Positions 1 to 64,000 of a stretch of DNA of 64,000 bases are shown here, piece after piece (within the stretch, counting starts at the first letter, position 1; the number at the start of each line of letters is the position of its first letter). Source of the stretch: Streptomyces sp. SID13031 (GTDB taxonomy: Bacteria > Actinomycetota > Actinomycetes > Propionibacteriales > Kribbellaceae); assembly GCF_010548305.1 (NCBI RefSeq), contig NZ_JAAGLV010000002.1, positions 248,001-312,000 of the forward strand, read 5' to 3'. A program made the position numbers and the translations under genes. A model generated the notes under the pieces. That model searched no databases. It saw only the letters and a program-made list of their open reading frames with translations, and was not told the origin of the DNA.

Positions 1-1
1 C

Positions 2-718
2 GCCTCCGTGGCCAAGGACTGCCCGCTCTACATCGTGCACCTCTCGGCCAGCAAGGCGCTCGAGGCGGTCGCCGCGGCGCGCAACGACGGTCGCAACGTG
101 TTCGCGGAGACCTGCCCGCAGTACCTGTACCTGACCTTGGAAGACCAATTGGGCGCACCCGGTTTCGAGGGCGCCAAATGGGTCTGCTCGACGCCACTCA
201 GGAGTAAGCACGAGCACCACGCCAGGGACCTGTGGAAGGGGCTCCGGAGCAACGATCTCGCCGTCGTCTCGACTGACCACTGCCCGTTCTGTTTCAAGGA
301 CCAGAAGGAGATGGGCATCGGCGACTTCTCCAAGATCCCGAACGGTATCGGCGGCGTCGAGCACCGCGTTGACCTCGTGTACCAAGGGGTCGTGGACGGT
401 CAGCTGAGCCTGGAGCGCTGGGTCGAGACGATCGCGACGACGCCGGCCCGGATGTTCGGGCTGTACCCGCAGAAGGGCATCATCGCGCCGGGCTCGGACG
501 CGGACATCGTGATCTACGACCCCAAGGCGACCACCCGGATCGGCGTCGAGACGCATCACATGAACATGGACTACTCGGCGTACGAAGGGGTAGAGATCGC
601 GGGCCGGGTGGGCACGGTCATCTCGCGCGGCGAGGTGATCGTGGCTGACGGCAACTACCATGGCCGCAAGGGACGTGGGAAGTACCTGAAGCGCGGGCTC
701 TCGTCCTACTTGATCTAA
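2..718 (+). CDS. Dihydropyrimidinase (D-hydantoinase), C-terminal part, cut by window start
   Basis: Amidohydrolase-superfamily enzyme that opens the ring of dihydrouracil, dihydrothymine or hydantoins in reductive pyrimidine breakdown; cytoplasmic. The reading frame is open to base 2, so the start lies before the window. The visible 239 residues are about half of the usual 460-480. Family marks are YIVHLSA, whose His is an expected metal ligand, AETCPQYLYLT, the metal-ligand Asp in STDHCPF, and the end of the amidohydrolase fold in IIAPGSDADIVIYDP. Eleven bases separate it from the luciferase-like oxidoreductase on the same strand, so the two are probably co-transcribed. Assignment is secure at family level; the exact substrate (pyrimidine or hydantoin) cannot be told from sequence. 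Confidence 0.93.
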   Translation, partial: ASVAKDCPLYIVHLSASKALEAVAAARNDGRNVFAETCPQYLYLTLEDQLGAPGFEGAKWVCSTPLRSKHEHHARDLWKGLRSNDLAVVSTDHCPFCFKDQKEMGIGDFSKIPNGIGGVEHRVDLVYQGVVDGQLSLERWVETIATTPARMFGLYPQKGIIAPGSDADIVIYDPKATTRIGVETHHMNMDYSAYEGVEIAGRVGTVISRGEVIVADGNYHGRKGRGKYLKRGLSSYLI

Positions 719-729
719 AAGGGAGAACC

Positions 730-1728
730 GTGGACTTCGGAGTGGTGTTCCAGTGTGATCCGCCGGCGTCCGCGGTGGTGGAGCTCGCGCGCAAGGCAGA
801 GGAGGCCGGGTTCGACTACGTCTGGACCTTCGACTCGCACCTGCTCTGGCAGGAGCCGTTCGTCATCTACAGCCAGATCCTGGCCGCGACCGAGCGAGTG
901 ATCGTCGGGCCGATGGTGACGAACCCGGGCACCCGCGACTGGACCGTGATCGCCTCGCAGTTCGCGACCCTGAACGAGATGTTCGGCAATCGCACGGTCT
1001 GCGGGATCGGCCGGGGGGACTCGGCCCTGCGCACGCTCGGCGCCAAGCCGGGCACGCTTGCCGAGCTGAAGCAGTGCGTCGAGGTGGTGCGTGAGCTGGC
1101 GGCCGGGCGGACGGTCGAGTACCGCGGGCAGCAGCTCAAGTTCAACTGGGTCGAGGACGGCAAGCTCGAGGTCTGGGTCGCTGCGTACGGGCCCAAGGCC
1201 CTGCAGGTGACGGGCGAGGTCGGCGACGGCTACATCCTGCAGCTCGCCGATCCCGACATCGCGGCCTGGATGATTTCAGCCGTACGCCGCTCCGCCGAGC
1301 AGGCCGGTCGCGATCCCGAGAAGATCACCTTCTGCGTGGCGGCCCCGGCCTACGTCGGAGACGACCTGGCCCACCAACGCGAGCAGACCCGCTGGTTCGG
1401 TGGAATGGTCGGCAACCACGTCGCCGACATCGTCGCGCGCTACGGCGATGACGGTGGCGTGCCGAAGGCGCTCACCGACTACATCGCCGGGCGCAAGAGT
1501 TACGACTACGCCGAGCACGGCCGGGCGGGTAACACCCACACCGACTTCGTGCCCGACGAGGTCGTCGATCGCTTCTGCATCCTCGGTCCGGTCGAGAATC
1601 ACCTGGCCCGGCTGGAGGAACTGAAGGCGATCGGTGTCGACCAGTTCGCCCTGTACCTCCAGCACGACGCCAAAGTGGAAACCCTCAATGCCTACGGCAA
1701 GAACATCATCCCAGTCGTCAACGGATGA
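730..1728 (+). CDS. Luciferase-like (LLM class) F420-dependent oxidoreductase
   Basis: 332 residues, the usual size for a TIM-barrel LLM flavin/F420 oxidoreductase. The N-terminus MDFGVVFQCDPPAS and the motif VCGIGRGDSALRTLG match the TIGR03842-type subgroup as I remember it, a group often found beside dihydropyrimidinase genes, as here. The start is GTG at 730 behind AAAGGGAGA. The likely role is a redox step linked to pyrimidine or hydantoin breakdown, inferred from the neighbour only. FMN instead of F420 as cofactor cannot be excluded. Its 3' end overlaps by 11 bp the end of the convergent polysaccharide deacetylase gene. Confidence 0.85.
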   Translation: MDFGVVFQCDPPASAVVELARKAEEAGFDYVWTFDSHLLWQEPFVIYSQILAATERVIVGPMVTNPGTRDWTVIASQFATLNEMFGNRTVCGIGRGDSALRTLGAKPGTLAELKQCVEVVRELAAGRTVEYRGQQLKFNWVEDGKLEVWVAAYGPKALQVTGEVGDGYILQLADPDIAAWMISAVRRSAEQAGRDPEKITFCVAAPAYVGDDLAHQREQTRWFGGMVGNHVADIVARYGDDGGVPKALTDYIAGRKSYDYAEHGRAGNTHTDFVPDEVVDRFCILGPVENHLARLEELKAIGVDQFALYLQHDAKVETLNAYGKNIIPVVNG

Positions 1729-3079
1729 TGTTGACCGTCACCGCCGTCGAGGTGACGTTGCCCGCGACATCGGTGGCGACCGCGGTCACCGTGTGCGCGC
1801 CGACCGACTTGGTCGCGCTCCAGCTGTAGTTGTACGGCGATGACGTGTCGGTCTTGAGCGTCGTCGTCCCGTCCCGGAAGACGACCTTCGCCACTCCCGA
1901 TCCGCCGGTGTCGGTAGCGGTGGCCGCGAGCGGGACGCTCGCAGTACGCCGGTACGTCGAGTTGTTCGCCGGGCTGGTCAGGGCGACCGCCGGTGCGACC
2001 GCGTCCACGCGAATCTGCTGCGATTTGGTTGCTTCGACATGCCCGTCGACGTCGGTCGAGTAGTACTTCACCGTCTTGGTGGCGGTGAGCCCGAACGGTC
2101 CGGTGTACGTGACGGCCGTCGCGCTGGTCACCGGGTTGCTGCCGTCGGTGGTGTACCGGGTGCTTGCGATCGCCGAGCCGTCCGCGTCGGTGGCGGTCAG
2201 GTCGACGTTCACCGGGCTGGACAGGTTCCAGGCGGTGGTACAAGCAGCGCCGTTGCACTTGATGGTGGTGACCGGCGGACTGGCCGGCGCGGGTCCACCG
2301 CCGCCCATCACTTCACCGACTGTCTTGACGACCGTGCCGGACGCCTCGCGCGCCTTGAGCCAGTCGAGGAAGGCGTTGAAGGTCGTCGGGCTGAACGAGC
2401 TGTCACCGGTGCAACTGTCCGAACAGATGCCGTGGAAGCTCAGAACCACCCAGCCACCGCCGTGCGTCTCGGCCTGCGTGACGTACTTCTGCATGGTCGC
2501 CAGCGTTGTGCTGGACTCGGCGGAGTCGGGCCCGCGCAGCGCATAGGCGGCGTCCGGCGGGATCGTCTCGGCGTAGTCGCAGTCGTCGCAGTCCGGACCT
2601 CTGATGTCGCCGACGGTGCGGGCGCTGGAGTATCCGCAATTCTGGACGACCTGCTTGGCCGTGTTGTTGTAGTCGGCCTCGGGATAGGCGAACGAGGCCG
2701 GCGCCGGGAAGCCCTGGGCGATCAGGTTCGACCGGTCGTTGCAGACCTCGGTTGTCGCAGTGGCCTGGCTGACGTTGGTGAGATTGATGTGATGCAGCGT
2801 GTGACCGCCGATCTCGCTGCCGGCGTCGGCGATGGTGTGGATCTGCGGCCAAGTCATGTAGTAGGACGAGGTGCCGACCATGGCGGAGTTGATGTAGAAA
2901 GTGCCGCGCATCCCGCGGGACTGCAGCATCGGCACGGTCGTGACGTGTGAGGCCAGGCCGTCGTCGAAGGTCATCGTGACCACAGTGTTGGTGGCGGCCG
3001 CGGCCGGCTGCCCGATCGCGAACAGCGATCCGGTCAACAGAGCGAGCGCCCCGAGTTGCACGGCAAAGCGATGTCGCAT
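1718..3079 (-). CDS. Secreted polysaccharide deacetylase (NodB fold) with C-terminal Ig-like domains
   Basis: 453 residues from ATG at 3079, which follows GGGGGA with proper spacing; longer upstream extensions lack a signal peptide and read through non-coding sequence. Residues 1-27 form a signal peptide (hydrophobic run, ...GQPAAAA). The NodB domain follows at about 30-225: TMTFDDGLASH holds the acidic base and metal Asp, GGHTLHH the metal histidines, SFAYPEADY and LSFHGIC the remaining active-site loops. A chitobiase-like domain (about 260-350) and a bacterial Ig-like domain (about 355-450, AVALTSPANNSTYRRTASV) complete it. It probably deacetylates chitin, xylan or peptidoglycan outside the cell; the substrate is not readable. 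Monocistronic. Confidence 0.9.
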   Translation of the reverse strand: MRHRFAVQLGALALLTGSLFAIGQPAAAATNTVVTMTFDDGLASHVTTVPMLQSRGMRGTFYINSAMVGTSSYYMTWPQIHTIADAGSEIGGHTLHHINLTNVSQATATTEVCNDRSNLIAQGFPAPASFAYPEADYNNTAKQVVQNCGYSSARTVGDIRGPDCDDCDYAETIPPDAAYALRGPDSAESSTTLATMQKYVTQAETHGGGWVVLSFHGICSDSCTGDSSFSPTTFNAFLDWLKAREASGTVVKTVGEVMGGGGPAPASPPVTTIKCNGAACTTAWNLSSPVNVDLTATDADGSAIASTRYTTDGSNPVTSATAVTYTGPFGLTATKTVKYYSTDVDGHVEATKSQQIRVDAVAPAVALTSPANNSTYRRTASVPLAATATDTGGSGVAKVVFRDGTTTLKTDTSSPYNYSWSATKSVGAHTVTAVATDVAGNVTSTAVTVNIIR

Positions 3080-3212
3080 GGTAAATCCCCCATTGCTCCC
3101 CGGTCCCCATTCTGCCCCCAGGGGACCCCCACGCGTCAGAGTACGGCCGCCCGCCGACGCCGACCAGTCCCAGCGGCGGTTTCCCCTGCGTATTCGCGGG
3201 GCTTCCCGTGAG

Positions 3213-3243
3213 CACCAAGTAGCACGCAGTACTACTGGGTGCG
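3213..3243 (-). terminator. Hairpin after the ABC importer/FAD oxidase operon
   Basis: Inverted repeat with 11-bp arms (GCACCAAGTAG and CTACTGGGTGC, one mismatch) starting 12 bases after the stop of the flavin oxidase. No T-tract follows, as is common in actinomycetes. Probably the end of the leftward operon. Confidence 0.5.
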
Positions 3244-3255
3244 CAAGCCGCAGAT

Positions 3256-4608
3256 TTACGCAGGGCCGTAGGGGAACAGGGTGTTCGGGTCGTAGGTGGT
3301 GCGTACCTCGGCCAGGCGGGCGAAGGTGTCGGCCGGCCAGGACGCTTCGTAGGAGCCTGGAGTGGTCAGGCCGCCCGCGTAGTTGATGGTGGTTTCGTCG
3401 GCCGTCCAGGGGCTGAGCGCGGAGAGGATCGCGTCGGCCGCCGGGGGCAGGACCGTTGCGAACAGGCTGGGATCCGGGGCTCCGGCCATGAAGAACGTGT
3501 AGGCGCCGCCCCGGCCGCCGACCGCGCTGCCTTCCGGTACGTCGCGCTGGGCCGCTCCGCCGAGGTGGCGGATCTCGATGGCGATAAACGGAACCTGCTG
3601 GTCCGGTCCCGCCACGTCGAGGAAGGTCTTGGCGAAGTCCGCGTCGAGCTCGTTCAGCAGCAGGCCGCGATCCCACGACGGGCTCGGATCGGTCGGGTCG
3701 TTGTGGATCGTCGCGATCGCCGTTGTCGGCATCTCGGCGACCGCGTCGATGATGGTGGGGCCGAGGTCGCGGATCGGCTGGAAGAGGCGCTCGCCCTCGG
3801 CAGCGTCGCCGACAAAGGCGAAGCGCACGCTGATCACCGTCTTGCCGCGCAACGGCTCGGGGATGAACTCCAGCGGCGGCAGCCGCAGAATGACGAACGA
3901 CGAGGTCGCTGTCTCGGGCAACGTCTTGGTCCAGTCGATCCAGGCCGGGACCGCGCTCGCGATCTGTGGGGCGTCGAAGAACACCGAGCCGCCGTAGATG
4001 CTGGACAGCTCGACGAGCTCGAAGTCCATCGAGGTGACGATGCCGAAGCCGCCCTTGCCGCCGCGCAGCGCCCAGAACAGGTCCGGGTTCTCGGTCGCGC
4101 TGGCTGTGACCACCTCGCCCGAGGCGGTGGCGACGCGGAAGCCGCGGGCCCAGTCGGAGGAAAATCCGTACGTCCGGGCGAGCGGGCCGAGGCCGCCGCC
4201 CAGCGTGTAGCCGATTACGCCGACGTTGGCTGAGGCGCCGGTGATCGGGGCGAGACCGTGCTCGCCGGCAGCCTCGATCACTTCGGCCCAGCGACTGCCC
4301 GCGTTGACGTGCGCGATCCGCCGCTCGGCGTCGATGGTCACGCCGGTGAGTCGTGAGGTGGTGGCGAGGATGCCGTCTGTGACGGGTACGGCCGAGCCGT
4401 GGCCGGTGGCGAGCACGCGTACCGGCGTACCGGCTGCTGCCGCGCGGACGACTGCAGCGGCGTCTTCCTCGGAGGTGAGGCCGACGGCAATCTCGGGAGT
4501 GTGCAGGGTGGCGGTGTTCCAGGCTGCGACCTCGGTGGCGAAGTCGTCGTCGGCCGGGCCCAGGACGGGTCCGGCGACGGAGCTGCGGAGCTGGTCGATC
4601 AGGGTCAT
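3256..4608 (-). CDS. FAD-linked oxidase, berberine-bridge/VAO type
   Basis: 450 residues: FAD_binding_4 domain (about 35-200) and C-terminal BBE motif (...YDPNTLFPYGPA). His70 in LATGHGSA sits where family members bind FAD covalently through 8-alpha-histidyl. The second anchor, the Cys of the usual GxCP loop, is replaced by Ala/Asn in ITGASANVG, so a single covalent bond or none is expected. Enzymes of this group oxidise sugars, oligosaccharides or alkaloid-like compounds with O2. There is no signal peptide, so it acts in the cytoplasm. The start at 4608 follows AGAGAGG. It lies 19 bp after the second permease and ends the importer operon, which suggests it oxidises the imported sugar (inference). 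Confidence 0.88.
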   Translation of the reverse strand: MTLIDQLRSSVAGPVLGPADDDFATEVAAWNTATLHTPEIAVGLTSEEDAAAVVRAAAAGTPVRVLATGHGSAVPVTDGILATTSRLTGVTIDAERRIAHVNAGSRWAEVIEAAGEHGLAPITGASANVGVIGYTLGGGLGPLARTYGFSSDWARGFRVATASGEVVTASATENPDLFWALRGGKGGFGIVTSMDFELVELSSIYGGSVFFDAPQIASAVPAWIDWTKTLPETATSSFVILRLPPLEFIPEPLRGKTVISVRFAFVGDAAEGERLFQPIRDLGPTIIDAVAEMPTTAIATIHNDPTDPSPSWDRGLLLNELDADFAKTFLDVAGPDQQVPFIAIEIRHLGGAAQRDVPEGSAVGGRGGAYTFFMAGAPDPSLFATVLPPAADAILSALSPWTADETTINYAGGLTTPGSYEASWPADTFARLAEVRTTYDPNTLFPYGPA

Positions 4609-4627
4609 GATGCCTCTCTTTGGAAGG

Positions 4628-5476
4628 TCATTCGCTGATCCCCGAACGCTCGACGCCTTCGACGATCCAGCGTTGCAGGAACACGAACATCACCACCAGC
4701 GGCAGGATCGCGATGGTGGCCGCGATGAACAGCTGGGGGAGATTGATGGTCTGGGCGGTGAGGAAGGTGGACAGCGCGATCTGCACGGTCCAGGCGGACT
4801 TGTCCGGCGCGATCACCAGCGGCCAGAGGAACGCGTTCCACGAGCCGATGAAGGTGATCGTGGCGATGGCGGCGATGAAGCCCTTCGAGTTCGGTACGAC
4901 GATCCGCCAGAAGGTGCCCCAGTACGCCGTACCGTCGAGCGCCGCGGCCTCTTCGAGCTCGCGCGGGAAGTTGAGGAAGTACTGCCGGAACAGGAAGGTC
5001 GCGAACGCCTGGAACAGACCGGGGATGATCAGCCCGCGCAGAGTGCTGACCCAGCCCAGCGACGAGACGAGCACGAAGCTCGGTACGAACGTCACCGCCG
5101 CCGGGATGAGCAGCGTGGCCACGATGAAGTAGAACACCGCGTTGCCGTAGCGGAACGGGATCCGGGCCAGGCCGTAGCCCGCCAGGCCGGAGATGACCAG
5201 GACGCCGATCGTCTGGACGACCGCGATCACGAGTGAGTTGAGCAACGATCTGAGCATCGGAACCGCTGGATCGTTGAACAGATCCGCGATGTTGCCCCAC
5301 TGCAGCGACGACGGGAACAGCTTCCACGACGGCGACGTGATGTCCTGCTCGGTCGACAACCCGTTGCGGATCAGGAGATAGAAGGGCAGCAGGAAGAAGA
5401 GCGCGCCGACGCCGAGGACGACGTACCGCAGGACGCTGCCGGTCTTGTCGGCGCGGGACCGATGGATCACCGCCAT
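4628..5476 (-). CDS. Carbohydrate ABC transporter permease, MalG type
   Basis: 282 residues with about six membrane helices; the first is VVLGVGALFFLLPFYLLIR. The EAA loop, ELEEAAALDGTAYWGTFWRI, which couples to the ATPase, is intact. It is the second inner-membrane subunit of a CUT1-type sugar importer. Its start follows the stop of the first permease after one base. No ATPase gene is in the operon, so the importer must use a shared MsiK-like ATPase encoded elsewhere, as is common in actinomycetes. Confidence 0.93.
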   Translation of the reverse strand: MAVIHRSRADKTGSVLRYVVLGVGALFFLLPFYLLIRNGLSTEQDITSPSWKLFPSSLQWGNIADLFNDPAVPMLRSLLNSLVIAVVQTIGVLVISGLAGYGLARIPFRYGNAVFYFIVATLLIPAAVTFVPSFVLVSSLGWVSTLRGLIIPGLFQAFATFLFRQYFLNFPRELEEAAALDGTAYWGTFWRIVVPNSKGFIAAIATITFIGSWNAFLWPLVIAPDKSAWTVQIALSTFLTAQTINLPQLFIAATIAILPLVVMFVFLQRWIVEGVERSGISE

Positions 5477-5477
5477 C

Positions 5478-6398
5478 TCAGTCCTCCCTCCGGCCGAGGC
5501 CGAGAAAGCGCCCCTGGCCGAGGGCGACCAGCGCGATGAGCAGCGTCAGGATGACGGCGCCCGCGCTGCCGTGGCCGAAGTCCTGACCCTGACCGAGCGC
5601 CGCGTAGTACAGGTAGACCAGGGGTGGCCGGGCGTACGGCGGGTACTGACCGGAGCTGGAGAGCAGGTTGTAGAACTCGTCGAAGGCCTGGAACGCGTTG
5701 ATCAGAAGGAGCAGCAGTACTGCGGTCGAGGTGGCGCGCAGTTGCGGGAGGGTGATGAAGCGCAGCACCTTCCAGCCCTTCGCGCCGTCGATCGCGGCGG
5801 CCTCGTACAGCGACGGCGCGATCCGCTGCAGCCCGGCCAGGAACAGGATCATGTAGAAGCCGGCCTGCAACCACATGCGTGCGGTCACGATCACCAGCCA
5901 GTACCACGGTGGCTGCGTCACCGAGAGCCAGGCGATCGGCTCGATGCCGAACCAGTCGAGCACGGTGTTCATCAGGCCGAAGCGGACGCCGGAGAAGATC
6001 GAGAGCTTCCAGACCAGCGCTGCCACGACGTACGAGCAGGCGGTCGGCAGGAAGAAGACCGAGCGGAAGAAGGTCTTCGCGAACCGGGCCCGGTTGATCA
6101 GCAGCGCCAGGCCGAGCGACGCGACGAAGGTGGTCGGCACGATGAAGAGCGCGAAGACGACGAAGGTGAGCAGGCTGGAGCGGAAGGCCGAGTCCTTCAG
6201 CATGTCCACGTAGTTGCCCAGGCCAACGAAGTTCGTGGGCGTCACGGTGTTGTGGGCGTCGAAGAAGCTCAGCCAGATCGACCACAGGATCGGGACGTAG
6301 ACGAAGACGACCAGGCCGAGCACGAACGGGCCGACGAAGACGAGGAACCAGAGATTGCGGTCGTACCTTCCCCGCAGCCTCGTTGCTACGGTTGACAT
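5478..6398 (-). CDS. Carbohydrate ABC transporter permease, MalF type
   Basis: 306 residues from ATG at 6398, which shares one base with the stop of the binding-protein gene (TGATG), so translation is coupled. The ORF is open further upstream but that part overlaps the binding protein. About six helices; the first is LWFLVFVGPFVLGLVVFVYV. EAA loop: YEAAAIDGAKGWKVLRFITL. It forms the membrane channel with the following MalG-type subunit. Confidence 0.93.
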   Translation of the reverse strand: MSTVATRLRGRYDRNLWFLVFVGPFVLGLVVFVYVPILWSIWLSFFDAHNTVTPTNFVGLGNYVDMLKDSAFRSSLLTFVVFALFIVPTTFVASLGLALLINRARFAKTFFRSVFFLPTACSYVVAALVWKLSIFSGVRFGLMNTVLDWFGIEPIAWLSVTQPPWYWLVIVTARMWLQAGFYMILFLAGLQRIAPSLYEAAAIDGAKGWKVLRFITLPQLRATSTAVLLLLLINAFQAFDEFYNLLSSSGQYPPYARPPLVYLYYAALGQGQDFGHGSAGAVILTLLIALVALGQGRFLGLGRRED

Positions 6399-7684
6399 CA
6401 GCCCGCGACGCGCTTGAGTTCCGCCTCCACGATCGCCTTGACCGCCTTGATCTCGGTCGCCGGGTCGGTGCCGTTCTTGATGATCCGGTTGAGCGCGTCG
6501 GAGTACGCCGTCCCGGATTTGGGGGTCCAGAGCAACGGTGTCTGGGCGTGCCCGTTCTCGTTGACGAACCGCACCGCGTCGGCGGCCGGGCCGGACTTGA
6601 GCTTCTCCGCCTTCGCCGCCAGGCTCTTGCGGGCCGGGATGTGGAAGCCGTACGACTGGGCGAAGTCGAGCTGCTTGTCGGTCTGGTCCACCCACAGCCA
6701 CTTGACGAACTTCTTGGCGGCGTCGACGTTCTTCGACTTGGCGCTGACCGCGGAACCGTACGCGCCGACCGTGACGCTCGGCGCGCCGGTGGTGCTGTTC
6801 AGCTTCGGCCAGGGCAGGGCGCCGAAGTCGTCCGGGAACGCCTTCTGGATCAGCGGGAACGTCCACAGCCCGGTGAACTGCATCGCGGTCAGGCCCTGGG
6901 TGAAGGCCGACGGATCGGACCAGTCGGTCGGTGCCCCGAGCAACAAAGCCTTGCTGGTGAACAACTCGCGCAGCTTGCGCAGCGACTCGAACGCCGCCGG
7001 GTCATCGAAGCCGAAGGTGTTGTCCTCCTTGAGGTAGTCGAGCCCGGCCGACCACAGCGCCGGGCCGCCGAGGATGCCGACGCCGCCGTCGTTGCCGACG
7101 AACAGGCCCTTCACCTTGTCGGTGGTCAGCTTCTTGGCCGCGGCGATCAGCTCGTCGACCGTCGTCGGCGGCTGGATGCCGGCGGCCGACAGCAGGCTCT
7201 TGCGGTAGACGAGCACCTGCATGTCCGTCACCTGCGGGATCGCGTACAGCTTGCCCTGGTACGTGTTCCGGGCGATCAGCGCCGGAGTGAAGTCGGACTT
7301 GGCATCGCCGAGCAGGTCGGTCAGGTCGACCACCTGGCCGCCCTTGATCATGTCGATGCTCGGGCCGTTGCCGTACTCGAAGACGTCCGGCCCGCCGTCG
7401 GTGAGCAGCGCCGAGGCGGTCTTCTGGTCGTAGTCACCGGGCGACCACTGCACGGTCACGGTGGCGTCGGTGTACTCCTTGGCGTACTTCTCCACGGCCT
7501 GCTGCGTGCCCGCTTCGCCGTACTGGTGGTACCACTGCGACAGCGCCGGCTTACTGCCGGAAGAGCCCGAGCCGCCGTCCGACGCCCGGCCGGTGTTGGA
7601 GCCGCAGCCCGCGACCGCCATCGCGGCCACCCCGCCACCCACCGCGAGAAACTTCCGCCGACCGAATCCGCTGCCACCCGACAT
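6398..7684 (-). CDS. Sugar-binding lipoprotein of ABC importer (extracellular binding protein family 1)
   Basis: 428 residues from ATG at 7684 behind GCGGAGG; a further in-frame ATG at 7780 adds 32 residues unlike a signal peptide. The N-terminus carries twin arginines (R9, R10) and a lipobox ending at Cys27 (VAGC), so it is probably a lipid-anchored, possibly Tat-exported protein. The rest is a type 1 solute-binding fold. First gene of the operon binding protein-MalF-MalG-FAD oxidase. Substrate unknown, most likely a sugar or oligosaccharide. Confidence 0.92.
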   Translation of the reverse strand: MSGGSGFGRRKFLAVGGGVAAMAVAGCGSNTGRASDGGSGSSGSKPALSQWYHQYGEAGTQQAVEKYAKEYTDATVTVQWSPGDYDQKTASALLTDGGPDVFEYGNGPSIDMIKGGQVVDLTDLLGDAKSDFTPALIARNTYQGKLYAIPQVTDMQVLVYRKSLLSAAGIQPPTTVDELIAAAKKLTTDKVKGLFVGNDGGVGILGGPALWSAGLDYLKEDNTFGFDDPAAFESLRKLRELFTSKALLLGAPTDWSDPSAFTQGLTAMQFTGLWTFPLIQKAFPDDFGALPWPKLNSTTGAPSVTVGAYGSAVSAKSKNVDAAKKFVKWLWVDQTDKQLDFAQSYGFHIPARKSLAAKAEKLKSGPAADAVRFVNENGHAQTPLLWTPKSGTAYSDALNRIIKNGTDPATEIKAVKAIVEAELKRVAG

Positions 7685-7793
7685 CTGGACGTACCTCCGC
7701 GATTCCGGCGCGGTCCCACGAGCCGCGCACCGTCCCTCGACCCTACGACCGGTCGGGGTTGACGTCGTGCCTTTCCACACCGTGAAAAACCAA

Positions 7794-7822
7794 CTGCCGA
7801 AGTCGACTTTGTCGGGTAAGCT
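7794..7822 (+). promoter_or_regulatory. Possible promoter of the MFS leader
   Basis: CTGCCG, 17 bases, then TAAGCT. The expected transcription start is about seven bases further, at the GTG of the six-codon upstream ORF (7830), so that ORF would be leaderless. The match at -35 is weak. Confidence 0.35.
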
Positions 7823-7829
7823 CCGCGCC

Positions 7830-7915
7830 GTGTTCGATCCCCGTGCCTAGAGAGCGCTCGAATCCGAGCCAATTCACCGCACCCGCTCCGCTGACGGAGC
7901 CGGGCTCTCTAGGAG
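7830..7915 (+). promoter_or_regulatory. Structured leader with 6-codon uORF and ribosome-binding-site-covering stem
   Basis: GTG at 7830 starts the tiny ORF M-F-D-P-R-A, with stop TAG at 7848-7850. An outer perfect 10-bp stem joins CCTAGAGAGC (7846-7855) and GCTCTCTAGG (7904-7913). Two hairpins lie inside it: GCTCG-AATC-CGAGC (7856-7869) and GCTCCG-CTGA-CGGAGC (7885-7900). The 3' arm of the outer stem contains the first bases of the ribosome binding site AGGAG (7911-7915) of the MFS gene at 7925. The uORF stop lies in the 5' arm. This is the arrangement of translation attenuation, in which a ribosome stalled on the leader frees the binding site. Structure is seen; function is inferred. Confidence 0.55.
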
Positions 7916-7924
7916 CGTCCTCGC

Positions 7925-8789
7925 ATGCCTGGCACAACCCGTGCCGGGAGCTACCGTGACGTCCTGCTGCTGCCGCACGCGCTACGCACTTTCGTGCCCG
8001 CGTTGGTCGGCCGGCTGTCGTACGGTCTGCTCCCGCTGTCTGCCCTGTTCACCGTTCACCAATCAACCAACTCGTTCGCCACCGCCGGCGCGGCCGTCGC
8101 GGCATTCGGCCTGGCCTCACTCTCGATGCCACTGAAGGCTCGCCTCGTCGACCGCTTCAGCCAACGCCGAGTACTGCCGCCACTGGCCCTGCTCTGCGCA
8201 CTCGGCTTAGCGCTAACGGCCTCAGCCCGTACTACGAACGCCACGCTCCTGGTACTTCTCGTCGGAATCACCGGCCTCTTCGCCCCGCCGCTCGGCCCAC
8301 CTATGCGAGCTACCTGGCGACTCCTGACCGAAGGCTCAGACCTCAAGCAACGCGCGTACGCCCTCGACGCGATCTGCGAGGAGTCGCTGTACCTGGGTGG
8401 TCCGCTGATCGCGGGACTCCTGATCAGCTTCTGGTCCGCCCCCGTCGCGTTGAACTGCGCGGCCGTACTCATGGTCGGCGGCACCCTCGGCGGCATCGCT
8501 GGCAGGCAACCTGGTCGTGCTCGGAGTGGTGATGGCCGTCGGCGGCCTGGCGGTGGCCCCGCTCTTCGTCGTCACCTACCTCACGGCCGATGACCTGACC
8601 CCACCCCACCAGCGAACAGAGGCAAGTACCTGGATCAACACCATCAACAACCTGGGCAGCGCGGCGGGCTCCTCACTGGCAGGCCTGGCTGTAGACCGCA
8701 CGACCCCTACCTACGGCTTCCTGGTCAGCTCGGTTTTGCTTGCGGCAACCGCCGCTCTCACGTCGGTTCGCCGCGGGAGAGCGGGCTGA
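7925..8789 (+). pseudogene. MFS multidrug-type transporter, broken by internal deletion and frameshift
   Basis: The first 190 or so codons (7925 to about 8498) give a good N-terminal MFS half: six helices, then VALNCAAVLMVGGTLGGIAG. After this the frame turns to Arg-rich nonsense. The +1 frame continues as a normal C-terminal part (NLVVLGVVMAVGGLAVAPLF to the stop at 8789), with the family-like TEASTWINTINNLGSAAGSS. The two parts add up to about 285 residues against about 400 expected, so around 110 residues between helix 6 and helix 9 are missing. It is probably a dead efflux gene. A sequencing error alone cannot explain the missing stretch. It lies behind the structured leader. Confidence 0.8.
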
Positions 8790-8810
8790 CAGGTGCCGAT
8801 TTGATCACGA

Positions 8811-8845
8811 GGTATATCCGGGTATATATACGTCGACATATCCTC
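8811..8845 (+). promoter_or_regulatory. Putative vapBC operator/promoter
   Basis: An AT-rich island in high-GC DNA. GGTATAT occurs twice (8811-8817 and 8821-8827) and an inverted ATATCC copy follows near 8838-8843. Antitoxin-toxin complexes usually bind such repeats to repress their own operon. TATCCT at 8839-8844 lies seven bases before the ATG at 8852 and could be a -10 box for a leaderless transcript. Confidence 0.45.
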
Positions 8846-8851
8846 GTCTAC

Positions 8852-9061
8852 ATGAAGACGATGATCGATCTGGATGACGAGGCGCTGACACTCGCGGCGA
8901 AGGAGCTGGGGACCGTGACGAAGAAGGACACAGTGAACGCTGCATTGCAGTTCGTCGCCCGGCGGCGCGAACGCATCGAGGCGCTGCTCGACGACCCGTA
9001 TGCGTTGGGTGTCGGACCGGACATCACAGATGCCGAGATCATGCGAGGAGCCGATCGTTGA
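8852..9061 (+). CDS. vapB: VapB-type antitoxin
   Basis: 69 residues from ATG at 8852 (the frame is open to 8801 but those codons cross the operator). N-terminal ribbon-helix-helix DNA-binding part MKTMIDLDDEALTLAAKELG, as in the VapB/MazE-like antitoxins of actinobacteria with the ...KKDTVNAALQ helix. The acidic C-terminus should wrap the toxin. Stop and next start overlap as TTGA. No Shine-Dalgarno sequence is seen. Confidence 0.88.
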   Translation: MKTMIDLDDEALTLAAKELGTVTKKDTVNAALQFVARRRERIEALLDDPYALGVGPDITDAEIMRGADR

Positions 9062-9495
9062 GCACGGTGTCCGGTGTTGGCAAGCTCTATCTGGTCGACA
9101 CGTCAGCGCAGGCGCGCAGTGGCCATCCTGCGGTACGGACCGTGATCGCAGGTCTGATCGTCGATCGCGCGGCCGCCACGTGTGTGACGGTTGATCTCGA
9201 GGCCGGCTACTCGGGGCGTGACCTGGAGGACGTCCAGACCATTGCAGCGCGCCGGAAGTCGCTGTACACGGTTCTGCCCATGACCGAAGCCATCGCGGAA
9301 CGAGCCCGCGAGGTGCAGGTGCGGATGGCGGCGCGGGGGCATCACCGTGCCACCGGGGTGGCCGATCTGCTGACCGCCGCTGTCGCGGAACAGTACAACG
9401 CCGTGATCCTGCATTACGACGCAGACTTCGAGCACATCGCTGCGACTACAGGCCAACCTCATCTCTGGGTGGCGCCGCGCGGGACGCTGAACTGA
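9058..9495 (+). CDS. vapC: VapC-type toxin, PIN-domain ribonuclease
   Basis: 145 residues starting at TTG 9058, which overlaps the antitoxin stop by four bases. The PIN-domain acidic residues are all present: Asp14 (YLVDTSA), Glu48 (VDLEAGYS), an Asp in GVADLLTAA and the C-terminal Asp pair in LHYDADFEHIA. It should therefore be an active Mg-dependent RNase cutting tRNA or rRNA, held by VapB. A chromosomal type II toxin-antitoxin pair next to a decayed efflux gene. Confidence 0.92.
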   Translation: MSTVSGVGKLYLVDTSAQARSGHPAVRTVIAGLIVDRAAATCVTVDLEAGYSGRDLEDVQTIAARRKSLYTVLPMTEAIAERAREVQVRMAARGHHRATGVADLLTAAVAEQYNAVILHYDADFEHIAATTGQPHLWVAPRGTLN

Positions 9496-9508
9496 CTAGT
9501 GCCTGGCG

Positions 9509-10558
9509 TCAGGCGTCGGATAGGCGGGCGATGGTGGCGCTGGCCCGGCGGACTATCGGGACCGGGCCGGCGGGGAGGACGTCGCCGATGAAGGTGTAGT
9601 GGCGGAGGATTTCGGGGTCTACGTCGCCGGGGCGGGAGCGGCTGTGGTCGCGGACCCAGTCGATGATGTCGCCCCAGCCGGGGGCCGCGAGCGAGCCGCC
9701 GAAGTGCTGGACGGAGAGGCCGGCGCAGAGGTTGCCGAAGGCCAGGCGGTGGGCGAGGGGCCAGCCGCGCAGGGTGCCTAGGACCAGGGAGGCCAGGAAG
9801 ACATCGCCTGCGCCGGTGGGGTCGTAGGAGCGGACCGGGAGGGCCGGGATGTGCTCCTCCTCGCCGGTCAGGGAGTCGATGGCCAGTACGCCGTCCGATC
9901 CGTTGGTGACGACGGCCAGGGGGACCCGCTCGGCCAGCTTGTGCAGGGCGGCCTTCGGGGTGTCGGTACGGGTGTAGGCCATCGCCTCGTCGGCGTTCGG
10001 GGTGAAGGCGTGGAAGCCGTCCAGTACCTCGAGGACCGCGGGTGACCAGACATCGGTCGGGTCCCAGCCGACGTCGCCGAACAGCAGCGCGCCGGACTCG
10101 CGGGCCTCGGCGGTCCAGCCCGGCAGCTCCTCGGCGACGGGCACGATCGCCGAGCGGGTCCGCAGGCCCGGGCCGACCAGCTTGCTCGGGTCGCCCGGCG
10201 CCTCGTGCGCGTGGGTGACCATCGCGCGGTCCCGGTCGATCGACATCGAGACCGTGACGGGGGAGTGCCAGTGGCCGATCCGGCGCGAGTGGGACAGGTC
10301 GACGCCCTCCTGGTCGGCGAGCGTGCGCCAGCAGAAGTCGGCGTACACGTCGTCGCCGAAGACGGCCGCCAGCCCGCTGTTCAGGCCGAGCCGGCTGGCG
10401 GCGATGGCGAAGTTGGCGACGCCGCCGGGGCAGGACCCCATCCCCTCGGCGAAGATCTCGGTACCGGTGGTCGGGGCGCTCTCCAGGCCGGTCAGCACGA
10501 TGTCGAGGAACACGGTCCCCTGCACGAACACGTCGTAGCAGTCCGGCTCGTCCTTCAA
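9509..10558 (-). CDS. PfkB-family carbohydrate kinase
   Basis: 349 residues, ribokinase fold. The first signature region is GMGSCPGGVANFAIAASRLG; the second, YDPTGAGDVFLASLVLG, holds the anion hole and catalytic Asp. It phosphorylates a sugar or sugar-like alcohol with ATP; the substrate is not predictable. It stands alone on the minus strand, facing vapC convergently with 13 bp between, and diverges from the small membrane protein gene. Confidence 0.88.
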   Translation of the reverse strand: MKDEPDCYDVFVQGTVFLDIVLTGLESAPTTGTEIFAEGMGSCPGGVANFAIAASRLGLNSGLAAVFGDDVYADFCWRTLADQEGVDLSHSRRIGHWHSPVTVSMSIDRDRAMVTHAHEAPGDPSKLVGPGLRTRSAIVPVAEELPGWTAEARESGALLFGDVGWDPTDVWSPAVLEVLDGFHAFTPNADEAMAYTRTDTPKAALHKLAERVPLAVVTNGSDGVLAIDSLTGEEEHIPALPVRSYDPTGAGDVFLASLVLGTLRGWPLAHRLAFGNLCAGLSVQHFGGSLAAPGWGDIIDWVRDHSRSRPGDVDPEILRHYTFIGDVLPAGPVPIVRRASATIARLSDA

Positions 10559-10670
10559 GGTGACACTGCTCCTTCGTCGGTGACTTGTCGGTGGCTGGGT
10601 GGATGCTTGCTGAGCTGTTTCCTTCGTAGCATCATCGACCGGCCATCACCATGGATTTGGGAGGAACGCG

Positions 10671-10694
10671 ATGAGTTCTGGGGTGTGTTCGTGA
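10671..10694 (+). other. Seven-codon leader ORF (M-S-S-G-V-C-S)
   Basis: ATG at 10671 sits six bases after a strong ribosome binding site, GGGAGG (10659-10664). It reads only seven codons; its TGA overlaps the GTG at 10691 of the next gene (GTGA). The strong site serves this mini-ORF, so the next gene would be translated by re-initiation. A single-base indel that split the real start from its gene is the alternative. Confidence 0.4.
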
Positions 10695-11071
10695 TTCCGA
10701 CCTGGATCGGCGTGATCGGGGTGATCGCCACCGTGCTGAGCCCGTTCATCGCGCTCGGCGGGGTCGCGCTGGGGGCCTACCTGACCCGCAAGTCCGATCG
10801 CGAGCTGGACACCTGGCGGCACCGCGAGGAGACGATGCGGATGGTCCGCTGGGCGGTCGAGCAGATCCTGGACGGCGACGAGGCCGGTACGGACGCCGGA
10901 GTCGTGACGCTGCGCTCACTGATGAGATCGGAACTGTTACAACCCGAGGACTACGACCTGGTCGCCGCGCTGACGGCGGCTGTGGCGATCGACCGGATCG
11001 GCTCGGCCGCGTACGCTGATATCGCGGAAGAAGACGCCGATGTCGTCGAGGGAGACAGTGCCAATGGGTGA
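10691..11071 (+). CDS. Small membrane-anchored protein of unknown function
   Basis: About 126 residues from GTG 10691 (GTG 10685 is also in frame). One N-terminal membrane helix (IGVIGVIATVLSPFIALGGVALGAYL), then a charged cytoplasmic tail with no motif I recognise. The frame is coding-like and ends in an 8-bp overlap with the following 53-residue gene. The start lies behind the seven-codon mini-ORF. Confidence 0.6.
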   Translation: MIPTWIGVIGVIATVLSPFIALGGVALGAYLTRKSDRELDTWRHREETMRMVRWAVEQILDGDEAGTDAGVVTLRSLMRSELLQPEDYDLVAALTAAVAIDRIGSAAYADIAEEDADVVEGDSANG

Positions 11072-11225
11072 GAAGAAGACCGTCATGGTCTCCCGCCAGG
11101 CAGTCGAGTTGGCGCGCCTGCACGTGGAGGCGGCCCTGAAGGCCGGCCGCAAGCCCGACGCAGGCGTGGCCCGAATCGCCGGCGCCCGGCCCGAACACAG
11201 TTCCGGCACACCAGCCACCGCCTGA
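11064..11225 (+). CDS. Small hypothetical protein, 53 residues
   Basis: ATG at 11064 follows GAGGGAGA and overlaps the stop of the upstream gene by 8 bp, so coupling is likely. The protein begins [20 protein letters not shown], forms one predicted helix and has a polar tail. No family recognised. Kept because of the good ribosome binding site and coupling. Confidence 0.5.
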
Positions 11226-11418
11226 CCCCGGTACGACGTCCGCGGGCCTGTCGCCGCCAGGTACACCGGTTAGCGGACGCTGGGGCGCGTCGGGGCACGC
11301 CTGGTCGGACCGGCGGTTCGGAGCACCTAGACTGATCGGCGGCCGCTCCAGTGGCGTACGGTGCCTCCGTGGTTACCTGTGCGGCACTCCCTGTTCCCGA
11401 CCACGGCCGGAATCTCAC

Positions 11419-12108
11419 GTGATCCGCTTCGAGAATGTTTCCAAGACGTACGAGGGACAGTCCAAGGCTGCCCTGCTGAACGTCGACGTCGAGATCGAAA
11501 AAGGCGAGTTCGTCTTCCTGGTCGGTACCTCGGGGTCCGGCAAGTCGACGTTCCTGCGCCTCGTCCTGCGCGAGCACCGGACCACCAAGGGTCACATCAT
11601 GGTGGCGGGCAAGGACCTGAACCGGCTGGCCAGCTGGCGGATCCCGCAGATGCGCCGGCAGATCGGAACCGTCTTCCAGGACTTCCGCCTGCTGCCGAAC
11701 AAGACCGTCTCCGAGAACGTCGCGTTCGCCCTCCAGGTGATCGGCAAGCCGCGCTCGCACATCCGCAAGACGGTGCCCGAGGTGCTCGAGCTGGTCGGTC
11801 TGGACGGCAAGGAGGACCGGATGCCCGACGAGCTGTCCGGCGGTGAGCAGCAGCGCGTCGCGATCGCCCGGGCGTTCGTCAACCGGCCGATGATCCTGAT
11901 CGCCGACGAGCCGACCGGAAACCTCGACCCGGGGACGTCGGTCGGCATCATGAAGCTGCTGGACCGGATCAACCGGACCGGGACGACCGTGGTGATGGCC
12001 ACCCACGACGTCTCGATCGTCGACCAGATGCGCAAGCGCGTGATCGAGCTGGAGAACGGCCATGTCGTCCGCGACGAGTCGCGCGGCGTCTACGGCTACC
12101 AGCACTGA
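11419..12108 (+). CDS. ftsE: Cell division ATP-binding protein FtsE
   Basis: 229 residues, the family length. ABC ATPase with Walker [10 protein letters not shown], signature LSGGEQQR and Walker [13 protein letters not shown]. The N-terminus [11 protein letters not shown] is typical of FtsE. With FtsX it forms a non-transporting ABC complex at the division septum that passes ATP-driven movement to a cell-wall hydrolase. GTG start at 11419. In many actinobacteria prfB stands directly upstream; here a 193-bp gap follows a small hypothetical gene, so prfB is not in its usual place. Confidence 0.96.
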
Positions 12109-12163
12109 CCACTGCGTCTGACCACTGCCTGACACTTAGGCTGATACAGGGACTGACTGACTG

Positions 12164-13075
12164 ATGCGCTTGAACTACATCCTCTCCGACCTGGGGATCG
12201 GCCTGCGCCGGAACCTCTCGATGACGATCGCCGTCGTCGTCACCATCTGGGTCTCGCTGTCGCTGTTCGGCAGCGCGCTGCTCGCCCGCGAGCAGGTCGA
12301 CCTGATGAAGGGCAACTGGTACGACAAGATCCAGATCTCGATCTTCCTCTGCACCAAGGACTCCGGTGGCCGCGGCTGTACCGGCGCCGAGGTGACCACG
12401 GAGCAGAAGAACCGGATCAAGCAGGCGATCGAGTCGAACCCGGACACCGCGGCGGAAGGCGTCTTCGGGGAGTCGAAGAAGGAAGCGTTCGAGCAGTTCA
12501 AGAAGCTCTACAAGGACTCACCGATCGTCTCCACGGTGACCGAGGACCAGATGCAGGAGTCCTTCCGGGTCAAGCTGAAGGATCCACAGCGCTACCAGAA
12601 CCTGATCAGTGCCGTGTCGGGTCTGCCCGGCGTCGACACCGTGCAGGACCTCAGACAGTATCTCGATCCACTCTTCAACGCCCTGAACAAGTTGCAAGTC
12701 GGGGCGCTGGCGGCCGCCGTGCTGCTGCTGGTGGCCGCGTTGATGCAGATCTCCAACACGATCCGGCTGGCGGCGTACGCGCGAAGACGAGAGATAGGCA
12801 TCATGCGCCTGGTGGGCGCCTCGAACTTCTATATCCAGCTGCCGTTCCTGCTGGAGGCGATGCTGGCGGCGCTGATCGGGGCAGCCTTTGCCTGCGGCAC
12901 CTTGTGGCTCGGCGTCTACTTCCTGGTCCAGAAGCAGGCAGCGGAGACGTTCCGGGTCTGGCAGTGGATCGGCGCGGCCGAAACCTTCCGGGCCACCCTC
13001 ATCATGGTGGTGGCCGGTCTGGTGCTGGCGATCATCCCGACATTCCTGACAACGCGGAAATACCTCAAAGTCTGA
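12164..13075 (+). CDS. ftsX: Cell division protein FtsX
   Basis: 303 residues with four membrane helices: one at about 20-42, then a large extracellular loop of about 130 residues, then three more. The loop holds a Cys pair (FLCTKDSGGRGCTG), possibly a disulfide. N-terminus MRLNYILSDLGIGLRRNLSM is characteristic. The loop should bind and activate the peptidoglycan hydrolase, probably the M23 protein encoded next. 55 bp after ftsE, same operon. Confidence 0.96.
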   Translation: MRLNYILSDLGIGLRRNLSMTIAVVVTIWVSLSLFGSALLAREQVDLMKGNWYDKIQISIFLCTKDSGGRGCTGAEVTTEQKNRIKQAIESNPDTAAEGVFGESKKEAFEQFKKLYKDSPIVSTVTEDQMQESFRVKLKDPQRYQNLISAVSGLPGVDTVQDLRQYLDPLFNALNKLQVGALAAAVLLLVAALMQISNTIRLAAYARRREIGIMRLVGASNFYIQLPFLLEAMLAALIGAAFACGTLWLGVYFLVQKQAAETFRVWQWIGAAETFRATLIMVVAGLVLAIIPTFLTTRKYLKV

Positions 13076-13132
13076 CCTGGGTGACCTATCGTGCAGTAGC
13101 ACGTCACTATCACCCATAGCAAGGGGTCGACT

Positions 13133-14578
13133 GTGGTCCCGCACTTCCCCGGTGCGAACCCGCGTAAGCGGGGGAGCATCAAGCGAGACGACAGCATCGG
13201 CGCCGCCGCCGTACCGAACGGGCGGTCCGTCAGGCAACGCCTGCGCGGTTCGCCGCATCGGCAGACGGTCATCGCCGCTTGCTGCGTCGTCCTGTCAATG
13301 TCCGCCGGAGCACTGGCGGTGGTCCCGTCTGCCCAGGCGGACCCACCGGATCCAGCCGCCAAGAAGAAACAGCTCGACTCGCAGATCGACGAGTCCCGCG
13401 CAGACGTGAAACAGTCCTACGACCAGGTTGCCAAGTCCGTCACCGCCTACAACCAGGCGGAGACGCAGTACAAGGCGGTGCAGGTCCGGTACGCCGTTGC
13501 GCAGGGCAAGCTTGCCGCCGCGAAGGCGGCCGATCAGGTTGCCGCGGGCAAGCTCCGCGAGGCCGAGCAGGCTTTGCGGACAGCGATCTCGGACATCGGC
13601 GACGGCGAAGCGGTGATCGTCAAGCAGAAGCAGGTGGCCGGCCGCGCCGCGCAGTCGGCGTACCAGCAGCAGAACAGCCTGGTCGGGCTGTCCATCGTGC
13701 TGCAGGGTGCCTCGCCGGCAGATGTTGCCAGCGGCATCCAGGTGCAGCGGAACGTGTTCAAGATCCAGGGCAACACGATCACCAAGCTGAACAACGCCCA
13801 GGCGCAGCTGGCCAACAAGCGCGCCAAACTGGTCGCGGCCGAGAAGATCGTGTCCGCCCAGCGGGCCGAGGCTGCGCGCACGGTGAAGGCCGTCACCACG
13901 CTGACGCTGCAGGTCGCCGCCGACAAGGCCCAGGCTGCGACGCTGGCCCAAGCCCGGCTGACGGCGTACCAGGCGGCGGAGCGGGACAAGAACGCCGAGC
14001 TGAACCAGTACCACGCGCTGGTCGCGGAGCGGAACCGGGTGCAGCAGATCCTGGTCGCCCGGGCGAAGGCGGAGAAGCTCGCGGCAGCCAAGGCCAAGGC
14101 GGCGCGGGAGCGGGCTGAGCGGGAGAAGGCGCGCAAGGAGCACCGGCCGCCGCGGGAAGTACCGGATGATCCTCCGGACAACTCGTCGGGGCTGAGCTAT
14201 CCGATCAAGACCTACATCACCTCGCCGTACGGGATGCGTTTCCATCCGATCCTGCACATCTGGAAACTGCACGACGGTACCGACTTCGGGGCCGGCTGCG
14301 GTACGCCGATCCACGCGGCGGCGAACGGGGTGGTCACGGACAAGTACTACAACGGTGGCTACGGCAACCGGTTGTTCGTGTCACACGGCGTGATCGACGG
14401 CGCGTCCATCACGACGGTCTACAACCACCTGTCGAAGTACAACGTGCGCAACGGCCAGCGGGTGACGAAGGGCCAGGTGATCGGGTACGTCGGTACGACG
14501 GGCTACTCGACCGGCTGCCATCTGCACTTCATGGTCTACCAGGACGGCGACGTCGTTAATCCGATGAAGTGGCTGTAG
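13133..14578 (+). CDS. Secreted M23 (LytM) peptidase with coiled-coil, probable FtsEX partner
   Basis: 481 residues from GTG at 13133 behind AAGGGG. A long basic N-terminus precedes the export segment (TVIAACCVVLSMSAGALAVV). Residues 75-340 are Ala/Lys/Glu-rich coiled coil, as in EnvC-like proteins. The C-terminal LytM domain keeps the zinc ligands His380/Asp384 (HDGTD) and His463/His465 (HLHF), so unlike E. coli EnvC it looks catalytically competent. Position between ftsX and smpB supports a role as hydrolase controlled by FtsEX at division. Confidence 0.92.
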   Translation: MVPHFPGANPRKRGSIKRDDSIGAAAVPNGRSVRQRLRGSPHRQTVIAACCVVLSMSAGALAVVPSAQADPPDPAAKKKQLDSQIDESRADVKQSYDQVAKSVTAYNQAETQYKAVQVRYAVAQGKLAAAKAADQVAAGKLREAEQALRTAISDIGDGEAVIVKQKQVAGRAAQSAYQQQNSLVGLSIVLQGASPADVASGIQVQRNVFKIQGNTITKLNNAQAQLANKRAKLVAAEKIVSAQRAEAARTVKAVTTLTLQVAADKAQAATLAQARLTAYQAAERDKNAELNQYHALVAERNRVQQILVARAKAEKLAAAKAKAARERAEREKARKEHRPPREVPDDPPDNSSGLSYPIKTYITSPYGMRFHPILHIWKLHDGTDFGAGCGTPIHAAANGVVTDKYYNGGYGNRLFVSHGVIDGASITTVYNHLSKYNVRNGQRVTKGQVIGYVGTTGYSTGCHLHFMVYQDGDVVNPMKWL

Positions 14579-14599
14579 GCGGTCTGAGATACTGGTCGG

Positions 14600-15070
14600 A
14601 TGGTGAAACAGACCGGCCACAAACCGATCGCGCAGAATCGTAAGGCGCGACACGACTACCACATCGACGACGTGGTGGAGGCCGGGCTCGTGCTGACCGG
14701 GACAGAGGTGAAGTCCCTGCGGCAGGGTCGGGCCTCCCTCGTCGACGCCTTCGCGTCCGTGCGCGGCAGCGAGCTGTGGCTGCAGAACATGCACATCCCG
14801 GAGTACACGCACGGCACGTGGACCAACCACGAGCCGCGGCGGACCCGGAAGCTGCTGCTGCACAAGGACGAGATGCAGAAGCTGGTCAAGGCGGTCGAGC
14901 AGCAGGGCGTCTCGCTGATCCCGCTGTCGCTGTACTTCAAGGACGGCTACGCGAAGGTCGAGCTGGCCACCGGGCGCGGCAAGAAGGATTACGACAAGCG
15001 GAACGCACTGGCCGAGCGCCAGGCCGACCGCGAAGCGCAGCGAGCACTGAGCGACCGCCGCAAGGGGTAG
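14600..15070 (+). CDS. smpB: SsrA-binding protein SmpB
   Basis: 156 residues, usual size. N-terminal [17 protein letters not shown] and the central [11 protein letters not shown] are diagnostic; the basic C-terminal tail ([15 protein letters not shown]) enters the mRNA channel. It binds tmRNA and brings it to stalled ribosomes. The tmRNA gene is less than 800 bp downstream, with one gene between. Confidence 0.97.
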
Positions 15071-15167
15071 TCGTCCCGCGGCGCTGGTGTCGCATAGGGG
15101 TCTGCCCAGGGGCGGGTCCGGGCCTCACCCGATGGGGTGGGGCTCCGGCGGGAGGCAGGCTGAAGGC

Positions 15168-15725
15168 ATGTCCACTTCAGACCTGCTGGTGACGCCGGCC
15201 CAACGGGACCGCGCAGTCGAGATCCTGCAAGAGATGTTCGCCGACGGCCGCCTGGACCGTTTCGAGTTCGACACCAGGCTGGAGTTGGCGCTCAAGGCCC
15301 GGACCAGGGCCGAACTCAACGGCACCTTCAACGGCCTGGTCGCGCGCCCGGTCCCGACGTTCGCACCGGCCGCCTTCACCAGGCCGCCCCTACCGGCCAG
15401 GCAGTCCGAGGGGCGCGGGCTCGGGCTGGTCACACATTGGCTCGGGTTCCCGACGCTGTTCATCGGCCCGGCGCTGGTCGCGGCGAGCGCCGGCAAGCAG
15501 AACCCGGTGGTCCGCAAACATGCCGTCGAGGCGCTGAACTTCCAGCTGAGCGCCTTCGGCATCTTCTGTCTGCTCGGCATCGTGACCGGGGTGACTCAGG
15601 GCTTCACCGGCTTCCTGTTCCCGCTGGTCGGCCTGGTCTGGGTGGTACTGACCGGCATCGGCGGCATCGCGGCCCTGCTCGGCTCCGACTTCAAGTACCC
15701 GTTCACCCTCCGGATGATCCGCTGA
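15168..15725 (+). CDS. DUF1707/DUF4870-type membrane protein
   Basis: 185 residues from ATG at 15168. The N-terminal 55 residues match the DUF1707 pattern (LVTPAQRDRAVEILQEMFADG, RLDRFEFDTRL). The rest has three hydrophobic segments with VVRKHAVEALNFQLSAF, typical of DUF4870. Function unknown in the family; DUF1707 is frequent in actinobacterial membrane proteins. It sits between smpB and ssrA but has its own spacing of about 97 bp after smpB. Confidence 0.85.
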   Translation: MSTSDLLVTPAQRDRAVEILQEMFADGRLDRFEFDTRLELALKARTRAELNGTFNGLVARPVPTFAPAAFTRPPLPARQSEGRGLGLVTHWLGFPTLFIGPALVAASAGKQNPVVRKHAVEALNFQLSAFGIFCLLGIVTGVTQGFTGFLFPLVGLVWVVLTGIGGIAALLGSDFKYPFTLRMIR

Positions 15726-15787
15726 GGGCAGAGCCGTTGAGGGAATCCGAGATGCGGGTGGCTGGTTGTGGTTGGTAGTATGGATCT

Positions 15788-15821
15788 TCTGCGGTCAGTC
15801 AGAGTGCTACCGGACCGCAGA
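15788..15821 (+). terminator. Hairpin between the DUF1707 gene and ssrA
   Basis: Perfect 9-bp arms TCTGCGGTC and GACCGCAGA around a 16-base loop, 62 bases after the DUF1707 stop and 17 bases before tmRNA position 1. It could end the upstream transcript or be part of the tmRNA precursor removed by processing. There is no clear T-tract. Confidence 0.4.
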
Positions 15822-15838
15822 GGTTTGACAACTCAACA

Positions 15839-16217
15839 GGGGGTGAACGGTTTCGACTTTGGCTGTACGTTTCGAGCGAAGCGGGCCGAGGATCCAGGGT
15901 TATCTCGTAAACGATCTCTGGAAAACAATAACTGCCAACACTAACGTGCGCAGTAACTTCTCTCTCGCCGCCTGACGGCCTGAGCTAAAAGAAGTGGTCA
16001 GCCCGGGGTTGCTTCCGACCCGGTTCCTGGCCTCAGCTAGGAAGCTAGCTTCGTTAACCCGGTCACGGGGTTGACGCGGGACATTTACAGTGACTGAGCT
16101 CGTCAGCAACCTTGTCTGTGGGAGTGCTGGAGCTAAGAAAAGCGACTAACAGACTGCGCCCGGAGAAGTCTCGAGTCGGCACTGAAGGACGCGGGTTCGA
16201 TTCCCGCCACCTCCACC
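15839..16217 (+). ncRNA. ssrA: tmRNA (ssrA)
   Basis: The 5' end GGGGGTGAACGGTTTCGACT and the 3' end GGGTTCGATTCCCGCCACC are the conserved tRNA-like parts. GGGGGTG (15839-15845) pairs with CACCTCC (16208-16214) to form the acceptor stem. The resume codon is GCC at 15934 and the tag reads ANTNVRSNFSLAA, ending at TGA 15973-15975; the usual non-coded Ala precedes it. The tail ends in ACC followed by C, so a full CCA is not encoded. With SmpB it rescues stalled ribosomes and marks the unfinished protein for proteolysis. Confidence 0.97.
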
Positions 16218-16224
16218 CCTGTTG

Positions 16225-16259
16225 AAGTGCCTGGCCAGAGCAGTTGTGGCCAGGCACTT
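16225..16259 (+). terminator. ssrA terminator
   Basis: Perfect 13-bp stem AAGTGCCTGGCCA / TGGCCAGGCACTT with a 9-base loop, followed by TTTGTCGTT, seven bases after the tmRNA 3' end. Confidence 0.85.
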
Positions 16260-16344
16260 TGTCGTTCCACGACCACTTGAGAACCACTTTGTGCCGCCTC
16301 CAACACGCGCCGTCCGCCGCCTCGCCTCAGCAGAGACGTCGGCC

Positions 16345-17571
16345 CTAGAGCTGGTCGCTTTGATGCTGCCGCACCGGCGTCTGGGCGCCGGCGTTGTTGG
16401 CGACGAAGGCGGTCAAGGCAAGTGCGGCTGTTGCCAACACCGCGCCGGCATACATCGCGGCGCGGGTGCCAGAGGCGTCGACCATCACCGCTCCGATCAG
16501 CGATCCGATGGCGATGGAGCTCTGGAAGATGGCCACGAACATCCCTGACCCGTTCTCGTTGGCTGCTCGAGGGTCGGCGTGGAACAGCCAGGTCTGCAGT
16601 GCGACCGGGACAGCGCCGTAGGCCAGCCCCCAGACCGCAATCACAATGAATGCTCCGGCTGTCCACGTTCCGAAGACCGGCATGAGCAACTGCGAGAGGG
16701 CGAGCACCGCCAGCACACACAGCACCGTCGGACGTAGGGCCCTGGCGAGAGCCGGCGCGGCGGCGAAGTTGCCAAGGATTCCGGCGGCGGCGAATACCAG
16801 AAGCAGCGCGCTGATCAAGGTCGGACTGGCTCCTGTGCGCTGCTGAAGGAAAGGCGCCACGAAGGTGTAGGCGGCGAACTGGGCCGTGATCGTCAGCAAG
16901 GTCATCAGGAGAGCGACGCGCGCTCGGCTGCTGCTGAGCAATGCGCCGAACGAGCGCAGCGTGACTGCCTTTGCCACTGCCAGCCTGGGGAGGAAGATCG
17001 CCTGCAGGATGACAGGCAGCAGGCCGAGAGCCGCCACGATGAGAAACGCTGCGCGCCAGCCGAACTGGTTACCAAGAAGCGGCCCGGCAGGTACGCCCAC
17101 CACGGTCCCGATGGAGATGCCACCGAAGATTAGGGAGGTGGCCTGCTGCCCGAGTTGCTGGGGCACCAGACGGGTTCCGACGCCTACGGCGATGGCCCAG
17201 AATCCGCCGATGCCGATGCCCAGCAGGGCGCGGGCGGCCAGCAGGACGGGAAAGTTGGGTGCCAGGCCGGCCAGGACGTCGGCGAGCACGAACGTGAGGC
17301 TCAGGCCCAGAAGCGCTGCCCGCCGATCGATCCGCTGAAAAAGTACTGGCAGCGCGAGCGCTGACACCGCGGCGATGATCCCCGGGGCGGTGATCATCGT
17401 TCCTGCCGTGGCTTCGGACACGTGCAGGTCGGCCGCGACGTCGCTGAGCAGGCCGACGGGCAGGAATTCGTTGGTGACGAGGGTGAAGCTGCCTACCGCT
17501 ACGGACAGCACGGCAAGCCAGGCCCTCCTTGAGGCTGTGGCTATCGGTGGCGTGGACTCTTCGATACTCAT
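16345..17571 (-). CDS. MFS transporter, AraJ/DHA1 drug-efflux type
   Basis: 408 residues from the second ATG (17571); the first adds MRRAETT only. Twelve helices; the N-terminus WLAVLSVAVGSFTLVTNEFL and PVGLLSDVAADL, plus motif C-like GTVVGVPAGPLLG in helix 5, mark the proton-driven DHA1 efflux group. Second gene of a leftward pair, 48 bp after another MFS gene. Substrate unknown. It is the first gene after the tmRNA terminator and converges on ssrA. Confidence 0.9.
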   Translation of the reverse strand: MSIEESTPPIATASRRAWLAVLSVAVGSFTLVTNEFLPVGLLSDVAADLHVSEATAGTMITAPGIIAAVSALALPVLFQRIDRRAALLGLSLTFVLADVLAGLAPNFPVLLAARALLGIGIGGFWAIAVGVGTRLVPQQLGQQATSLIFGGISIGTVVGVPAGPLLGNQFGWRAAFLIVAALGLLPVILQAIFLPRLAVAKAVTLRSFGALLSSSRARVALLMTLLTITAQFAAYTFVAPFLQQRTGASPTLISALLLVFAAAGILGNFAAAPALARALRPTVLCVLAVLALSQLLMPVFGTWTAGAFIVIAVWGLAYGAVPVALQTWLFHADPRAANENGSGMFVAIFQSSIAIGSLIGAVMVDASGTRAAMYAGAVLATAALALTAFVANNAGAQTPVRQHQSDQL

Positions 17572-17619
17572 GGTGGTCTCTGCTCGTCTCACTGGATGGG
17601 TTGGTGTGGGCCGCCGGTC

Positions 17620-18870
17620 CTATGCGTGCGGTGTCCGTAGCGGGCGGAACAGGCTGGCCAGAGCGAGGGCGGCCAGGAGGATGAGGGCGGCGCCGTACTC
17701 GCGCGCCGCGCCGATCAGGCCCTGCCCGTGGACAGCCAGGAATCCGGCGGCGACCGCTGGTACAGCGAGCCCCACGTAGGAGGTGACATAGAGCAGCGAG
17801 AGCACCCCTGAACGTTCGTGCGCCTCGGCTAGCGGTACTACGGTGCGGACGCTGCCCTGGAAACCACCGCCGAAGCCGATACCGGAGATCACGGTGCCGA
17901 GGAAGAACAGCACCATGGACTTGGCGCTGAGTGCGCCGAGTGTGACCGATACGCCGACGACGAGCGCGAGGATGCTGGTCAGCATCACCGTCCGCGCCCT
18001 CGTACTTCGCAGGATGACTCCGGCAACCGCGGCCACTCCGGCGAGTACCGACAGACTCAGGCTGCCCAGCACGATCGAGCGGGTGCCGCTCAACGTGGAG
18101 ACCAGCGCGGGGCCGAGCGCTCCGTAGAAGCCTGCCAGTGCCCAGACGGCGAAGAGGACCGGAGCGGCTGCGATCACCGAGGTCCGTACCGAGCGCGGCA
18201 ATCTGACATCGGGACGCAGCGTGGCCAGCGCCCCGGGATTGCGGGTGACGGTCTCGCGCATGAAGGCGACCCCGATTGCCTGGAGCACGAAGACGCCGAG
18301 CATGAACAGGTAGATCAGGTGGGTCGGCGCCGGCAGGTAGCGCGCCAGCAGTGCCGACAGGAGTGCGCCGACGGCGGTGCCGGTGCCCGGGGAGACGGCG
18401 TTGGCCAGGGTTCCGCGTTTCGGGTCGACGTCGAGCATGCCCGCACCGATGGCGCCAAGCGCGGCACCGGTGGATAGCCCCTGCAGGACGCGTCCCACCA
18501 TCAGGGCGGGGACTCCACCGGCTGCCGTGAACACCACCATCGCGGCGACCTGAGCGGCGAGCGAGGCGAGCAGGACCGGCCGACGGCCGACGTGATCAGA
18601 CAGCTTGCCGAGGATCAGCAGCCCGGCGAGAACACTCAGGCCGTAGACGCCGAACACGACGGTCGTAGTGATCGATGAGAAGCCCCACCGCGCCTGGTAG
18701 AAGGCGTACAGGGCCGTCGGCGCGCTGGCGCCCGCCAGCATGGAGACGATGAGCGAGGCCAGCAGGTAAAGCTGCGGTGTCCCAGACAGTCGGCGCCCGC
18801 CGGCTCGCGGAGCTGCCTCGGCGCCGGACGCCGGCGCTGTGGCGGGATTCGTCTTCGTACGCCGTGTCAC
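17620..18870 (-). CDS. MFS transporter
   Basis: 416 residues from GTG at 18870, placed six bases after AGGAG; a TTG at 18876 is too close to that site. Twelve helices with the helix 2-3 loop GKLSDHVGRRPV (motif A). About 30 polar residues precede helix 1. It leads the two-pump operon. An inverted repeat similar to the operators near 19310 and 19445 lies 24-41 bp upstream, so it may belong to the same regulon. Confidence 0.9.
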   Translation of the reverse strand: MTRRTKTNPATAPASGAEAAPRAGGRRLSGTPQLYLLASLIVSMLAGASAPTALYAFYQARWGFSSITTTVVFGVYGLSVLAGLLILGKLSDHVGRRPVLLASLAAQVAAMVVFTAAGGVPALMVGRVLQGLSTGAALGAIGAGMLDVDPKRGTLANAVSPGTGTAVGALLSALLARYLPAPTHLIYLFMLGVFVLQAIGVAFMRETVTRNPGALATLRPDVRLPRSVRTSVIAAAPVLFAVWALAGFYGALGPALVSTLSGTRSIVLGSLSLSVLAGVAAVAGVILRSTRARTVMLTSILALVVGVSVTLGALSAKSMVLFFLGTVISGIGFGGGFQGSVRTVVPLAEAHERSGVLSLLYVTSYVGLAVPAVAAGFLAVHGQGLIGAAREYGAALILLAALALASLFRPLRTPHA

Positions 18871-18893
18871 GGTCAACTCCTGGAATCAGTAGC

Positions 18894-18911
18894 CGTGGAC
18901 GTCTGTCCACG
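18894..18911 (-). promoter_or_regulatory. Inverted repeat upstream of the MFS pair
   Basis: CGTGGAC-GTCT-GTCCACG, 7-bp perfect arms. The core TGGAC..GTCTGTCCA resembles the TAGACC.GTCTGTCTA sites 400 bp to the right. It is a possible TetR-type operator for the two-pump operon, or alternatively a hairpin after the VOC gene. Confidence 0.4.
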
Positions 18912-18915
18912 TGGT

Positions 18916-18925
18916 GGGGGGGGGG
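18916..18925. repeat. Run of ten G
   Basis: Homopolymer between the VOC gene stop and the operator of the MFS pair. Such a run is slip-prone. It is outside coding sequence, so its length could only affect spacing or termination. Confidence 0.8.
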
Positions 18926-18927
18926 CT

Positions 18928-19281
18928 TCAGCCGGCGATGAGGTCGAATTCGTTGCCTTCGACATCGGCGAAGGTGGTCCACCGGGCGCCATTGACCTCG
19001 ACCACGTTGAGCTTTGTCGCCCCGAGCGCGAGCAGGCGCTCGGTCTCGCCTTCGTAGTCGCTGGTGATCAGGTCCGGGTGGAACCGGTTCTTGGCGGTCT
19101 TGGTCTCGGGGACCTGGTGGAAGGCCAGCCGAGGTCCGCTGCCGGGATCGTCGGCCTCCACGACGGCGTCCTGCTCGTCGGCCCCTTCGGCGACTCTGCG
19201 GTTCAGTGCCGCGGCCCAGAACTGCGCAGTGTGTGCGGCGTCGGCGGCGTCGAACGACGCGCCGAAGAAGGTGATGTTCAT
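18928..19281 (-). CDS. VOC/glyoxalase-like protein
   Basis: 117 residues, a single vicinal-oxygen-chelate module with paired beta-alpha-beta-beta-beta units. It begins MNITFFGASFDAADAAHTAQ and ends FADVEGNEFDLIAG, the ending typical of this family with the metal-ligand Glu position. Usual jobs are antibiotic binding, glyoxalase or dioxygenase activity; none can be chosen here. It diverges from the SDR gene at 19475; a palindromic operator is 26 bp upstream. Confidence 0.82.
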   Translation of the reverse strand: MNITFFGASFDAADAAHTAQFWAAALNRRVAEGADEQDAVVEADDPGSGPRLAFHQVPETKTAKNRFHPDLITSDYEGETERLLALGATKLNVVEVNGARWTTFADVEGNEFDLIAG

Positions 19282-19306
19282 CGTCGTACTCCTTCGGAAT
19301 GTTTGA

Positions 19307-19324
19307 TTAGACCAGTCTGTCTAA
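19307..19324 (-). promoter_or_regulatory. TetR-type operator upstream of the VOC gene
   Basis: TTAGAC-CAGTCT-GTCTAA, a palindrome with perfect 6-bp arms. The core TAGACCAGTCTGTCT is repeated with one change in opposite orientation at 19440-19454. LmrA/YxaF-type repressors bind TAGACC-GGTCTA-like boxes. Confidence 0.65.
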
Positions 19325-19439
19325 CGCGCGACGCTAGCGCAGATGCGACCATAGCGTCCAGCAAATCGCGCTAAATGTGGATGGCGGGTCGTCTCGACTT
19401 GACGAGAACGAGTCGGTCTGCTCAACTGTTGACCACGAC

Positions 19440-19454
19440 AGACAGACCGGTCTA
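19440..19454 (+). promoter_or_regulatory. TetR-type operator upstream of the SDR gene
   Basis: AGACAGACCGGTCTA contains the perfect palindrome AGACCGGTCT. Its reverse complement, TAGACCGGTCTGTCT, differs from the site at 19309-19323 at one position. It lies 20 bp before the SDR start, so a bound repressor would block both directions. Confidence 0.65.
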
Positions 19455-19474
19455 TTCAATGGAAGGAAGCGATC

Positions 19475-20194
19475 ATGACCGAGATACGCGTAGCTCTGGT
19501 GACGGGGGCGACCTCCGGTATCGGCCGGGCCGCCGCGCTGAAGCTCGCCGGGGACGGATTCAAGGTCCTGGTTCACGGCCGCGACGCCGGGCGCGGAGCC
19601 GCGGTGGTCAAGGAGATCGAGAGCGCGGGTGGAAGCGCGGAGTTCCTCGCCGCGGACCTGGCCGACGTCGCCGCCATCAAGCGACTGGCGGCCGCCGCCG
19701 GGGAGATAGATGTCCTGGTCAACAACGCCGGGTTCTCCTGGTTCGGTCCCACCGCCGACCTGGAGCCCGACACCTTCGACGCACTGTTCGACGCCAACGT
19801 GCGCAGTGCGTACTTCCTGACCGCCGCAATCGCGCCACAGATGGCCGACCGGGGGCGGGGCATCATCATCAACCTGGGCAGCATGGCCGGGCAGATCGGC
19901 CTGGCCGGCGGCGCCGCCTACAGCGCCACCAAGGCCGCGCTCGCCGCGCTGACCCGCTCGTGGGCCGCGGAGTACAGCCCGGCCGGTGTACGGGTCAACA
20001 CGATCACCCCCGGACCGGCCTACACCGGTGGCTCACCGAGGGAAAGGCTCACCGCCCTGGGCAAGACCACGCTTCTGTCCCGCACGGCGGAGGCGGAGGA
20101 GATCGGGGACGTCATCGCGTTCCTGGCGTCACCGGCTGCCAGCTACATCACCGGCGCCGTCATCCCCGTCGACGGCGGACGTACAGCCGTCTGA
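19475..20194 (+). CDS. Short-chain dehydrogenase/reductase (SDR), classical type
   Basis: 239 residues. Rossmann motif TGATSGIG at 10-17, NNAG, catalytic Ser in NLGSMAG, and Tyr/Lys in AAYSATKAALAAL. The C-terminus ITGAVIPVDGGRTAV is the usual classical SDR ending. NAD(P)H-dependent oxidation or reduction of a hydroxyl/carbonyl group. First gene of a rightward trio with an alpha/beta hydrolase and an SMP-30-like protein, under the divergent TetR-type operators. Confidence 0.92.
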   Translation: MTEIRVALVTGATSGIGRAAALKLAGDGFKVLVHGRDAGRGAAVVKEIESAGGSAEFLAADLADVAAIKRLAAAAGEIDVLVNNAGFSWFGPTADLEPDTFDALFDANVRSAYFLTAAIAPQMADRGRGIIINLGSMAGQIGLAGGAAYSATKAALAALTRSWAAEYSPAGVRVNTITPGPAYTGGSPRERLTALGKTTLLSRTAEAEEIGDVIAFLASPAASYITGAVIPVDGGRTAV

Positions 20195-20270
20195 TCCGTC
20201 CAGCCGGCAGGCGAGCCCGCCGTCCGGCCAGCACCGCAGTCAACACGCTGATTCAAGGAGAAGCGCTGTA

Positions 20271-21125
20271 ATGAACGACTACACCCACGACACCGCCCCG
20301 ACCCAGTTCGTCGAGGCCGGCGGCATTCGCTTCGCCTACCGCCGGTTCGGCAATCAGGCCGGCGGCCTGAGCCCGGTCGTGTTCTTCCAGCACTACGTCG
20401 GCAACCTCGACGACCACGACCCGGCGATCAGCGACGGGTTCGCCACCGACCGCGAGGTCATCCTGTTCAACAACACGGGAGTCGCGTCCACCAGCGGCGT
20501 CGTACCGGACACCATCGAGCAGATGGCCGCTGACGCCGCGACGTTCATCGACGCCCTGGGCCTGACAAGTGTGGACCTGGTCGGCCACTCCATGGGCGGA
20601 CTGGTCGTGCAGGAGGTTGCCATCCAGCGGCCGGACCTGGTGCGCAAGCTGGTTCTTGTCGGCACCGGCCCGCGTGGCGGCGTGGGCATCGGCGAAACGC
20701 CGCCGGAGACGGGCGCACTCTTCGGCGTCAAACTCCCGCGGCAGGAAGACATGTGGTTGCCGATCCTGTTCTCCCCGACCGAGACCAGCCAGCAGCTGGG
20801 GCGCAAGTACGTCGAGCGGATCGTGGCCCGCGAGGACCGCGACGACTCGCCGTTCGGTGGGCAGGTCTGGGCCGGCCAGGGCGCTGCGATCCACGCCTAC
20901 GGCACGACGAAGGATCCCGCGTACGCGATCTTGAAGAACATCAAGGCTCCGGTTCTCGTGGTCAACGGCACCGACGACATCATCATCGCGACGATCAACT
21001 CGTACATCCTTCAGCAGTTCCTGCCGAACGCCGAGCTGATCCTCTACCCGGACGCCAACCACGGCTCGCACTTCCAGTACCCACAGCGGTTCGTCACCCA
21101 CGCCAAGCTGTTCCTCGACAGCTGA
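20271..21125 (+). CDS. Alpha/beta hydrolase
   Basis: 284 residues from ATG 20271 behind AAGGAG. Nucleophile elbow VGHSMGGL, acid in VVNGTDDIII, and His in YPDANHGSHFQYP give a complete triad. The N-terminal FFQHYVGNLDDHDP region is an oxyanion-loop variant seen in dehalogenase or haloperoxidase-like hydrolases. Cytoplasmic. Co-transcribed with the SDR gene (76 bp upstream) and the SMP-30-like gene (14 bp downstream). Confidence 0.9.
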   Translation: MNDYTHDTAPTQFVEAGGIRFAYRRFGNQAGGLSPVVFFQHYVGNLDDHDPAISDGFATDREVILFNNTGVASTSGVVPDTIEQMAADAATFIDALGLTSVDLVGHSMGGLVVQEVAIQRPDLVRKLVLVGTGPRGGVGIGETPPETGALFGVKLPRQEDMWLPILFSPTETSQQLGRKYVERIVAREDRDDSPFGGQVWAGQGAAIHAYGTTKDPAYAILKNIKAPVLVVNGTDDIIIATINSYILQQFLPNAELILYPDANHGSHFQYPQRFVTHAKLFLDS

Positions 21126-21139
21126 GGAAGAGAACCAGC

Positions 21140-22102
21140 ATGTCCAAGAAATTCCTGTCGAAAGCACTCGCAGGTGTCATCGCCGTGGCCGCCACGGCGG
21201 TCGCCTCGGTCACCCCTGCCCAATCGGTAGCGGCTCCGCTCTCCGATCCACGCATCCAGGTTCACTTCAACCTCAAGGCGAATCAACGGCCTGAGACGAT
21301 CATCATCGCGCCTGACGGCGCCGCACTCGTCGGGCTGGCCGGCAGCAACCAGGTCGTCCGGGTGAGTCCGAGCGGCGAGGTGCAGACCCTTGGGACGCTC
21401 CCAGCCGCACCCGATGGCGGTGCCGGGGTTCCGATCCTCGGCTACTCACTGCTCACGGGCCTCGTCCGGACCAGCGACGGCACCCTGTACGTCGGCTACG
21501 TCACCGGCCGAGACGACCTCAACGGCATCTGGCGGATCCGCCCGGGCAAGTTGCCGCAACGGATCGTCGCCACCCCCGGCAACGGGTTCCCCAACGGTAT
21601 GGATGTCGACGAGCGTACCGGCCAGCTCTACTTCAGCGACTCGGTGCTGGGACTGATCTGGCGGGCCCCGCTGACCGGCGGCAAGCCGACGGTGTGGCTG
21701 CGCGCCCCGCAGTTCACTCGCACCGACGTCCTGGGCGTCAACGGCCTGAAGATCCGCAACGGTGCCGTGTGGGCGACGAACACGGACCAGGGCACATTGA
21801 TGCGCATCCCCATCCGGCATGGCGGACGCCCGGGGCCGGTACAGGCCAGGTCGAGCGGCATCCAGGGGATCGACGACTTCGCCTTCGTCGGCGACTCCGA
21901 TTCCGTGATCGCCGCGGTCAACCTGCCCAACCGCGTCGACCTCATCCGCGCGGATGGCTCGCACTCCGCCGTGCTCGAGGCCAGTGACGGCATCAGTGGC
22001 CCGACCACCGTCGCGATCCGGGGCAAGTCGATCTATGTAGCCAGTGCGTCCTTCCTTCTCAACGAGGACCCGAACCTCCTTCTGGCAGCGCTGACCCCCT
22101 GA
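21140..22102 (+). CDS. Secreted SMP-30/gluconolactonase-like beta-propeller protein
   Basis: 320 residues. Signal peptide MSKKFLSKALAGVIAVAATA to about residue 32 (VAAPLS). Then blades of a six-fold propeller: DGAALVGLAGSN, DGTLYVGYVTG, NGFPNGMDVDERTGQLYFSD, NGLKIRNGAVWATN. The FPNGMDVD...YFSDS pattern resembles the metal-site strands of SMP-30 lactonases. It acts outside the cell, perhaps as a lactonase. Last gene of the trio. Confidence 0.82.
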   Translation: MSKKFLSKALAGVIAVAATAVASVTPAQSVAAPLSDPRIQVHFNLKANQRPETIIIAPDGAALVGLAGSNQVVRVSPSGEVQTLGTLPAAPDGGAGVPILGYSLLTGLVRTSDGTLYVGYVTGRDDLNGIWRIRPGKLPQRIVATPGNGFPNGMDVDERTGQLYFSDSVLGLIWRAPLTGGKPTVWLRAPQFTRTDVLGVNGLKIRNGAVWATNTDQGTLMRIPIRHGGRPGPVQARSSGIQGIDDFAFVGDSDSVIAAVNLPNRVDLIRADGSHSAVLEASDGISGPTTVAIRGKSIYVASASFLLNEDPNLLLAALTP

Positions 22103-22193
22103 CTTCGGCGCGGCGTAGGCACACTGGGCAGACGGAGCTGTCTAGGCGTGTTCTATCAGGTGGGGCTCGGATAGGCCGCCGATTGGAGCAGTA

Positions 22194-22209
22194 GACTGTA
22201 CCGACAGTC
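22194..22209 (+). promoter_or_regulatory. Palindromic operator before the TetR gene
   Basis: GACTGT-ACCG-ACAGTC, perfect 6-bp arms, ending 17 bp before the TetR start. Probably its self-regulation site. It differs from the TAGACC..GTCT boxes in spacing, though both share GTCTGTC/GACTGT-like half-sites. Confidence 0.6.
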
Positions 22210-22226
22210 CAGTAGAAGGAAGAGCT

Positions 22227-22817
22227 ATGCCGAGCAATGTGACGACCTCGAAGCCGTCCGCGCGTGAACGGCTGCTGGCCGCCGCCGATGAGCTCTTCTA
22301 CCGCGACGGTGTGCAGAGCGTCGGCATCGACCGGATCGTGCAACAGGCCGGTGTCGCCAAGGCATCGCTCTACAACCTGTTCGGCAGCAAAGAAGAACTG
22401 GTCAAGGCCTATCTCGACGCCCGCCACGCCAGCACCCGCGAACACGTCGAACGCACTCTGACCCGGTTCCGGACCCCGCGCGAGCGTCTCCTGGGAGTCT
22501 TCGACGCCCAGGGCCAGATCTTCACCGACCCCGACTTCAACGGCTGCGCCCACATCACGGCCAGCGCCGAGGCGCTGCCCGGAAGCCCCGTCGAGTGCGC
22601 CGCGGACCGCTACCGGTCCTGGGTCAGGACGATGTTCACGGACCTCGCGCGGGAAGCGGGCGTCGCCGACGCCGAAGGACTGGCCAGGCAACTGCACCTC
22701 CTGTACGACGGCGCCGGGGTATCGGCACGGATGGACCGAGACCCCTCGGCGGCGACCACCGCTCGAGAGGCCGCGGCCATGCTGTTCGACACCGCGGTCA
22801 AGGCGCCGAACTCCTGA
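22227..22817 (+). CDS. TetR-family regulator
   Basis: 196 residues. The N-terminal helix-turn-helix (about 15-60) reads RERLLAAADELFYRDGVQSV, then GIDRIVQQAGVAKASLYNLF. The C-terminal half is of the type found in YxaF/LmrA-like regulators (FNGCAHITASAEALPGSP, Cys included). Start behind GGAAGAG. It follows the SDR-hydrolase-SMP-30 trio and is the best candidate repressor for the operators at 19307 and 19440, since it is the only TetR gene in this block (inference). Confidence 0.9.
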   Translation: MPSNVTTSKPSARERLLAAADELFYRDGVQSVGIDRIVQQAGVAKASLYNLFGSKEELVKAYLDARHASTREHVERTLTRFRTPRERLLGVFDAQGQIFTDPDFNGCAHITASAEALPGSPVECAADRYRSWVRTMFTDLAREAGVADAEGLARQLHLLYDGAGVSARMDRDPSAATTAREAAAMLFDTAVKAPNS

Positions 22818-22880
22818 AGCTGCTCTGAGCTCGTCTGTCCGGACGGCTGCCGTCTCCGGTTGGTGGCGGATGCATCGGGG

Positions 22881-22909
22881 TTGACGATGGATCTGGTGCG
22901 GTGGACATT
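22881..22909 (+). promoter_or_regulatory. Promoter of leaderless MarR gene
   Basis: TTGACG, 17 bases, GACATT, then six bases to GTG 22916. The spacing puts the transcript start at the start codon and no Shine-Dalgarno is present, so a leaderless mRNA is likely. Confidence 0.5.
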
Positions 22910-22915
22910 CTCTGT

Positions 22916-23350
22916 GTGAGCACGGCTGAACAGAACGCTCAGGCGTTCGCTGATCTGTACCGCGAGGCGTACCTGCGGTTTCACCGCCGGGACGGCAAGC
23001 GGAACGAGTTGTCCGGCGCCAGCCGGGCTGTCCTGCAGCGCCTTTCGCAAACCGGACCGATGACCGTCGGCGACATCGGGCTGCACCTGGAGCGCGCGCA
23101 GTCGGTCGTCAGCGACATCGTGACCCAGCTCGAGTCCAAAGGCGTGCTGGAGCGTGAGCGCGATCCGGAGGACCGGCGCCGCACGCTGGTGTGGCTGTCG
23201 CCGAAGGGTTTCGCCGTACTGCGGGCTGATCGCGACGTGCTCAGCGTTTCCGCGCTGACCGAGGCGTTCGCCGCTGTGCCACCCGGCGAGCGAGCCGTAC
23301 TGCTCACGACCTTGTCCGACCTCGTACGTTCGAACGGAGCCCGGCAATGA
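22916..23350 (+). CDS. MarR-family regulator
   Basis: 144 residues if started at GTG 22916 (GTG 22901 adds five). Winged helix: LQRLSQTGPMTVGDIGLHLE, QSVVSDIVTQLESKG and the wing RERDPEDRRRTLVWLS are typical. It probably senses a small phenolic or toxic compound and represses nearby genes. It overlaps the zinc-ribbon gene by four bases (ATGA), so they are one operon. Confidence 0.9.
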   Translation: MSTAEQNAQAFADLYREAYLRFHRRDGKRNELSGASRAVLQRLSQTGPMTVGDIGLHLERAQSVVSDIVTQLESKGVLERERDPEDRRRTLVWLSPKGFAVLRADRDVLSVSALTEAFAAVPPGERAVLLTTLSDLVRSNGARQ

Positions 23351-23586
23351 CTATGACCACCACCTGCGAGAGTTGCAGCATGCCGATCGAGAGCGGCAGG
23401 TACTGCGCCCACTGTGTCGATGCCGACGGCAAGCTTCAGGACTTCGAGACCCGGTTCGCGTCGATGGTGTCCTGGCAGGCGCGCCGCAATCCGGCCGACC
23501 CGCGGGAGAAGATCGAGGCCGACACCCTTGCCTACATGGCGACGATGCCGGCCTGGCGCGACCATCCCCGGCTGGCCGGCGACTAG
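23347..23586 (+). CDS. Small zinc-ribbon protein
   Basis: 79 residues. N-terminal CESCSMPIESGRYCAHC has four cysteines in a C-x2-C...C-x2-C zinc ribbon, like the putative zinc-ribbon family often annotated next to small regulators. The C-terminus (DTLAYMATMPAWRDHPRL) is helical. Overlaps the MarR stop by four bases. Role unknown; a partner of the regulator is possible. Confidence 0.75.
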   Translation: MTMTTTCESCSMPIESGRYCAHCVDADGKLQDFETRFASMVSWQARRNPADPREKIEADTLAYMATMPAWRDHPRLAGD

Positions 23587-23596
23587 GCTGACGGAC

Positions 23597-24268
23597 ATGG
23601 CGGTGCCGGTCGGGCGGCGATGGGAAGTGGCCGCGTTCTTGGCGCTGACCGTGGCGACGGGTTTGGTCGACGCGGTCAGTTATCTGGCGCTCGGGCATAC
23701 CTTTGTGGCGAACATGACCGGCAACGTGGTGTTTCTGGGGTTCGCGCTGTCGCCGGAATCGGGGTTCACGGTGGTGGCGCCGCTGGTCTCGTTGGCCGGG
23801 TTCCTGCTCGGCTCGTTGATCGGGGCACGGGCCGCGAGGGCTCTGGAGAACAGGGTGCATCGGTGGCTCGGGTTCGTGTTCGTGGCGCAGGCTTCGGTGA
23901 TCGCCGTTGCCGCGCTGCTGGTGGGGACGGACGTACTGCACCGGACGGGCGGTACGTCACACGTGTTGATCTTGATGCTGGCCACCTGTTTCGGTTGGCA
24001 GAATGCGATCGTGCGTTATGCCGCGCCGAAGGACCTGACCACCACGGTGCTCACCCTGACGCTGACCGGGCTGGCTGCGGACGGTGTCCTGGGAGGCGGC
24101 AAGGATGCCAAACCACACCGCCGGCTCGGCTCGGTCGCCGCGATGTTCGCCGGTGCCGGCGTGGGCGCCTTGTTGCTGCAGGCAACCATGGCCGGTGTCC
24201 TCGGCCTCGCCGCCGTGGCCGTCGCCATCGCCGCGTCGATCTTCCTCTTCGGGCCGGCAGCTAGCTAA
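23597..24268 (+). CDS. YoaK/DUF1275-family membrane protein
   Basis: 223 residues from ATG 23597. Six membrane helices; the family marks GLVDAVSYLALGHTFVANM and TGNVVFLG are in the first loop, and CFGWQNAIVRY in the middle. Function of the family is not established; it is sometimes called a transporter-like protein. It follows the zinc-ribbon gene by 10 bp and converges on a TetR gene with 8 bp overlap. Confidence 0.9.
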   Translation: MAVPVGRRWEVAAFLALTVATGLVDAVSYLALGHTFVANMTGNVVFLGFALSPESGFTVVAPLVSLAGFLLGSLIGARAARALENRVHRWLGFVFVAQASVIAVAALLVGTDVLHRTGGTSHVLILMLATCFGWQNAIVRYAAPKDLTTTVLTLTLTGLAADGVLGGGKDAKPHRRLGSVAAMFAGAGVGALLLQATMAGVLGLAAVAVAIAASIFLFGPAAS

Positions 24269-24914
24269 GATGCCTGGCGAGGCCGTCGACCAGGAGTTGG
24301 AGGCCGAAGCGGAACTCCTCGTCCAGGGAGTTGGGTAGGAAAGACGCTGAGGTCACGGTGGCGGGGTAGTGGGCGGGGTCGAGGGAGCGATAGAAATCGC
24401 TGAGGTCTTGATGTGTATCTGTGCTGTCACCGCCGCGTAGCTGGCCGGCGAAGCCGATGACGTAGTGGCCGATGGCGGTGTAGGCCCTGGCGGCGATATC
24501 GGGAGGGAATCCACTGGCGAGCAGGATGCCGATCGCGGCTTCTCGGCCGGCCAGTCCGTGCGGACCGAGCGGAACGTGGTTGTCGAAGAGCGGTACTACG
24601 TTCGGATGTTGCTGCAGGGTCCGGAACAAGGCCTCGGCGCCGGCGATGAGCCGCTCCTGCCAGGTCGAGTCGTCCGGCAGGTCGACAACATGCCGAGGTG
24701 CCTCGCCGAGTACACGATCCACAACGTGGATGAGGATCGCGTCCTTGCCGGCGAAGTGGCGGTACAGGGTGGCTGTGCTCGACTCCAGCCGTTGCGCCAG
24801 CACTCTCATGCTGAAGTCGGCCGGTCCCAGTTCGTCGACGAGTTCGACGGCGGCGTCGATGACGCGGTCGACCGAGATCGAGGGGCGCCCCGGGCGGGAC
24901 CTTTTGTGCGGCAT
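24261..24914 (-). CDS. TetR-family regulator (TetR_C_1 type)
   Basis: 217 residues. N-terminal MPHKRSRPGRPSISVDRVID and the recognition part STATLYRHFAGKDAI. The C-terminal half is of the tetracycline-repressor-like group (ALFRTLQQHPNVVPLF). No Shine-Dalgarno precedes ATG 24914; TACAGT lies eight bases upstream within the operator, so a leaderless transcript is likely. It is divergent from the flavin monooxygenase and probably represses it and itself through the two palindromes between them. Confidence 0.92.
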   Translation of the reverse strand: MPHKRSRPGRPSISVDRVIDAAVELVDELGPADFSMRVLAQRLESSTATLYRHFAGKDAILIHVVDRVLGEAPRHVVDLPDDSTWQERLIAGAEALFRTLQQHPNVVPLFDNHVPLGPHGLAGREAAIGILLASGFPPDIAARAYTAIGHYVIGFAGQLRGGDSTDTHQDLSDFYRSLDPAHYPATVTSASFLPNSLDEEFRFGLQLLVDGLARHLS

Positions 24915-24917
24915 TGT

Positions 24918-24957
24918 GGCTACACTGTAGCCGAAACGTATCGACTACGGTGTAGCC
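24918..24957. promoter_or_regulatory. Double palindromic TetR operator
   Basis: GGCTACA-C-TGTAGCC at 24918-24932 is a perfect 15-bp palindrome. GACTACGGTGTAGCC at 24943-24957 is a second, imperfect copy, centre to centre 25 bp. The outer ends GTGGCTACAC (24916-24925) and GTGTAGCCAC (24950-24959) are also perfect inverted repeats. The pair fills the 63-bp gap between the divergent genes. Confidence 0.8.
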
Positions 24958-24977
24958 ACTATTCGGGGAGAAGTGCC

Positions 24978-26480
24978 GTGACCCATGACATCGACGTACT
25001 GGTGGTCGGAGCCGGCCCGGTCGGGTCCGCGCTGGCGGCCGACATGCTGCGGCGAGACCTGCGTGTTCGCCTGATCGACAAGGCGCCGCACGCGTTCGAA
25101 GGGTCTCGCGCCAAGGGAGTGCAGCCGCGGACCCAGGAGGTCTTCGAAGATCTCGGCGTGCTGGCCGAGGCGCATGCGGAGGGCGGCACATACCCGTTGC
25201 TGGGTATCCATCTCGGACCGATCACCGTGCCGTGGCGGATGCAGCGCCGGTACGAGCCGACGCCGGAGGTGCCGCACCCGAACATCCTGCTGCTACCGCA
25301 ATCTCGCACCGACGCCATCCTGCACCGGCTGCTCGACCGGCTCGGCCTGCGGATCGAGTTCGGCGTTGCGCTGGAAGGCTTCGAGCAGGACGGCGACGGT
25401 GTGACCGCGACGCTGTCCTCGGGGGAGCGGGTGCGCAGCAAGTACCTGGTCGGCGCCGACGGCGGCGGGAGCGCAGTACGGAAGTCCGCCGGCCTGCAGT
25501 TCGCGGGGGAGACCGACCAGTCCGACCGGACGCTGATCGTGGACGCCACGATCGACGGGCTGTCTCGCAAGCGGTGGCACGTCTGGCCGCGTCCGGGCGG
25601 CCGGTTCGTCGGAGCATGCCCGCTGCCCCACTCCGAGCAGTTCCAGTTGATGTTCCGTCTGAAGCCGGAGGAGGCGCCGGAGGTCGACGAGGCTGCGCTG
25701 GCGGCGCGGTTCCACTCGCTCACCGGCCTCAGGCTTCGCGATGTCACCTGGACCTCGGTGTTCCGGCCGAACATCCGGATCGTCGAGCACTACCGCGCCG
25801 GCCGGGTGTTCGTGGCGGGCGACGCCGCGCACGTGCACACTCCGGCCGGCGCGCAGGGGCTCAATACCGGAGTACAGGATGCCTACAACCTGGGGTGGAA
25901 ACTCGGCCAGGTCATCGCCGGCGCACCGGACTCCCTGCTCGACAGCTACGAGGCCGAACGGCGGCCGGTCGCCGCGCGAGTTCTCGGCCGGTCCACCGAG
26001 CTTTACGCCGGTCTCGACCAGCGCAAGCTCGCGAGCCTCAAGCGCGGAGACGAGGAACGGCAGATCGGGCTCTCCTATCGAGGTGGTCCACTCGCTCCCG
26101 CCGACGGACTGGCTACCAAGACCCTGCAGGTAGGCGATCGCGCGCCGGACGCGCCGTGTACCGGGCCTGGCGTCAGCAGGTTGTTCGACGCCTACCGGGG
26201 ACCGCATTTCACCCTGCTGGCCTTCGGCCCCACAGCCATCGGGACGCTGCCGGAGCTGGCCTGGCCGGATGGTGGCGCCGAACTTCGTTGCTATGCGGTG
26301 CGCTCAGAGGGTGATGGGGATCAGAGCAGCCTCGCTGACACCACCGGCCAGGTCGCCAGAATCTATGGGATAACAGGCGACGTACTGATCCTGATCCGGC
26401 CGGACGGATACATCGGAAACATCATCGGGTCGGACTGGTCGGCCGGCTTCGCTGCCACAGCCAAAGGATTGGCGCCCTAG
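24978..26480 (+). CDS. FAD-dependent aromatic monooxygenase (PheA/TfdB family)
   Basis: 500 residues from GTG 24978 behind GGGGAG. FAD-binding GAGPVGSALAADML near the N-terminus, the DG motif VGADGGGSAVRKSAG, and the second FAD motif FVAGDAAHVHTPAGAQG with NTGVQDAYNLGWKL. The C-terminal 120 residues are the thioredoxin-like domain of phenol hydroxylase-type enzymes. It hydroxylates an aromatic or polyketide with NAD(P)H and O2. The divergent TetR suggests induction by its substrate. Rifampicin monooxygenases belong to the same family, so an antibiotic substrate is possible. Confidence 0.9.
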   Translation: MTHDIDVLVVGAGPVGSALAADMLRRDLRVRLIDKAPHAFEGSRAKGVQPRTQEVFEDLGVLAEAHAEGGTYPLLGIHLGPITVPWRMQRRYEPTPEVPHPNILLLPQSRTDAILHRLLDRLGLRIEFGVALEGFEQDGDGVTATLSSGERVRSKYLVGADGGGSAVRKSAGLQFAGETDQSDRTLIVDATIDGLSRKRWHVWPRPGGRFVGACPLPHSEQFQLMFRLKPEEAPEVDEAALAARFHSLTGLRLRDVTWTSVFRPNIRIVEHYRAGRVFVAGDAAHVHTPAGAQGLNTGVQDAYNLGWKLGQVIAGAPDSLLDSYEAERRPVAARVLGRSTELYAGLDQRKLASLKRGDEERQIGLSYRGGPLAPADGLATKTLQVGDRAPDAPCTGPGVSRLFDAYRGPHFTLLAFGPTAIGTLPELAWPDGGAELRCYAVRSEGDGDQSSLADTTGQVARIYGITGDVLILIRPDGYIGNIIGSDWSAGFAATAKGLAP

Positions 26481-26814
26481 GCGGGTTCGAGTTGGAGCCA
26501 GGCTGGCGGCGGACCCAGGCCTATGTCAGGTCCAAGTGGCCTTGAAATGGCCCGGAAGTGACACGGAAAGCGATGTCCGGACGGTGACAACGTGATCACT
26601 TGGCGTGTTGGTGTCAGCGGCATTTCCGCGCCTTGCCGGGGAAATTGCGCGGGCATAGTGTCCGTCCGCGCGCTCCACCGGCGGTGGACGAAGGGGAGGG
26701 ATCGCAGGGCGCCAGGTGGGGAGCCGGAGCGTTCCAGGCGGAAGTGGTGCGGCTGCCTGCCAGCCCGGCGGCGCGCGACCCGCCCAGCACTATTTTCGCG
26801 AAGGGACCACACCG
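26481..26814 (+). other. Gene-free stretch before the M4 protease
   Basis: 334 bp without a convincing gene. It carries the probable promoter at 26633-26661 and a 5' untranslated region of about 145 bases. No repeat or RNA motif was recognised. Confidence 0.6.
26633..26661 (+). promoter_or_regulatory. Probable promoter of the M4 protease gene
   Basis: TTGCCG, 17 bases, TAGTGT; a fair match to the main sigma factor consensus of actinomycetes. Predicted transcript start near 26668. Confidence 0.45.
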
Positions 26815-29118
26815 ATGGTCTTGTTCCAGCGTTCCCGTAAGCCCGCCACCGTTCTCGCGATCGCCAGTCTCACGGTAGCCACCGCTGCCGGACTGGGTAC
26901 CACGGCCTCCAGCGCCGTGCCGAGTGCGGCACCACCGCCGAGGCCGACACAGGCCCAGTCGAAGGCGTTCGCGGCCCAGTCCGCGTCGTCGTTGGTGGCG
27001 GACCGTCCAGCCGGACTGCATGCCGGCAAGGGCGACAGCTTCATCGCCAAGCCAGTCATCTCCGAACCGTCCGGGCTGCAGTACGTCCCGTACGAGCGCA
27101 CGTTCAAGGGCCTGCCCGTCATCGGCGGTGACTTCGTCGTCGTCACCGACGCGAGCGGCGCCGTCAAGGCCACCTCGGTCGCGCAGACCACCGCGATTCC
27201 CGAGCTCGCGACGAAGTCCGGAATCAGCGCCGCGACCGCCAAGGCGACCGCGACCAAGCAGCTCAAGACCGTTACGTCCAGCACCACGCCGACGCTGGCT
27301 GTGTACGCACTTGGCAGTATTCCGCGGCTGGCCTGGCAGTCCCGTGTCACCGGTAGTAACGGCGAGGAGCCGTCGAGCCTGTCCGTGTACGTCGACGCGG
27401 CGAGCGGCAAGGTGCTCGGTACCAAGGAGCACGTGCTGGCCGGCAACGGTACGGCCGCCTTCAGTGGGCCCAGCCCGCTGACCCTGGCCACCACGCTGAC
27501 CGGCAGCACCTACTCGATGAAGGACCCCGGTACCACCAACCTGTCCTGCCAGGACTCGGCGAACAACCAGACGTTCTCCGGTCCGGACGACAACTGGGGC
27601 AACGGGGTCGGTACCAGCAAGGAAACCGGTTGCGTCGACGCGCTCTACGCCGCGCAGACCGAGAAGAAGATGCTCACCGACTGGCTCGGCCGCAACGGCA
27701 TGGACGGTTCCGGTGGCGCCTGGCCGATCCGCGTCGGTCTGAACGACCAGAACGCGTACTACGACGGCACCCAGATCCAGATCGGCAAGAACACCGCCGG
27801 TGGCTGGATCGGTTCGGTCGACGTCGTGGCGCACGAGATGGGTCACGGCATCGACGACCACACCCCGGGCGGTATCTCGGGAGCGGGAACGCAGGAGTTC
27901 GTCGCTGACACCTTCGGTGCGGCGACGGAGTACTACAGCAACCAGGCGGCGGCGTACGACCCGCCGGACTTCCTGGTCGGCGAAGAGGTCAACCTGGTCG
28001 GCAGCGGGCCGATCCGGAACATGTACAACCCGTCGGCGCTCGGCGACCCGAACTGCTACTCGAGCTCGATCCCGGGCACCGAGGTGCACGCGGCGGCCGG
28101 ACCCGGCAACCACTGGTTCTACCTGCTGTCGCAGGGCAGCAACGGCTCGCCGGCGAGCCCGACCTGCAACAGCTCGACGGTGACCGGTCTGGGCATCCAG
28201 AAGGCCATGAAGATCATGTACAACGCGATGCTGATGAAGACGAGCAGCAGCTCGTACCTGAAGTACCGCACCTGGACGCTGACCGCGGCCAAGAACCTGT
28301 ACCCGGGCAGCTGCGCCGAGTTCAACACCGTCAAGGCGGCGTGGGACGCGGTAAGCGTTCCGGCACAGGCTGCTGACCCGACCTGTGCGACGGGCGGCGT
28401 CACCGTCGGCAACCCGGGCAACAAGAGCGGCGTAGTCGGTACCGCGATCGCGTCATTCACGCTGACCGCCACCGGCGGCACCGCGCCGTACACCTGGTCG
28501 GCCACGGGCCTGCCGGGCGGCATCACCATCGGCGCCTCCACCGGCACCATCTCCGGTACTCCGACCGCGGCGGGCACGTTCAACGTCACCGCAACGGCCG
28601 CAGCGACTGCGGGCGGCTCCGGTAGTACCTCGTTCACCTTCACCATCACTGGTGGTGGCGGGGGTTGCTCCGGCCAGGTGCTCGGCAACCCGGGCTTCGA
28701 ATCCGCTACTGCGGCGCCTTGGACGGCCACAGCCGGAGTGATCGACAGCTCATCCGGTCAGCCAAGCCACGGCGGTGCGAAGAAGGCGTGGCTCGACGGC
28801 TACGGCTCGACTCACACCGACTCGCTGAGCCAGTCCGTCACCATCCCGGCCGGCTGCCACGGGACGCTGTCCTTCTGGCTGCACATCGACACGGCTGAGA
28901 CCACCACGTCGATCCAGTACGACAAGCTGACCGTCAAGGCCGGCGCGACCACGCTGGCCACCTACTCCAACCTCAACAAGGCCGCGGGCTACACGCTGCG
29001 GTCCTTCGACGTCTCGTCCCTCGCGGGCACGACGTCCACCATCACCTTCACCGGTACCGAAGACAGCTCCCTGCAGACCTCGTTCGTCGTCGACGACACG
29101 AGTCTCAACCTGAGCTGA
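26815..29118 (+). CDS. Secreted M4 (thermolysin-like) metalloprotease with Ig-like and C-terminal domains
   Basis: 767 residues from ATG 26815; upstream codons in frame do not look like protein. Signal peptide 1-32. FTP/PepSY propeptide about 35-215 (the inhibitory chaperone part). Catalytic domain about 220-520: HEMGH with zinc ligands His340 and His344 and catalytic Glu341, third ligand Glu361 (QEFVADTFG), and the EVHAAAGPGNHWFY loop with the transition-state His. Then an Ig-like domain (He_PIG type, GVVGTAIASFTLTATGGTAP) about 525-615, and a jelly-roll-like C-terminal domain (LGNPGFESATAAPW onward). A broad extracellular protease; the tail domains may bind surfaces. Confidence 0.94.
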   Translation: MVLFQRSRKPATVLAIASLTVATAAGLGTTASSAVPSAAPPPRPTQAQSKAFAAQSASSLVADRPAGLHAGKGDSFIAKPVISEPSGLQYVPYERTFKGLPVIGGDFVVVTDASGAVKATSVAQTTAIPELATKSGISAATAKATATKQLKTVTSSTTPTLAVYALGSIPRLAWQSRVTGSNGEEPSSLSVYVDAASGKVLGTKEHVLAGNGTAAFSGPSPLTLATTLTGSTYSMKDPGTTNLSCQDSANNQTFSGPDDNWGNGVGTSKETGCVDALYAAQTEKKMLTDWLGRNGMDGSGGAWPIRVGLNDQNAYYDGTQIQIGKNTAGGWIGSVDVVAHEMGHGIDDHTPGGISGAGTQEFVADTFGAATEYYSNQAAAYDPPDFLVGEEVNLVGSGPIRNMYNPSALGDPNCYSSSIPGTEVHAAAGPGNHWFYLLSQGSNGSPASPTCNSSTVTGLGIQKAMKIMYNAMLMKTSSSSYLKYRTWTLTAAKNLYPGSCAEFNTVKAAWDAVSVPAQAADPTCATGGVTVGNPGNKSGVVGTAIASFTLTATGGTAPYTWSATGLPGGITIGASTGTISGTPTAAGTFNVTATAAATAGGSGSTSFTFTITGGGGGCSGQVLGNPGFESATAAPWTATAGVIDSSSGQPSHGGAKKAWLDGYGSTHTDSLSQSVTIPAGCHGTLSFWLHIDTAETTTSIQYDKLTVKAGATTLATYSNLNKAAGYTLRSFDVSSLAGTTSTITFTGTEDSSLQTSFVVDDTSLNLS

Positions 29119-29130
29119 CCTGACTAAGTG

Positions 29131-29160
29131 GCCCCCGGCAACCAACTGGTTGCCGGGGGC
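29131..29160 (+). terminator. Terminator of the M4 protease gene
   Basis: GCCCCCGGCAACC-AACT-GGTTGCCGGGGGC, perfect 13-bp stem with a 4-base loop, 12 bases after the stop codon. Very stable; no T-tract. Confidence 0.85.
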
Positions 29161-29163
29161 CTC

Positions 29164-29214
29164 GTCGCGTTCAACCGTAAGTCGCGTTCAACCGAAAGTC
29201 GCGTTCAACCGAAA
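29164..29214 (+). repeat. Three tandem 17-bp repeats
   Basis: GTCGCGTTCAACCGTAA, then two copies of GTCGCGTTCAACCGAAA, head to tail, directly after the terminator and 113 bp before the next gene. AACCGWAA cores could be binding sites for a regulator spaced about 1.6 helix turns. Confidence 0.85.
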
Positions 29215-29326
29215 GGATGAATCCGGATTCCACCGGATCGCTGCCGATCGATCCCGATGGACGACGCGCGGACCGGCGCCCGGACGCGACGATCGTCAGG
29301 TCGGAGCATCGATCGAAGGAGTCGTC

Positions 29327-30436
29327 GTGGTCAGTGGGATCAGTCGTCGGAGGTTGTTGGGAGCAGGGGCCGGGGTTGGGGCCGCTCTGGCTGTGGGGGT
29401 GCCGGCGTCGGCTCGTACTGCGGCTCGCGAGGAGGGGCGGTCGCTGGATGAGTTGTACGAGGCGGCGGTTCGGGAGTCCGGCAAACTGGTGATCTACGCG
29501 GGTGGAGACACGGCCACCCAGCAGGATGCGATGGCGGCGGCGTTCCGGGCGCGGTTCCCGAAGATCGCGTTGACGCTGGTAGTGGACTACAGCAAGTTTC
29601 ACGATGTCCGGGTGGACAACCAGTTCGCGACCGGGACCTTGGTGCCGGATGTCGTGCAGTTTCAGACCGTGCAGAACTTCCCCAGGTGGAAGCAGCAGGG
29701 GCGCCTACTCCGGTACAAGCCGGCCGGGTTCGACAAGGTCTACGACCGATTCAAGGATGCCGACGGTGCGTGGGTCGCGGTGGGCGTGTACGCCTTCAGC
29801 TACAGCTACAACGTCGCCGGCGTCGGCGGCAATGTACCCACGTCGCCACGAGACCTGACGAATCCGCGGTGGCGCGGGCAGATTGCGTCGGCCTATCCGA
29901 ATGACGACGATGCGACGCTCTACCTCTACAAGCGCTACGCGGAGGCCTACGGGTGGTCGTGGATCGCCGAGCTGGCCCAGCAGCAGGTTTCGTTCGCTCG
30001 TGGCAGCCATACTCCGGCCCTGGCCCTGAACTCGGGGCAGAAGGCACTCGGGTTAGGTGGCTCCGGCAATCCGCGCGCGACGTCGCCGACCAGGTGGGTG
30101 GTGCCGGCAAAGGATCCCTTCATGGCATGGGGGCAGCGTGCCGCGATTCTCGCGGACGCGCCGAACCAGACCGCTGCCAAGCTCTATCTCAACTGGCAGT
30201 TGACGATGGCACGCCAGGAGACCTCGTTCAACGGGTGGTCTGTGCGCACCGACATGGCGGCGCCCGCCGGGCTGCGGCCGATCTGGACCTACGCGAACGC
30301 CGGCCTGGACGGATTCCCCGCCTTCATGGGCGACCGGGCCGAGGTCGAGCGCTGGCGGCAGACGTTCGCCCTGTACTTCGGTGAGGTGGCGGGCGCGCCC
30401 ACTCCGGGCTGGCTGGGACTACATCCTGGACGCTGA
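29327..30436 (+). CDS. ABC transporter substrate-binding protein, Tat-exported (iron/thiamine-like family)
   Basis: 369 residues from GTG 29327, five bases after GAAGGAG. Signal with the run RRRLL (R7-R9), suggesting Tat export, and cleavage near residue 30; no lipobox Cys. The rest is a type 2 periplasmic binding fold, LVIYAGGDTATQQDAMAAAF and FQTVQNFPRWKQQGRL resembling Fe(III)/thiamine/putrescine-type binding proteins. No permease or ATPase is adjacent, so it is an orphan. Ligand unknown. Confidence 0.82.
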   Translation: MVSGISRRRLLGAGAGVGAALAVGVPASARTAAREEGRSLDELYEAAVRESGKLVIYAGGDTATQQDAMAAAFRARFPKIALTLVVDYSKFHDVRVDNQFATGTLVPDVVQFQTVQNFPRWKQQGRLLRYKPAGFDKVYDRFKDADGAWVAVGVYAFSYSYNVAGVGGNVPTSPRDLTNPRWRGQIASAYPNDDDATLYLYKRYAEAYGWSWIAELAQQQVSFARGSHTPALALNSGQKALGLGGSGNPRATSPTRWVVPAKDPFMAWGQRAAILADAPNQTAAKLYLNWQLTMARQETSFNGWSVRTDMAAPAGLRPIWTYANAGLDGFPAFMGDRAEVERWRQTFALYFGEVAGAPTPGWLGLHPGR

Positions 30437-30502
30437 GGCCCGGATGGTCTGGTGACAGCTGGCTACACTCGACGATGGCCAAGGCTCGCGAAGGGAGCGG
30501 AA

Positions 30503-31663
30503 GTGTCCAGGAATACCGTGTCCCGCCTCGAGTTCGCCGTGCACGCGGTGTTCTTCCTCATCGTGATCGGCTCGTTCGCCCGGTTCCTCTCGCTGAACAC
30601 CGCGCTCTGCGTCTACGTGCTGAGCTTGAGCATCCTGCTGTGCGGTGGCTATGCGACGACGGTCTGGGCGGGAGGCCGCCTTGGCCGCTGGCAGATTCCG
30701 CTGGTGGCGGCGGCGACGGGCGTCTGGATGCTGCTGGTCAGCACCGTGCCGGCGCCGTACGCGACGGTCTACAGCTGGCTGGCGATTCCCCTGGCCTGTC
30801 TGCTGTTGCGAGCTCTGCCGACGCGAGCAGCTCTGGTTGCCGTGGGCATCACCACCATCTTCCTCGTCGCGGCGCTCTACCGGCAGCCGGGCGACTTCGA
30901 CCTACTGTTGCCACCCGCGGCCGCGATCTGGGCCACCGTCGCCCTGTACGCCGGACAGCAGCGGGACACCGCGATCCGGCAGCACCTGCTAGAGCAACTC
31001 CGCAGTACTCGCGACGAGCTGGCTCATCATCAGCATGAGGCGGGTGTCGTGGCAGAACGGGCCCGGCTCGCCCGCGAGATCCACGACACGCTGACTCAGG
31101 ACCTGGCGGGCAGCCGGATGCTCCTGCAAGCGGCCGACCGGGACTGGGATGTCGCGCCGGAGAAGGCGCGACAACGGGTCCGCGATGTCACCGAAGGATT
31201 GGGGCAGAACGTAGTACAGGCTAGGCGGATCATCGCTGATCTGACTCCGGCGGAGCTCGAAGAGGGTGGGCTTGCCGTTGCCTTGGAGGAGTTGTGCCGG
31301 CGGGAGCAGCAGTACGGGCCGACCGTTGTACTGACGACGACAGGGTCGGCCAGGTCGATGAGCCCGGAGGCGGAGACGACGCTGTTGCGAACTGTGCAAG
31401 GGGCCTTGGCGAATGTCAGGGATCATGCCGGGGCGGATCGGATCGAGGTCGTGCTCGACTGGCAGGCCGAAGCCGTGCATCTCAGGATCAGCGACAACGG
31501 CACTGGTGTAGTGCCGGGGAAGCCCAGTCAGGACAGGGGATTCGGCCTGCCCGCGCTGCGGGAGCGGCTCCGCAACCTTGGTGGCACCTTGACGCTGGAC
31601 AGTGCGCCTGGTCGTGGCACGGCGCTGACGGTCTCGATCCCGACCGCGGCGGCCGCGGGATGA
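30503..31663 (+). CDS. Two-component sensor histidine kinase (NarL-system type, HisKA_3)
   Basis: 386 residues from GTG 30503 behind AAGGGAG. Five to six N-terminal membrane helices without a big outer loop, so it senses from within the membrane. HisKA_3 box LAREIHDTLTQDLAG with phospho-acceptor His194. ATP-binding domain: NVRDHAGADRI (N box), SDNGTGVVPG (G1), RGFGLPALRERL (G2). Its stop overlaps the response regulator start (ATGA). Signal unknown. Confidence 0.92.
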   Translation: MSRNTVSRLEFAVHAVFFLIVIGSFARFLSLNTALCVYVLSLSILLCGGYATTVWAGGRLGRWQIPLVAAATGVWMLLVSTVPAPYATVYSWLAIPLACLLLRALPTRAALVAVGITTIFLVAALYRQPGDFDLLLPPAAAIWATVALYAGQQRDTAIRQHLLEQLRSTRDELAHHQHEAGVVAERARLAREIHDTLTQDLAGSRMLLQAADRDWDVAPEKARQRVRDVTEGLGQNVVQARRIIADLTPAELEEGGLAVALEELCRREQQYGPTVVLTTTGSARSMSPEAETTLLRTVQGALANVRDHAGADRIEVVLDWQAEAVHLRISDNGTGVVPGKPSQDRGFGLPALRERLRNLGGTLTLDSAPGRGTALTVSIPTAAAAG

Positions 31664-32286
31664 GGGTGCTGCTGGTCGACGATCACGTGGTGGTCCGGGC
31701 CGGGCTGCGGGCGTTACTGGAAGGCGAGCCCGGGTTCGAGGTGGTCGGGGAGACCGGTGACGGCGAGGAGGCGATCCGGCTGGCTCTCGAGTTGCAGCCC
31801 GAGCTCGTCCTGATGGACCTGCGCTTGGAGAAGGGCGCGATCGACGGCATCGAGGCGACTCGGCGGCTGGCCGGAGCGGCACCGGGGATCCGGGTGGTCG
31901 TGCTGACCAGCCACGGGACGCGCACCGACGTGGCCTTGGCACTGGCTGCCGGTGCTCGGGGCTATGTGCTGAAGGCAGGGCAGCCCGAGGAATTGTTCCG
32001 CGCGCTCAGGACTGCTGACGCCGGTGGTACCGGCCTTGCGCAAGAAGCGGTGGGGTTGCTGGTCGAGGAGGTGACCACACCCGGCGGTGCTTTGAGCGAT
32101 CGGGAGGTGGAGGTGATCCGCCTACTCGCCGACGGCCTCAGCAATCGTGAGATCGCCGCAACCCTCTACCTCAGCGAGGCAACGGTGAAGACCCACCTGG
32201 TCCGCACCTACCGCAAACTCGGCGCGACCAACCGCGCAGGCGCCATCACCGAAGCCCTTCGGCGCGGCCTGGTCCACCTAGGCTGA
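31660..32286 (+). CDS. Response regulator, NarL/FixJ family
   Basis: 208 residues. Receiver domain with Asp7/Asp8 and phospho-acceptor Asp53 (LVLMDLRL); LuxR-type helix-turn-helix at about 145-205 (LSDREVEVIRLLADGLSNRE). Partner of the kinase with which it overlaps by four bases. The last 41 bases overlap the end of the convergent TetR gene. Confidence 0.94.
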   Translation: MRVLLVDDHVVVRAGLRALLEGEPGFEVVGETGDGEEAIRLALELQPELVLMDLRLEKGAIDGIEATRRLAGAAPGIRVVVLTSHGTRTDVALALAAGARGYVLKAGQPEELFRALRTADAGGTGLAQEAVGLLVEEVTTPGGALSDREVEVIRLLADGLSNREIAATLYLSEATVKTHLVRTYRKLGATNRAGAITEALRRGLVHLG

Positions 32287-32845
32287 GGTACTGCGTGACG
32301 AGGCGGTTGGTGTACTTGCGGGGGACCGGCTCGCCGGTGACGAGGACGCGGTAGTAGATCGGGCTGACCAGTTGCTCGACCGCGAAGTCGACGTCGGTGT
32401 CGGCGGGGTGGTCGCCGCGGGCGATCGCTCGGAGGAGCGGTTGGCTGTCTCGTTCGCGTTGGTGGGTGAGGTGGTCGGCGCGGAGGCGTTCGGCTACCGC
32501 TGGGTCGTGTTGGGCTTGGCCTGCGAGGGCGCGGAAAACGGCGCCTGCGTCTGTCTGGGTGAGGAAGTCGGCGACCTTGGCGAGGTGGCGGCGTAGGTCC
32601 GTGGCGAGATCACCGGTGTCCGGTGGCGTCAGATAGTCAGCGGCGTCGTCGACGAACGCCTCGATCAGAATCTCCGTCTTGGACGGCCACCAGCGATAGA
32701 TCGTCTGCTTGGCGACCCCGGCCCGGTTCGCGATTCCTTCGACCGTCAGGCCGGCGAACCCCTTCTCCACCATGAGATCGTCGGCCGCTTCGAGAACGGC
32801 CTGGCGCGCCTCTTCGCTCCGTCCATGCCTGTTCCCGTGATGCAT
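32246..32845 (-). CDS. TetR-family regulator
   Basis: 199 residues from ATG 32845 with GAGGAGG six bases upstream; an upstream ATG would cross the operator. HTH: EEARQAVLEAADDLMVEKGF, recognition GVAKQTIYRWWPSKTEIL; C-terminal domain of TetR_C_16-like type. Divergent from a methyltransferase gene, with a palindrome over the latter's promoter. It probably represses that gene. The 3' end overlaps the response regulator by 41 bp. Confidence 0.92.
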   Translation of the reverse strand: MHHGNRHGRSEEARQAVLEAADDLMVEKGFAGLTVEGIANRAGVAKQTIYRWWPSKTEILIEAFVDDAADYLTPPDTGDLATDLRRHLAKVADFLTQTDAGAVFRALAGQAQHDPAVAERLRADHLTHQRERDSQPLLRAIARGDHPADTDVDFAVEQLVSPIYYRVLVTGEPVPRKYTNRLVTQYLSLGGPGRAEGLR

Positions 32846-32864
32846 CGCCGGCCTCCTCGTGTTC

Positions 32865-32895
32865 TTGTCTAGACTATACGTTGCGTCTAGTCTAG
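32865..32895 (+). promoter_or_regulatory. Leaderless promoter with embedded TetR operator
   Basis: TTGTCT (32865-32870), 17 bases, TAGTCT (32888-32893), then seven bases to ATG 32901. The palindrome CTAGACTA-N11-TAGTCTAG (32869-32895) covers both boxes. A bound repressor would shut the methyltransferase promoter. Confidence 0.7.
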
Positions 32896-32900
32896 CCGTC

Positions 32901-33551
32901 ATGACCAACACACTCGATAGTCCAGCTGTCCAGAAGGTCCTCGATCGCCTCTTCGCCGGAGCGGAGCGCGATGATGCTGCGCCGTCACCTTGGGTCGGCG
33001 GTCGTTCCTATGAGTCGGCTACCACGCAGGAGCGCGCCGATGCGCTGGCCGACATCTACATGCCGATCTCCGCCGCCGGCGGCCAACTGCTCTACTCATT
33101 GGTGCGAGCTGCCCGCCCGGCGACGGTGGTCGAGTTCGGTACGTCGTACGCGATCTCGACCATCTACCTGGCCGCCGCGCTCGTCGACAACGGCATCGGC
33201 GAGGTACTCACCACCGAGCTGAGCACAACCAAGATCGCCGCAGCCCAATCCAACCTCGAGGAAGCCGGCGTAGCCGCCCCCGTGACGATCCTGGCCGGCG
33301 ATGCGCTGACCACCCTCGCCGACATCCCAGGCCCGATCGGATTGCTCCTCCTGGACGGCTGGAAAGACCTCTGCCTCCCGGTGCTACGCCTGTTGGAGGA
33401 TCGTCTCGCCCCCGGCGCCCTGGTCGTTGCCGACGACATCAAATCCCCCAGCATGTCGGACTACCTGACCTACGTCCGCAACCCAGCCAACGGCTACGTC
33501 ACCACCGAGTTCCCCGTCGAAGACGGCATGGAGATCAGCTGCCGCGCGTGA
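32901..33551 (+). CDS. SAM-dependent O-methyltransferase-like protein
   Basis: 216 residues from ATG 32901, apparently leaderless. Class I Rossmann methyltransferase: VVEFGTSYAISTIYLAAAL is motif I, LTTELSTTKIAAAQSNLEEA the acidic loop after strand 2, LLLLDGWKDLCLPVLRLL motif IV with a metal-type Asp. It resembles the catechol/caffeoyl-CoA O-methyltransferase group. Substrate unknown; control by the adjacent TetR hints at detoxification of a phenolic compound. Confidence 0.85.
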   Translation: MTNTLDSPAVQKVLDRLFAGAERDDAAPSPWVGGRSYESATTQERADALADIYMPISAAGGQLLYSLVRAARPATVVEFGTSYAISTIYLAAALVDNGIGEVLTTELSTTKIAAAQSNLEEAGVAAPVTILAGDALTTLADIPGPIGLLLLDGWKDLCLPVLRLLEDRLAPGALVVADDIKSPSMSDYLTYVRNPANGYVTTEFPVEDGMEISCRA

Positions 33552-33565
33552 GCGGGCCCACCTCT

Positions 33566-33665
33566 GTCCCTAACGACAGGACATAGTGACGCCCCGCCCC
33601 ACGCCTCCCGCCTGAGCACACGGCCTGACCGTCGGCAATCCGCACTATGTCCTGTCGCTCGGGAC
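33566..33665. repeat. 100-bp palindromic element with 23-bp arms
   Basis: GTCCCTAACGACAGGACATA-GTG (33566-33588) and its reverse complement at 33643-33665 match at 21 of 23 positions, with a perfect inner stretch of 15 bp (CGACAGGACATAGTG). 54 bp lie between. It starts 14 bp after the methyltransferase stop. It could be a terminator, a MITE, or remnant ends of an insertion sequence; no transposase or clear target duplication is seen. Confidence 0.75.
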
Positions 33666-34065
33666 GCACAGGGGGCCAACCGCCTCGGGGGCTCTGACTG
33701 CTGAGTCACATGCCGGTTGCCCAGCCTTGCGGCGGCGGGCCGGCCATTAGTCGCTAGCTGCGCCAGCCGCGGTGGCTGGATCGCCAACCACGCGGGGCGG
33801 GGCCGGCGACTCGCTGTCGCCGAGTGGGCGACGGAGAGCCCGCGTACTGGGTGGGCGGGAGCTAGCGAACGCGGACGCGACGCAGGGCTGGCCGGCGGAG
33901 TAGGCGTCGGGTTTGCCCAACCACTGCAACCGCGCGGTGCCGGGCTCCCACCCATCGCTTTCACTGAGCGGGCGACGGATGAGCCCGCGTTCAAGGGTGG
34001 GTGGGAGCTGGTGAACCTGGACCGCGACGTTAGGAGTGGGCGTGGGAGTTTCCTGGGGTGAGGGA
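33666..34065. other. Gene-free repeat region
   Basis: 400 bp between the palindromic element and the esterase gene. Open frames here lack a ribosome binding site and follow the repeats. Content: two copies of a roughly 70-bp imperfect repeat with nested inverted repeats, annotated separately. Confidence 0.6.
33751..34028. repeat. Two REP-like units with nested inverted repeats
   Basis: Unit A (33811-33881) and unit B (33952-34028) share GAGYGGGCGACGGA.GAGCCCGCG, GGGTGGGYGGGAGCT and a GGAC(C)GCGAC end. Each core can fold (GCGGGC-GACGGATGA-GCCCGC in B). Each also has an outer arm: CGCTAGCT (33751-33758) with AGCTAGCG (33859-33866) for A, and GCTCCCACCC with GGGTGGGAGC for B. Pattern as in bacterial interspersed palindromes. 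Confidence 0.65.
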
Positions 34066-35289
34066 TCAGTTCAGCGTCATCCGTGGTTCGCCGTTGAGCA
34101 AGCCGGTGCCGGCGATCGTGCAGGTACCGCCTCGGTTTTGGGTGTAGGTCTGGCGGATGCAGGAGCGGAGGGCTAGCTGGCCCCAGTAGTTGGGGTGGAT
34201 GGATTCCTGGATGTAGTAGTTCGAGCCGACCGTGGTGACCGTGCGGATCTGGTTGATCCATTCGGTCTTGTCGACGGCGGTGGGCTGGGTCCAGGAGGTG
34301 AGGCCGACCTCCTCGTACAGGCCTACTGTCTTCTCGCAGAGGCGGCGGCCGTTGAAGGTGGATTGGAGCTCGAGCAGGCGGGTGTTCGTCAGACCGGACT
34401 GACCCATCGCAGCCCGGACGGTGCTGTTGATAGTCGGCAGTGCGCTCGAGTTGGCCCAGTCTGCGTCGGCGTTCCAGAAGCCGCAGCCGCCGGTGCTCTG
34501 CCGGGTGAAACCAGACTGGCCGTAGCGGAAGCCGCTCCCCGCCGGGATGGGCGACGGGTACGTCTGGACGAGCAGCGTCCACGCGTTGTCGCCGTAGCCG
34601 GCGTTGCGCATCGCAGTACGGATGTTCTGGAAGGCCGTCGCGATCCGGCCTCGTACTGCGGTGACGTTGGCGGTGGTGAAGTTGGCGACCACCGACGAGT
34701 CGTCGCGACAATAGTCGGGGTTCCATGACGGCGACAGCAGGAAGTCGGTCACGCAGGACTGCACGACCGAGGCGAAGTTGAAGTCGTTGCCGCCGATCGA
34801 GACGACCACCTGCTTGACGTTGTGGCCGGCCGCGAACTGCTGCAGGAGTTTCGCCTGGCCGAGGTGGCCGGCGCCGTCGTCGTAGAAGTCGAGCCCGGGT
34901 TTGAAGTCGTCGCCGGTGGACGTGCCGGTACGAGCGCCGGAGCAGGCCAGGTTGAGCCCGCCGACACCACCGCCGACGTACGCCTCGGCCGACTTGCTGC
35001 GGTGGCACCTGGGGATCGTCTCCGCGGTCCCGGCGGCGTTGTCGTGGTACGCGTGGCTGCCGAGCGCGTCGGCCGGTGCCTCGGAGTTGTTGGAGCTGCC
35101 GGCCCAGCGACCCGCTTCGCCGGAGATGTAGGAGTCGCCGACGGTCACGACATACGGCGTACCGGAGCCGGGGCCGTCCGCGTGGGCTGCGGGAGTGGTG
35201 ACGACCAGGCTGCCGGCCGTCAGGGTGAGAGCGGTGATGGTCAAGGACAAACGACGCCAGTTGAGTTTTGCCGAGCGCGGACTGAGCAC
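34066..35289 (-). CDS. Secreted SGNH/GDSL hydrolase (lipase/esterase)
   Basis: 407 residues from GTG 35289, seven bases after GAGGAGG. Signal peptide to about residue 37 (...TTPAAHADG). Block I VTVGDSYISGEAG holds the catalytic Ser, block II the Gly of NLACSGARTG, block III VVVSIGGNDFNF, and block V ESIHPNYWGQ the Asp/His-type pair with catalytic His. Several Cys suggest disulfides. Close to Streptomyces-type SGNH esterases; lipids, acyl esters or phospholipids are possible substrates. Monocistronic. Confidence 0.92.
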   Translation of the reverse strand: MLSPRSAKLNWRRLSLTITALTLTAGSLVVTTPAAHADGPGSGTPYVVTVGDSYISGEAGRWAGSSNNSEAPADALGSHAYHDNAAGTAETIPRCHRSKSAEAYVGGGVGGLNLACSGARTGTSTGDDFKPGLDFYDDGAGHLGQAKLLQQFAAGHNVKQVVVSIGGNDFNFASVVQSCVTDFLLSPSWNPDYCRDDSSVVANFTTANVTAVRGRIATAFQNIRTAMRNAGYGDNAWTLLVQTYPSPIPAGSGFRYGQSGFTRQSTGGCGFWNADADWANSSALPTINSTVRAAMGQSGLTNTRLLELQSTFNGRRLCEKTVGLYEEVGLTSWTQPTAVDKTEWINQIRTVTTVGSNYYIQESIHPNYWGQLALRSCIRQTYTQNRGGTCTIAGTGLLNGEPRMTLN

Positions 35290-35434
35290 AGCAAGGCCTC
35301 CTCGCCAAAGGTCGGCGACCACTTGGACCCCGTGGTGGTCACCGTGCAGCGAGAATGTACTCCCGGGTAACAGCCAAGGGTAGACCGAGAGTGCTGGCAC
35401 GTTTGCGCCCTGTCACTGCTCTGTCACCGCTGGG

Positions 35435-36157
35435 TCAGCTGGACGGAGGCAGCTCCTCGGTGGCGGGGTAGCGCTGCGGCCACCAGTCCTGCCAGCGCTT
35501 GCCGATCGCCGCACGCTCGTTGTCGCTGAGCTCGTAGAAGGTCAGTACGGCCATCGCGGCGCCGTTCGCCTTCTTGTCGGAGGCGCCGACATGGCTGAGC
35601 ACAAGCAGCCCGTCACCCCACTGATCCACCGTCAGCCCGACCTGATGCTCGGACCGGAACCACACCTGCCCGGTCACCGCCTCACCGATCAGGTCAGCGG
35701 CGTAGACCGCACCGACCGCTGCGTCGAGTCCCAACTGATCGGCCGGTCCCGTACTGCGATCGCCGGCGCCCGAGTAGAAGAGCGTCCTGCGCGCATCGCC
35801 CGGGTGTCGCTCGAGCGCGAAGCGGAGTTGCTGGACGAACGTGATCCAGCCTTCCGTGATGTCGTCGTAGTACGCGTCCCACGCCGGGTCGTCGCCATGC
35901 GGCGCCCGGGTCAGGGTGATCTTCGAGCCGCCCTCCTGCGGTTCGACCACGAACCGGTCGCCGCCGTGCAGCTCCAGCGTGTGCGTCTCGCCGTCCGCGG
36001 TGAACCCGGTGAAGAAGATCAGGTCGATCTCGGCGTCCAGCCCCTCGTACTCCCAGCCGTGCCAGTGCTGGATCTTCTTCTTGTCCCGCAGGGCGTCCCA
36101 GACCGCCTCGACCGGCGCGGCCACGGTCACCACGATCCGCGGCGTCTCCTCGCTCAT
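35435..36157 (-). CDS. SRPBCC/AHSA1-type protein
   Basis: 240 residues: one START-like SRPBCC domain (about 5-130; IVVTVAAPVEAVWDALRDKK, GWITFVQQLRFALER) and a second part of about 100 residues with a similar strand pattern. Such proteins bind hydrophobic ligands or help Hsp90-like partners; in ArsR-SRPBCC pairs they are common and of unknown job. Its start overlaps the ArsR stop by four bases. Confidence 0.82.
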   Translation of the reverse strand: MSEETPRIVVTVAAPVEAVWDALRDKKKIQHWHGWEYEGLDAEIDLIFFTGFTADGETHTLELHGGDRFVVEPQEGGSKITLTRAPHGDDPAWDAYYDDITEGWITFVQQLRFALERHPGDARRTLFYSGAGDRSTGPADQLGLDAAVGAVYAADLIGEAVTGQVWFRSEHQVGLTVDQWGDGLLVLSHVGASDKKANGAAMAVLTFYELSDNERAAIGKRWQDWWPQRYPATEELPPSS

Positions 36158-36756
36158 GACTTCTCTCCTCGTGGGCTGGCGGCTTCTGTACTGCCGGATC
36201 CGGTACTACGGGGCGCGGGGTGGCCGCCGGCGATCAGCCGATAGGGCCGGCCGCCCTCGGTGTCGAACGTCTCGACGACCTGCCGGACCGCCTCGGTCAG
36301 CGCGTCGGTGAAGCGATGCACGTCGCCGGGCTCGGCGAACCGCACCTCGGCCTCGAGCGTGAAGGTCAGCAGCCGCTTGCCATCGGCATCTGCCTTGCTC
36401 TGCATCCGGGCCACGTCGCGAACGGTGCCGGCCGCAACCTCCACCAGATGCTCGGCCGCGTACTGATCGCCGATCCGGCTGAAGCTCCGGCCCATCACGC
36501 CCGGGTCCACGACGAACGAGCCGGAGGTCGCGCGCAGGATCCGCTCGACGCAACCCCGCCGCTGACGCTCCTCGACCAGCTCCACCAGCCCAGCCTTCTC
36601 GAGCTCTCGCAGGTGGTAGTTGACCCGCTGTCGCGGCAGCTCCAGGGTCGCGGCCAACTGAGTCCCCGAGGCCGGCTCCTGCAGCAGTTCGAGCAACTGC
36701 CGCCGCAACGGCGACAGCGCGGCCCGCACTTTCGCAGGCTCCTCCAGCAACTTCAT
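36154..36756 (-). CDS. ArsR-family winged-helix regulator
   Basis: 200 residues. Winged helix at about 10-85: LSPLRRQLLELLQEPASGTQ, LELPRQRVNYHLRELEKAG. The C-terminal 100 residues (AAGTVRDVARMQSKADADG, FTLEAEVRF) form a sensor part. No metal-binding Cys motif, so a non-metal sensor. Autoregulation is likely through TTGACA-N8-TGTCAA 17 bp upstream. Operon with the SRPBCC gene. Confidence 0.9.
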   Translation of the reverse strand: MKLLEEPAKVRAALSPLRRQLLELLQEPASGTQLAATLELPRQRVNYHLRELEKAGLVELVEERQRRGCVERILRATSGSFVVDPGVMGRSFSRIGDQYAAEHLVEVAAGTVRDVARMQSKADADGKRLLTFTLEAEVRFAEPGDVHRFTDALTEAVRQVVETFDTEGGRPYRLIAGGHPAPRSTGSGSTEAASPRGEKS

Positions 36757-36772
36757 GCCGCCTACTGTTGTA

Positions 36773-36792
36773 TTGACAGTCTAATTTGTCAA
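36773..36792 (-). promoter_or_regulatory. ArsR autoregulatory palindrome
   Basis: TTGACA-GTCTAATT-TGTCAA, perfect 6-bp arms, 17 bp upstream of the ArsR start. One arm is also TTGACA, a perfect -35 hexamer on the minus strand, so binding would block RNA polymerase. Confidence 0.6.
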
Positions 36793-36925
36793 TAAGGCGA
36801 GCCGGTCCGCCACCACACACCAAGTCGCCCCGGCCGAGGCTGGGCAGGCGGCGGTGAGCGGGGGAGGCGGGGCGGCGGGAGGTTGGTGGGTGGTGGCGGA
36901 CCGGGAATCGGGGAGCATGGGCGGC

Positions 36926-37873
36926 ATGGTGATCGAAGGGCCGCAGTTGCCGGTGGGGACGCAGGTGGTGTTGCGGGTCGAGCGGCGCGATGCGGCCGGC
37001 GGTACTGCGCAGCGGGGTGCGACTGGGCGGGTCAGCGGGGTGACGGCTGACGGGCAGTACGTCGTGCGGCTGGTGGATGGGCGTGAGGCGACGGCGAAAC
37101 GCGATCAGTTGAGCCTGCGGACGGCATACCAGAGTGAAGCCATTGCGGTGGATCAGCCGGATGGGGATCGGCTGGTGCTCGAGCACACGATCTACGCGGC
37201 GGTGGTGGGGTCGCGGGCGTTCGGGCTGGACACGGATGCCTCGGACACCGATACGCGTGGCGTGTACGTCGCGCCGACGGAGGCGTTCTGGTCGCTCGGC
37301 AAGCCGCCGATGCATGTCGACGGGCCTGAGGACGAATGGTTCTCGTGGGAGGTCGAGCGCTTCTGTGAGCTTGCGCTGAAGGCGAACCCCAACCTGCTCG
37401 AGGTCCTTCACTCGCCGCTCATCGTGCAGCAGACGCCCCTTGGTGAGGAGCTCCTAGCTCTGCGGCGGTCGTTCCTCTCCCAGCTCGCCTACCAGACCTA
37501 CTCGGGCTACGTGCTGAGCCAGTTCAAGAAGATCGAGGCGGACTACCGGCGCGACGGCGCCCCCAAGTGGAAGCACGTCATGCACCTCATCCGCTTGTTG
37601 CTAGCGGCCCGTACTTTGCTCACCGAAGGCGAGTTGGTCGTCGACGTCGGCCCCCAGCGCGACCGCCTGCTGGCGGTGAAGCGCGGCGAGCTGCCCTGGG
37701 CCGAGGTCGAACGCTGGCGCCTGGACCTCCACGCCCAACTCGAGGATGCCTTGCAGAAAACCGTTCTGCCCGCGGTGCCCGACGTGGCTAAGGTTGACGC
37801 CTGGCTGAGATCGGTCCGGAGAAGGAGCATCGGTGCGTCCATCTCCTGCCGGCCGGGGAAGTGGCCGGCCTGA
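36926..37873 (+). CDS. Predicted nucleotidyltransferase (pol-beta superfamily, YcgL-like)
   Basis: 315 residues from ATG 36926 (ATG 36917 is also in frame, but GGGGAG ends only one base before it). An N-terminal extension of about 65 residues (VVLRVERRDAAGG...) precedes the nucleotidyltransferase core: VVGSRAFGLDTDASDTDTRG holds the GS and DxD metal motifs. Then WFSWEVERFCELALKANPNL and the helical C-terminal half PKWKHVMHLIRLLLAARTLL. It may transfer a nucleotide to RNA, protein or a small molecule; target unknown. The end overlaps a small broken reading frame. Confidence 0.82.
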   Translation: MVIEGPQLPVGTQVVLRVERRDAAGGTAQRGATGRVSGVTADGQYVVRLVDGREATAKRDQLSLRTAYQSEAIAVDQPDGDRLVLEHTIYAAVVGSRAFGLDTDASDTDTRGVYVAPTEAFWSLGKPPMHVDGPEDEWFSWEVERFCELALKANPNLLEVLHSPLIVQQTPLGEELLALRRSFLSQLAYQTYSGYVLSQFKKIEADYRRDGAPKWKHVMHLIRLLLAARTLLTEGELVVDVGPQRDRLLAVKRGELPWAEVERWRLDLHAQLEDALQKTVLPAVPDVAKVDAWLRSVRRRSIGASISCRPGKWPA

Positions 37874-38056
37874 CGACTGGGCCGCGTTGTACAGGCGGAT
37901 CTGCGCGAATTGCTCGAGCTGGCTGAGGCGCCGGTTTACCTGCCGGACTTGATGGCGGCCAAGGCGGAGGCCGAGTCGAAGCTGGCTGAGCGGTCCGCCG
38001 CCGATGCCGCACTGCACGATCTGCTCGTGCGGACGCGCCTTGCTAGCGCTGACTGA
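37833..38056 (+). pseudogene. Small frame-disrupted gene after the nucleotidyltransferase
   Basis: GTG 37833 has a perfect ribosome binding site (GGAGAAGGAG, five bases away) and reads MRPSPAGRGSGRPDDWAALY before running out of sense. The other frame, which follows directly after the nucleotidyltransferase TGA, reads a coding-like helical stretch (LRELLELAEAPVYLPDLMAA, KAEAESKLAERSAAD) to TGA 38054-38056, but has no start of its own. A one-base shift near 37890 would join them into a protein of about 74 residues. It could also be an error in the sequence. Confidence 0.4.
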
Positions 38057-38062
38057 TTGCGG

Positions 38063-38113
38063 TATTTACTTAACCAGGTGAAGCTATTGACACCCGCTCT
38101 GTTTGGGTAAATA
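38063..38113 (+). promoter_or_regulatory. Promoter/operator of the alpha-galactosidase operon
   Basis: TATTTACTTAACCAG (38063-38077) and, inverted, CTGTTTGGGTAAATA (38099-38113) match at 12 of 15 positions. TTGACA (38087-38092) lies between them. TATTTAC-TTAA-type boxes are typical of ROK-family sugar repressors. No ROK gene is in the window. Confidence 0.6.
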
Positions 38114-38154
38114 GTTTCGTCCTGAAAACAATCAGAAAGCAGAGTGAATCAACA

Positions 38155-40281
38155 GTGTCGAACATCAAGGTGCTGCAGCTCCGCTCGGCGGGTGTCAGCC
38201 TTGTGCTGGATTGCTCCGGTCCGGCCCTTCCGTCCGTGCTGCACTGGGGTGCCGATCTCGGCCCGCTGGACGAGGCCGCTCTGGTTGGGCTCAGGCACGG
38301 GGTGGGAGCGGTCCAGGACGGCAACGGGCTCGACGACAACTTGCCGGTCGCGCTCATCCCGGAGTACTCCGCGGGCTGGTTCGGCCTGCCGGGGCTCAAC
38401 GGGCACCGCGACGGGCAGGACTTCTCCGCCTCCTTCCAGCTCAACGAGGTCGCGCAGACCGGCAACACGGTCCAGGTGACCGCGGCCGACCCGCAGGCCG
38501 GGCTCAGCCTGGCGCTCGTGATCGAGCTGACCGCGTCCGGGCTCGTCCGGGCCAAGGCCGAGCTGACGAACGCCGGTACTTCGGCGTACACGGTCGACGG
38601 GCTGGTGCTCGCGCTGCCGGTGCCGACCGAGGCGACCGAGCTGCTCGACCTGACCGGCCGGCACATCGGCGAGCGGCACCCGCAGCGGCACGCGTTCACC
38701 CAGGGCGCGCACATCCGCGACAACCGCCGTGGCCGCACCGGCGCCGACGCGACTCTGCTGCTCATCGCCGGTACCCCGGGCTTCGACTTCGGCACCGGCG
38801 AGATCTGGGGCGTGCACACCGCCTGGAGCGGCAACCACCGCTCGTACGCCGAACGCGGTATGAGCGGGTTCGCCGTGATCGGCGGCGGCGAGCTGTTGCT
38901 TCCCGGCGAAGGGCGCCTGGCTCCGCAGGGGACGTACAGCACGCCGTGGATCTACGGCTCGTACGGCATCGGCCTCGACCAGCTGTCGACCCGCTTCCAC
39001 GAGTACCTCCGGGCGCGCGAAACGCACCCGAAGACCGACCGCCCGGTGGTACTGAACACCTGGGAGGCCGTGTACTTCGACCTGGACCTCGACAAGCTGA
39101 AGGCGCTCGCCGACGCGGCCGCCGAGGTCGGTGCGGAGCGCTTCGTGCTCGACGACGGCTGGTTCCGGGGCCGTCGCGACGACCACGCGGGCCTCGGCGA
39201 CTGGTACGTCGACGAAGGCATCTGGCCGAAGGGTCTGCACCCGCTGGTCGACCACGTCACCGGGCTCGGGCTGCAGTTCGGCCTCTGGGTCGAGCCGGAG
39301 ATGGTCAACCCGGACTCCGACCTGGCCCGCGAGCACCCGGACTGGATCCTTGCCACCGGCAACCGGATGCCACCGACCGCGCGCCACCAGCAGGGCCTCA
39401 ATCTGGGTATCCCGGCGGCGTACGACTACCTGCTGGAGCGGCTCGACAGCCTGCTGAACGAGTACGACATCAGTTACCTGAAGTGGGACCACAATCGCGA
39501 CTTCGTTGACGGCGGCAACCAGCAGACCGGTACTGCGGGGATCCACGAGCAGACACTGGGCGTGTACCGGCTGCTCGACGAGCTCAAGCGCCGCCACCCG
39601 GCCTTGGAGATCGAATCGTGCTCGTCGGGTGGTGCCCGGGTCGACCTCGCCATCCTCGAGCGGACCGACCGGGTCTGGGGCAGTGACAGCAACGACGCGC
39701 TGGAGCGGCAGAAGATCCAGCGCTACACCCAGCTGCTGCTACCGCCGGAGCTGATCGGCTGCCACGTCGGCCCGCCGAAGGCGCACACCACCGGTCGTAC
39801 CCAGAGCCTGGGCTTCCGGGCTGCCACCGCACTGTTCGGTCACTTCGGGATCGAGTGGGACATCAGCGCGGCATCGCCGGAGGAGCGCGAAGAGCTGGCA
39901 GGGTGGGTCGCATTGCACAAGGAGCTGCGGCCGCTGCTGCACACCGGCCGGGTGGTCCGTGCCGATCGTGGCTCGGACGACTTCCTGCTGCACGGTGTGG
40001 TCGCACAGGACGGCTCCCGCGCGGTCTTCTCCGCAGTACAGCTGGCTCAGTCGATCACCTCCGACCTGGGCCGGGTCCGGCTGCCGGGTCTCACCAAGGA
40101 CCGGGTCTACCGGGTCAGCAAGGTTGCGACCCCGGGCCCGGAGCTGCGCAACTCGGCGCCCTGGTGGGTCGACGGCGGCACGGTCGAGCTCAACGGCGCC
40201 GCGCTGGCCTCGGTCGGCGTACAGGTGCCGGCGCAGTGGCCGGAGAGCGCTGTTCTGCTGGGAGTCCAAGCGATCGACTGA
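38155..40281 (+). CDS. Alpha-galactosidase, GH36
   Basis: 708 residues, family length. N-terminal beta-supersandwich, then the TIM barrel with WEAVYFDLDLDKLKALADAA and FVLDDGWFRGRRDDHAGLGD. Nucleophile Asp445 in YLKWDHNRD; acid/base Asp511 in WGSDSNDALER; ESCSSGGARVDLAIL is the usual substrate loop. It removes terminal alpha-1,6-galactose from raffinose, melibiose or galactomannan. No signal peptide, so it acts on imported sugar. First gene of an operon with two permeases and a binding protein. GTG start at 38155 with a weak ribosome binding site. Confidence 0.95.
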   Translation: MSNIKVLQLRSAGVSLVLDCSGPALPSVLHWGADLGPLDEAALVGLRHGVGAVQDGNGLDDNLPVALIPEYSAGWFGLPGLNGHRDGQDFSASFQLNEVAQTGNTVQVTAADPQAGLSLALVIELTASGLVRAKAELTNAGTSAYTVDGLVLALPVPTEATELLDLTGRHIGERHPQRHAFTQGAHIRDNRRGRTGADATLLLIAGTPGFDFGTGEIWGVHTAWSGNHRSYAERGMSGFAVIGGGELLLPGEGRLAPQGTYSTPWIYGSYGIGLDQLSTRFHEYLRARETHPKTDRPVVLNTWEAVYFDLDLDKLKALADAAAEVGAERFVLDDGWFRGRRDDHAGLGDWYVDEGIWPKGLHPLVDHVTGLGLQFGLWVEPEMVNPDSDLAREHPDWILATGNRMPPTARHQQGLNLGIPAAYDYLLERLDSLLNEYDISYLKWDHNRDFVDGGNQQTGTAGIHEQTLGVYRLLDELKRRHPALEIESCSSGGARVDLAILERTDRVWGSDSNDALERQKIQRYTQLLLPPELIGCHVGPPKAHTTGRTQSLGFRAATALFGHFGIEWDISAASPEEREELAGWVALHKELRPLLHTGRVVRADRGSDDFLLHGVVAQDGSRAVFSAVQLAQSITSDLGRVRLPGLTKDRVYRVSKVATPGPELRNSAPWWVDGGTVELNGAALASVGVQVPAQWPESAVLLGVQAID

Positions 40282-40324
40282 AGCCGTCCGACGGACGGCG
40301 CCTACTGAGGAGGAGATCGTCCCC

Positions 40325-41239
40325 GTGACCACGACGACGAGTACGCCGGACGGCGTACGACGGAAACGACGAAGGTACGGGGATCTGAAGGTCGCGATGA
40401 TCTTCCTGGCCCCCGCGACGCTGGGTTTCGCGGTGTTCTACGTCTGGCCCACGTTGCGGGGTGCCTACCTCAGCTTCACCGAGTACAGCTTGCTGTCCGC
40501 GCCGGACTTCAACGGGCTGGACAACTACGACCGGATGATCCACGACAGCTTCTTCTGGAACGCGCTCGGCGTCACCGTCGAGTACGTCGTGATCAACATC
40601 GGCCTGCAGACCGTCCTCGCGATCGGCATCGCGATGCTGATGTACCGACTGACCCAGTCCATCACGGTCCGGGCGGTGATCCTGGCGCCGTACCTGGTGG
40701 CGAACGTCGTGGTCGCGCTCGTCTGGTACTGGATGCTCGACTTCCAGATCGGCATCGTGAACCAGGGCCTGACCTGGATCGGGGTCGACCCGGTCGCGTT
40801 CTTCGGCGACTCGCACTGGGCCATCCCGACCATCGCCGGGATCAACGTCTGGCGGCACATGGGCTACACCGCGCTGCTCGTCTTCGCCGGGCTGCAGACG
40901 ATCCCGAAGTACGTCTACGAGGCGGCCGAGGTGGACGGGTCGACCGAGCTCAAGACGTTCTGGCGGATCACCCTGCCGTTGCTGCGGCCCGTCCTGGTGA
41001 TGGTCCTGGTGGTCACCATGATCGGCTCGTTCCAGATCTTCGACACGGTCGCGGTGACGACCCAGGGCGGCCCGGTCAACGCCACCCGGGTGATCTACTA
41101 CTACATCTACGAGCGGGCGTTCACCCGGTTCGACTTCGGCTACGCCTCCGCGATGGCGATGGTGCTGTTCGCCATCCTCGCGATCGTGTCGCTGCTCCAG
41201 CTCCGCTTGCTGCGGGCCAAGGAGAGTGACCTGTCATGA
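40325..41239 (+). CDS. Sugar ABC transporter permease, MalF type (alpha-galactoside operon)
   Basis: 304 residues from GTG 40325 behind GAGGAGGAG. Six helices; first VAMIFLAPATLGFAVFYVW. EAA loop YEAAEVDGSTELKTFWRITL. Membrane subunit of the importer that should feed the alpha-galactosidase. Stop and next start overlap (ATGA). Confidence 0.94.
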   Translation: MTTTTSTPDGVRRKRRRYGDLKVAMIFLAPATLGFAVFYVWPTLRGAYLSFTEYSLLSAPDFNGLDNYDRMIHDSFFWNALGVTVEYVVINIGLQTVLAIGIAMLMYRLTQSITVRAVILAPYLVANVVVALVWYWMLDFQIGIVNQGLTWIGVDPVAFFGDSHWAIPTIAGINVWRHMGYTALLVFAGLQTIPKYVYEAAEVDGSTELKTFWRITLPLLRPVLVMVLVVTMIGSFQIFDTVAVTTQGGPVNATRVIYYYIYERAFTRFDFGYASAMAMVLFAILAIVSLLQLRLLRAKESDLS

Positions 41240-42117
41240 GGAAGCCGCTGAATCCGGGCCGGATCGTCGCCTGGGCCTGCCTGATCGTCCTGATGATCCT
41301 GACCCTCTTCCCGTTCTACTGGATGCTCCGTACTGCGCTGTCGAACAACACCCAACTGGCGGGCCACCCGAACTCGTTGCTCCCGGTCGAGACGACGCTC
41401 GGTGCCTTCAAGCGGGTACTCGGCCTATCGACCGTCGCCGAGGCGCAGGCTCAAGGTGGCTCCGGCGCCTCGGTCAACTTCTGGCTGTACCTGCGCAACT
41501 CGTTGGTGGTGGCAACCATCACGACGGTCTGCCAGGTCTTCTTCAGTGCGATGGCGGCGTACGCGTTCGCCCGGTTGCGCTGGCCTGGCCGGGACAAGGT
41601 GTTCGCCTTGTTCCTGGCGGCGCTGATGGTGCCGCCGATCTTCACCACGCTGCCGAACTTCGTCCTGATCAAGAACCTCGGGCTGCTGAACAGCTTCGCC
41701 GGCATCATCTTGCCGAGCGCGTTCATGACGCCGTTCGCGATCTTCTTCCTGCGTCAGTTCTTCCTCGGGATCAGCCGTGAGCTGGAGGAGGCGGCGATGA
41801 TCGACGGCGCCGGCCACCGGCGAATCTTCTTCGGGATGATCATCCCGATGAGCGCGGCGCCGATCGCCACGCTCGCGATCCTGACCTACATCAACTCCTG
41901 GAACGACTACTTCTGGCCGCTGCTGGTCGGTCAGCAGGAGCAGGTCCGCGTCCTGACGGTTGCCCTCGGCATCTTCCGGTCGCAGACCCCGCAGGGCGGC
42001 CCGGACTGGGCCGGTCTGATGGCGGCGACGCTGATCGCCGCGCTGCCGATGATCCTGCTCTTCCTGGTGTTCGCCCGCAAGATCACCAACTCCATCGGTT
42101 TCTCCGGGATCAAGTGA
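41236..42117 (+). CDS. Sugar ABC transporter permease, MalG type (alpha-galactoside operon)
   Basis: 293 residues. Six helices; first IVAWACLIVLMILTLFPFYW. EAA loop EEAAMIDGAGHRRIFFGMII. Partner of the preceding permease. No ATPase gene in the operon; a shared MsiK-type ATPase is expected. Confidence 0.94.
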   Translation: MRKPLNPGRIVAWACLIVLMILTLFPFYWMLRTALSNNTQLAGHPNSLLPVETTLGAFKRVLGLSTVAEAQAQGGSGASVNFWLYLRNSLVVATITTVCQVFFSAMAAYAFARLRWPGRDKVFALFLAALMVPPIFTTLPNFVLIKNLGLLNSFAGIILPSAFMTPFAIFFLRQFFLGISRELEEAAMIDGAGHRRIFFGMIIPMSAAPIATLAILTYINSWNDYFWPLLVGQQEQVRVLTVALGIFRSQTPQGGPDWAGLMAATLIAALPMILLFLVFARKITNSIGFSGIK

Positions 42118-42127
42118 GGTGGCCTCG

Positions 42128-43489
42128 ATGAATCTGTCCCGACGTACCTTGCTGAAGGCCGGTATCGCGGGCTTGGCCGCGTCGGCGGTGGCCGGTTGCA
42201 ACAACGGCGCCGCCGACCGCCCCGACGGTGAGGTCTCCTACTGGCTGTGGGACTCGGCCCAGCTGCCGATGTACACCGAGTGCGCCAAGCTGTTCCAGCA
42301 GCAGAACCCGCAGTACTCGGTGAAGATCGAGCAGAACGGCTGGGGCGACTACTGGAACAAACTCGTCATCGGCTTCATCTCCGGTACCGCGCCCGACGTG
42401 TTCACGTCGCACTCGGCCAAGTACCCGCTGTTCGCGGACAAGCTGCAGGTGCTCGCGATCGACGACTTCGTCGCCAAGGACAACGTTGACCTCGGCATCT
42501 ACCAGAAGACCCTGGCCGACCGGTGGATCGGTGCCGACGGCAAGCGGTACGGCCTGCCGAAGGACTTCGACACCGAGGCCTACTTCTACAACAGCGCGCT
42601 CACCGAGGCGGCTGGGATCAGCACCGGGCAGCTGAATTCGATGACGTGGAATCCGCAGGACGGCGGCACCTTCGAGCAGATCGTCGCCCGGCTCACCGTC
42701 GACGGCAAGGGGCGTCGCGGCGACCAGCCCGGCTTCGACAAGAGCAACGTGAAGGTCTACGGACTCGGCTTCGGTGACGCGGGTGGCGCCGACGGGCAGA
42801 CCAGCTGGAGCTGGTACGCCGCGACGAACGGCTGGAAGTACTCCGAGGGCGAGCCGTGGGGGACCAAGTTCTTCTACGGCGACCCGAAGTTCACCGACAC
42901 CATCAGGTGGTGGCGCGGACTCATCACCAAGGGGTACATGCCGAGCTTCGCGCAGGCGAAGTCGGGAATCGACAGTTCGGCGACGACGGCCTTCGGCGCG
43001 GGCAGGTACGGAATCACCCCGAACGGGTCGTGGATGCTCGGTACCTACGCCCAGCTCAAGCAGGTGAAGACGAAACTGGCCCGGTTGCCGCAAGGCCCCA
43101 ACGGCAAGCGGATGTCGATGATGAACGGCCTCGCCGACAGCATCTGGGCCGGCACCACCCGCAAGGAGGCGTCCTGGGCGTGGGTGAAGTTCCTTGGTTC
43201 ACAACAAGCCCAGGACATCGTCGCCAAGGCCGGCGTCGTCTTCCCCGCGGTCACCGCCAGCATGCCGGCCGCGAAGGCATCCTTCGCCAAGGCAGGGTGG
43301 GACATCACTCCCTTTCTCGAACCCGTTGAAGCGGGCAACGTCTTTCCCTACCCAGCCAACCCCAACGCGGCCGACGTCTCCGCGGTGATGACCCCGGCGA
43401 TGGAGTCGGTGCTGGGCTTCCAGTCCGACCCCACCTCCCTCATCAAGGCCAACAACGACGTCAACCAGATCCTCTCGGCCAACTCCTGA
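42128..43489 (+). CDS. Sugar-binding lipoprotein of the alpha-galactoside ABC importer
   Basis: 453 residues from ATG 42128, five bases after GAGGTGG (GTG 42119 lies inside that site). Twin arginines R5-R6 (SRRTLLKAG) and lipobox VAGC at Cys24, so a lipoprotein, perhaps Tat-exported. Family 1 extracellular binding fold. It is the last gene of the operon, whereas binding proteins usually come first. Convergent with the ABC-2 permease gene, four bases between the stops. Confidence 0.93.
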   Translation: MNLSRRTLLKAGIAGLAASAVAGCNNGAADRPDGEVSYWLWDSAQLPMYTECAKLFQQQNPQYSVKIEQNGWGDYWNKLVIGFISGTAPDVFTSHSAKYPLFADKLQVLAIDDFVAKDNVDLGIYQKTLADRWIGADGKRYGLPKDFDTEAYFYNSALTEAAGISTGQLNSMTWNPQDGGTFEQIVARLTVDGKGRRGDQPGFDKSNVKVYGLGFGDAGGADGQTSWSWYAATNGWKYSEGEPWGTKFFYGDPKFTDTIRWWRGLITKGYMPSFAQAKSGIDSSATTAFGAGRYGITPNGSWMLGTYAQLKQVKTKLARLPQGPNGKRMSMMNGLADSIWAGTTRKEASWAWVKFLGSQQAQDIVAKAGVVFPAVTASMPAAKASFAKAGWDITPFLEPVEAGNVFPYPANPNAADVSAVMTPAMESVLGFQSDPTSLIKANNDVNQILSANS

Positions 43490-43493
43490 CCGG

Positions 43494-44273
43494 CTAGCTG
43501 GCGCTGCTGTAGCGACGACTGGCGACCTGCCAGTGCAGGACGGTGAGCAGGAAGCCGGCCGTCAGCAGCAGCGCAGCAGTTGAGAGAGCGGCGGTGGTAC
43601 CGGTCAGGACTCCGACCGGTACCGCCGCGATCAGCCCGGCCGGCACGATCGTCGCCAGGACGAGCTGAACGGATTTGGGGAAGTACGTCTGCGGGTACTT
43701 CCCGGCTTCGCGGGCCTGGAGTGCGACGTCGTTGATGGGTGCCGCGCTCTCCGTCCAGAACGCCACGTACGCGAGGTTCGCCCAGAGCAGGCTGTAGCCG
43801 ATGAAGCCGGTGGCGGTCCAGATCGCGGCTTGAGCCAGCAGCGCTGGGTCGATCGACAGGTGCGCCGCGTGTGCGCCGGCCGCGGCCAGGGCGAGTCCGG
43901 TGATGACCCGCCCGAACTCCGCGGGCTCCATCCACCGCAACAGCGCGAAGAGCTGGGCGTTCACCGGGCGAATGAGGATCAGGTCGAGCTCGCCCTGCCG
44001 GACGTAGTTGTCGATGCGTCGCAGGTTCGGCGTGACGAAGCAGTCCATCAGGCCGGTGCAGGCGCCGTACAGGCCGACGACCACGAGCGCCAACGGACTG
44101 TTCCAGCCGGTCGCGGTGGTCGACATGCCGGCGAGGACGAGGACCGGGATCAGCCCTAGTACCAGCTCGGCGGCGGACGCGATCGCGTTGATGATCGTCT
44201 GGCTGCGGAACTGCAGGTCGCGCCGGATCGCTTGCTGCAGGCAACTCCACCACAGCCGCCCGTACCGCCTCAT
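43494..44273 (-). CDS. ABC-2-type exporter permease (DUF990-like)
   Basis: 259 residues from ATG 44273, which overlaps the TGA of the upstream remnant (ATGA). Six helices; MRRYGRLWWSCLQQAIRRDL and QGELDLILIRPVNAQLFALL are typical of the DUF990 half-permeases, which normally work with a second permease and an ATPase. Neither is present intact here, so the exporter is probably not functional. Confidence 0.85.
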   Translation of the reverse strand: MRRYGRLWWSCLQQAIRRDLQFRSQTIINAIASAAELVLGLIPVLVLAGMSTTATGWNSPLALVVVGLYGACTGLMDCFVTPNLRRIDNYVRQGELDLILIRPVNAQLFALLRWMEPAEFGRVITGLALAAAGAHAAHLSIDPALLAQAAIWTATGFIGYSLLWANLAYVAFWTESAAPINDVALQAREAGKYPQTYFPKSVQLVLATIVPAGLIAAVPVGVLTGTTAALSTAALLLTAGFLLTVLHWQVASRRYSSAS

Positions 44274-44410
44274 GCGCCGGCGCCTTGGTAGCTGCGCAAG
44301 CCGAGCCGCCAGGTGAGGACTGCCGCTCCGAGGAAGGCGGCGAACCAGCCGGCCTGCCAGGCGAAACTGCCGGCCGACGGGTCGCCCAGCAGAACCTCCA
44401 GCGGAAACGA
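44270..44410 (-). pseudogene. C-terminal remnant of the partner ABC-2 permease
   Basis: In the frame ending at TGA 44272-44270 the last 46 or so codons read FPLEVLLGDPSAGSFAWQAG, ...LTWRLGLRSYQGAGA, the normal tail of the second DUF990-type permease. Upstream of about 44410 this frame stops making sense and the sequence turns into the promoter region of the GNAT gene. The 5' part of the permease gene and the ATPase gene are deleted. Confidence 0.7.
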
Positions 44411-44465
44411 TCGCGAGTGATGCCGAGGACGGCACGACGATCGGGGCCGGCTACAGCAACAGCTA

Positions 44466-44495
44466 TTGATCCGTGGAAATGGATCGTTCTATAGT
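44466..44495 (+). promoter_or_regulatory. Leaderless promoter of the GNAT gene
   Basis: TTGATC (44466-44471), 18 bases, TATAGT (44490-44495), eight bases to ATG 44504. No Shine-Dalgarno. Confidence 0.6.
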
Positions 44496-44503
44496 TCTGG
44501 ATC

Positions 44504-45070
44504 ATGACGGAGCTGACCACCAAGCCGCTCGATCCGGGCACCTGGCCGGACTTCGCCCGGCTGGTCGAGGATCACAAGGGCGTCTGGGGTGGGTGCTGGT
44601 GCATGGGCTTCCATCCCGACGGGCTCAAGGGCAAGACCGCGGAGCAGAACCGGTCGGAGAAGGAAGAACGGGTGAAGGCAGGCCACGCGCACGCCGCGCT
44701 CGTCTTCGACGGGGATGACTGCGTGGGCTGGTGCCAGTACGGGCCGACGGACGAGTTGACCAGGATCAAGCACCGGAAGGCGTACGAGAAGGAGCTGGCC
44801 GCGCTGCCCGACTGGCGCATCACCTGCTTCTTCGTCGCCAACAGCCGCCGACGCAACGGCATCGGGTCAGCGGCGCTCGCCGGTGCCCTGCAGCAGATCG
44901 AGGCGGCCGGCGGCGGGGTCGTCGAGAGCTACCCCGAGGACACCACCGACCGCAAGACCTCCGGCTCGTTCCTCCACAACGGCAACCTCGCCATGTTCGA
45001 ACGCCAAGGCTTCACCCGCGCCCGCCAGATCGGCAAACACGCCTGGGTGGTCACCAAGACGATCACCTGA
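44504..45070 (+). CDS. GNAT-family N-acetyltransferase
   Basis: 188 residues. Acetyl-CoA-binding segment FFVANSRRRNGIGSAALAGA (motif A). N-terminal WGGCWCMGFHPDG has Cys-rich features of the group whose members are often annotated as GNAT with unknown substrate; DTTDRKTSGSFLHNG follows. Apparently leaderless. Confidence 0.85.
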   Translation: MTELTTKPLDPGTWPDFARLVEDHKGVWGGCWCMGFHPDGLKGKTAEQNRSEKEERVKAGHAHAALVFDGDDCVGWCQYGPTDELTRIKHRKAYEKELAALPDWRITCFFVANSRRRNGIGSAALAGALQQIEAAGGGVVESYPEDTTDRKTSGSFLHNGNLAMFERQGFTRARQIGKHAWVVTKTIT

Positions 45071-45107
45071 GGAACCAGCGGCCCGGTGGTGTCGTCTACT
45101 GGGGGAG

Positions 45108-45420
45108 ATGAACGACGACCACCGCAAGGCCGCAACCACTTCCGTACCCCGGAAGGTTCTGGGCGTGCTGATGATCCTGGCGTCGCTGGCGATCATTCCG
45201 GTGGGGATCGGCGCTGGTCTGCAAGCACAGCACCTCGCGAGCTCCGGCTCGGTCCAGCAGACCGTCGTGGTCTCGGTGGAGAAGGTCGAGGCGTCCAGGT
45301 CGCACGACGTGACGGTCAAGGTCGCCCGGCCGGGTGACGGGGCGCGGTGCGAGCTGTCCCGCCGACCTGGACTGCACCGACAACGCCGACCGGATCATCA
45401 CTGCGCTGAAGACCAACTAG
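45108..45420 (+). pseudogene. Small membrane protein with probable frameshift
   Basis: From ATG 45108: polar N-terminus, one helix (VLGVLMILASLAIIPVGIGA), outer domain with VVVSVEKVEASRSHDVTVKV. After about 45345 this frame becomes Arg/His-rich and runs to 45449, into the TetR gene. A different frame reads ADLDCTDNADRIITALKTN to TAG 45418-45420, ten bases before the convergent TetR stop. So a small indel near 45340-45355 has probably broken the gene, or is a sequence error. Confidence 0.55.
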
Positions 45421-45429
45421 CGCCCCGTA

Positions 45430-45984
45430 CTAGGACACGCCGTACTTGAGCCCGTCGACCATCAAGCGCACCAGCCGATCGGCCCGCTCCTTCGATCCCG
45501 GCGTACCGACCGAGAGGCTGAAGCCGCTCAATGCGCCGGCCACGTCGTCCACCGGTACGTCGGAACGGAAGAGCCGCGCCTCGACGCCCGCCTCGAGCAG
45601 GCTCTCCAACGCGCCATAGACCCTCAGATGACTGACCCGTACTGCGTCCGCGTCGGTGGCCATCACGACCGCCTTCACCGCCTGCGCCATCCCCGGTCGG
45701 TTCGACACGTACCCGATGAACTGCTGCATCCAGGCCACGAGTGCCTCGTCGGCCGGCATTTCGGCGAGCAACTCCTCGACCCCGCCGGCCAGCGTGCTGA
45801 TCTCCTGCAGGTAGGCGCCGGTGATCAACGCTTCGCGGGTTGGGAAGTGCCGGTACAGCGTCGCGATCCCGACCTTGGCCCGGCGGGCCACCTCGTCGAG
45901 CGCGATGTCGACCCCGCGCTCGGCGAACACCTCGACCGCCGCCGCCAGGATCGCGTCCCGCTTGGCCCGCGCGTCAGCTCGCAC
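45430..45984 (-). CDS. TetR-family regulator
   Basis: 184 residues from GTG 45984 behind AAGGAG. HTH: AKRDAILAAAVEVFAERGVD, recognition KVGIATLYRHFPTREALI. Short C-terminal domain (SBP-like TetR_C_33-type). No enzyme or pump directly adjacent; the target is unknown. Confidence 0.9.
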   Translation of the reverse strand: MRADARAKRDAILAAAVEVFAERGVDIALDEVARRAKVGIATLYRHFPTREALITGAYLQEISTLAGGVEELLAEMPADEALVAWMQQFIGYVSNRPGMAQAVKAVVMATDADAVRVSHLRVYGALESLLEAGVEARLFRSDVPVDDVAGALSGFSLSVGTPGSKERADRLVRLMVDGLKYGVS

Positions 45985-46150
45985 CGTCCGGACTCCTTCT
46001 GGCTCACGACAGGGTTCAACTGGAGGATCACTCCGGATCCTACGGGAGCAACTGTCGCCGCGGCCGTCAGGTGCAGAAGTGGAGGCAGCCCTGGCTGTCG
46101 TGCTGACGGGCGCGGGGTCAGTGGGTCGACAAAATGCTCAAATAGTGAGA

Positions 46151-46390
46151 TCAGGCCGAACTGGTTGCTCTTGACAACAGTTGGCGGCTCGTTCGTTCGC
46201 AGCGGGCCCGGTTGAGGGCGGCGATCCGCTCGCAGGCCGCGTCGATGGCGGCCCGTTGCGAACCGTAGTACCCGTACCAGTAGGGGTCGTCTGGCTGTGG
46301 ATCCGCGTGGTCATCGATATCGGCGTACCAGTCGCAGCCGGTGCGGAAGACGCGCGCGTGCAGGTGGATCTCCGTACCAAGATCGCTCAT
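46151..46390 (-). CDS. Small hypothetical protein
   Basis: 79 residues from ATG 46390 (ATG 46399 is also in frame). Acidic, aromatic-rich centre DWYADIDDHADPQPDDPYWY and a basic helical C-terminus. No membrane helix or known motif. Kept for its coding-like composition; no strong ribosome binding site. Confidence 0.5.
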   Translation of the reverse strand: MSDLGTEIHLHARVFRTGCDWYADIDDHADPQPDDPYWYGYYGSQRAAIDAACERIAALNRARCERTSRQLLSRATSSA

Positions 46391-46483
46391 CGCCCGCATC
46401 CCGTGAGTAGAGAAACCGTGCGTTGCCGATCTCCATCATGAAACGGCTACAGGCCGAATCCCCTACTCGACACGCGGGTCGTT

Positions 46484-47578
46484 TCAAAGCACGAGGACGG
46501 TGATCCGCTGGGCCGAGTTGTTCGCGAAGCCGCCGCGGTTCCAGGGAGCCTCGATCGGCTGGACGCGTCCGCTGCGGTCGTGGGCGCGGACCGTCAGTAC
46601 GTGCTCGCCGGCGCCGGCGTCCCAGTCGAAGGTGAAGCCGCGCCAGGACAGGTCGTTGCTTTCAGCATCGAGTTTCGCGTCGCTCCAGCTGACCCCGGCG
46701 TCGACGCTGACCTCGACCCGCTCGATCGGCGCCCAGCCGGACCAGGCGCGCCCCTGCAGGGTGACGGATCCCGCGGTGACGAAGCGGTGCCGGCTCATGA
46801 AGTCCGGGTGCCCGGGCGGGATCAGCAGCGCGCGCGGCTCGATCCGGGTGAGCCCGACGCCGACCTCGTCGGCCTCCTGCCTGATCCGGTAGGCGACCGC
46901 GTTCTGGTAACCGGTGAACTCGTGATCGATCAGCTCGATCGAACGCAACCACTTCACACTGGCCATCCCGTACCAGCCTGGCATGACGAGTCGCAGGGGA
47001 TACCCGTGTTGTGGCGGCAACGGCGTGCCGTTCATCTCCCAGGCGACGATCGCGCCGGAGTCGAGCGCCTCGGTCACGGTCAGCCCGCGCTGGTAGTCCT
47101 GCTCGACACCCCGCTCGAAACCGTGGTCCGCGCCGGTGAAGACCACGTCGATGGCGTCCTTGCGGACCCCGGCGGCGCGGATCAGAGCGGCCAGCGGCAC
47201 GCCGGTCCACTCCGCCGTACCGACCGCTTCCATCAACCAGGGCTGGCTGATCGGCCGCGGCTGCAGGCCGGCCCGGCCGTTGCCCGCGCACTCCAGCGTG
47301 ACCCGGACGGTCTCCCGCCCCATCGCCCGCAGCTCCGTCATCCCAAACGACAATGGTTGCTCAACGCAACCATCAACCGTCAGTCGCCAGGTCGCCGCGC
47401 TCGCGGCGGGAATGTCGTAGTGCACCAGCACGTAGTGCAACCCGGGCGGCGTCAGGTCGTATCGCAACGCCTCCAGCGGGATCCCGTGGTTGCGAGCCGC
47501 CAACTGCAACTCGTCCCCGGTGATCCCTTCGCCGGTATCGGCCAACCGCCCCTTGGCACTGAACTGCTCGATCGACAT
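46484..47578 (-). CDS. Sulfite-oxidase-type molybdopterin enzyme
   Basis: 364 residues: oxidoreductase molybdopterin domain (about 30-230) with molybdenum-ligand Cys97 in LECAGNGRAGL, GVPLAALIRAAG and GYPLRLVMPGWYGMASVKWL, then the Mo-cofactor dimerisation domain (about 240-364, WRGFTFDWDAGAGEH). Plant and bacterial sulfite oxidases share this layout without a heme domain. There is no signal peptide, so a cytoplasmic form is predicted. No cytochrome gene nearby. Natural substrate may be sulfite or another oxyanion. Confidence 0.9.
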   Translation of the reverse strand: MSIEQFSAKGRLADTGEGITGDELQLAARNHGIPLEALRYDLTPPGLHYVLVHYDIPAASAATWRLTVDGCVEQPLSFGMTELRAMGRETVRVTLECAGNGRAGLQPRPISQPWLMEAVGTAEWTGVPLAALIRAAGVRKDAIDVVFTGADHGFERGVEQDYQRGLTVTEALDSGAIVAWEMNGTPLPPQHGYPLRLVMPGWYGMASVKWLRSIELIDHEFTGYQNAVAYRIRQEADEVGVGLTRIEPRALLIPPGHPDFMSRHRFVTAGSVTLQGRAWSGWAPIERVEVSVDAGVSWSDAKLDAESNDLSWRGFTFDWDAGAGEHVLTVRAHDRSGRVQPIEAPWNRGGFANNSAQRITVLVL

Positions 47579-47631
47579 GTCTGATCCCCTTCCCCCACGC
47601 GGCAGCCTAATTCACGCGCGGGTTGGAGTCA

Positions 47632-48240
47632 TCAGAGCCAGCCGTTGTCGAGGGCGATCCGGGCGGCCTCGGCCCGGGTACGGGCCCCGGTCTTGCCGAT
47701 GGCGGCGGACAGATGGTTACGGACCGTGCCTTCGGACAGGTGGAGCTCGCGGGCGATGTCGGCGACGGTTCCGCCTTCGCGGGCAGCGCGGAGTACGTCG
47801 GATTCGCGGGCGGTCAAGGGACTGGTGCCGGCGACCAGGGTTTCGGCGGCGAGTGATGGGTCGACTACGCGCAGGCCCTGATGGACCCGGCGTACGGCCT
47901 CGGCTAGCTGGGCAGCCGGAGTGTCCTTGACGACGAAGCCGGCGGCTCCGGCCTCCATGGCCCGACGCAGGTAGCCCGGCCGGCCGAAGGTCGTCACCAT
48001 CAGCACTCGAACCCCCGGTGCTGCGCGGCGCAACGCGGCCGCCGCCTCGATCCCATCCAGGCCGGGCATCTCGACGTCGAGCAGCGCCACGTCGGGTTTC
48101 GTCGTCCGGACCGCTTCGACCACCTCGTCGCCGCGGCCGACCTCGGAGACCACCTCGAGGTCGGGTTCGAGATCGAGCAGCGCGGCCAGCGCGCCACGGA
48201 CCAGCGCCTGGTCGTCAGCGATCAGCAGCCGTATCGTCAC
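47632..48240 (-). CDS. Response regulator, NarL/FixJ family
   Basis: 202 residues from GTG 48240, overlapping the kinase stop as GTGA. Receiver with Asp9/Asp10 and phospho-acceptor Asp55 (VALLDVEMPG); LuxR HTH at about 137-195 (LTARESDVLRAAREGGTVAD). Last gene of the ATPase-permease-kinase-regulator operon; it probably switches on the exporter. Confidence 0.94.
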   Translation of the reverse strand: MTIRLLIADDQALVRGALAALLDLEPDLEVVSEVGRGDEVVEAVRTTKPDVALLDVEMPGLDGIEAAAALRRAAPGVRVLMVTTFGRPGYLRRAMEAGAAGFVVKDTPAAQLAEAVRRVHQGLRVVDPSLAAETLVAGTSPLTARESDVLRAAREGGTVADIARELHLSEGTVRNHLSAAIGKTGARTRAEAARIALDNGWL

Positions 48241-49379
48241 GGGCCAACTCTGACAGCCAGCCGGAAGCCGCCTTCGGGCGCGGTCCCGAGCTGCAGGCTC
48301 GCCCCCGCCTCGTCGGCGCGCTCGCGCAGCCCGACCAGCCCGTGTCCCGACGCTCCGCCACCGGGCGCCGGCCCCTTGCCGTCATCCAGTACTTCGATCT
48401 GCCGCGCGCTGAGCTTGATCGTGCACTTCTTCGCCCCGGAGTGCCGGACCACATTCGTCACGCCCTCGCGAATCACCCAGGCGAACAACTCGCGATTCGC
48501 CTCCGGCACCTCGTCGACCACCGTCGGCAGGTCGGCCTTGATCTCGGCCGCCTGCAACGCGGTCCGCGCCGACACCAGCTCGCCGGCCAGGCTCAATTCC
48601 CGGTACCCGGCGACGGCGGCCCGTACGTCGGCGAGCGCCGCTCGGGCCAGTTGCTCGACATCCGCGACCTCGGTGGCGGCGCGCTCCGGATTGGCCTCGA
48701 TCAGCCGCCCGGCGAGCTCGGCCTTCACCGTGATCACCGTGAGCGAGTGCCCGAGGATGTCGTGCAGGTCCCGGGCGAACCTGTTCCTTTCTTCCTGCAC
48801 CGCGAGCTCGGCGAATTCCTTGCGGGCCGCCGTCAACTCGATGCTGCGCAGCATCGCCCGGCGGATACCGAACACCGCGAGCCCGCCGAGCACGATCGCC
48901 AGGCTGTAGCTGCCGTCGTCACTCCACCCCGGAACCGTTCGCATCACGATCTCGGCGATCGCCAGCAGTCCCACTCCGAGCGCGACGCCGACCCGTAGCG
49001 GCAGCACCATCATGCCCATCGCCTCGGCGTACACCAGGGTGGTCAGCGAGCTCTCGCCGGCCGCGGGCAGCATCAGCGCGCCGAGCGCGAGCAGGGTCAG
49101 GACGAAGGCGAGCCGGAGCCCGAGCGGCGACTTCACCCGGGCCATGTTCTTGGAGCGCGCGTACCAGAAGAACGACATGTAGGCGACGACGAACAGGAAC
49201 ACGGCGGCCAGTCCGAGGGCCCGTTCGGTCAGGTCGTCGTGCCGCAGGATGTCCTCGAACGGCTTGTTCAGGAAGAACAGCCACACTCCCACCGTCAGCC
49301 AGCCCCAGCGCCAGGCCGGGCGCCCGCGAGGGTCGTCGACAACGGTGCCGGGTGCCTCGTACTGGTCCTGGTTGCTCAC
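48237..49379 (-). CDS. Sensor histidine kinase (HisKA_3, DesK-like)
   Basis: 380 residues from GTG 49379. About five membrane helices (30-170) with very short outer loops, then FARDLHDILGHSLTVI with His206, and an ATPase domain (REGVTNVVRHSGAKKC, DDGKGPAPGG, GHGLVGLRERADEAG). Kinases of this type beside ABC exporters usually sense membrane stress or cell-wall antibiotics. Confidence 0.93.
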   Translation of the reverse strand: MSNQDQYEAPGTVVDDPRGRPAWRWGWLTVGVWLFFLNKPFEDILRHDDLTERALGLAAVFLFVVAYMSFFWYARSKNMARVKSPLGLRLAFVLTLLALGALMLPAAGESSLTTLVYAEAMGMMVLPLRVGVALGVGLLAIAEIVMRTVPGWSDDGSYSLAIVLGGLAVFGIRRAMLRSIELTAARKEFAELAVQEERNRFARDLHDILGHSLTVITVKAELAGRLIEANPERAATEVADVEQLARAALADVRAAVAGYRELSLAGELVSARTALQAAEIKADLPTVVDEVPEANRELFAWVIREGVTNVVRHSGAKKCTIKLSARQIEVLDDGKGPAPGGGASGHGLVGLRERADEAGASLQLGTAPEGGFRLAVRVGP

Positions 49380-49403
49380 GGATTCACGCTAGCCGTTCGG
49401 TGC

Positions 49404-50138
49404 TCAGGCGCGGGCGGTGTCGGCGCGGAATCGCCGCAGCGCGATGCAGCCGAGGACGACGGTCCAGCCCAGCACGACGTACACCGCGTTCAGGTCCAGC
49501 CCGTTCTGCGACAGTGCGCTACGGGAGCTCTGTCCGGTCCAGTACGCGGGGGTCAGCTGGGCGATGTGCTTCATCACCGACGGCATCGAGTCGACCGGCA
49601 GCCACAGTCCGCCGAAGGCCGCGATCAGCATCGTGCTCAGGCCGGTGATCGGCTGCACGCTGTCCGGCTTGGCGACGTACCCGATGACCAGACCGATCGC
49701 GGCGAACGGCAGCGCGCCCAGCCAGGAGACCAGCCCGACGGAGATCCACTGGGAGGCGCTCAGGTGCACGTGCCCGGCCGTCATACCGAAGAGGAAGACG
49801 ACCACCAGCGGCGGGATCGCCAGCAGCAGCGACAGGATCACCTTGCTGATCACGTAGGCCTGCGGCTTCAGCGGGGTGAGTCGCAGGGTGCGGTTCCAGC
49901 CGCCGTCGCGTTCGGCGGCGATGATGCCGCCGCTGCTCATCGCTGCCGACATCGAGCCGAAGATCGCCATACTCACCATCACATAGGCGATCGCGGAGAT
50001 CCCGCTCTGGCTGGCGTCCTTGGGGATGGTCAGGCCGAAGATGGCGAACAGGATCACCGGCATCAGGATCGCGAAGATCACCACCCGCCGGTTCCGCAGC
50101 GTGCGCCTGATGTCGAACTTCAGGTAGTCGAGATTCAT
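49404..50138 (-). CDS. ABC-2-type exporter permease
   Basis: 244 residues, six helices; MNLDYLKFDIRRTLRNRRVV and the ABC-2 family run AIFGSMSAAMSSGGIIAAER. ATG 50138 overlaps the ATPase stop (ATGA). Forms a drug or lipid exporter with the preceding ATPase. Confidence 0.92.
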   Translation of the reverse strand: MNLDYLKFDIRRTLRNRRVVIFAILMPVILFAIFGLTIPKDASQSGISAIAYVMVSMAIFGSMSAAMSSGGIIAAERDGGWNRTLRLTPLKPQAYVISKVILSLLLAIPPLVVVFLFGMTAGHVHLSASQWISVGLVSWLGALPFAAIGLVIGYVAKPDSVQPITGLSTMLIAAFGGLWLPVDSMPSVMKHIAQLTPAYWTGQSSRSALSQNGLDLNAVYVVLGWTVVLGCIALRRFRADTARA

Positions 50139-51034
50139 GCGAGTGCCTCCTGCTCGGCGCCGAGCGCCAGGACGGCGTCCTCGAGGTCGGCCGAGGTCAC
50201 CTCGATGTCATGGGCGGGGGTGTTGCTCAGCAGATAGCGCAGCGTGTCGTCGGAGTCAGCGCACTTCAGCAGTACCACGTCGCCGCGCGTCTCGACGTTG
50301 TCGACGCCAGGCAGCGACGCCAGCATGGCCAGATCCGCACCGGGGATCGTCGCCCGGATCGTCCGGCCGGACACGCTCGCCTTGATCTGCGCGGCGGTGC
50401 CGTCGGCAACGACCTTGCCGGACCGCATCAGCACCACGCGGTCGGCGTACGCGTCGGCCTCTTCCAGGTAGTGGGTCGCGAACAGTACGGTCCGGCCGCG
50501 CGCGGTCTCGGCGTGCATCGAGGCCCAGAAGTCGCGCCGGGACTCGACGTCCATCCCGGTGGTCGGCTCGTCCAGCACGATCAGGTCGGGCTGCGGGATG
50601 ATCGCCATCGCGAACCGGACGCGCTGCTTCTGCCCGCCGGACAGGCCCTTCATCTTCCGGCCGGTCAGGTCGGCGATACCGGCCCGGTTGAGCGCTTCGG
50701 CGACCGGCATCGGGTCCTGGTGCAACCCGGCGACCAGGTTCAGCAGCTCGCCGACCTTGGCGTCCTCGATGATGCCGCCGCTCTGCAGCATCACACCGAT
50801 CTTGCTCGCGGCGATCGCCTCGGCCGGGGTCGAACCGTAGACCTCGACGGTGCCCTGGTCCGGCCGGACCAGACCGAGCAGCATCTCGATCGTGGTCGAC
50901 TTGCCGGCGCCGTTGGGGCCCAGCATCGCGACCACCTCGCCCGTCCGGATGGTGAGGTCCACCCCCGCCACGGCCTGTACCTCGCCGTACCTCTTGGTCA
51001 CGCCGCTCAGGGTGACCGCAGTCGTTGTCGTCAT
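50135..51034 (-). CDS. ABC exporter ATPase (DrrA/CcmA type)
   Basis: 299 residues from ATG 51034; the open frame upstream has no ribosome binding site. Walker A GPNGAGKST, signature LSGGQKQR, Walker B LIVLDEPTTGMD, H-loop FATHYLEEA; a C-terminal DUF4162-like part (GRTIRATIPGADLAMLASLP). First gene of the exporter/two-component operon. No clear Shine-Dalgarno before 51034. Confidence 0.94.
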   Translation of the reverse strand: MTTTTAVTLSGVTKRYGEVQAVAGVDLTIRTGEVVAMLGPNGAGKSTTIEMLLGLVRPDQGTVEVYGSTPAEAIAASKIGVMLQSGGIIEDAKVGELLNLVAGLHQDPMPVAEALNRAGIADLTGRKMKGLSGGQKQRVRFAMAIIPQPDLIVLDEPTTGMDVESRRDFWASMHAETARGRTVLFATHYLEEADAYADRVVLMRSGKVVADGTAAQIKASVSGRTIRATIPGADLAMLASLPGVDNVETRGDVVLLKCADSDDTLRYLLSNTPAHDIEVTSADLEDAVLALGAEQEALA

Positions 51035-51158
51035 ACCGAGAAGACTGCCGCCGGACGGCGGACCGGCCCTGGATCGGGCGTCACGACCCAGCCATGACAT
51101 CCGTCAGCCATCGCTCAGGGTCGGTGATCAGGGTCGTCCGGCAGTGTCGTCTCAAAGG

Positions 51159-51193
51159 GAGAAGCTCCCCGCCAGGACGGCGGGGAGCTTCTC
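51159..51193 (-). terminator. Terminator of the chitinase gene
   Basis: GAGAAGCTCCCCGCC-AGGAC-GGCGGGGAGCTTCTC, perfect 15-bp stem, 13 bases after the chitinase stop. Confidence 0.85.
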
Positions 51194-51206
51194 GGGGTGG
51201 TACAGG

Positions 51207-52631
51207 TCAGGCAGGAAGGGTCCAGAGCTGGTTGGCGCTGCCTGCGCAGGTCCAGATCTGCAGCCGGGTGCCGTCGGCCGAGCTCTGGCCGGTGGCGTCC
51301 AGGCACTTGCCGGACGACGGGTTGAGCAGGTTCCCGTTCGACTGCGCCTGCCACGACTGGGCGCCGGTGCCGTTGCAGTCGTACAGCTGAACCAGTGAGC
51401 CGTTGGCGGTACCAGCTGCGCTGACGTCCAGGCACTTGCCCAGGGCCCGGATGGTGTTGTCGGTGCCGACCGTCCAGGTCTGACCGGCGCTGCCGTTGCA
51501 GCCCCACAGCTGGACTGCCGTGCTGTTCGCGGAGCTTCCGCCGGCGACGTCGACGCACTTGCCGGCGATGCCCTTGATCGGGCCGGTCTTACCGGGCTGC
51601 GGGGTGGTGGTGCCGCCCGCGGCGTCGAAGATCGCGCTGACCAGCGAGGTACTGCCGGTGGTGTCCTGGGACAGCTCCCAGTTCATGATGCCGCCGGCGT
51701 TGGCCACTGCCCAGGTGGTCTTGCGCTTGATCGTGGGGATGCCGTTGTAGCACTGCTGGCCGCCGCTGTTGATGCAGTCGACGTTCGCGTTGGCCGGGTT
51801 CATCGCGACGATCTGCGCGTAGGTCAGGTAGCCGGGCCGGCTGTAGAACGGGACGCCGAGCACGGTCTTGGCCTTCGGCAGACCACGGTTCTTCCAGAAG
51901 TTCGCCGAAGCGATCGACCAGTCGTAGTTGGCGTGCGGGCTGCCGCCGTCGTACGCCATGATGTTCAGCCAGTCGACGTAGCCGAAGACGGCCGGCTGGA
52001 CGCCGTTGGCGGTACCACCCTCGGAGACGACCGCGGCGGTGAGGAGCTTGCCGTTGGCGTGCAGGGTGTTGCTCAGCTGCTGCATCAGCGCGGTGTAGTT
52101 GTTGCCGGAGGTGCCCGGGTCCGGGTACTCCCAGTCGATGTCGACGCCGTCGAGACCGTACTGGTTGATGACGCCCATCACGCTGTTGACGAAGGTGGTG
52201 CGGGCGCCGGAGTTGCCGGCCAGCGTCTCGAAGTTCGAGTCGTTGCCGTCGTTCCAGCCGCCGATCGCGAGCGAGACCTTGACGCCGTTCTGGTGGCCGA
52301 GGCTGACCAGCTGGGACAGCTTCGCGGTGTTCTCGATGCCCTGCAGGGTGCCGTTGGAGTTCGGCAGCGCGAACGCGTAGTTGATGTGCGTCAGCTTGCT
52401 GTACTGGATGGCGGTAACGCTGCCGGACCACGACGGCATGTAGCCGACGCTCTTGAAACCGGCGGGCAGCGCGGCGGCGGCGCTGGCGGCAGCGGGGGCG
52501 GCTGCGGCGGCCTGGGACGCGTCGGCGTGAGGCGCCGGCGCGAAGGTCGCGATCAGGCCGGCGGTGCCGGTAGCCAGTGCGAGGGCCGCGACGGCCACTC
52601 GACTTCGGAGCTTCATCCTTGACGACTTCAT
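51207..52631 (-). CDS. Secreted GH18 chitinase with ricin-B-type lectin domain
   Basis: 474 residues from ATG 52631. Signal peptide about 1-38, then an Ala-rich linker to 55. GH18 barrel 57-345 with SLAIGGWN and the catalytic DGVDIDWE (161-168, acid Glu168); WLNIMAYDGG and the late MNWELSQD match the family. C-terminal ricin-B beta-trefoil (about 352-474) with three QxW repeats (AGQTWTV, AQSWQAQ, NQLWTLP), which binds sugar. It breaks chitin outside the cell. Most chitinases of this kind carry a cellulose/chitin-binding or Fn3 domain; a ricin lectin is a less common partner. Confidence 0.95.
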   Translation of the reverse strand: MKSSRMKLRSRVAVAALALATGTAGLIATFAPAPHADASQAAAAAPAAASAAAALPAGFKSVGYMPSWSGSVTAIQYSKLTHINYAFALPNSNGTLQGIENTAKLSQLVSLGHQNGVKVSLAIGGWNDGNDSNFETLAGNSGARTTFVNSVMGVINQYGLDGVDIDWEYPDPGTSGNNYTALMQQLSNTLHANGKLLTAAVVSEGGTANGVQPAVFGYVDWLNIMAYDGGSPHANYDWSIASANFWKNRGLPKAKTVLGVPFYSRPGYLTYAQIVAMNPANANVDCINSGGQQCYNGIPTIKRKTTWAVANAGGIMNWELSQDTTGSTSLVSAIFDAAGGTTTPQPGKTGPIKGIAGKCVDVAGGSSANSTAVQLWGCNGSAGQTWTVGTDNTIRALGKCLDVSAAGTANGSLVQLYDCNGTGAQSWQAQSNGNLLNPSSGKCLDATGQSSADGTRLQIWTCAGSANQLWTLPA

Positions 52632-52839
52632 GGGGGCGGTTGTCCTTTCGGATGGACCCTCGCGCCGCACCCGGCTGGCTCAACAGATCGACGAAAGCCG
52701 TCCGGTCGCGGCAGGCGCGAACAGACGGTGTCGTCTTCTCAAGCACCTTCCGGGGGCGGCTGTTGCGAAGGTGAATATAGAAGAGATCTGACCGAAGTCA
52801 TGGCAAGTTTGCTCGGATGTCTCACCGTCGTCAAGACGT

Positions 52840-52868
52840 CGCGAGAGGTAAGAATGCGCATTCTCGCG
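52840..52868 (-). terminator. Hairpin after the EamA gene
   Basis: CGCGAGA (52840-52846) pairs with TCTCGCG (52862-52868), with the 14-bp palindrome AGAATGCGCATTCT (52851-52864) inside, starting 17 bases after the EamA stop. It could act as a terminator or as an operator for the chitinase, which starts 209 bp further left. Confidence 0.5.
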
Positions 52869-52884
52869 GTGGAGATCCCATGAA

Positions 52885-53751
52885 TTAGATATCCGGTGCC
52901 TCTGACCTCGATGTCCTGGTGATCGCGATCGAGGCGGCCACGACACAGGCCATGCCGGCCAGCTGGATGGCTGCGAGGCGCTGGCCGAGGATCAGGAAGC
53001 CGGCGGTGGCGCCGACCGCGGGCTCGATGCTCATCAGGATGCCGAAGACGACAGGCTTCATCCGGCGCAGCGCGAGCGTCTCGAGCGAGTAGGGGAGGAC
53101 CGACGAGAGGACGGCGATCGCGAGTCCGATCGCGAGGGAGTGCCAGTGCAGCAGTTCGCTGCCCGCGGTGATGAGACCGGCTGGGGCAGTGATGAGCGTG
53201 CTGATGACCATGGCCAGAGCAAGGCCGTCGAGCTGGGCGAACCGCCGGCCGGTCTCGGCGCTGAGCAAGATGTAGCAGGCCCACAAGGCGCCGGCGAGCG
53301 CGGCGAACCCGACGCCAAGCCAGTTGACCGCGGACAACTCGTGCCCGTTCACCAGTACTACGCCCAGCGCGGCGCCCGCGACGGCGAACACGTCTCTTCG
53401 CTTACGCGACATCGCTGCGGCCAGGCCGAGTGGCCCGATGAACTCGATGGTGACGGCGACACCCAGAGGGAGCCGCTCCAGCGAGAGGTAGAAGGAGAGG
53501 TTCATCAGGCCGAGGACGACGCCGAAGGCAACAACTGCGAGGAGGTCCCGCTTGGTGCGGTTCCGCAGGCTGGGTCTGGCGATGAGCAAGAGGATCGGCA
53601 CCGCGAGCGCGAGGCGGAGCGAAACGGTGCCCGCGGCCCCCAGGTCCTCGATCAGCTTGGCGGCCAGGGCACCGCCGAACTGCACGGACACCACGCCGCC
53701 CAGGACCATCGCCGTCGGGGGCGGCCGGAATGTACGCACAAACGGAATCAC
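52885..53751 (-). CDS. EamA/DMT-family exporter (RhtA-like)
   Basis: 288 residues, ten helices in two EamA repeats; LERLPLGVAVTIEFIGPLGL and RMKPVVFGILMSIEPAVGA are the RhtA-group signatures. Members export threonine, homoserine or other amino acids. Start ATG 53751. Monocistronic, 58 bp after the TetR stop on the same strand. Confidence 0.9.
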   Translation of the reverse strand: MIPFVRTFRPPPTAMVLGGVVSVQFGGALAAKLIEDLGAAGTVSLRLALAVPILLLIARPSLRNRTKRDLLAVVAFGVVLGLMNLSFYLSLERLPLGVAVTIEFIGPLGLAAAMSRKRRDVFAVAGAALGVVLVNGHELSAVNWLGVGFAALAGALWACYILLSAETGRRFAQLDGLALAMVISTLITAPAGLITAGSELLHWHSLAIGLAIAVLSSVLPYSLETLALRRMKPVVFGILMSIEPAVGATAGFLILGQRLAAIQLAGMACVVAASIAITRTSRSEAPDI

Positions 53752-53809
53752 ATCACGCCGAACCGCCAGCCCATCAACCGCGGGGCTCCGTGGGTGGCGG
53801 TTCGGGGCC

Positions 53810-54466
53810 CTACCCGCGGAGTGAGTCGAGGCCGCGCCAGAGGAGCTCTTGGAGGGTGCGGGCGAGCTTTTCGGCTGAGGGGGTGCCGCCGTTGCGGGTG
53901 CGCCAGACGGCCAGGCGTTCGGTGGCGCCGGAGACGCTCTGGGCGACGATCTGGATCTCCTCCTCGTCGACCGGGCGGCCGGCGGGCAGGTTGAGCCGGA
54001 CCATGGTGGCGATCAGGCCGACGAACTCGGCGCGCACCTCGTCGGCGGCCTGCGCGGCCGGGCCGGCCGACAACATGCCCTCGTCGACCATCACCGACCA
54101 GGTCCGCGGGTGCTCGTCCAGGAAGGTGAACCAGGCGACGAAACCGGCGTACATGGCCTGTTCGGCGTCCGGGGCGGCGACGATCGCGTCGGAGACGGCG
54201 TCCAGGAGCTGGGCGCGCAGGCGGGACAGGCAGGCGAGGAAGAGTCCGTCCTTCGAGCCGTAGTACTGGTAGACGAGCGGTTTGGAGACGCCGACCGCGG
54301 CGGCGATGTCGTCCATCGAGGTGCCCTGGTAGCCGTGCTCGCCGAAGATCCGCTCGGCCGCATCCAGGATCTCCCGCTCGCGCGCCGCCCGATCCCGCCG
54401 GCGCTTCACCGGCACCGCGCTGCCGTTCGCCGGTACTGCGCTGTCCGTGGTCGAGGTCACTTGCAC
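53810..54466 (-). CDS. TetR-family regulator
   Basis: 218 residues from GTG 54466 (GTG 54460 also in frame). HTH: REREILDAAERIFGEHGYQG, recognition GVSKPLVYQYYGSKDGLF. Divergent from a flavin monooxygenase with the palindrome AACTTACT-GGG-AGTAAGTT between them; it probably represses that gene. The ligand may be a ketone, lipid or terpenoid. Confidence 0.92.
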   Translation of the reverse strand: MQVTSTTDSAVPANGSAVPVKRRRDRAAREREILDAAERIFGEHGYQGTSMDDIAAAVGVSKPLVYQYYGSKDGLFLACLSRLRAQLLDAVSDAIVAAPDAEQAMYAGFVAWFTFLDEHPRTWSVMVDEGMLSAGPAAQAADEVRAEFVGLIATMVRLNLPAGRPVDEEEIQIVAQSVSGATERLAVWRTRNGGTPSAEKLARTLQELLWRGLDSLRG

Positions 54467-54485
54467 ACTCTAACTGACTCGGAGT

Positions 54486-54504
54486 AACTTACTGGGAGTA
54501 AGTT
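54486..54504. promoter_or_regulatory. TetR operator between TetR and monooxygenase genes
   Basis: AACTTACT-GGG-AGTAAGTT, perfect 8-bp arms. It also contains the tandem half-site ACT(C/G)GGAGTAA (54477 on and 54491 on). It lies 29 bp from the monooxygenase start and 20 bp from the TetR start. Confidence 0.75.
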
Positions 54505-54532
54505 CAAGTCGTCGGCCTCTGGAGGGTTCCTC

Positions 54533-55981
54533 ATGACCGCTCAGCACCGGATCGTGGTGATCGGCACCGGGTTCGCCGGGATCGGGATGGCTGTGCGGCT
54601 GAAGCAGGCCGGCTATCACGACTTCGTCGTACTGGAGCGCGCCGACGACGTCGGTGGGACCTGGCGGGACAACACCTATCCGGGCTGCCGGTGTGACGTG
54701 CCGTCGCACCTGTACTCCTTCTCATTCGCGCCCAACCCGGACTGGTCCCGCACGTTCTCGCCGCAGCCGGAGATCGAGGCGTACCTGCAGAAGGTGACCG
54801 ACGGCTTCCGGGTCCGCCCGCACATCCGCTTCGGGCATGCGGTCGAGTCGGCGCACTGGCAGGGCGACCACTGGCTGATCCACACCAGCCAGGGCGACTT
54901 CACGGCTGAAGTACTGCTATCCGGGATGGGCCCGCTGGCCGAGCCGTCGATCCCCAAGCTGCCCGGGATCGAGTCGTTCGAGGGCGAGGTCTTCCACTCC
55001 GCGCAGTGGAACCACGACCTGGACCTGAGTGGCCGCAAGGTGGCGGTGATCGGGACCGGCGCGTCGGCGATCCAGTTCGTGCCGGCGATCCAGCCCGACG
55101 TCGAGGAACTGCACCTGTTCCAGCGGACGCCGCCGTGGCTGATGCCGCGGCCGGATCGCAAGATCACTGCCCTCGAGCGGCGGATCTACCGGGCGTTTCC
55201 CCTGGCGCAGAAGGCGGCCCGGGCTGCCGTCTACTGGAGTCGTGAGTCGACCGTGCTCGCCTTCGCCAAGCTGCCCCGCCTGATGAAGCTGGGGCAGCGG
55301 GTCGCCGAACGGCACCTGCGCGAGCAGGTCCGCGATCCCGAGTTGCGCGCGAAGCTGACGCCGGACTTCACTCTCGGCTGCAAGCGGGTGCTGCTGTCCG
55401 CCGACTACTACCCGGCCGTCGCGCAACCGAACGTCGACGTCGTCACCGATGCGATCACCGAGGTCACCCCGACCGGGATCGTCACCGACGACGGCGTGAA
55501 GCACGAGGTCGACACGATCATCTACGGCACCGGCTTCCGGGTCACCGACCTGCCGGTGATGGACATGCTGCACGGCCGTGACGGCAAGACGCTGCGCGAG
55601 GCGTGGGTCAACGGGATGGAAGCGCATCTCGGTACTGCGATCGCCGGCTTCCCCAACTTCTTCCTGCTGATCGGGCCCAACACGGGGCTCGGTCACAGCT
55701 CGATGGTGTTCATGATCGAGTCGCAGGTCGCCTACATCCTGGACGCGCTGCGCACGATGGACGCTGACGGGCTGCGCGAGGTCGAGGTGCGGCCGGAGGT
55801 GCAGCGGGAGTTCGTCGACGGCGTCCGGTCGTCGATGCGCAACACGATCTGGACTCGCGGCGGCTGCACGAGCTGGTACTTGGACTCCGAGGGGCGAAAC
55901 ACCACCCTCTGGCCGTCGTTCACCTTCAAATTCCGGCAGCTGACCAGGCGCTTCGACCCCTCGCAGTACAGCACTCGCTGA
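54533..55981 (+). CDS. Flavin-containing monooxygenase, Baeyer-Villiger type
   Basis: 482 residues. First Rossmann motif GTGFAGIG, second GTGASAIQ. Fingerprint FEGEVFHSAQW at 149-159 (FxGxxxHxxxW) of class B monooxygenases. It uses FAD and NADPH to insert oxygen into ketones (esters/lactones) or to oxidise N or S. Start behind GGAGGG. Divergent TetR suggests induction by its substrate. Confidence 0.92.
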   Translation: MTAQHRIVVIGTGFAGIGMAVRLKQAGYHDFVVLERADDVGGTWRDNTYPGCRCDVPSHLYSFSFAPNPDWSRTFSPQPEIEAYLQKVTDGFRVRPHIRFGHAVESAHWQGDHWLIHTSQGDFTAEVLLSGMGPLAEPSIPKLPGIESFEGEVFHSAQWNHDLDLSGRKVAVIGTGASAIQFVPAIQPDVEELHLFQRTPPWLMPRPDRKITALERRIYRAFPLAQKAARAAVYWSRESTVLAFAKLPRLMKLGQRVAERHLREQVRDPELRAKLTPDFTLGCKRVLLSADYYPAVAQPNVDVVTDAITEVTPTGIVTDDGVKHEVDTIIYGTGFRVTDLPVMDMLHGRDGKTLREAWVNGMEAHLGTAIAGFPNFFLLIGPNTGLGHSSMVFMIESQVAYILDALRTMDADGLREVEVRPEVQREFVDGVRSSMRNTIWTRGGCTSWYLDSEGRNTTLWPSFTFKFRQLTRRFDPSQYSTR

Positions 55982-56008
55982 GCGGCGCCCGGCCCGCTCC
56001 AGCGAGGT

Positions 56009-56057
56009 CTCGCTATGCGACATCGAGCGTGTTACATTCGATCGGTCAGATAGCGAG
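56009..56057 (+). promoter_or_regulatory. Inverted repeat upstream of the membrane protein gene
   Basis: CTCGCTAT (56009-56016) and ATAGCGAG (56050-56057), perfect arms 33 bp apart, with TCGATCGG repeated directly (near 56038 and 56059). A possible operator; no regulator is adjacent. Confidence 0.4.
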
Positions 56058-56072
56058 TCGATCGGAGGCGCC

Positions 56073-57389
56073 GTGGCGCTGCTGCTGCTCCCGCTGCACG
56101 GCGTCGGTGGCCGGGGCGACCTGCCCGTACCGCTCTGGCTGGCCAGCTACTCGGCCGCCGCCGCAGTGGCAGTCTCGTTCTTCGCCCTCGCTGCCTTCTG
56201 GTCCAAACCACGCTTCGAACTCACCGCCGGTACGCCGTTGCGCGGGCTGACGCGGGTGGTCGACGCCCGGCCGACCAACTGGTTGCTCGAGGCAAGCGGA
56301 TTGGCGGCGCTGGCACTGTTGCTCGGGGCATCGTGGTTCGGCAGCAGCTCGCCCGGCCTCAACCCGGCGCCGACCTGGCTCTACGTCTGGATCTGGGTCG
56401 GCATCATCCCGGTCTCCCTGCTCTTCGGGCCGGTCTGGCGCCTCGCCAACCCGCTCCGCACCGTCGCCGGGCTGGTGCCGCGGACGTCGTACCGGGCACT
56501 GCCGGCCGGGATCGCGTACTGGCCGGCCGTTGCCGGCCTGCTCGGGTTCCTCTGGCTTGAGCTCGTTTTCCCCGATGGCTCGGAGCCGCTCGTCGTCGCG
56601 ATCTTCGTGACCGGCTACTCGCTGGTGAATGTTGCCGCGGGCATCATCTACGGGCCGCGCTGGTTCGCGATCGGTGACAGCTTCGAGGTGTACGCCGAGG
56701 TGCTCGCCAAGCTCAGCCCGCTCGGCCGCGACGCCCAGCACCGGCTCGTCCTGCGCAACCCGCTCGCCGGGCTCGCCACGATCCCGCAGGAGCGTGGCAT
56801 GGTCGGGCTGCTCTGCCTGCTGCTCGGATCGACCGCGTTCGACGGCATCAGCCGTTGGTCAGCGTGGACCAATCTGACCGGTGAGCTCGGCCGGACCGCG
56901 CACCTCCTCGTCTACACCCTCGGCCTGCTGGTCGCGGTCGGTGTGGTCTCGACGCTCTTCCTCCTTGCGGCGCGGGCGACCGGCTCGGCCAGGATCCGGC
57001 CAGGCGGGCTCGGGAACGCCGGTCTGCCGGGTGCGTTCGTGCATTCGCTGGTGCCGATCGCGATCGGGTACGCCGTCGCGCACTACTTCTCGTTCGCGAT
57101 GTTCCAGGGGCAGGAAGGGTTGCTGCTGGCAACGGATCCGTTCGGCCGCGGCTGGGATCTGCTCGGGGTCGGTACGACGCGGATCGACTACGCCTTCCTG
57201 GGTACCGGTTTGATCGCGGCCGTCCAGATCGGCGCGATCGTGCTCGGACACGTCCTCGGGGTGGTGTCCGCGCACGATCGCGCGACCCATCTGTTCAGGC
57301 GGCGTCAGTTGCGGCGGGCGCAGTACCCGATGCTGGCGGCGATGGTCGCCTTCACCGCGGGCGGGATCGCGCTGGTGACGGCCTCATGA
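56073..57389 (+). CDS. Polytopic membrane protein (fenitrothion-hydrolase-annotated family)
   Basis: 438 residues from GTG 56073 behind GGAGG. About ten membrane helices; conserved-looking polar spots are RWFAIGDSFEVYAEVLAKLS, PIAIGYAVAHYFSFAMFQGQ and GRGWDLLG. I recall relatives annotated as fenitrothion hydrolase in actinobacteria, on thin experimental grounds, and cannot confirm an active site. The last bases overlap a 67-residue gene (ATGA). Confidence 0.6.
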   Translation: MALLLLPLHGVGGRGDLPVPLWLASYSAAAAVAVSFFALAAFWSKPRFELTAGTPLRGLTRVVDARPTNWLLEASGLAALALLLGASWFGSSSPGLNPAPTWLYVWIWVGIIPVSLLFGPVWRLANPLRTVAGLVPRTSYRALPAGIAYWPAVAGLLGFLWLELVFPDGSEPLVVAIFVTGYSLVNVAAGIIYGPRWFAIGDSFEVYAEVLAKLSPLGRDAQHRLVLRNPLAGLATIPQERGMVGLLCLLLGSTAFDGISRWSAWTNLTGELGRTAHLLVYTLGLLVAVGVVSTLFLLAARATGSARIRPGGLGNAGLPGAFVHSLVPIAIGYAVAHYFSFAMFQGQEGLLLATDPFGRGWDLLGVGTTRIDYAFLGTGLIAAVQIGAIVLGHVLGVVSAHDRATHLFRRRQLRRAQYPMLAAMVAFTAGGIALVTAS

Positions 57390-57589
57390 TCGCGCTGCAC
57401 CTGGGCGGGGTGCCGGAGCTGGCGATGTTCCTCGGGCCGATCCTGCTGATCATCGCGTTCGTCCGGATCGCCCGCCGCAACGACGCGAACGCGGTCGACG
57501 ACGAGGACGACTGGGATGCCGACCTCGGCGACCTCGGAGACGTGACCAGCTCTAGCGGATCTTCACCGCGACTGCCGCACCGCTCCTGA
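57386..57589 (+). CDS. Small membrane protein
   Basis: 67 residues; one helix (LAMFLGPILLIIAFVRIARR), then an acidic tail (DDEDDWDADLGDLGD). Coupled to the upstream membrane protein by a four-base overlap, so probably its subunit. It overlaps the end of the convergent propeller gene by 38 bp. Confidence 0.7.
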   Translation: MIALHLGGVPELAMFLGPILLIIAFVRIARRNDANAVDDEDDWDADLGDLGDVTSSSGSSPRLPHRS

Positions 57590-59069
57590 CGTTGCGGCCG
57601 TCGCTGACCTGGACGCGGTAGCTCACGGTCTTGCCGCTCGGCAGTCTGGTGTCGCTGAAGGTGGTGACGGCAGGCTTCACCCAGGAGTACGAACTGCGCT
57701 TCCAACTGGCGAGCTTGGTGGAGCCGCGGAAAAGCGTGTAGGTCAACGCGATGTTGTCCGCGTCCACCACGGTCGGGAAGCTGACCGTGGCCTTGCCGGC
57801 GCGCGTGCTGGACGCAGCCGGCGCCGCGGGGAGCGTCGGCCGAGCGCCACCCGGGGTGTTGGTGAAGCGCGTGAGCCCTTGCTGGGCGCCGCCGTTCACG
57901 CGGGTGAAGTCGCCGCCGACCCAGAGGTCGTTACCGCCTGAGGCGAACGCGAGCGGGCCGACCTCCGTCTCGCCGCCGTAGTCGGTGTTCGGATACCAGG
58001 GCCCGAGCTTGCCGGTGGTCGTGCTCTCGACCAGCAGGTGGTGATTGCCGGTACCGTCCTTGAAGCCGCCGTCACGGCTGCAGTCGTGCGCGTGGGAGCC
58101 CTTGTAGAGCCAGTTGCCGATCGCCTTGATCGCCTCGGTCGCGCCCAGGCAGTTGTTCTGCCAGAGCAGCTTGCCGGAGGTGGCGTCGGCGGCCAGGACG
58201 CCGTCGTAGCAGCCGCGGCCGCTGCCGGCGTTGGAGACGAAGACCTTGCTGCCGAGCGTGTCGATGTCCTTGACCCGGCTCTGGCAGTCCAGGTCCGGCT
58301 CCGGGATCGCCGCGGCGGCCGGCATCGTGTAGGCGTCGCCGGTCGTCGTGTTCACCATCGCCAGCGCGTAGTGGTCGTTGTTCTTGAGCTCGCTGAAGCC
58401 GCCGCCGACGAAGACGCGGGTGCCGTTGTCGGACAGGTCGATCGCGTAGACGTCGTCGTCCGCGTCCGGATCCCAGGGCAGCAGAACGCCGGTGGACAGC
58501 GTGACCGCGGCCACGTTGTTGCGCTCGGTGTTGTCGACCCGCCCGAACGAGCCACCGAAGTACACGCTGTTGCCGCCGATCGCGATCGCGGAGACGCGGT
58601 AGGCGACCACCGGGTCCCAACCGGCGACGAGCTTGCCGGTGGCGACGCTGAACATCGCGAGGTGGCTGCGCTTGACGCCGTCCACGGTGGTGAAGTCGCC
58701 GCCGATCACGACCCACTTGCCGTCCGGGCTGGTCGCGATGGACCAGACCGGCCCGTTGAGCTTCGGTGCGAACCTCGTCGGCACCCCGGTGGTCCGGTTG
58801 AAGGCGGCGATGTAGCTCCGGGCCGCGTCACCCTGCCCGAGGGGTTGACCAGGCTGCCGGATCCGGGTGAACAGCCCACCGGCGTACACGGTGTTTCCCG
58901 CGACGGCCAGCGCGTTCACGCTCGAGTTGGTCTGCCACGACACCTGCTTGACCGCGGACAGCGCCGACCCGAACCCGGACGTCGCGGCCTCCACCGGACG
59001 TCCCGACGGGATCAACGCCGCGGCGATCACGGCCACAGCGGTGACCAGTACCAGTACTGCCTTCTTCAT
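57552..59069 (-). CDS. Secreted beta-propeller protein with C-terminal Fn3-like domain
   Basis: 505 residues from ATG 59069 with GAGGA six bases upstream; the long frame further up is not coding. Signal peptide 1-28. About seven blades marked by (V/F)GG(D/S/G)F(T/S/G): AGGLFTRI, IGGDFTTVDG, FGGSFGRVDN, VGGGFSELKN, VGGDFTRVNG, like the delta-60/DUF5122 repeats. C-terminal Fn3-like domain at about 405-505. Several Cys pairs. Extracellular; binding role possible, no catalytic motif seen. Confidence 0.85.
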   Translation of the reverse strand: MKKAVLVLVTAVAVIAAALIPSGRPVEAATSGFGSALSAVKQVSWQTNSSVNALAVAGNTVYAGGLFTRIRQPGQPLGQGDAARSYIAAFNRTTGVPTRFAPKLNGPVWSIATSPDGKWVVIGGDFTTVDGVKRSHLAMFSVATGKLVAGWDPVVAYRVSAIAIGGNSVYFGGSFGRVDNTERNNVAAVTLSTGVLLPWDPDADDDVYAIDLSDNGTRVFVGGGFSELKNNDHYALAMVNTTTGDAYTMPAAAAIPEPDLDCQSRVKDIDTLGSKVFVSNAGSGRGCYDGVLAADATSGKLLWQNNCLGATEAIKAIGNWLYKGSHAHDCSRDGGFKDGTGNHHLLVESTTTGKLGPWYPNTDYGGETEVGPLAFASGGNDLWVGGDFTRVNGGAQQGLTRFTNTPGGARPTLPAAPAASSTRAGKATVSFPTVVDADNIALTYTLFRGSTKLASWKRSSYSWVKPAVTTFSDTRLPSGKTVSYRVQVSDGRNVRSGAAVAVKIR

Positions 59070-59152
59070 CAACGTCCTCAGAACCGAGTCGACCGATCGT
59101 GACATTCTGCGACCAAACGATAACTCTCGGCGTGGGCGGAAGTTACGGCGGC

Positions 59153-59722
59153 TCAGCTCAGCGGCTGATCGCGCCACTCCTGCGCCCGCAGGGCGAAGAC
59201 GAGTTCGTCGCACCACTCGTCTTTGAAATAGACGCTTTCGACCAGGTGGGCCTCTTGGCGCAGGCCCAGCCGCTGCAGCAGCTTGGCGGAGGCGGCGTTG
59301 CCGTTGATCACGTCGGCGTAGATGCGGTGCAGGCCGAGATCTTCGAAGCCCAGCCGGAGAACGGCCCGAGCTGCCTCCGCGGCCAGGCCGCGGCCGTGGT
59401 ACCCGGTGTGCATCGCGAAGCCGAGCTCGCCCTGGCGGCTGGTGTCGCTGGCCCATTTGAGGAGTACTTCGCCGATCACCGTGCTGGTTTCGCGGAGTTC
59501 CATCGCCAGCACCAGCCACTGGCCGGGCTCGGTCAGGGCGTCCTGGGTCAGCTTCGCCTCGAGCGCGACGCGGGTCTGCTCGCGATCGCGCACCGGCCAC
59601 GGCACGTACCGGACCACGTCGGGGTCCGAGTGGAAGGCGAGCAGGTCATCCAGATCGTCCATCCGGTGCGGCCGGAGGTCGAGGCGGTCGGTCTTGATCG
59701 GGTAGGCGGGGTGCAGGGACAC
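59153..59722 (-). CDS. GNAT-family N-acetyltransferase (RimJ/RimL-like)
   Basis: 189 residues from GTG 59722 behind AGGAG. Beginning TDRLDLRPHRMDDLDDLLAF and GYHGRGLAAEAARAVLRLGF (acetyl-CoA loop) and INGNAASAKLLQRLGLRQEA are typical of the RimJ/RimL branch, which acetylates protein N-termini, amino acids or antibiotics. Divergent from a TetR gene, with a palindrome between. Confidence 0.9.
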   Translation of the reverse strand: MSLHPAYPIKTDRLDLRPHRMDDLDDLLAFHSDPDVVRYVPWPVRDREQTRVALEAKLTQDALTEPGQWLVLAMELRETSTVIGEVLLKWASDTSRQGELGFAMHTGYHGRGLAAEAARAVLRLGFEDLGLHRIYADVINGNAASAKLLQRLGLRQEAHLVESVYFKDEWCDELVFALRAQEWRDQPLS

Positions 59723-59732
59723 CGGTACGCTC

Positions 59733-59753
59733 CTGTCTAATGGCGTTAGGCAG
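59733..59753. promoter_or_regulatory. TetR operator between GNAT and TetR genes
   Basis: CTGTCTAA-TGGCG-TTAGGCAG, arms matching at 7 of 8 positions. It lies 10 bp from the GNAT start and 22 bp from the TetR start. Confidence 0.6.
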
Positions 59754-59775
59754 TCAACATACCGGAGGGGTCGCG

Positions 59776-60390
59776 GTGCGCGATGCGTCGTCCCATGCGG
59801 CCGCGGGGATCTCCGTCACGGCGATCGTCGCCGCGGCGCTGGCGGTGATCCGGGAGCGCGGGGTCGAGGGGCTCACGATGCGCTCGGTGGCCGAGCGGTT
59901 GAAGGTCCGGGCGCCCTCGCTCTACCACCACGTCCGGAACAAGGACGAGTTGCTGGAACTGGTTGCCCGCAATGCGTTCGATTCGTTCGAGGGCGACCGG
60001 CTCGCCTATCAGCAGGTCGAGACGCTCGACGACTGGATCGCGGTGACGACGGCGGGCTCGCTGCGGCTGCGCGAGTTCTACGCCGGCCATCCCGGACTGG
60101 CAAGGCTCATCCAGGCCAGGGCCACGCCGTACCGGGATGAGGGTGACGGCTCGCGCTCAGCCCTGGTTCGCGCTCAGCTGGATGCGCTGGTCACCCTCGG
60201 CATCCCTGAGCCGGTCGCGCGCCAGATCTTCGAAACCTGCGCCCGCTGGACGATGGCGGCAGTCGCCGCCGAACCCCTCTCGGGCCCTGACCTTTTCCCT
60301 TTTGGCTTGGAGCTCTTCCTGCGAGGTGTCCGGGCTTACCTTCAGCCGGTGGAAGGTAGCGCGTCCGGGGCGAGGCCCAGCTCCTCGTAG
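59776..60390 (+). CDS. TetR-family regulator (TetR_C_1-like)
   Basis: 204 residues from GTG 59776, five bases after GGAGGGG; ATG 59740 in the same frame lies inside the operator. HTH: VTAIVAAALAVIRERGVEGL, recognition KVRAPSLYHHVRNKDELL. C-terminal domain with WTMAAVAAEPLSGPDLFPFG. Probably controls the divergent acetyltransferase gene. The 3' end overlaps the convergent MerR gene by 49 bp. Confidence 0.92.
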   Translation: MRDASSHAAAGISVTAIVAAALAVIRERGVEGLTMRSVAERLKVRAPSLYHHVRNKDELLELVARNAFDSFEGDRLAYQQVETLDDWIAVTTAGSLRLREFYAGHPGLARLIQARATPYRDEGDGSRSALVRAQLDALVTLGIPEPVARQIFETCARWTMAAVAAEPLSGPDLFPFGLELFLRGVRAYLQPVEGSASGARPSSS

Positions 60391-61100
60391 GCGACGACCT
60401 CGATCTCGCGGCCCATCGACTCGCGGAAGGCGGCGACCAGCGCCTGGCCCGCCAGCGGGATGATGTTCTCCAGGGTGCGCTGGATCTCCGGCCAGCCGTC
60501 GGCGGGCAGGCCCGCGTTGGCGAACTCGCGCCAGACGGTACTGCGGAACAGCTCGACATAGATCTTTGCGACCGCGTCTGCGTGGCTGAACAGCTTCGGC
60601 AGCATCTCGAAGATCGCCTCCAGCGGGACGCCGAGCTTGATCACCTCGAGGCCGGTGCGGAGCAGGTCCGGGTTCGGGATCCGGAGCCGGCCGTCGTCCT
60701 GGCGCTCGGCGATGCCCAGCTCGACCAGCTTGGCGATGGTGTCCTCGTTGTGCGGGATGCCCGCGCGCTCGGCCAGCTGCTGCTCGGTGATGATCTCGGG
60801 CTCGGTCGGCGACCAGGGGCTGACCAGCGTCTCGAAGACCCCGAGCGCCAGCGCGCCGTCGGGCAGCTCGCTCATCATCCGCTCGACCGCCGCCAGCGTG
60901 TAGCCCTTGTCGAGCAGCTCGCGGACCAGGGTCAGGCGCGCCACATGGTCGGCGCCGTAGTACCCGGTGCGGCCGGCGAGGCGGGGTGGCGGGATCAGCC
61001 CGCGGCCGGCGTACGCGCGCACGTTCCGCACGGTCATGCCCACCTTCGCGGCTAGCTGATCGACCGTGAATTCCTCGTCTGGGCCCGACTCGGCCGGCAT
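60342..61100 (-). CDS. MerR-family regulator
   Basis: 252 residues from ATG 61100 behind GGGAGGAC. N-terminal HTH FTVDQLAAKVGMTVRNVRAY, GRGLIPPPRLAGRTGYYGAD; the remainder is a long all-helical sensor domain. No Cys metal site, so not a metal sensor. Divergent from the 603-residue membrane protein; a 19-bp palindrome between is the likely operator. Confidence 0.9.
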   Translation of the reverse strand: MPAESGPDEEFTVDQLAAKVGMTVRNVRAYAGRGLIPPPRLAGRTGYYGADHVARLTLVRELLDKGYTLAAVERMMSELPDGALALGVFETLVSPWSPTEPEIITEQQLAERAGIPHNEDTIAKLVELGIAERQDDGRLRIPNPDLLRTGLEVIKLGVPLEAIFEMLPKLFSHADAVAKIYVELFRSTVWREFANAGLPADGWPEIQRTLENIIPLAGQALVAAFRESMGREIEVVAYEELGLAPDALPSTG

Positions 61101-61136
61101 CTGTCCTCCCACCCTTGACAGTCTTCCAGACTCCAC

Positions 61137-61155
61137 GTTACATATCTTATGTAAC
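61137..61155. promoter_or_regulatory. MerR-type operator
   Basis: GTTACAT-ATCTT-ATGTAAC, a 19-bp palindrome with perfect 7-bp arms. TTGACA (61115-61120) lies 16 bp before it. MerR regulators typically bind a palindrome between -35 and -10 of the target. Confidence 0.75.
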
Positions 61156-61162
61156 ATCACTC

Positions 61163-61219
61163 ATGGCGTATGCCTGTCCTGCCGCGCCGCCCTGGCTCGA
61201 ACGAAGGAGTGCCGTATGA
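61163..61219 (+). other. Possible 18-codon leader ORF
   Basis: ATG 61163 (MAYACPAAPPWLERRSAV) ends at TGA 61217-61219, which overlaps the ATG of the membrane protein (ATGA). It has no ribosome binding site and lies just downstream of the operator, so it would be leaderless. The main gene has its own good site (GAAGGAG), so this may be chance. Confidence 0.3.
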
Positions 61220-63027
61220 CCGTCCCCTTGGCGGCCAGCACCGGAACCGCGTCTTTCGGCCAGATCGCGATCGTCACCGGGCTCGTCTCGCTGATGTATC
61301 TCGCACTCGCCGTGTTGCTGTGGCGGGAACGCACCGGACGGGTGACGCTGGTAGGGCGCCTCGCGGACACCATCGGGAGACTGGACGGAGTCCCCCGATG
61401 GGCCGCGCTCACCCCCTACCTGCACGCCGTCTCGCTGCTCGCCTGCGCGTTCGGCGTCTGGTGGGACATCGCGGTGCACATCGACAAGGGCCGCGACACC
61501 GGCCCGTTCGGGACGCCGGCCCACTACCCGATCTTCTTCGGCATCCTCGGCGTGATCATCTCCGGCGTGCTGCCGATCGCGCTGGCCCGCAAACCGCTGC
61601 CGGCCCGGACGATCAAACTGACCAAGGGCTGGCGGATCCCGTGCAGCGCGGCGCTGGTGACGGTGTGCGGCACGTTCGCCCTGGTCGGCTTCCCGCTGGA
61701 CGACGTCTGGCACCGGCTGTTCGGTGAGGACGTCACGCTTTGGGGGCCGACCCACTTGCTGATGATCGGCGGCGTCGTCCTCTCGATCTTCGCCCGGCTG
61801 CTCGCCTCGGCCGAGGTCGAGCAACTGGTCGGCCTCAACCTGCGCCGGCGGGCTCAGGAGATCATCGCCGTCGGCGCGCTGTTGATCGCCTGGGACCTGT
61901 TCAGCACCGAGTTCAACTACGGCGTACCGCAGTTTCCCTTGATCCTGCAGCCGATCCTGATCGTCTTCGGGTCGACGCTGGCCTTCACGCTGCTCCGGTC
62001 GCGACGCGGTCCCGGTACGACGTTCGGCGCGCTGGCCACCTATCTGGTGATCCGCGGCGGCATCGCCTGGGCGGTGGACCAGCCGCTCGGCCAGATCCTC
62101 GGCCACTTCCCGCTACTGATCGCCGAAGCAGTCCTGGTCGAATTGACGGCACTTGCCCTGGGCAACAGGAATCGCTTCCGGCTGGGACTCGTCGCGGGTG
62201 CGCTGATCGGTACCGTCGGCGTGGTCGCGGAGTACGGGTGGAGCCAGCTGTGGATGCCGATCCACTGGCCTTCCTCGATGCTCCCGTCGGCGCTGGGCTT
62301 CGGGCTGGTCACGGGTCTGGGCGCTGGGCTCGTCGGCGCATGGCTTGCCACCCGGTACGCCGAGGTGGCGGGCGAGGTGCGCCACACCCCACCGGTTCGC
62401 TTGACGCATCAGCTCGGCGCGGTCGGGCTGGTCGCAGTACTGGCTGCGCTGTTCTTCTGTGTACCTCGCTCGGCTGACCCTGGTGTGACTGCAACGGTGT
62501 CGCTGGAGCCGGTCGCGACCGGGTCGGAGCCGACGGCGTACGTGACGGTGAAGCTGCAGCCCGGTGATGCGGCTGACGGAGCGCGCTGGTTCGAGGCGCT
62601 GGCGTGGCAGGGTGGCGGGCAGATGACGCACGCGATGGAGAAGGTTGCTGACAGCACCTATCGCTCGACCGAACCGCTGCCGATGTACGGCAAATGGAAG
62701 TCGATGATCCGGCTGCACCGAGGTGCGCGGGACATGGTCGCGATGTGGGTCTACGCACCCGAGGACCTGAAGATCGAGAAGCCGGCCGTCCAGGTCTCCA
62801 ACGGGGAGACGGTCGACTTCATCGCCGAGCAGCAGACGCTGCGGCGCGAGGAGCGGACCGACGTACCGCGCTGGATGTGGAACGGCGGCTACGCACTGCT
62901 CGCCGTGGTCGGGTCACTGGAGCTCGTCGGGATCGCCTGGCTCGTCGGCCGCGGCGCTCGCGGCGGGCGGCTCCGCGCCGCACACTTGGAGGCACAGGGT
63001 TCTCGGCGTGAGAAGGAGACCGCATGA
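61216..63027 (+). CDS. Large membrane protein with conserved His/Asp sites and outer C-terminal domain, unknown function
   Basis: 603 residues from ATG 61216. About ten membrane helices to residue 420, then an outer domain of about 150 residues (GSEPTAYVTVKLQPGDAADG, WKSMIRLHRGARDMVAMWVY) that resembles the YtkA/CopC-like beta domains, and a last helix. The membrane part has WWDIAVHIDKGRD, PAHYPIFFG, DDVWHRLFGEDVT and WGPTHLLMIGG: His and acids in pairs within helices, as in metal-binding membrane enzymes. I do not know its function. It overlaps the next SDR gene (ATGA) and is preceded by the MerR operator. Confidence 0.75.
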   Translation: MTVPLAASTGTASFGQIAIVTGLVSLMYLALAVLLWRERTGRVTLVGRLADTIGRLDGVPRWAALTPYLHAVSLLACAFGVWWDIAVHIDKGRDTGPFGTPAHYPIFFGILGVIISGVLPIALARKPLPARTIKLTKGWRIPCSAALVTVCGTFALVGFPLDDVWHRLFGEDVTLWGPTHLLMIGGVVLSIFARLLASAEVEQLVGLNLRRRAQEIIAVGALLIAWDLFSTEFNYGVPQFPLILQPILIVFGSTLAFTLLRSRRGPGTTFGALATYLVIRGGIAWAVDQPLGQILGHFPLLIAEAVLVELTALALGNRNRFRLGLVAGALIGTVGVVAEYGWSQLWMPIHWPSSMLPSALGFGLVTGLGAGLVGAWLATRYAEVAGEVRHTPPVRLTHQLGAVGLVAVLAALFFCVPRSADPGVTATVSLEPVATGSEPTAYVTVKLQPGDAADGARWFEALAWQGGGQMTHAMEKVADSTYRSTEPLPMYGKWKSMIRLHRGARDMVAMWVYAPEDLKIEKPAVQVSNGETVDFIAEQQTLRREERTDVPRWMWNGGYALLAVVGSLELVGIAWLVGRGARGGRLRAAHLEAQGSRREKETA

Positions 63028-63845
63028 CGGGCAGGGCTGGTCTGCGCAAGGGTCGCGCTTGGGATCTGCGCGGCAAGAAGGCGCTGGTGACGGGTGCCGC
63101 CGGAGCGTTCGGGTCGGCGACGGTCGAGCAGTTGCGCGCTCGTGGCGCCGAGGTGATCGGGCTCGACCTGCAGAAGAGCGAAGACGTCATCGAGTGCGAC
63201 CTGACCCAGCCGGACCAGATCCCGGGTGCCGTCGCTGAGGCGATCGAGCGGCTCGGCGGGCTGGACCTGCTGATCAACAATGCGGGCATCGGCGTACCGG
63301 CACTCGCCGGGGAAGTGCCGGATGCCGTTGCCCGCAAGGTGATCGAGGTCAACCTGTTCGCCGGCTGGGGTGTCACCGCGGCGGCTCTGCCGGTACTACG
63401 GGCCGCACGCGGCCGGGTGATCTTCGTGTCCTCCGGGCTGGCGTACGTCACGCTCCCACTCGCCGCGTCGTACCTGGTGTCCAAGCGGGCGATCGACACC
63501 TACGCGGACGCGTTGCGAATCGAGAACGGCCGCGCGATCGACGTGAGCGTGATCTATCCGGGCTATGTGCCGACGCCGATCCATGACGCGTCGCTCGCGC
63601 GTGGAGTCGACCTCGGACTCTTCGTGCCGGCCGAGAGCGTCGCGCAGGTGGTCGGGACGATCGTCGACGTGGCCGGGGCTGCGCGACCGCCGCGGAACCG
63701 GGCTTCCACCCGGTCGACCGGATTGGCCGTCGCTGTCGCGCGGCACCTGCCGTCGGTGGCCGACCGGGTGGTCCGGTTGCGGACGAACCAGCAGCGCCGC
63801 AAGGGTGGGCTGGGCGAGTGGAAAGACCGACTGGGGAAGATATGA
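63024..63845 (+). CDS. Short-chain dehydrogenase/reductase, lipid-type
   Basis: 273 residues. Rossmann motif VTGAAGAFGSA (GxxxGxG variant), NNAGIGV, catalytic Ser in VSSGLAYV, Tyr/Lys in SYLVSKRAID. After the core a basic C-terminal tail of about 60 residues (ATRSTGLA..., QQRRKGGLGEWKDRLGKI), common in membrane-associated SDRs. Coupled with both neighbours by four-base overlaps. Confidence 0.9.
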   Translation: MTGRAGLRKGRAWDLRGKKALVTGAAGAFGSATVEQLRARGAEVIGLDLQKSEDVIECDLTQPDQIPGAVAEAIERLGGLDLLINNAGIGVPALAGEVPDAVARKVIEVNLFAGWGVTAAALPVLRAARGRVIFVSSGLAYVTLPLAASYLVSKRAIDTYADALRIENGRAIDVSVIYPGYVPTPIHDASLARGVDLGLFVPAESVAQVVGTIVDVAGAARPPRNRASTRSTGLAVAVARHLPSVADRVVRLRTNQQRRKGGLGEWKDRLGKI

Positions 63846-64000
63846 CGGTGCAAGCAGAGCTGGCCGGGGACGATGAGACGAAGCAGATGAAGCGGTCCGA
63901 GGGCGAGAGGGCGCGGCAGGCGGAACGCTCTGCGGTGGTCACGCCCGACGGGGTGCGGCTGCATGTCGAGACGACTGGATCGGCGGACGCGCCGGTGACG
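63842..64000 (+). CDS. Alpha/beta hydrolase, N-terminal part, cut by window end
   Basis: The first 53 residues only: a charged start (MTVQAELAGDDETKQMKRSE) and then TPDGVRLHVETTGSADAPVT, the usual opening strand of alpha/beta hydrolases. ATG 63842 overlaps the SDR stop (ATGA). Third gene of the MerR-associated operon. Confidence 0.7.
   Translation, partial: MTVQAELAGDDETKQMKRSEGERARQAERSAVVTPDGVRLHVETTGSADAPVT

Follow-up and report, generated by a model that had tools for sequence, protein, structure and literature searches.

Translation attenuators of the erm and cat type combine a short leader open reading frame with a stem over the ribosome-binding site of a resistance gene, which is released by a ribosome held on the leader. 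The chloramphenicol pumps cmx and cmr of actinobacteria are also translationally attenuated. The erm/cat attenuators have been reviewed by Lovett (as cited in PMC13410324). Described actinobacterial leaders with an upstream ORF (uORF) include the leaderless polycysteine attenuators of mycobacteria (Canestrari et al. 2020, as cited in PMC13236596), the very short uORFs (MLV, MVGDDDISG) of Streptomyces lmrC, tiaA and are5sc, which sense ribosome-bound antibiotics (PMC8546547, PMC12421871), and the attenuation of wblC/whiB7, which reads general translation stress (as cited in PMC7157823 and PMC13236596). In S. lividans, leuL, trpL and ilvL are leaderless leader peptides of 12–29 codons that are rich in the sensed amino acid (PMC8079986).

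The leader analyzed here lies in a Kribbella sequence of 64,000 nucleotides from contig NZ_JAAGLV010000002.1 (the window) and is, in our judgment, probably a ribosome-mediated translation attenuator in which a leaderless six-codon uORF precedes an efflux-type MFS gene. Like erm/cat systems it has a short upstream ORF and a predicted stem over the binding site, which a ribosome on the leader would release, but its uORF is leaderless by prediction, is only six codons long, and has either its stop within the stem or codons that pair with the site. Like cmx and cmr, it would place an MFS pump behind an attenuating leader, although this pump matches no NCBIfam chloramphenicol-efflux family. With the mycobacterial attenuators, as they are summarized in PMC13236596, it has in common a short actinobacterial uORF, leaderless as judged from promoter spacing, upstream of a gene that it would control; unlike them it has no cysteine run, and the gene is an efflux-type pump rather than one of cysteine metabolism. 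The lmrC, tiaA and are5sc leaders likewise put an actinobacterial gene behind a very short uORF, but the genes are of the ABC-F type, the uORFs have their own ribosome-binding sites, and control is by a terminator/antiterminator switch. The wblC/whiB7 system, in the form cited above, is similar in having an actinobacterial uORF and differs in controlling a transcription factor via termination, not a pump via its binding site. The leaderless uORFs of leuL, trpL and ilvL also follow a TAnnnT box, whereas those described here have five to seven codons and, outside a Leu-rich Streptomyces form, no comparable run. Earlier work has separately described translation attenuation, actinobacterial leaderless uORFs, and short uORFs of Streptomyces that sense antibiotics. 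The searchable literature, which mostly leaves out subscription papers, gave no case in which these are combined on this pump clade, and an earlier description is possible; literature searches returned no mention of the uORF peptides. The arrangement is conserved and apparently undescribed.

Table 1. Features of the leader and the gene that follows it, in window positions.
Feature	Position	Strand	Remarks
Candidate −10 promoter hexamer TAAGCT (TANNNT)	7817–7822	+	Identified by sequence; ends 7 nt before the uORF
Six-codon uORF, GTG TTC GAT CCC CGT GCC TAG (MFDPRA, then stop)	7830–7850	+	Predicted leaderless
5′ arm of the sequestering stem, CCTAGAGAGC	7846–7855	+	Contains the uORF stop codon (7848–7850); sequence and fold
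Small hairpin GCTCG/CGAGC between the stem arms	7856–7869	+	Fold; kept as GCTC...GAGC across the genus
Small hairpin GCTCCG/CGGAGC between the stem arms	7885–7900	+	Fold; present in only part of the genus
3′ arm of the stem, GCTCTCTAGG	7904–7913	+	Last three bases are the AGG of the Shine-Dalgarno sequence
Shine-Dalgarno sequence AGGAG of the MFS gene	7911–7915	+	GGAG invariant in 18 Kribbella leaders
MFS efflux-type gene, broken	7925–8789	+	ATG at 7925; PF07690 in both halves

The arms CCTAGAGAGC and GCTCTCTAGG pair perfectly over 10 bp, and the stem is contained in the minimum-energy fold of positions 7831–7940 (−43 kcal/mol, z −3.1), a stability reached by 1 of 200 shuffles. The pattern TANNNTN{5,8}RTGTTCNNNNNNCGTGCNTAG has a single match in this genome, the window uORF. 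An earlier note on this DNA had described a six-codon GTG uORF, a perfect 10-bp stem whose 5′ arm takes in the end of that uORF, and two small hairpins inside the stem, and all of these elements were recovered (Table 1). The overlap it claimed between stem and binding site stands in that the 3′ arm reaches AGGAG, with the refinement that AGG alone lies inside the stem. The interval it gave, 7794–8789, is too wide for the leader, which itself occupies about 7817–7927. The downstream gene is broken, as the note had stated: compared with its orthologues it carries a single 323-bp deletion (junction 8490/8491) that shifts the frame.

Among 38 Kribbella genomes, intact orthologues of the MFS gene were found in 17 besides the window strain (71–90% identity over the N-terminal part). 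All 18 leaders have a six-codon uORF with a TANNNT box 6–7 nt upstream, and in all 18 the Shine-Dalgarno sequence sits at the end of the complementary strand. The encoded peptides are MFDPRA, MSDPRA, MSSPRA, MFSPRD, MFSDRD, MFSSRD, MSSSCD, MFRSCD, MHSLRD, MSFLRD, MSRMPH and MQRFCD. A covariance model of the leader located the same 18 places in the 38 genomes with E about 1e-15 or better; the next best match, at E 0.01, was not convincing. A weak match that was inspected was rejected, as it corresponds to the promoter and start codon of a different gene that is apparently leaderless itself. The window uORF is the sole one of the 18 with a GTG start and the window pump the sole broken one, as if selection on the leader had relaxed in this strain.

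Beyond the genus, 79 leaders of this MFS clade were collected from Kribbella, Streptomyces, Actinoplanes and others. Their uORFs have six codons in 67 cases, seven in 11 and five in one, and encode 43 distinct peptides that vary by lineage. The Actinoplanes/Paractinoplanes homologues all have MSQTPP (5/5), many Streptomyces leaders have M[FYL]LxLA or M-x-x-x-R-A, and another Streptomyces/Microtetraspora group has the seven-codon MFIVMFI and near variants; single relatives have VTCMKH, VTCSPP, MCKLPD and the five-codon VGTTD, each of these peptides being followed by a stop. In a sample of 121 Streptomyces genomes, searched with a single protein, the pump was present in 32, and the leader in 30 of 30 loci examined. 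Two strict leader patterns gave 5 matches in 395 genomes and 12 in 121; comparison with the coordinates of the MFS genes placed all 17 directly upstream of this MFS gene. No other gene with the same leader was found with the two patterns in these approximately 500 genomes, and the reversed patterns, used as controls, gave no match in the same set. A quick tree of 75 pumps brings the rows that carry the uORF together (5 changes versus 15.6 in shuffles), and one group of 66 rows (SH-aLRT 97) includes 58 uORF-bearing members; one leader, L082, was labeled as having none in this tree, and its five-codon uORF was recognized afterwards. More distant MFS genes are without the leader. By these sequence criteria, the leader is linked exclusively to this MFS clade. 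The earlier note had proposed that a ribosome stalled on the uORF opens the binding site of the MFS gene, with retention of the uORF in relatives as a check. Every one of the 17 relatives in the genus whose gene is intact keeps the uORF, as do most members of the wider clade, which supports that logic. The leader occurs across an entire clade of actinobacterial pumps.

Two side observations concern the seven-codon form. In L069 and L071–L079, mostly from Streptomyces, the MFIVMFI leader lies about 160 bases before the MFS start and is accompanied by a longer, strongly conserved structured region. L078, from a Microtetraspora fusca record, is near-identical to Streptomyces leaders, which suggests transfer or a mislabeled record.

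The −10 box and the uORF are separated by 7 nt in 52 leaders and by 6 nt in the remaining 27. The uORF search within Kribbella set no condition on a −10 box, so that uORF and box agree independently in this genus, where the T, A and last T of the box are invariant. Outside Kribbella a box was required 4–9 nt from the uORF start, and the independent result is therefore the narrow spacing, not the presence of the box. In S. lividans, where the −10 element is TAnnnT, the distance to the transcript start is 5–7 nt in 89% of cases (mean 6.3 nt) and some leader peptides are leaderless (PMC8079986); a leaderless start of the uORF is thus to be expected from the spacing. The best reading is that the transcript would begin at, or within about a base of, the uORF start codon, and the position of the box in 79/79 leaders disfavors a transcript start downstream of 7855. 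When such leaders were dinucleotide-shuffled, a −10 box followed by a leaderless uORF of exactly six codons arose by chance at a rate of about 0.0009 per leader.

The uORF bears sequence marks of a translated frame. Synonymous third-position changes are seen in codons for Ala (GCA/GCG/GCC), Leu (CTC/CTT) and Ile (ATC/ATT), TTG and CTG are exchanged for Leu, ATG and GTG are exchanged at the first codon, and the stop is kept, which together indicate a frame under selection. The stop is TAG in 66/79 leaders. The usual stop in such GC-rich genomes is TGA, and the excess of TAG may come from constraints on pairing or be connected with release factor 1.

Accessibility was expressed as the energy needed to open the site, since the unpaired probabilities of the Shine-Dalgarno bases, when averaged, told nothing: the sequence, once freed, folds again. 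For Kribbella the computed cost is 11.6 kcal/mol in free RNA, 9.8 with an initiating ribosome and 6.7 with a ribosome at the uORF stop; the relief by a ribosome at the stop is 4.9 kcal/mol, versus 0.1 in shuffles. In a mixed group of Streptomyces and others the computed relief is 2.9 kcal/mol (0.3 in shuffles), and in the MFIVMFI group 1.3 kcal/mol. It is about zero in Actinoplanes, where the stem stops a few bases before the Shine-Dalgarno sequence, so that the case in that genus is one of conservation alone. The duplex between uORF and site comes to −20.4 versus −13.2 when shuffled, with 13/18 leaders at 5% or better. A structure overlapping the uORF, or the end of it, is thus predicted to sequester the binding site, clearly in Kribbella and more weakly in the Streptomyces group.

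The partner of the binding site differs between lineages. In Kribbella it is the region of the uORF stop codon, and in Streptomyces it is codons 1–3, TGTTCCTC pairing with GAGGAAC. Other predicted pairings are GTTCTCCC with GGGAGAAC in L108, and GTGTTC and CCTC with GAGGGAACAC in L091. Across lineages this predicted pairing is kept while its letters and place shift. Within Kribbella, 79% of cells in the stem alignment are paired, versus 25–53% for slid controls. Three pairs are altered on both sides, a number reached by 143 of 500 shuffles; the clearest example is in L019, which has a TGA stop and a G-C pair in place of A-U. Covariation in the stem, which the earlier note had named as a check, is thin within the genus, where the core is nearly invariant; between genera, the pairing sequence is replaced and the layout kept. 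Taken as a whole, the layout is what persists between lineages in these alignments, while peptides and putative stems are replaced.

These features suggest how a translation attenuator might operate here. A ribosome would load directly on the 5′-terminal leaderless six-codon uORF. In the resting state, the binding site of the pump would be paired and kept closed, in Kribbella by the RNA around the uORF end and in Streptomyces and relatives by the codons of the uORF. A ribosome that lingers on the last part of the uORF or on its stop codon, the most likely cause being a ribosome-targeting compound that slows or traps it, would cover the pairing strand and free the binding site, as computed for a ribosome at the uORF stop, and the pump would be made when translation is disturbed. 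We infer the pause and its position, a drug as the signal, and the export of that drug by the pump. Ribosome footprints indicate that six codons are approximately the length covered back to the 5′ end by one ribosome at the stop.

The peptides do not point to any one drug. No known arrest motif is common to the 43 distinct peptides of the 79 leaders; each contains at most one Cys codon, and the residue before the stop is Ala, Asp, Ile, Pro, His or (once) Leu. We know of no slow context formed by Ala before a stop. Pro before the stop is such a context (PMC13410324). Stalling by chloramphenicol or linezolid favors Ala one codon earlier than the last (PMC13410324), and chloramphenicol-type stalling, with Ala, Ser or Thr in the E-site position, was set aside as a misfit to most of the peptides because their Ala is the last residue. 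Lincosamide-type drugs, which arrest ribosomes on the first uORF codon of Streptomyces tiaA and are5sc (PMC12421871), would suit the Streptomyces form and, less well, the Kribbella form. Amino-acid attenuation is thought unlikely, as there is no run of codons for one amino acid, except for Leu in Streptomyces. Tentatively, and with less than even confidence, we suggest that the leader could be a clade-wide sensor in which a 70S ribosome on the 5′-terminal uORF, blocked in late elongation or release at a (mostly) TAG stop after Ala, Asp or Pro, would bring about pump expression, with lineage peptides tuned to different compounds.

A first alternative is translational coupling without a signal, in which traffic over the uORF constantly opens the site and the layout sets only a basal level of pump. 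For the mixed group that includes Streptomyces, an initiating ribosome is computed to free the site as well as one at the stop does (8.3 versus 8.5 kcal/mol), and traffic alone could suffice there. We nevertheless regard coupling as unlikely, since the fixed six-codon length and the lineage peptides (MSQTPP in five Actinoplanes, M-F-L-x-L-A in Streptomyces) exceed what it needs.

Transcription attenuation, with the uORF ribosome selecting between terminator and antiterminator as in lmrC and wblC, has precedents among the ARE ABC-F genes of Streptomyces (PMC8546547, PMC12421871). Some Streptomyces leaders of the present set have CCCCTTTT after the stem, and L081 (MCKLPD) has a GC-rich hairpin and then TTTTT just before the Shine-Dalgarno sequence (about 1440–1482; MFS start 1483), so that this one leader may work by transcription termination instead. 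As a general account it is improbable, because the stem is not followed by a T run in the window or elsewhere in Kribbella, and its 3′ arm enters the Shine-Dalgarno sequence. That the leader is a riboswitch, protein-binding site or thermosensor with an incidental short ORF would fit the inner GCTC/GAGC hairpin conserved in the genus, but is highly improbable given that an Rfam search gave no family and that ORF start, length and stop persist while stem sequences change completely between lineages.

If the leader is indeed a translation attenuator, it would represent a widespread and probably drug-responsive switch before an uncharacterized pump family in soil actinobacteria, the chief producers of ribosome-targeting antibiotics. 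With its fixed length of six codons, the leaderless frame would be a minimal natural system for studying context-specific ribosome arrest, and comparing the lineage peptides could help to identify the natural compounds sensed and exported in each case. The pump matches MFS models in NCBIfam, chloramphenicol and tetracycline efflux families included, weakly and always below the curated cut-off, a PDB search gave no solved relative, and plasmid records with homologues name them "MFS transporter" and no more.

The divergent neighbor of the leader in the window is a gene for an ABC-type solute-binding protein (minus-strand ORF 6398–7780, PF01547). On the 3′ side of the broken pump, positions 8801–9495 hold genes for a VapB-like antitoxin and a PIN-domain toxin (PF09957, PF01850). 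In two other Kribbella loci (L013 and L016), the end of what is apparently the same PIN gene lies directly before the −10 box of the leader.

Follow-up and report, generated by a model that had tools for sequence, protein, structure and literature searches.

A TetR-family regulator predicted to control detoxification and efflux genes through a shared 16-bp operator

Results

Comparison across genomes strongly supports the prediction that a single TetR-family regulator acts on a VOC protein gene, an SDR-hydrolase gene set and a pump gene through common operators. We consider it highly likely that the mechanism as a whole is of this form, i.e., that a repressor released by a ligand acts at three boxes and places detoxification enzymes and one or both pumps under joint control. 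The features of the locus are listed below, numbered from the first base of the window, which is the whole 64,000-nucleotide stretch of DNA that was analyzed.

16345-17592, minus strand: MFS pump 2, which may start at an inner ATG near 17571 (domain match; placed by gene order only)
17620-18876, minus strand: MFS pump 1, downstream of VOC, with a likely GTG start at 18870 (domain match)
18894-18911, no strand: inverted repeat CGTGGACGTCTGTCCACG (CGTGGAC-GTCT-GTCCACG), between VOC and pump 1
18928-19281, minus strand: VOC protein (Glyoxalase_6), at the head of the leftward unit (domain match)
19308-19323, no strand: operator 1, TAGACCAGTCTGTCTA, an exact match 26 bp before the VOC start, its position kept in relatives
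19399-19427, plus strand: inferred SDR promoter, TTGACG (19399-19404), 17 nt, TCAACT (19422-19427) (9-sequence alignment)
19439-19454, no strand: operator 2, CAGACAGACCGGTCTA, 1 mismatch, before the SDR start, kept in relatives
19475-20194, plus strand: SDR oxidoreductase, at the head of the rightward unit (domain match)
20271-21125, plus strand: alpha/beta hydrolase (domain match)
21140-22102, plus strand: SGL-type (SMP-30/gluconolactonase-like) protein (SGL, 31.7 bits against a cut-off of 26.3)
22129-22144, no strand: operator 3, CAGACGGAGCTGTCTA, one mismatch, putatively autoregulatory, 83-98 bp before the tetR start
22192-22211, no strand: conserved inverted repeat TAGACTG-TACCGA-CAGTCCA, before the tetR ribosome-binding site (9-sequence alignment)
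22227-22817, plus strand: TetR-family repressor, 196 aa (TetR_N match; helix-to-box correspondence; predicted to bind the boxes)

The predicted operator boxes

TAGACC boxes on either side of the divergent VOC|SDR region had been proposed in a sequence-only reading of this DNA, and both were found, the first one base away from where it had been put: TAGACCAGTCTGTCT lies at 19308-19322 (+) and TAGACCGGTCTGTCT at 19440-19454 (-), within a region of 193 bp. In their full form, both are 16-bp palindromes, TAGAC-N6-GTCTA. Operator 2 sits just downstream of the inferred SDR core promoter, in which TTGAC is invariant across 9 aligned sequences, as are the first and last T of the second hexamer; a sigma-70 consensus scan reported no promoter, and a terminator scan found nothing. 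Operator 3, which the sequence-only reading had overlooked, matches at 9 of the 10 arm positions and differs from relatives' boxes in its central bases; its offset to tetR is the same as theirs. Locus L043 has an upstream operator 31 bp before the position of operator 2, and L046 and L047 have it in the form of tandem boxes; no such weak extra site was recognizable by eye at 19408 in the window.

A scan of the 8.52-Mb genome allowing at most 1 mismatch to TAGAC-N6-GTCTA returned 52 sites, or roughly one every 164 kb, and 3 of them fall in two short intergenic regions of the VOC-SDR-tetR locus. The refined pattern TAGACMGRYCKGTCTA gave three sites only at the same tolerance, two of which are operators of this locus; the third (C58:555329) adjoins the part of another TetR-like gene that was matched and is therefore probably inside that gene. 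With the refined pattern, the genome search for more boxes that had been suggested produced one site beyond the locus at ≤1 mismatch, and further regulon members elsewhere in the genome are not supported by it; weaker matches to this pattern make up a list of 195 sites.

Conservation of the regulator, its predicted operator, and the neighboring genes

The protein encoded at 22227-22817 matched the TetR_N DNA-binding domain with 53.4 bits against a curated cut-off of 24, placing it in the TetR family, and its relatives span Streptomyces, Nonomuraea, Catenulispora, Streptosporangium, Mycobacterium, and other genera. Equivalent boxes were found at equivalent places in Streptomyces, Nonomuraea, and Catenulispora loci whose TetR proteins are 80-89% identical to it. 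When palindromic motifs in the upstream regions of relatives' loci were ranked, TAGAC-N6-GTCTA came first of 11,264 and was present in 30 of the 32 regions. Among 50 TetR homologues, the recognition helix VAK[AG][ST]LY was found in 32/32 at loci with a nearby box and in 0/18 at loci without one, although these homologues are related by descent and do not represent 32 independent events. A TetR paralogue from the same genome, 59% identical, differs in its helix and lacks a box within 5 kb, and relatives from Paraburkholderia and Pseudomonas (30-41% identical) have different palindromes before tetR, as read by eye. On this comparative evidence, the 22227-22817 TetR is very probably the protein that acts at the TAGAC-N6-GTCTA operator.

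Much of the gene set is conserved along with the box. VOC has a counterpart of 78-83% identity at the equivalent place in four relatives' loci, the SDR is 82-88% identical to its counterparts in the closest loci, and the hydrolase is 85-88% identical in six of them. The SGL-type protein had no match in the relatives' units and is apparently a local addition, and no pump 2 homologue was found near relatives' boxes at ≥35% (TetR-led loci) or ≥33% (pump-1-led loci) identity. The earlier proposal of one TetR regulon covering all of these genes is therefore supported, judging from relatives' loci, for VOC, SDR, hydrolase, TetR, and pump 1; for pump 2 and the SGL-type protein (the proposed lactonase), membership is suggested by gene order only. 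Defense-system models had no match among the 7 proteins. Structure-database searches with the hydrolase, VOC, and pump returned uncharacterized or distant relatives only, and no substrate can therefore be named.

Proposed mechanism and alternatives

We propose that the TetR at 22227-22817 serves as a local repressor, binding as a dimer to the 16-bp palindrome TAGAC-N6-GTCTA in three places: over the promoter region of VOC (and, with it, pump 1 and pump 2), immediately after the SDR-hydrolase-SGL promoter, and ahead of tetR itself. A toxic small molecule would free the protein from its boxes, and enzymes that oxidize or reduce, hydrolyze, or otherwise modify the compound would then be produced together with at least one MFS pump for its export. 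Since pump 1 has no box of 6-bp spacing directly before it, its control would need read-through from VOC or another site, and we favor an operon read from VOC into the pumps.

The pumps are where a different arrangement has the most room. TetR might control VOC, SDR-hydrolase(-SGL), and itself only, with both pumps forming a separate operon under another regulator at the 18894 palindrome. That palindrome does lie directly before pump 1 with a spacing unlike that of the box, and the closest VOC-bearing loci (L038, L041, L042, and L043) show VOC|SDR without pump 1 or pump 2 nearby. However, VOC and pump 1 are only about 50 bp apart and both run leftward, and when homologues of pump 1 were collected from the pump alone, 9 of the 15 loci contained the box and a TetR relative, while 6 had neither. 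In one such locus (L075/L092), the order is TetR < 3 boxes > SDR-VOC-pump 1, and pump-1 homologues also sit in five TetR-led loci. Taken together, a separate pump operon appears fairly unlikely, and the assignment of pump 1 to the TetR-box regulon is supported by these comparisons.

It is very unlikely that the neighboring TetR is a bystander and that the boxes are bound by a different TetR, or by a MarR protein, from this genome. There are 29 TetR-like matches in this genome at E ≤ 0.001, the 22227 TetR itself included, and its binding to the boxes is predicted from sequence; against this, the box accompanies this TetR clade from genome to genome and is missing wherever the protein carries another recognition helix. 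That the boxes are chance or structural repeats with no regulatory role is extremely improbable. A window-wide shuffle test at 3 mismatches was not significant (3 found, 1.98 expected), but the weight given to the boxes comes from their near-exact matches and their conservation across genera, not from that test.

Relation to known systems

Control of the kind favored here, a local detoxification and efflux regulon under a TetR-family protein, is of an ordinary, known type, of which the present locus is a well-supported example. NemR of Escherichia coli is a TetR-family regulator of nemA and gloA, and its box is TAGACC-N4-GGTCTA, from which 19308-19323 differs at one specified base. NemR is a distant homologue of the 22227 TetR (PDB 4yze, E 1.8e-7), and this is the nearest NemR evidence, with no NemR model among the 16 NCBIfam matches of the protein. 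The Gly-Cys pair of NemR aligns with the invariant Gly106-Cys107, although all 50 homologues listed have this pair, so its presence does not mark out a redox sensor. Both systems apparently involve toxic small molecules together with an enzyme of VOC/glyoxalase type, but the partner genes at the 22227 locus are SDR, hydrolase, and MFS genes. The LmrA/YxaF (QdoR) proteins of Bacillus subtilis are likewise TetR-type repressors, acting on genes for efflux and detoxification, and the YxaF structure 1sgm matches the 22227 TetR (E 4.9e-7), no closer than NemR does. The YxaF/LmrA-like subtype assigned earlier is, however, not supported by the score for PF21993, the LmrA/YxaF-like C-terminal domain (16.3 bits against a cut-off of 27); PF16925 did better at 20.9 (cut-off 27), and the relative at L046 passes it at 28.0. 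The closest solved relatives by sequence are the putative TetR-family regulators 3jsj and 3g7r (E 6e-25 and 6e-22). For QdoR, two operators are described at its target, plus a further one at the gene that encodes it (PMC8481877).

Literature searches on variant spellings of the box turned up no TetR paper among the matches listed, and with combined terms the regulon was not described in the titles or abstract beginnings of the matches listed; the regulator and its 16-base switch seem not yet to have been described. If correct, the assignment would supply a precise pair of operator and recognition helix for a TetR clade found in many actinobacteria, and for many detoxification and efflux clusters that lack annotation, regulators could then be matched to their targets from sequence. 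Finding the inducer would give a lead to the substrate handled by the SDR, hydrolase, VOC, and pump proteins, and biosensors could be built with the helix-operator pair as a component. A broader idea, which is speculative and unlikely, is that of an undescribed actinobacterial clade, defined by the VAK[AG][ST]LY helix and one near-invariant operator, whose genera reshuffle SDR, second SDR, hydrolase, VOC, DUF427, and MFS pump genes in a mix-and-match detoxification regulon while helix and operator stay fixed; it might sense a common class of reactive toxins, perhaps partly via the invariant Cys107 in a NemR-like manner.

Other palindromes

The palindrome before the pump genes, which had been described as a third related box, is present at 18894-18911 and unique in the genome at 0 mismatches, but it was rejected as a copy of the box: it has one half in common with it (GTCTGTCCA versus GTCTGTCTA), the left half is unmatched, the spacer is 4 bp and not 6, and among the 32 upstream regions from relatives the arms of this palindrome were seen in 0-1. 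Perfect inverted repeats with 7-bp arms and a loop of 3-8 are common, with 52 in the window. Within the conserved element near tetR, the palindrome GACTGT-ACCG-ACAGTC (22194-22209), whose spacing is unlike that of the box, is largely kept in the aligned loci.

Locus and operators

The sequence-only reading had placed two pumps, a VOC protein, and an SDR-hydrolase-lactonase set in one TetR regulon; this was mostly right, with corrections to the operator set and the regulator's family, and the regulon is biologically ordinary in kind. Pfam assigned the seven genes as listed, and curated name models gave no narrower name for any of them, the matches listed all falling below their cut-offs.

Genes of the locus
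16345-17592, -, MFS (pump 2)
17620-18876, -, MFS (pump 1)
18928-19281, -, Glyoxalase_6/VOC
19475-20194, +, SDR
20271-21125, +, alpha/beta hydrolase
21140-22102, +, SGL-type
22227-22817, +, TetR

The two 15-mers noted earlier are both exact (19308-19322, plus strand; 19440-19454, minus strand), although the position then given for the first is one base too high; both are portions of a 16-bp palindrome, TAGAC-N6-GTCTA (the box). Scanning the 8.52-Mb genome for further copies returned 52 sites at ≤1 mismatch, approximately 1 per 164 kb. This locus holds three of them, including one before tetR that the original set had missed.

Boxes at the locus
19308-19323, operator 1, 0 mismatches, 193-bp VOC/SDR intergenic region, 26 bp before the VOC start
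19439-19454, operator 2, 1 mismatch, same region
22129-22144, operator 3, 1 mismatch, 124-bp region before tetR

Conservation of the box

Because a window-only test allowing 3 mismatches was weak (3 found versus 1.98 expected), conservation was tested in relatives. With the TetR protein as the query against species genomes, 31 loci were obtained. The eight nearest (L038 to L044 and L048; Streptomyces, Nonomuraea, and Catenulispora) encode TetRs 80 to 89% identical and have boxes at both ends of the region preceding SDR; seven also carry one at ≤1 mismatch approximately 83 to 100 bp before tetR, the offset of operator 3, and the eighth, L038, retains it at 2 mismatches. The relatives' fullest unit is VOC/SDR-SDR2-hydrolase-TetR, with a DUF427 gene adjoining VOC in some, whereas the window's unit lacks SDR2 and has the SGL gene in its stead.

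To avoid choosing a motif by eye, we counted all palindromic motifs with 5-base arms and spacers of 2 to 12 (11,264 in total) at ≤1 mismatch in 32 hand-picked upstream regions of relatives, leaving the window out. The box ranked first, in 30 of the 32, a count that is not selection-free, since the regions were chosen as preceding partner genes in loci already known to have boxes; its ranking against other motifs is selection-free. Runner-up motifs were the same box, shifted; only the regions upstream of tetR in L038 (2 mismatches) and L049 went without it.

For 50 TetR homologues, among them the one in the window, we also set the recognition-helix segment against the count of boxes no farther than 3.2 kb away (a shorter distance in short loci). 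A box was initially found near 31, all with the helix VAK[AG][ST]LY; among the 19 others, L089 has VAKASLY, and its locus was short. Longer stretches were re-read for L089 and L017 only, and that of L089 (L093) holds two boxes between a second SDR and the hydrolase, so the corrected count with this helix is 32 of 32 box-bearing loci versus 0 of 18 others, which is consistent evidence and not 32 independent trials, as the homologues share descent. The box-less L062 has a near form, VAKTSLY, and the same-genome paralogue L017 (longer stretch, L094), 59% identical, carries SKKSLYT and lacks a box.

Where boxes occur in tandem, their spacing is often 31 bp (L043, 3291/3322; L046, 4145/4176; L047, 4529/4560; L091, 2953/2984), about three helical turns, which suggests cooperating dimers. 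The small protein DUF427 is a recurrent partner of the TetR unit (L041, L042, L044, L045, and L046), recognised by sequence with Pfam run on two, and is absent from the window's unit.

Pumps

Pump 1 alone, as the query against 394 genomes of the class, gave 15 loci besides the window's own; a box and a TetR relative (44 to 64% identical) adjoin its homologue in 9, and neither does in 6. In five TetR-led loci (L046, L047, L049, L051, and L055), a pump-1 homologue 59 to 62% identical precedes TetR, with boxes before it. Pump 1 is therefore a regular partner of the TetR. At L075, whose TetR was seen in L092 on the same contig, TetR and three boxes are followed by SDR-VOC-pump 1 on the opposite strand. 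Since pump 1 lies approximately 50 bp behind VOC in the same direction, it is probably transcribed from the VOC promoter. Pump 2 comes close behind, with nothing comparable in its favour.

A run of ten G's (18916-18925) between VOC and pump 1 is a possible slippage site. At L084, a DUF1275 gene (3649-4188) adjoining a box-bearing TetR is 41% identical to the window's 23597-24268, 0.8 kb beyond tetR.

Putative promoter, proposed mechanism, and known relatives

In nine aligned sequences, the TTGAC of the putative SDR promoter (19399-19403) is invariant, as are the outer T's (19422 and 19427) of the hexamer 17 nt past TTGACG. As operator 2 begins 11 bp past this hexamer, a TetR dimer bound there would block initiation or early elongation. 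TetR-family repressors are generally released by ligand; here a toxic ligand would free the dimer and switch on both arms and tetR itself. Cys107 is invariant in 14 aligned TetR proteins and lines up with the NemR Gly-Cys; because Gly-Cys is general among the homologues, thiol sensing is only a possibility.

The proposed YxaF/LmrA-like type was not borne out, as the LmrA/YxaF C-terminal model scores below its cut-off; YxaF is roughly as distant as NemR (E, 4.9e-7 versus 1.8e-7), and the nearest solved structures by sequence, 3jsj and 3g7r, are both uncharacterised. The NemR box is TAGACC-N4-GGTCTA. Literature searches with the sequence of the box at this locus gave no TetR work among the matches listed. 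PMC8481877 describes two QdoR operators at the target and a third at the QdoR gene itself, in outline the same layout as here; NemR is treated in general terms in PMC6790063.

Distribution and other inverted repeats

Among 38 genomes of the genus, pump 1 (E ≤ 1e-100-like strength; cut-off, 1e-80) and the TetR orthologue (cut-off, 1e-40) occur in this genome only; the TetR matches in two others at the latter cut-off are 58 to 59% identical and of the box-less helix type. This absence, together with TetRs 80 to 89% identical in other families, suggests horizontal transfer of the locus. Composition speaks neither for nor against it, since the region's G+C equals the window's (67.3% versus 67.5%).

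The palindrome CGTGGACGTCTGTCCACG (18894-18911), read earlier as a third, related one, is genuine but differs from the box, with a 4-bp spacer and arms found in at most 1 of the 32 relatives' regions. The genome holds no second exact match to this palindrome, one half of which agrees with the box; it may serve a different protein as an operator or, lying between VOC and pump 1, form a hairpin in RNA. Before the tetR ribosome-binding site lies TAGACTG-TACCGA-CAGTCCA (22192-22211), largely conserved in nine aligned sequences, which may be an element of the promoter, a further operator, or a hairpin in the leader. A second TetR gene (24261-24914, minus strand; best model, tetracycline repressor TetR, 70 bits, below the cut-off of 265) is divergent from an ORF starting near 24978, flavin monooxygenase-like by eye (region 24261-24960), and GTGGCTACAC-type inverted repeats lie between the two.
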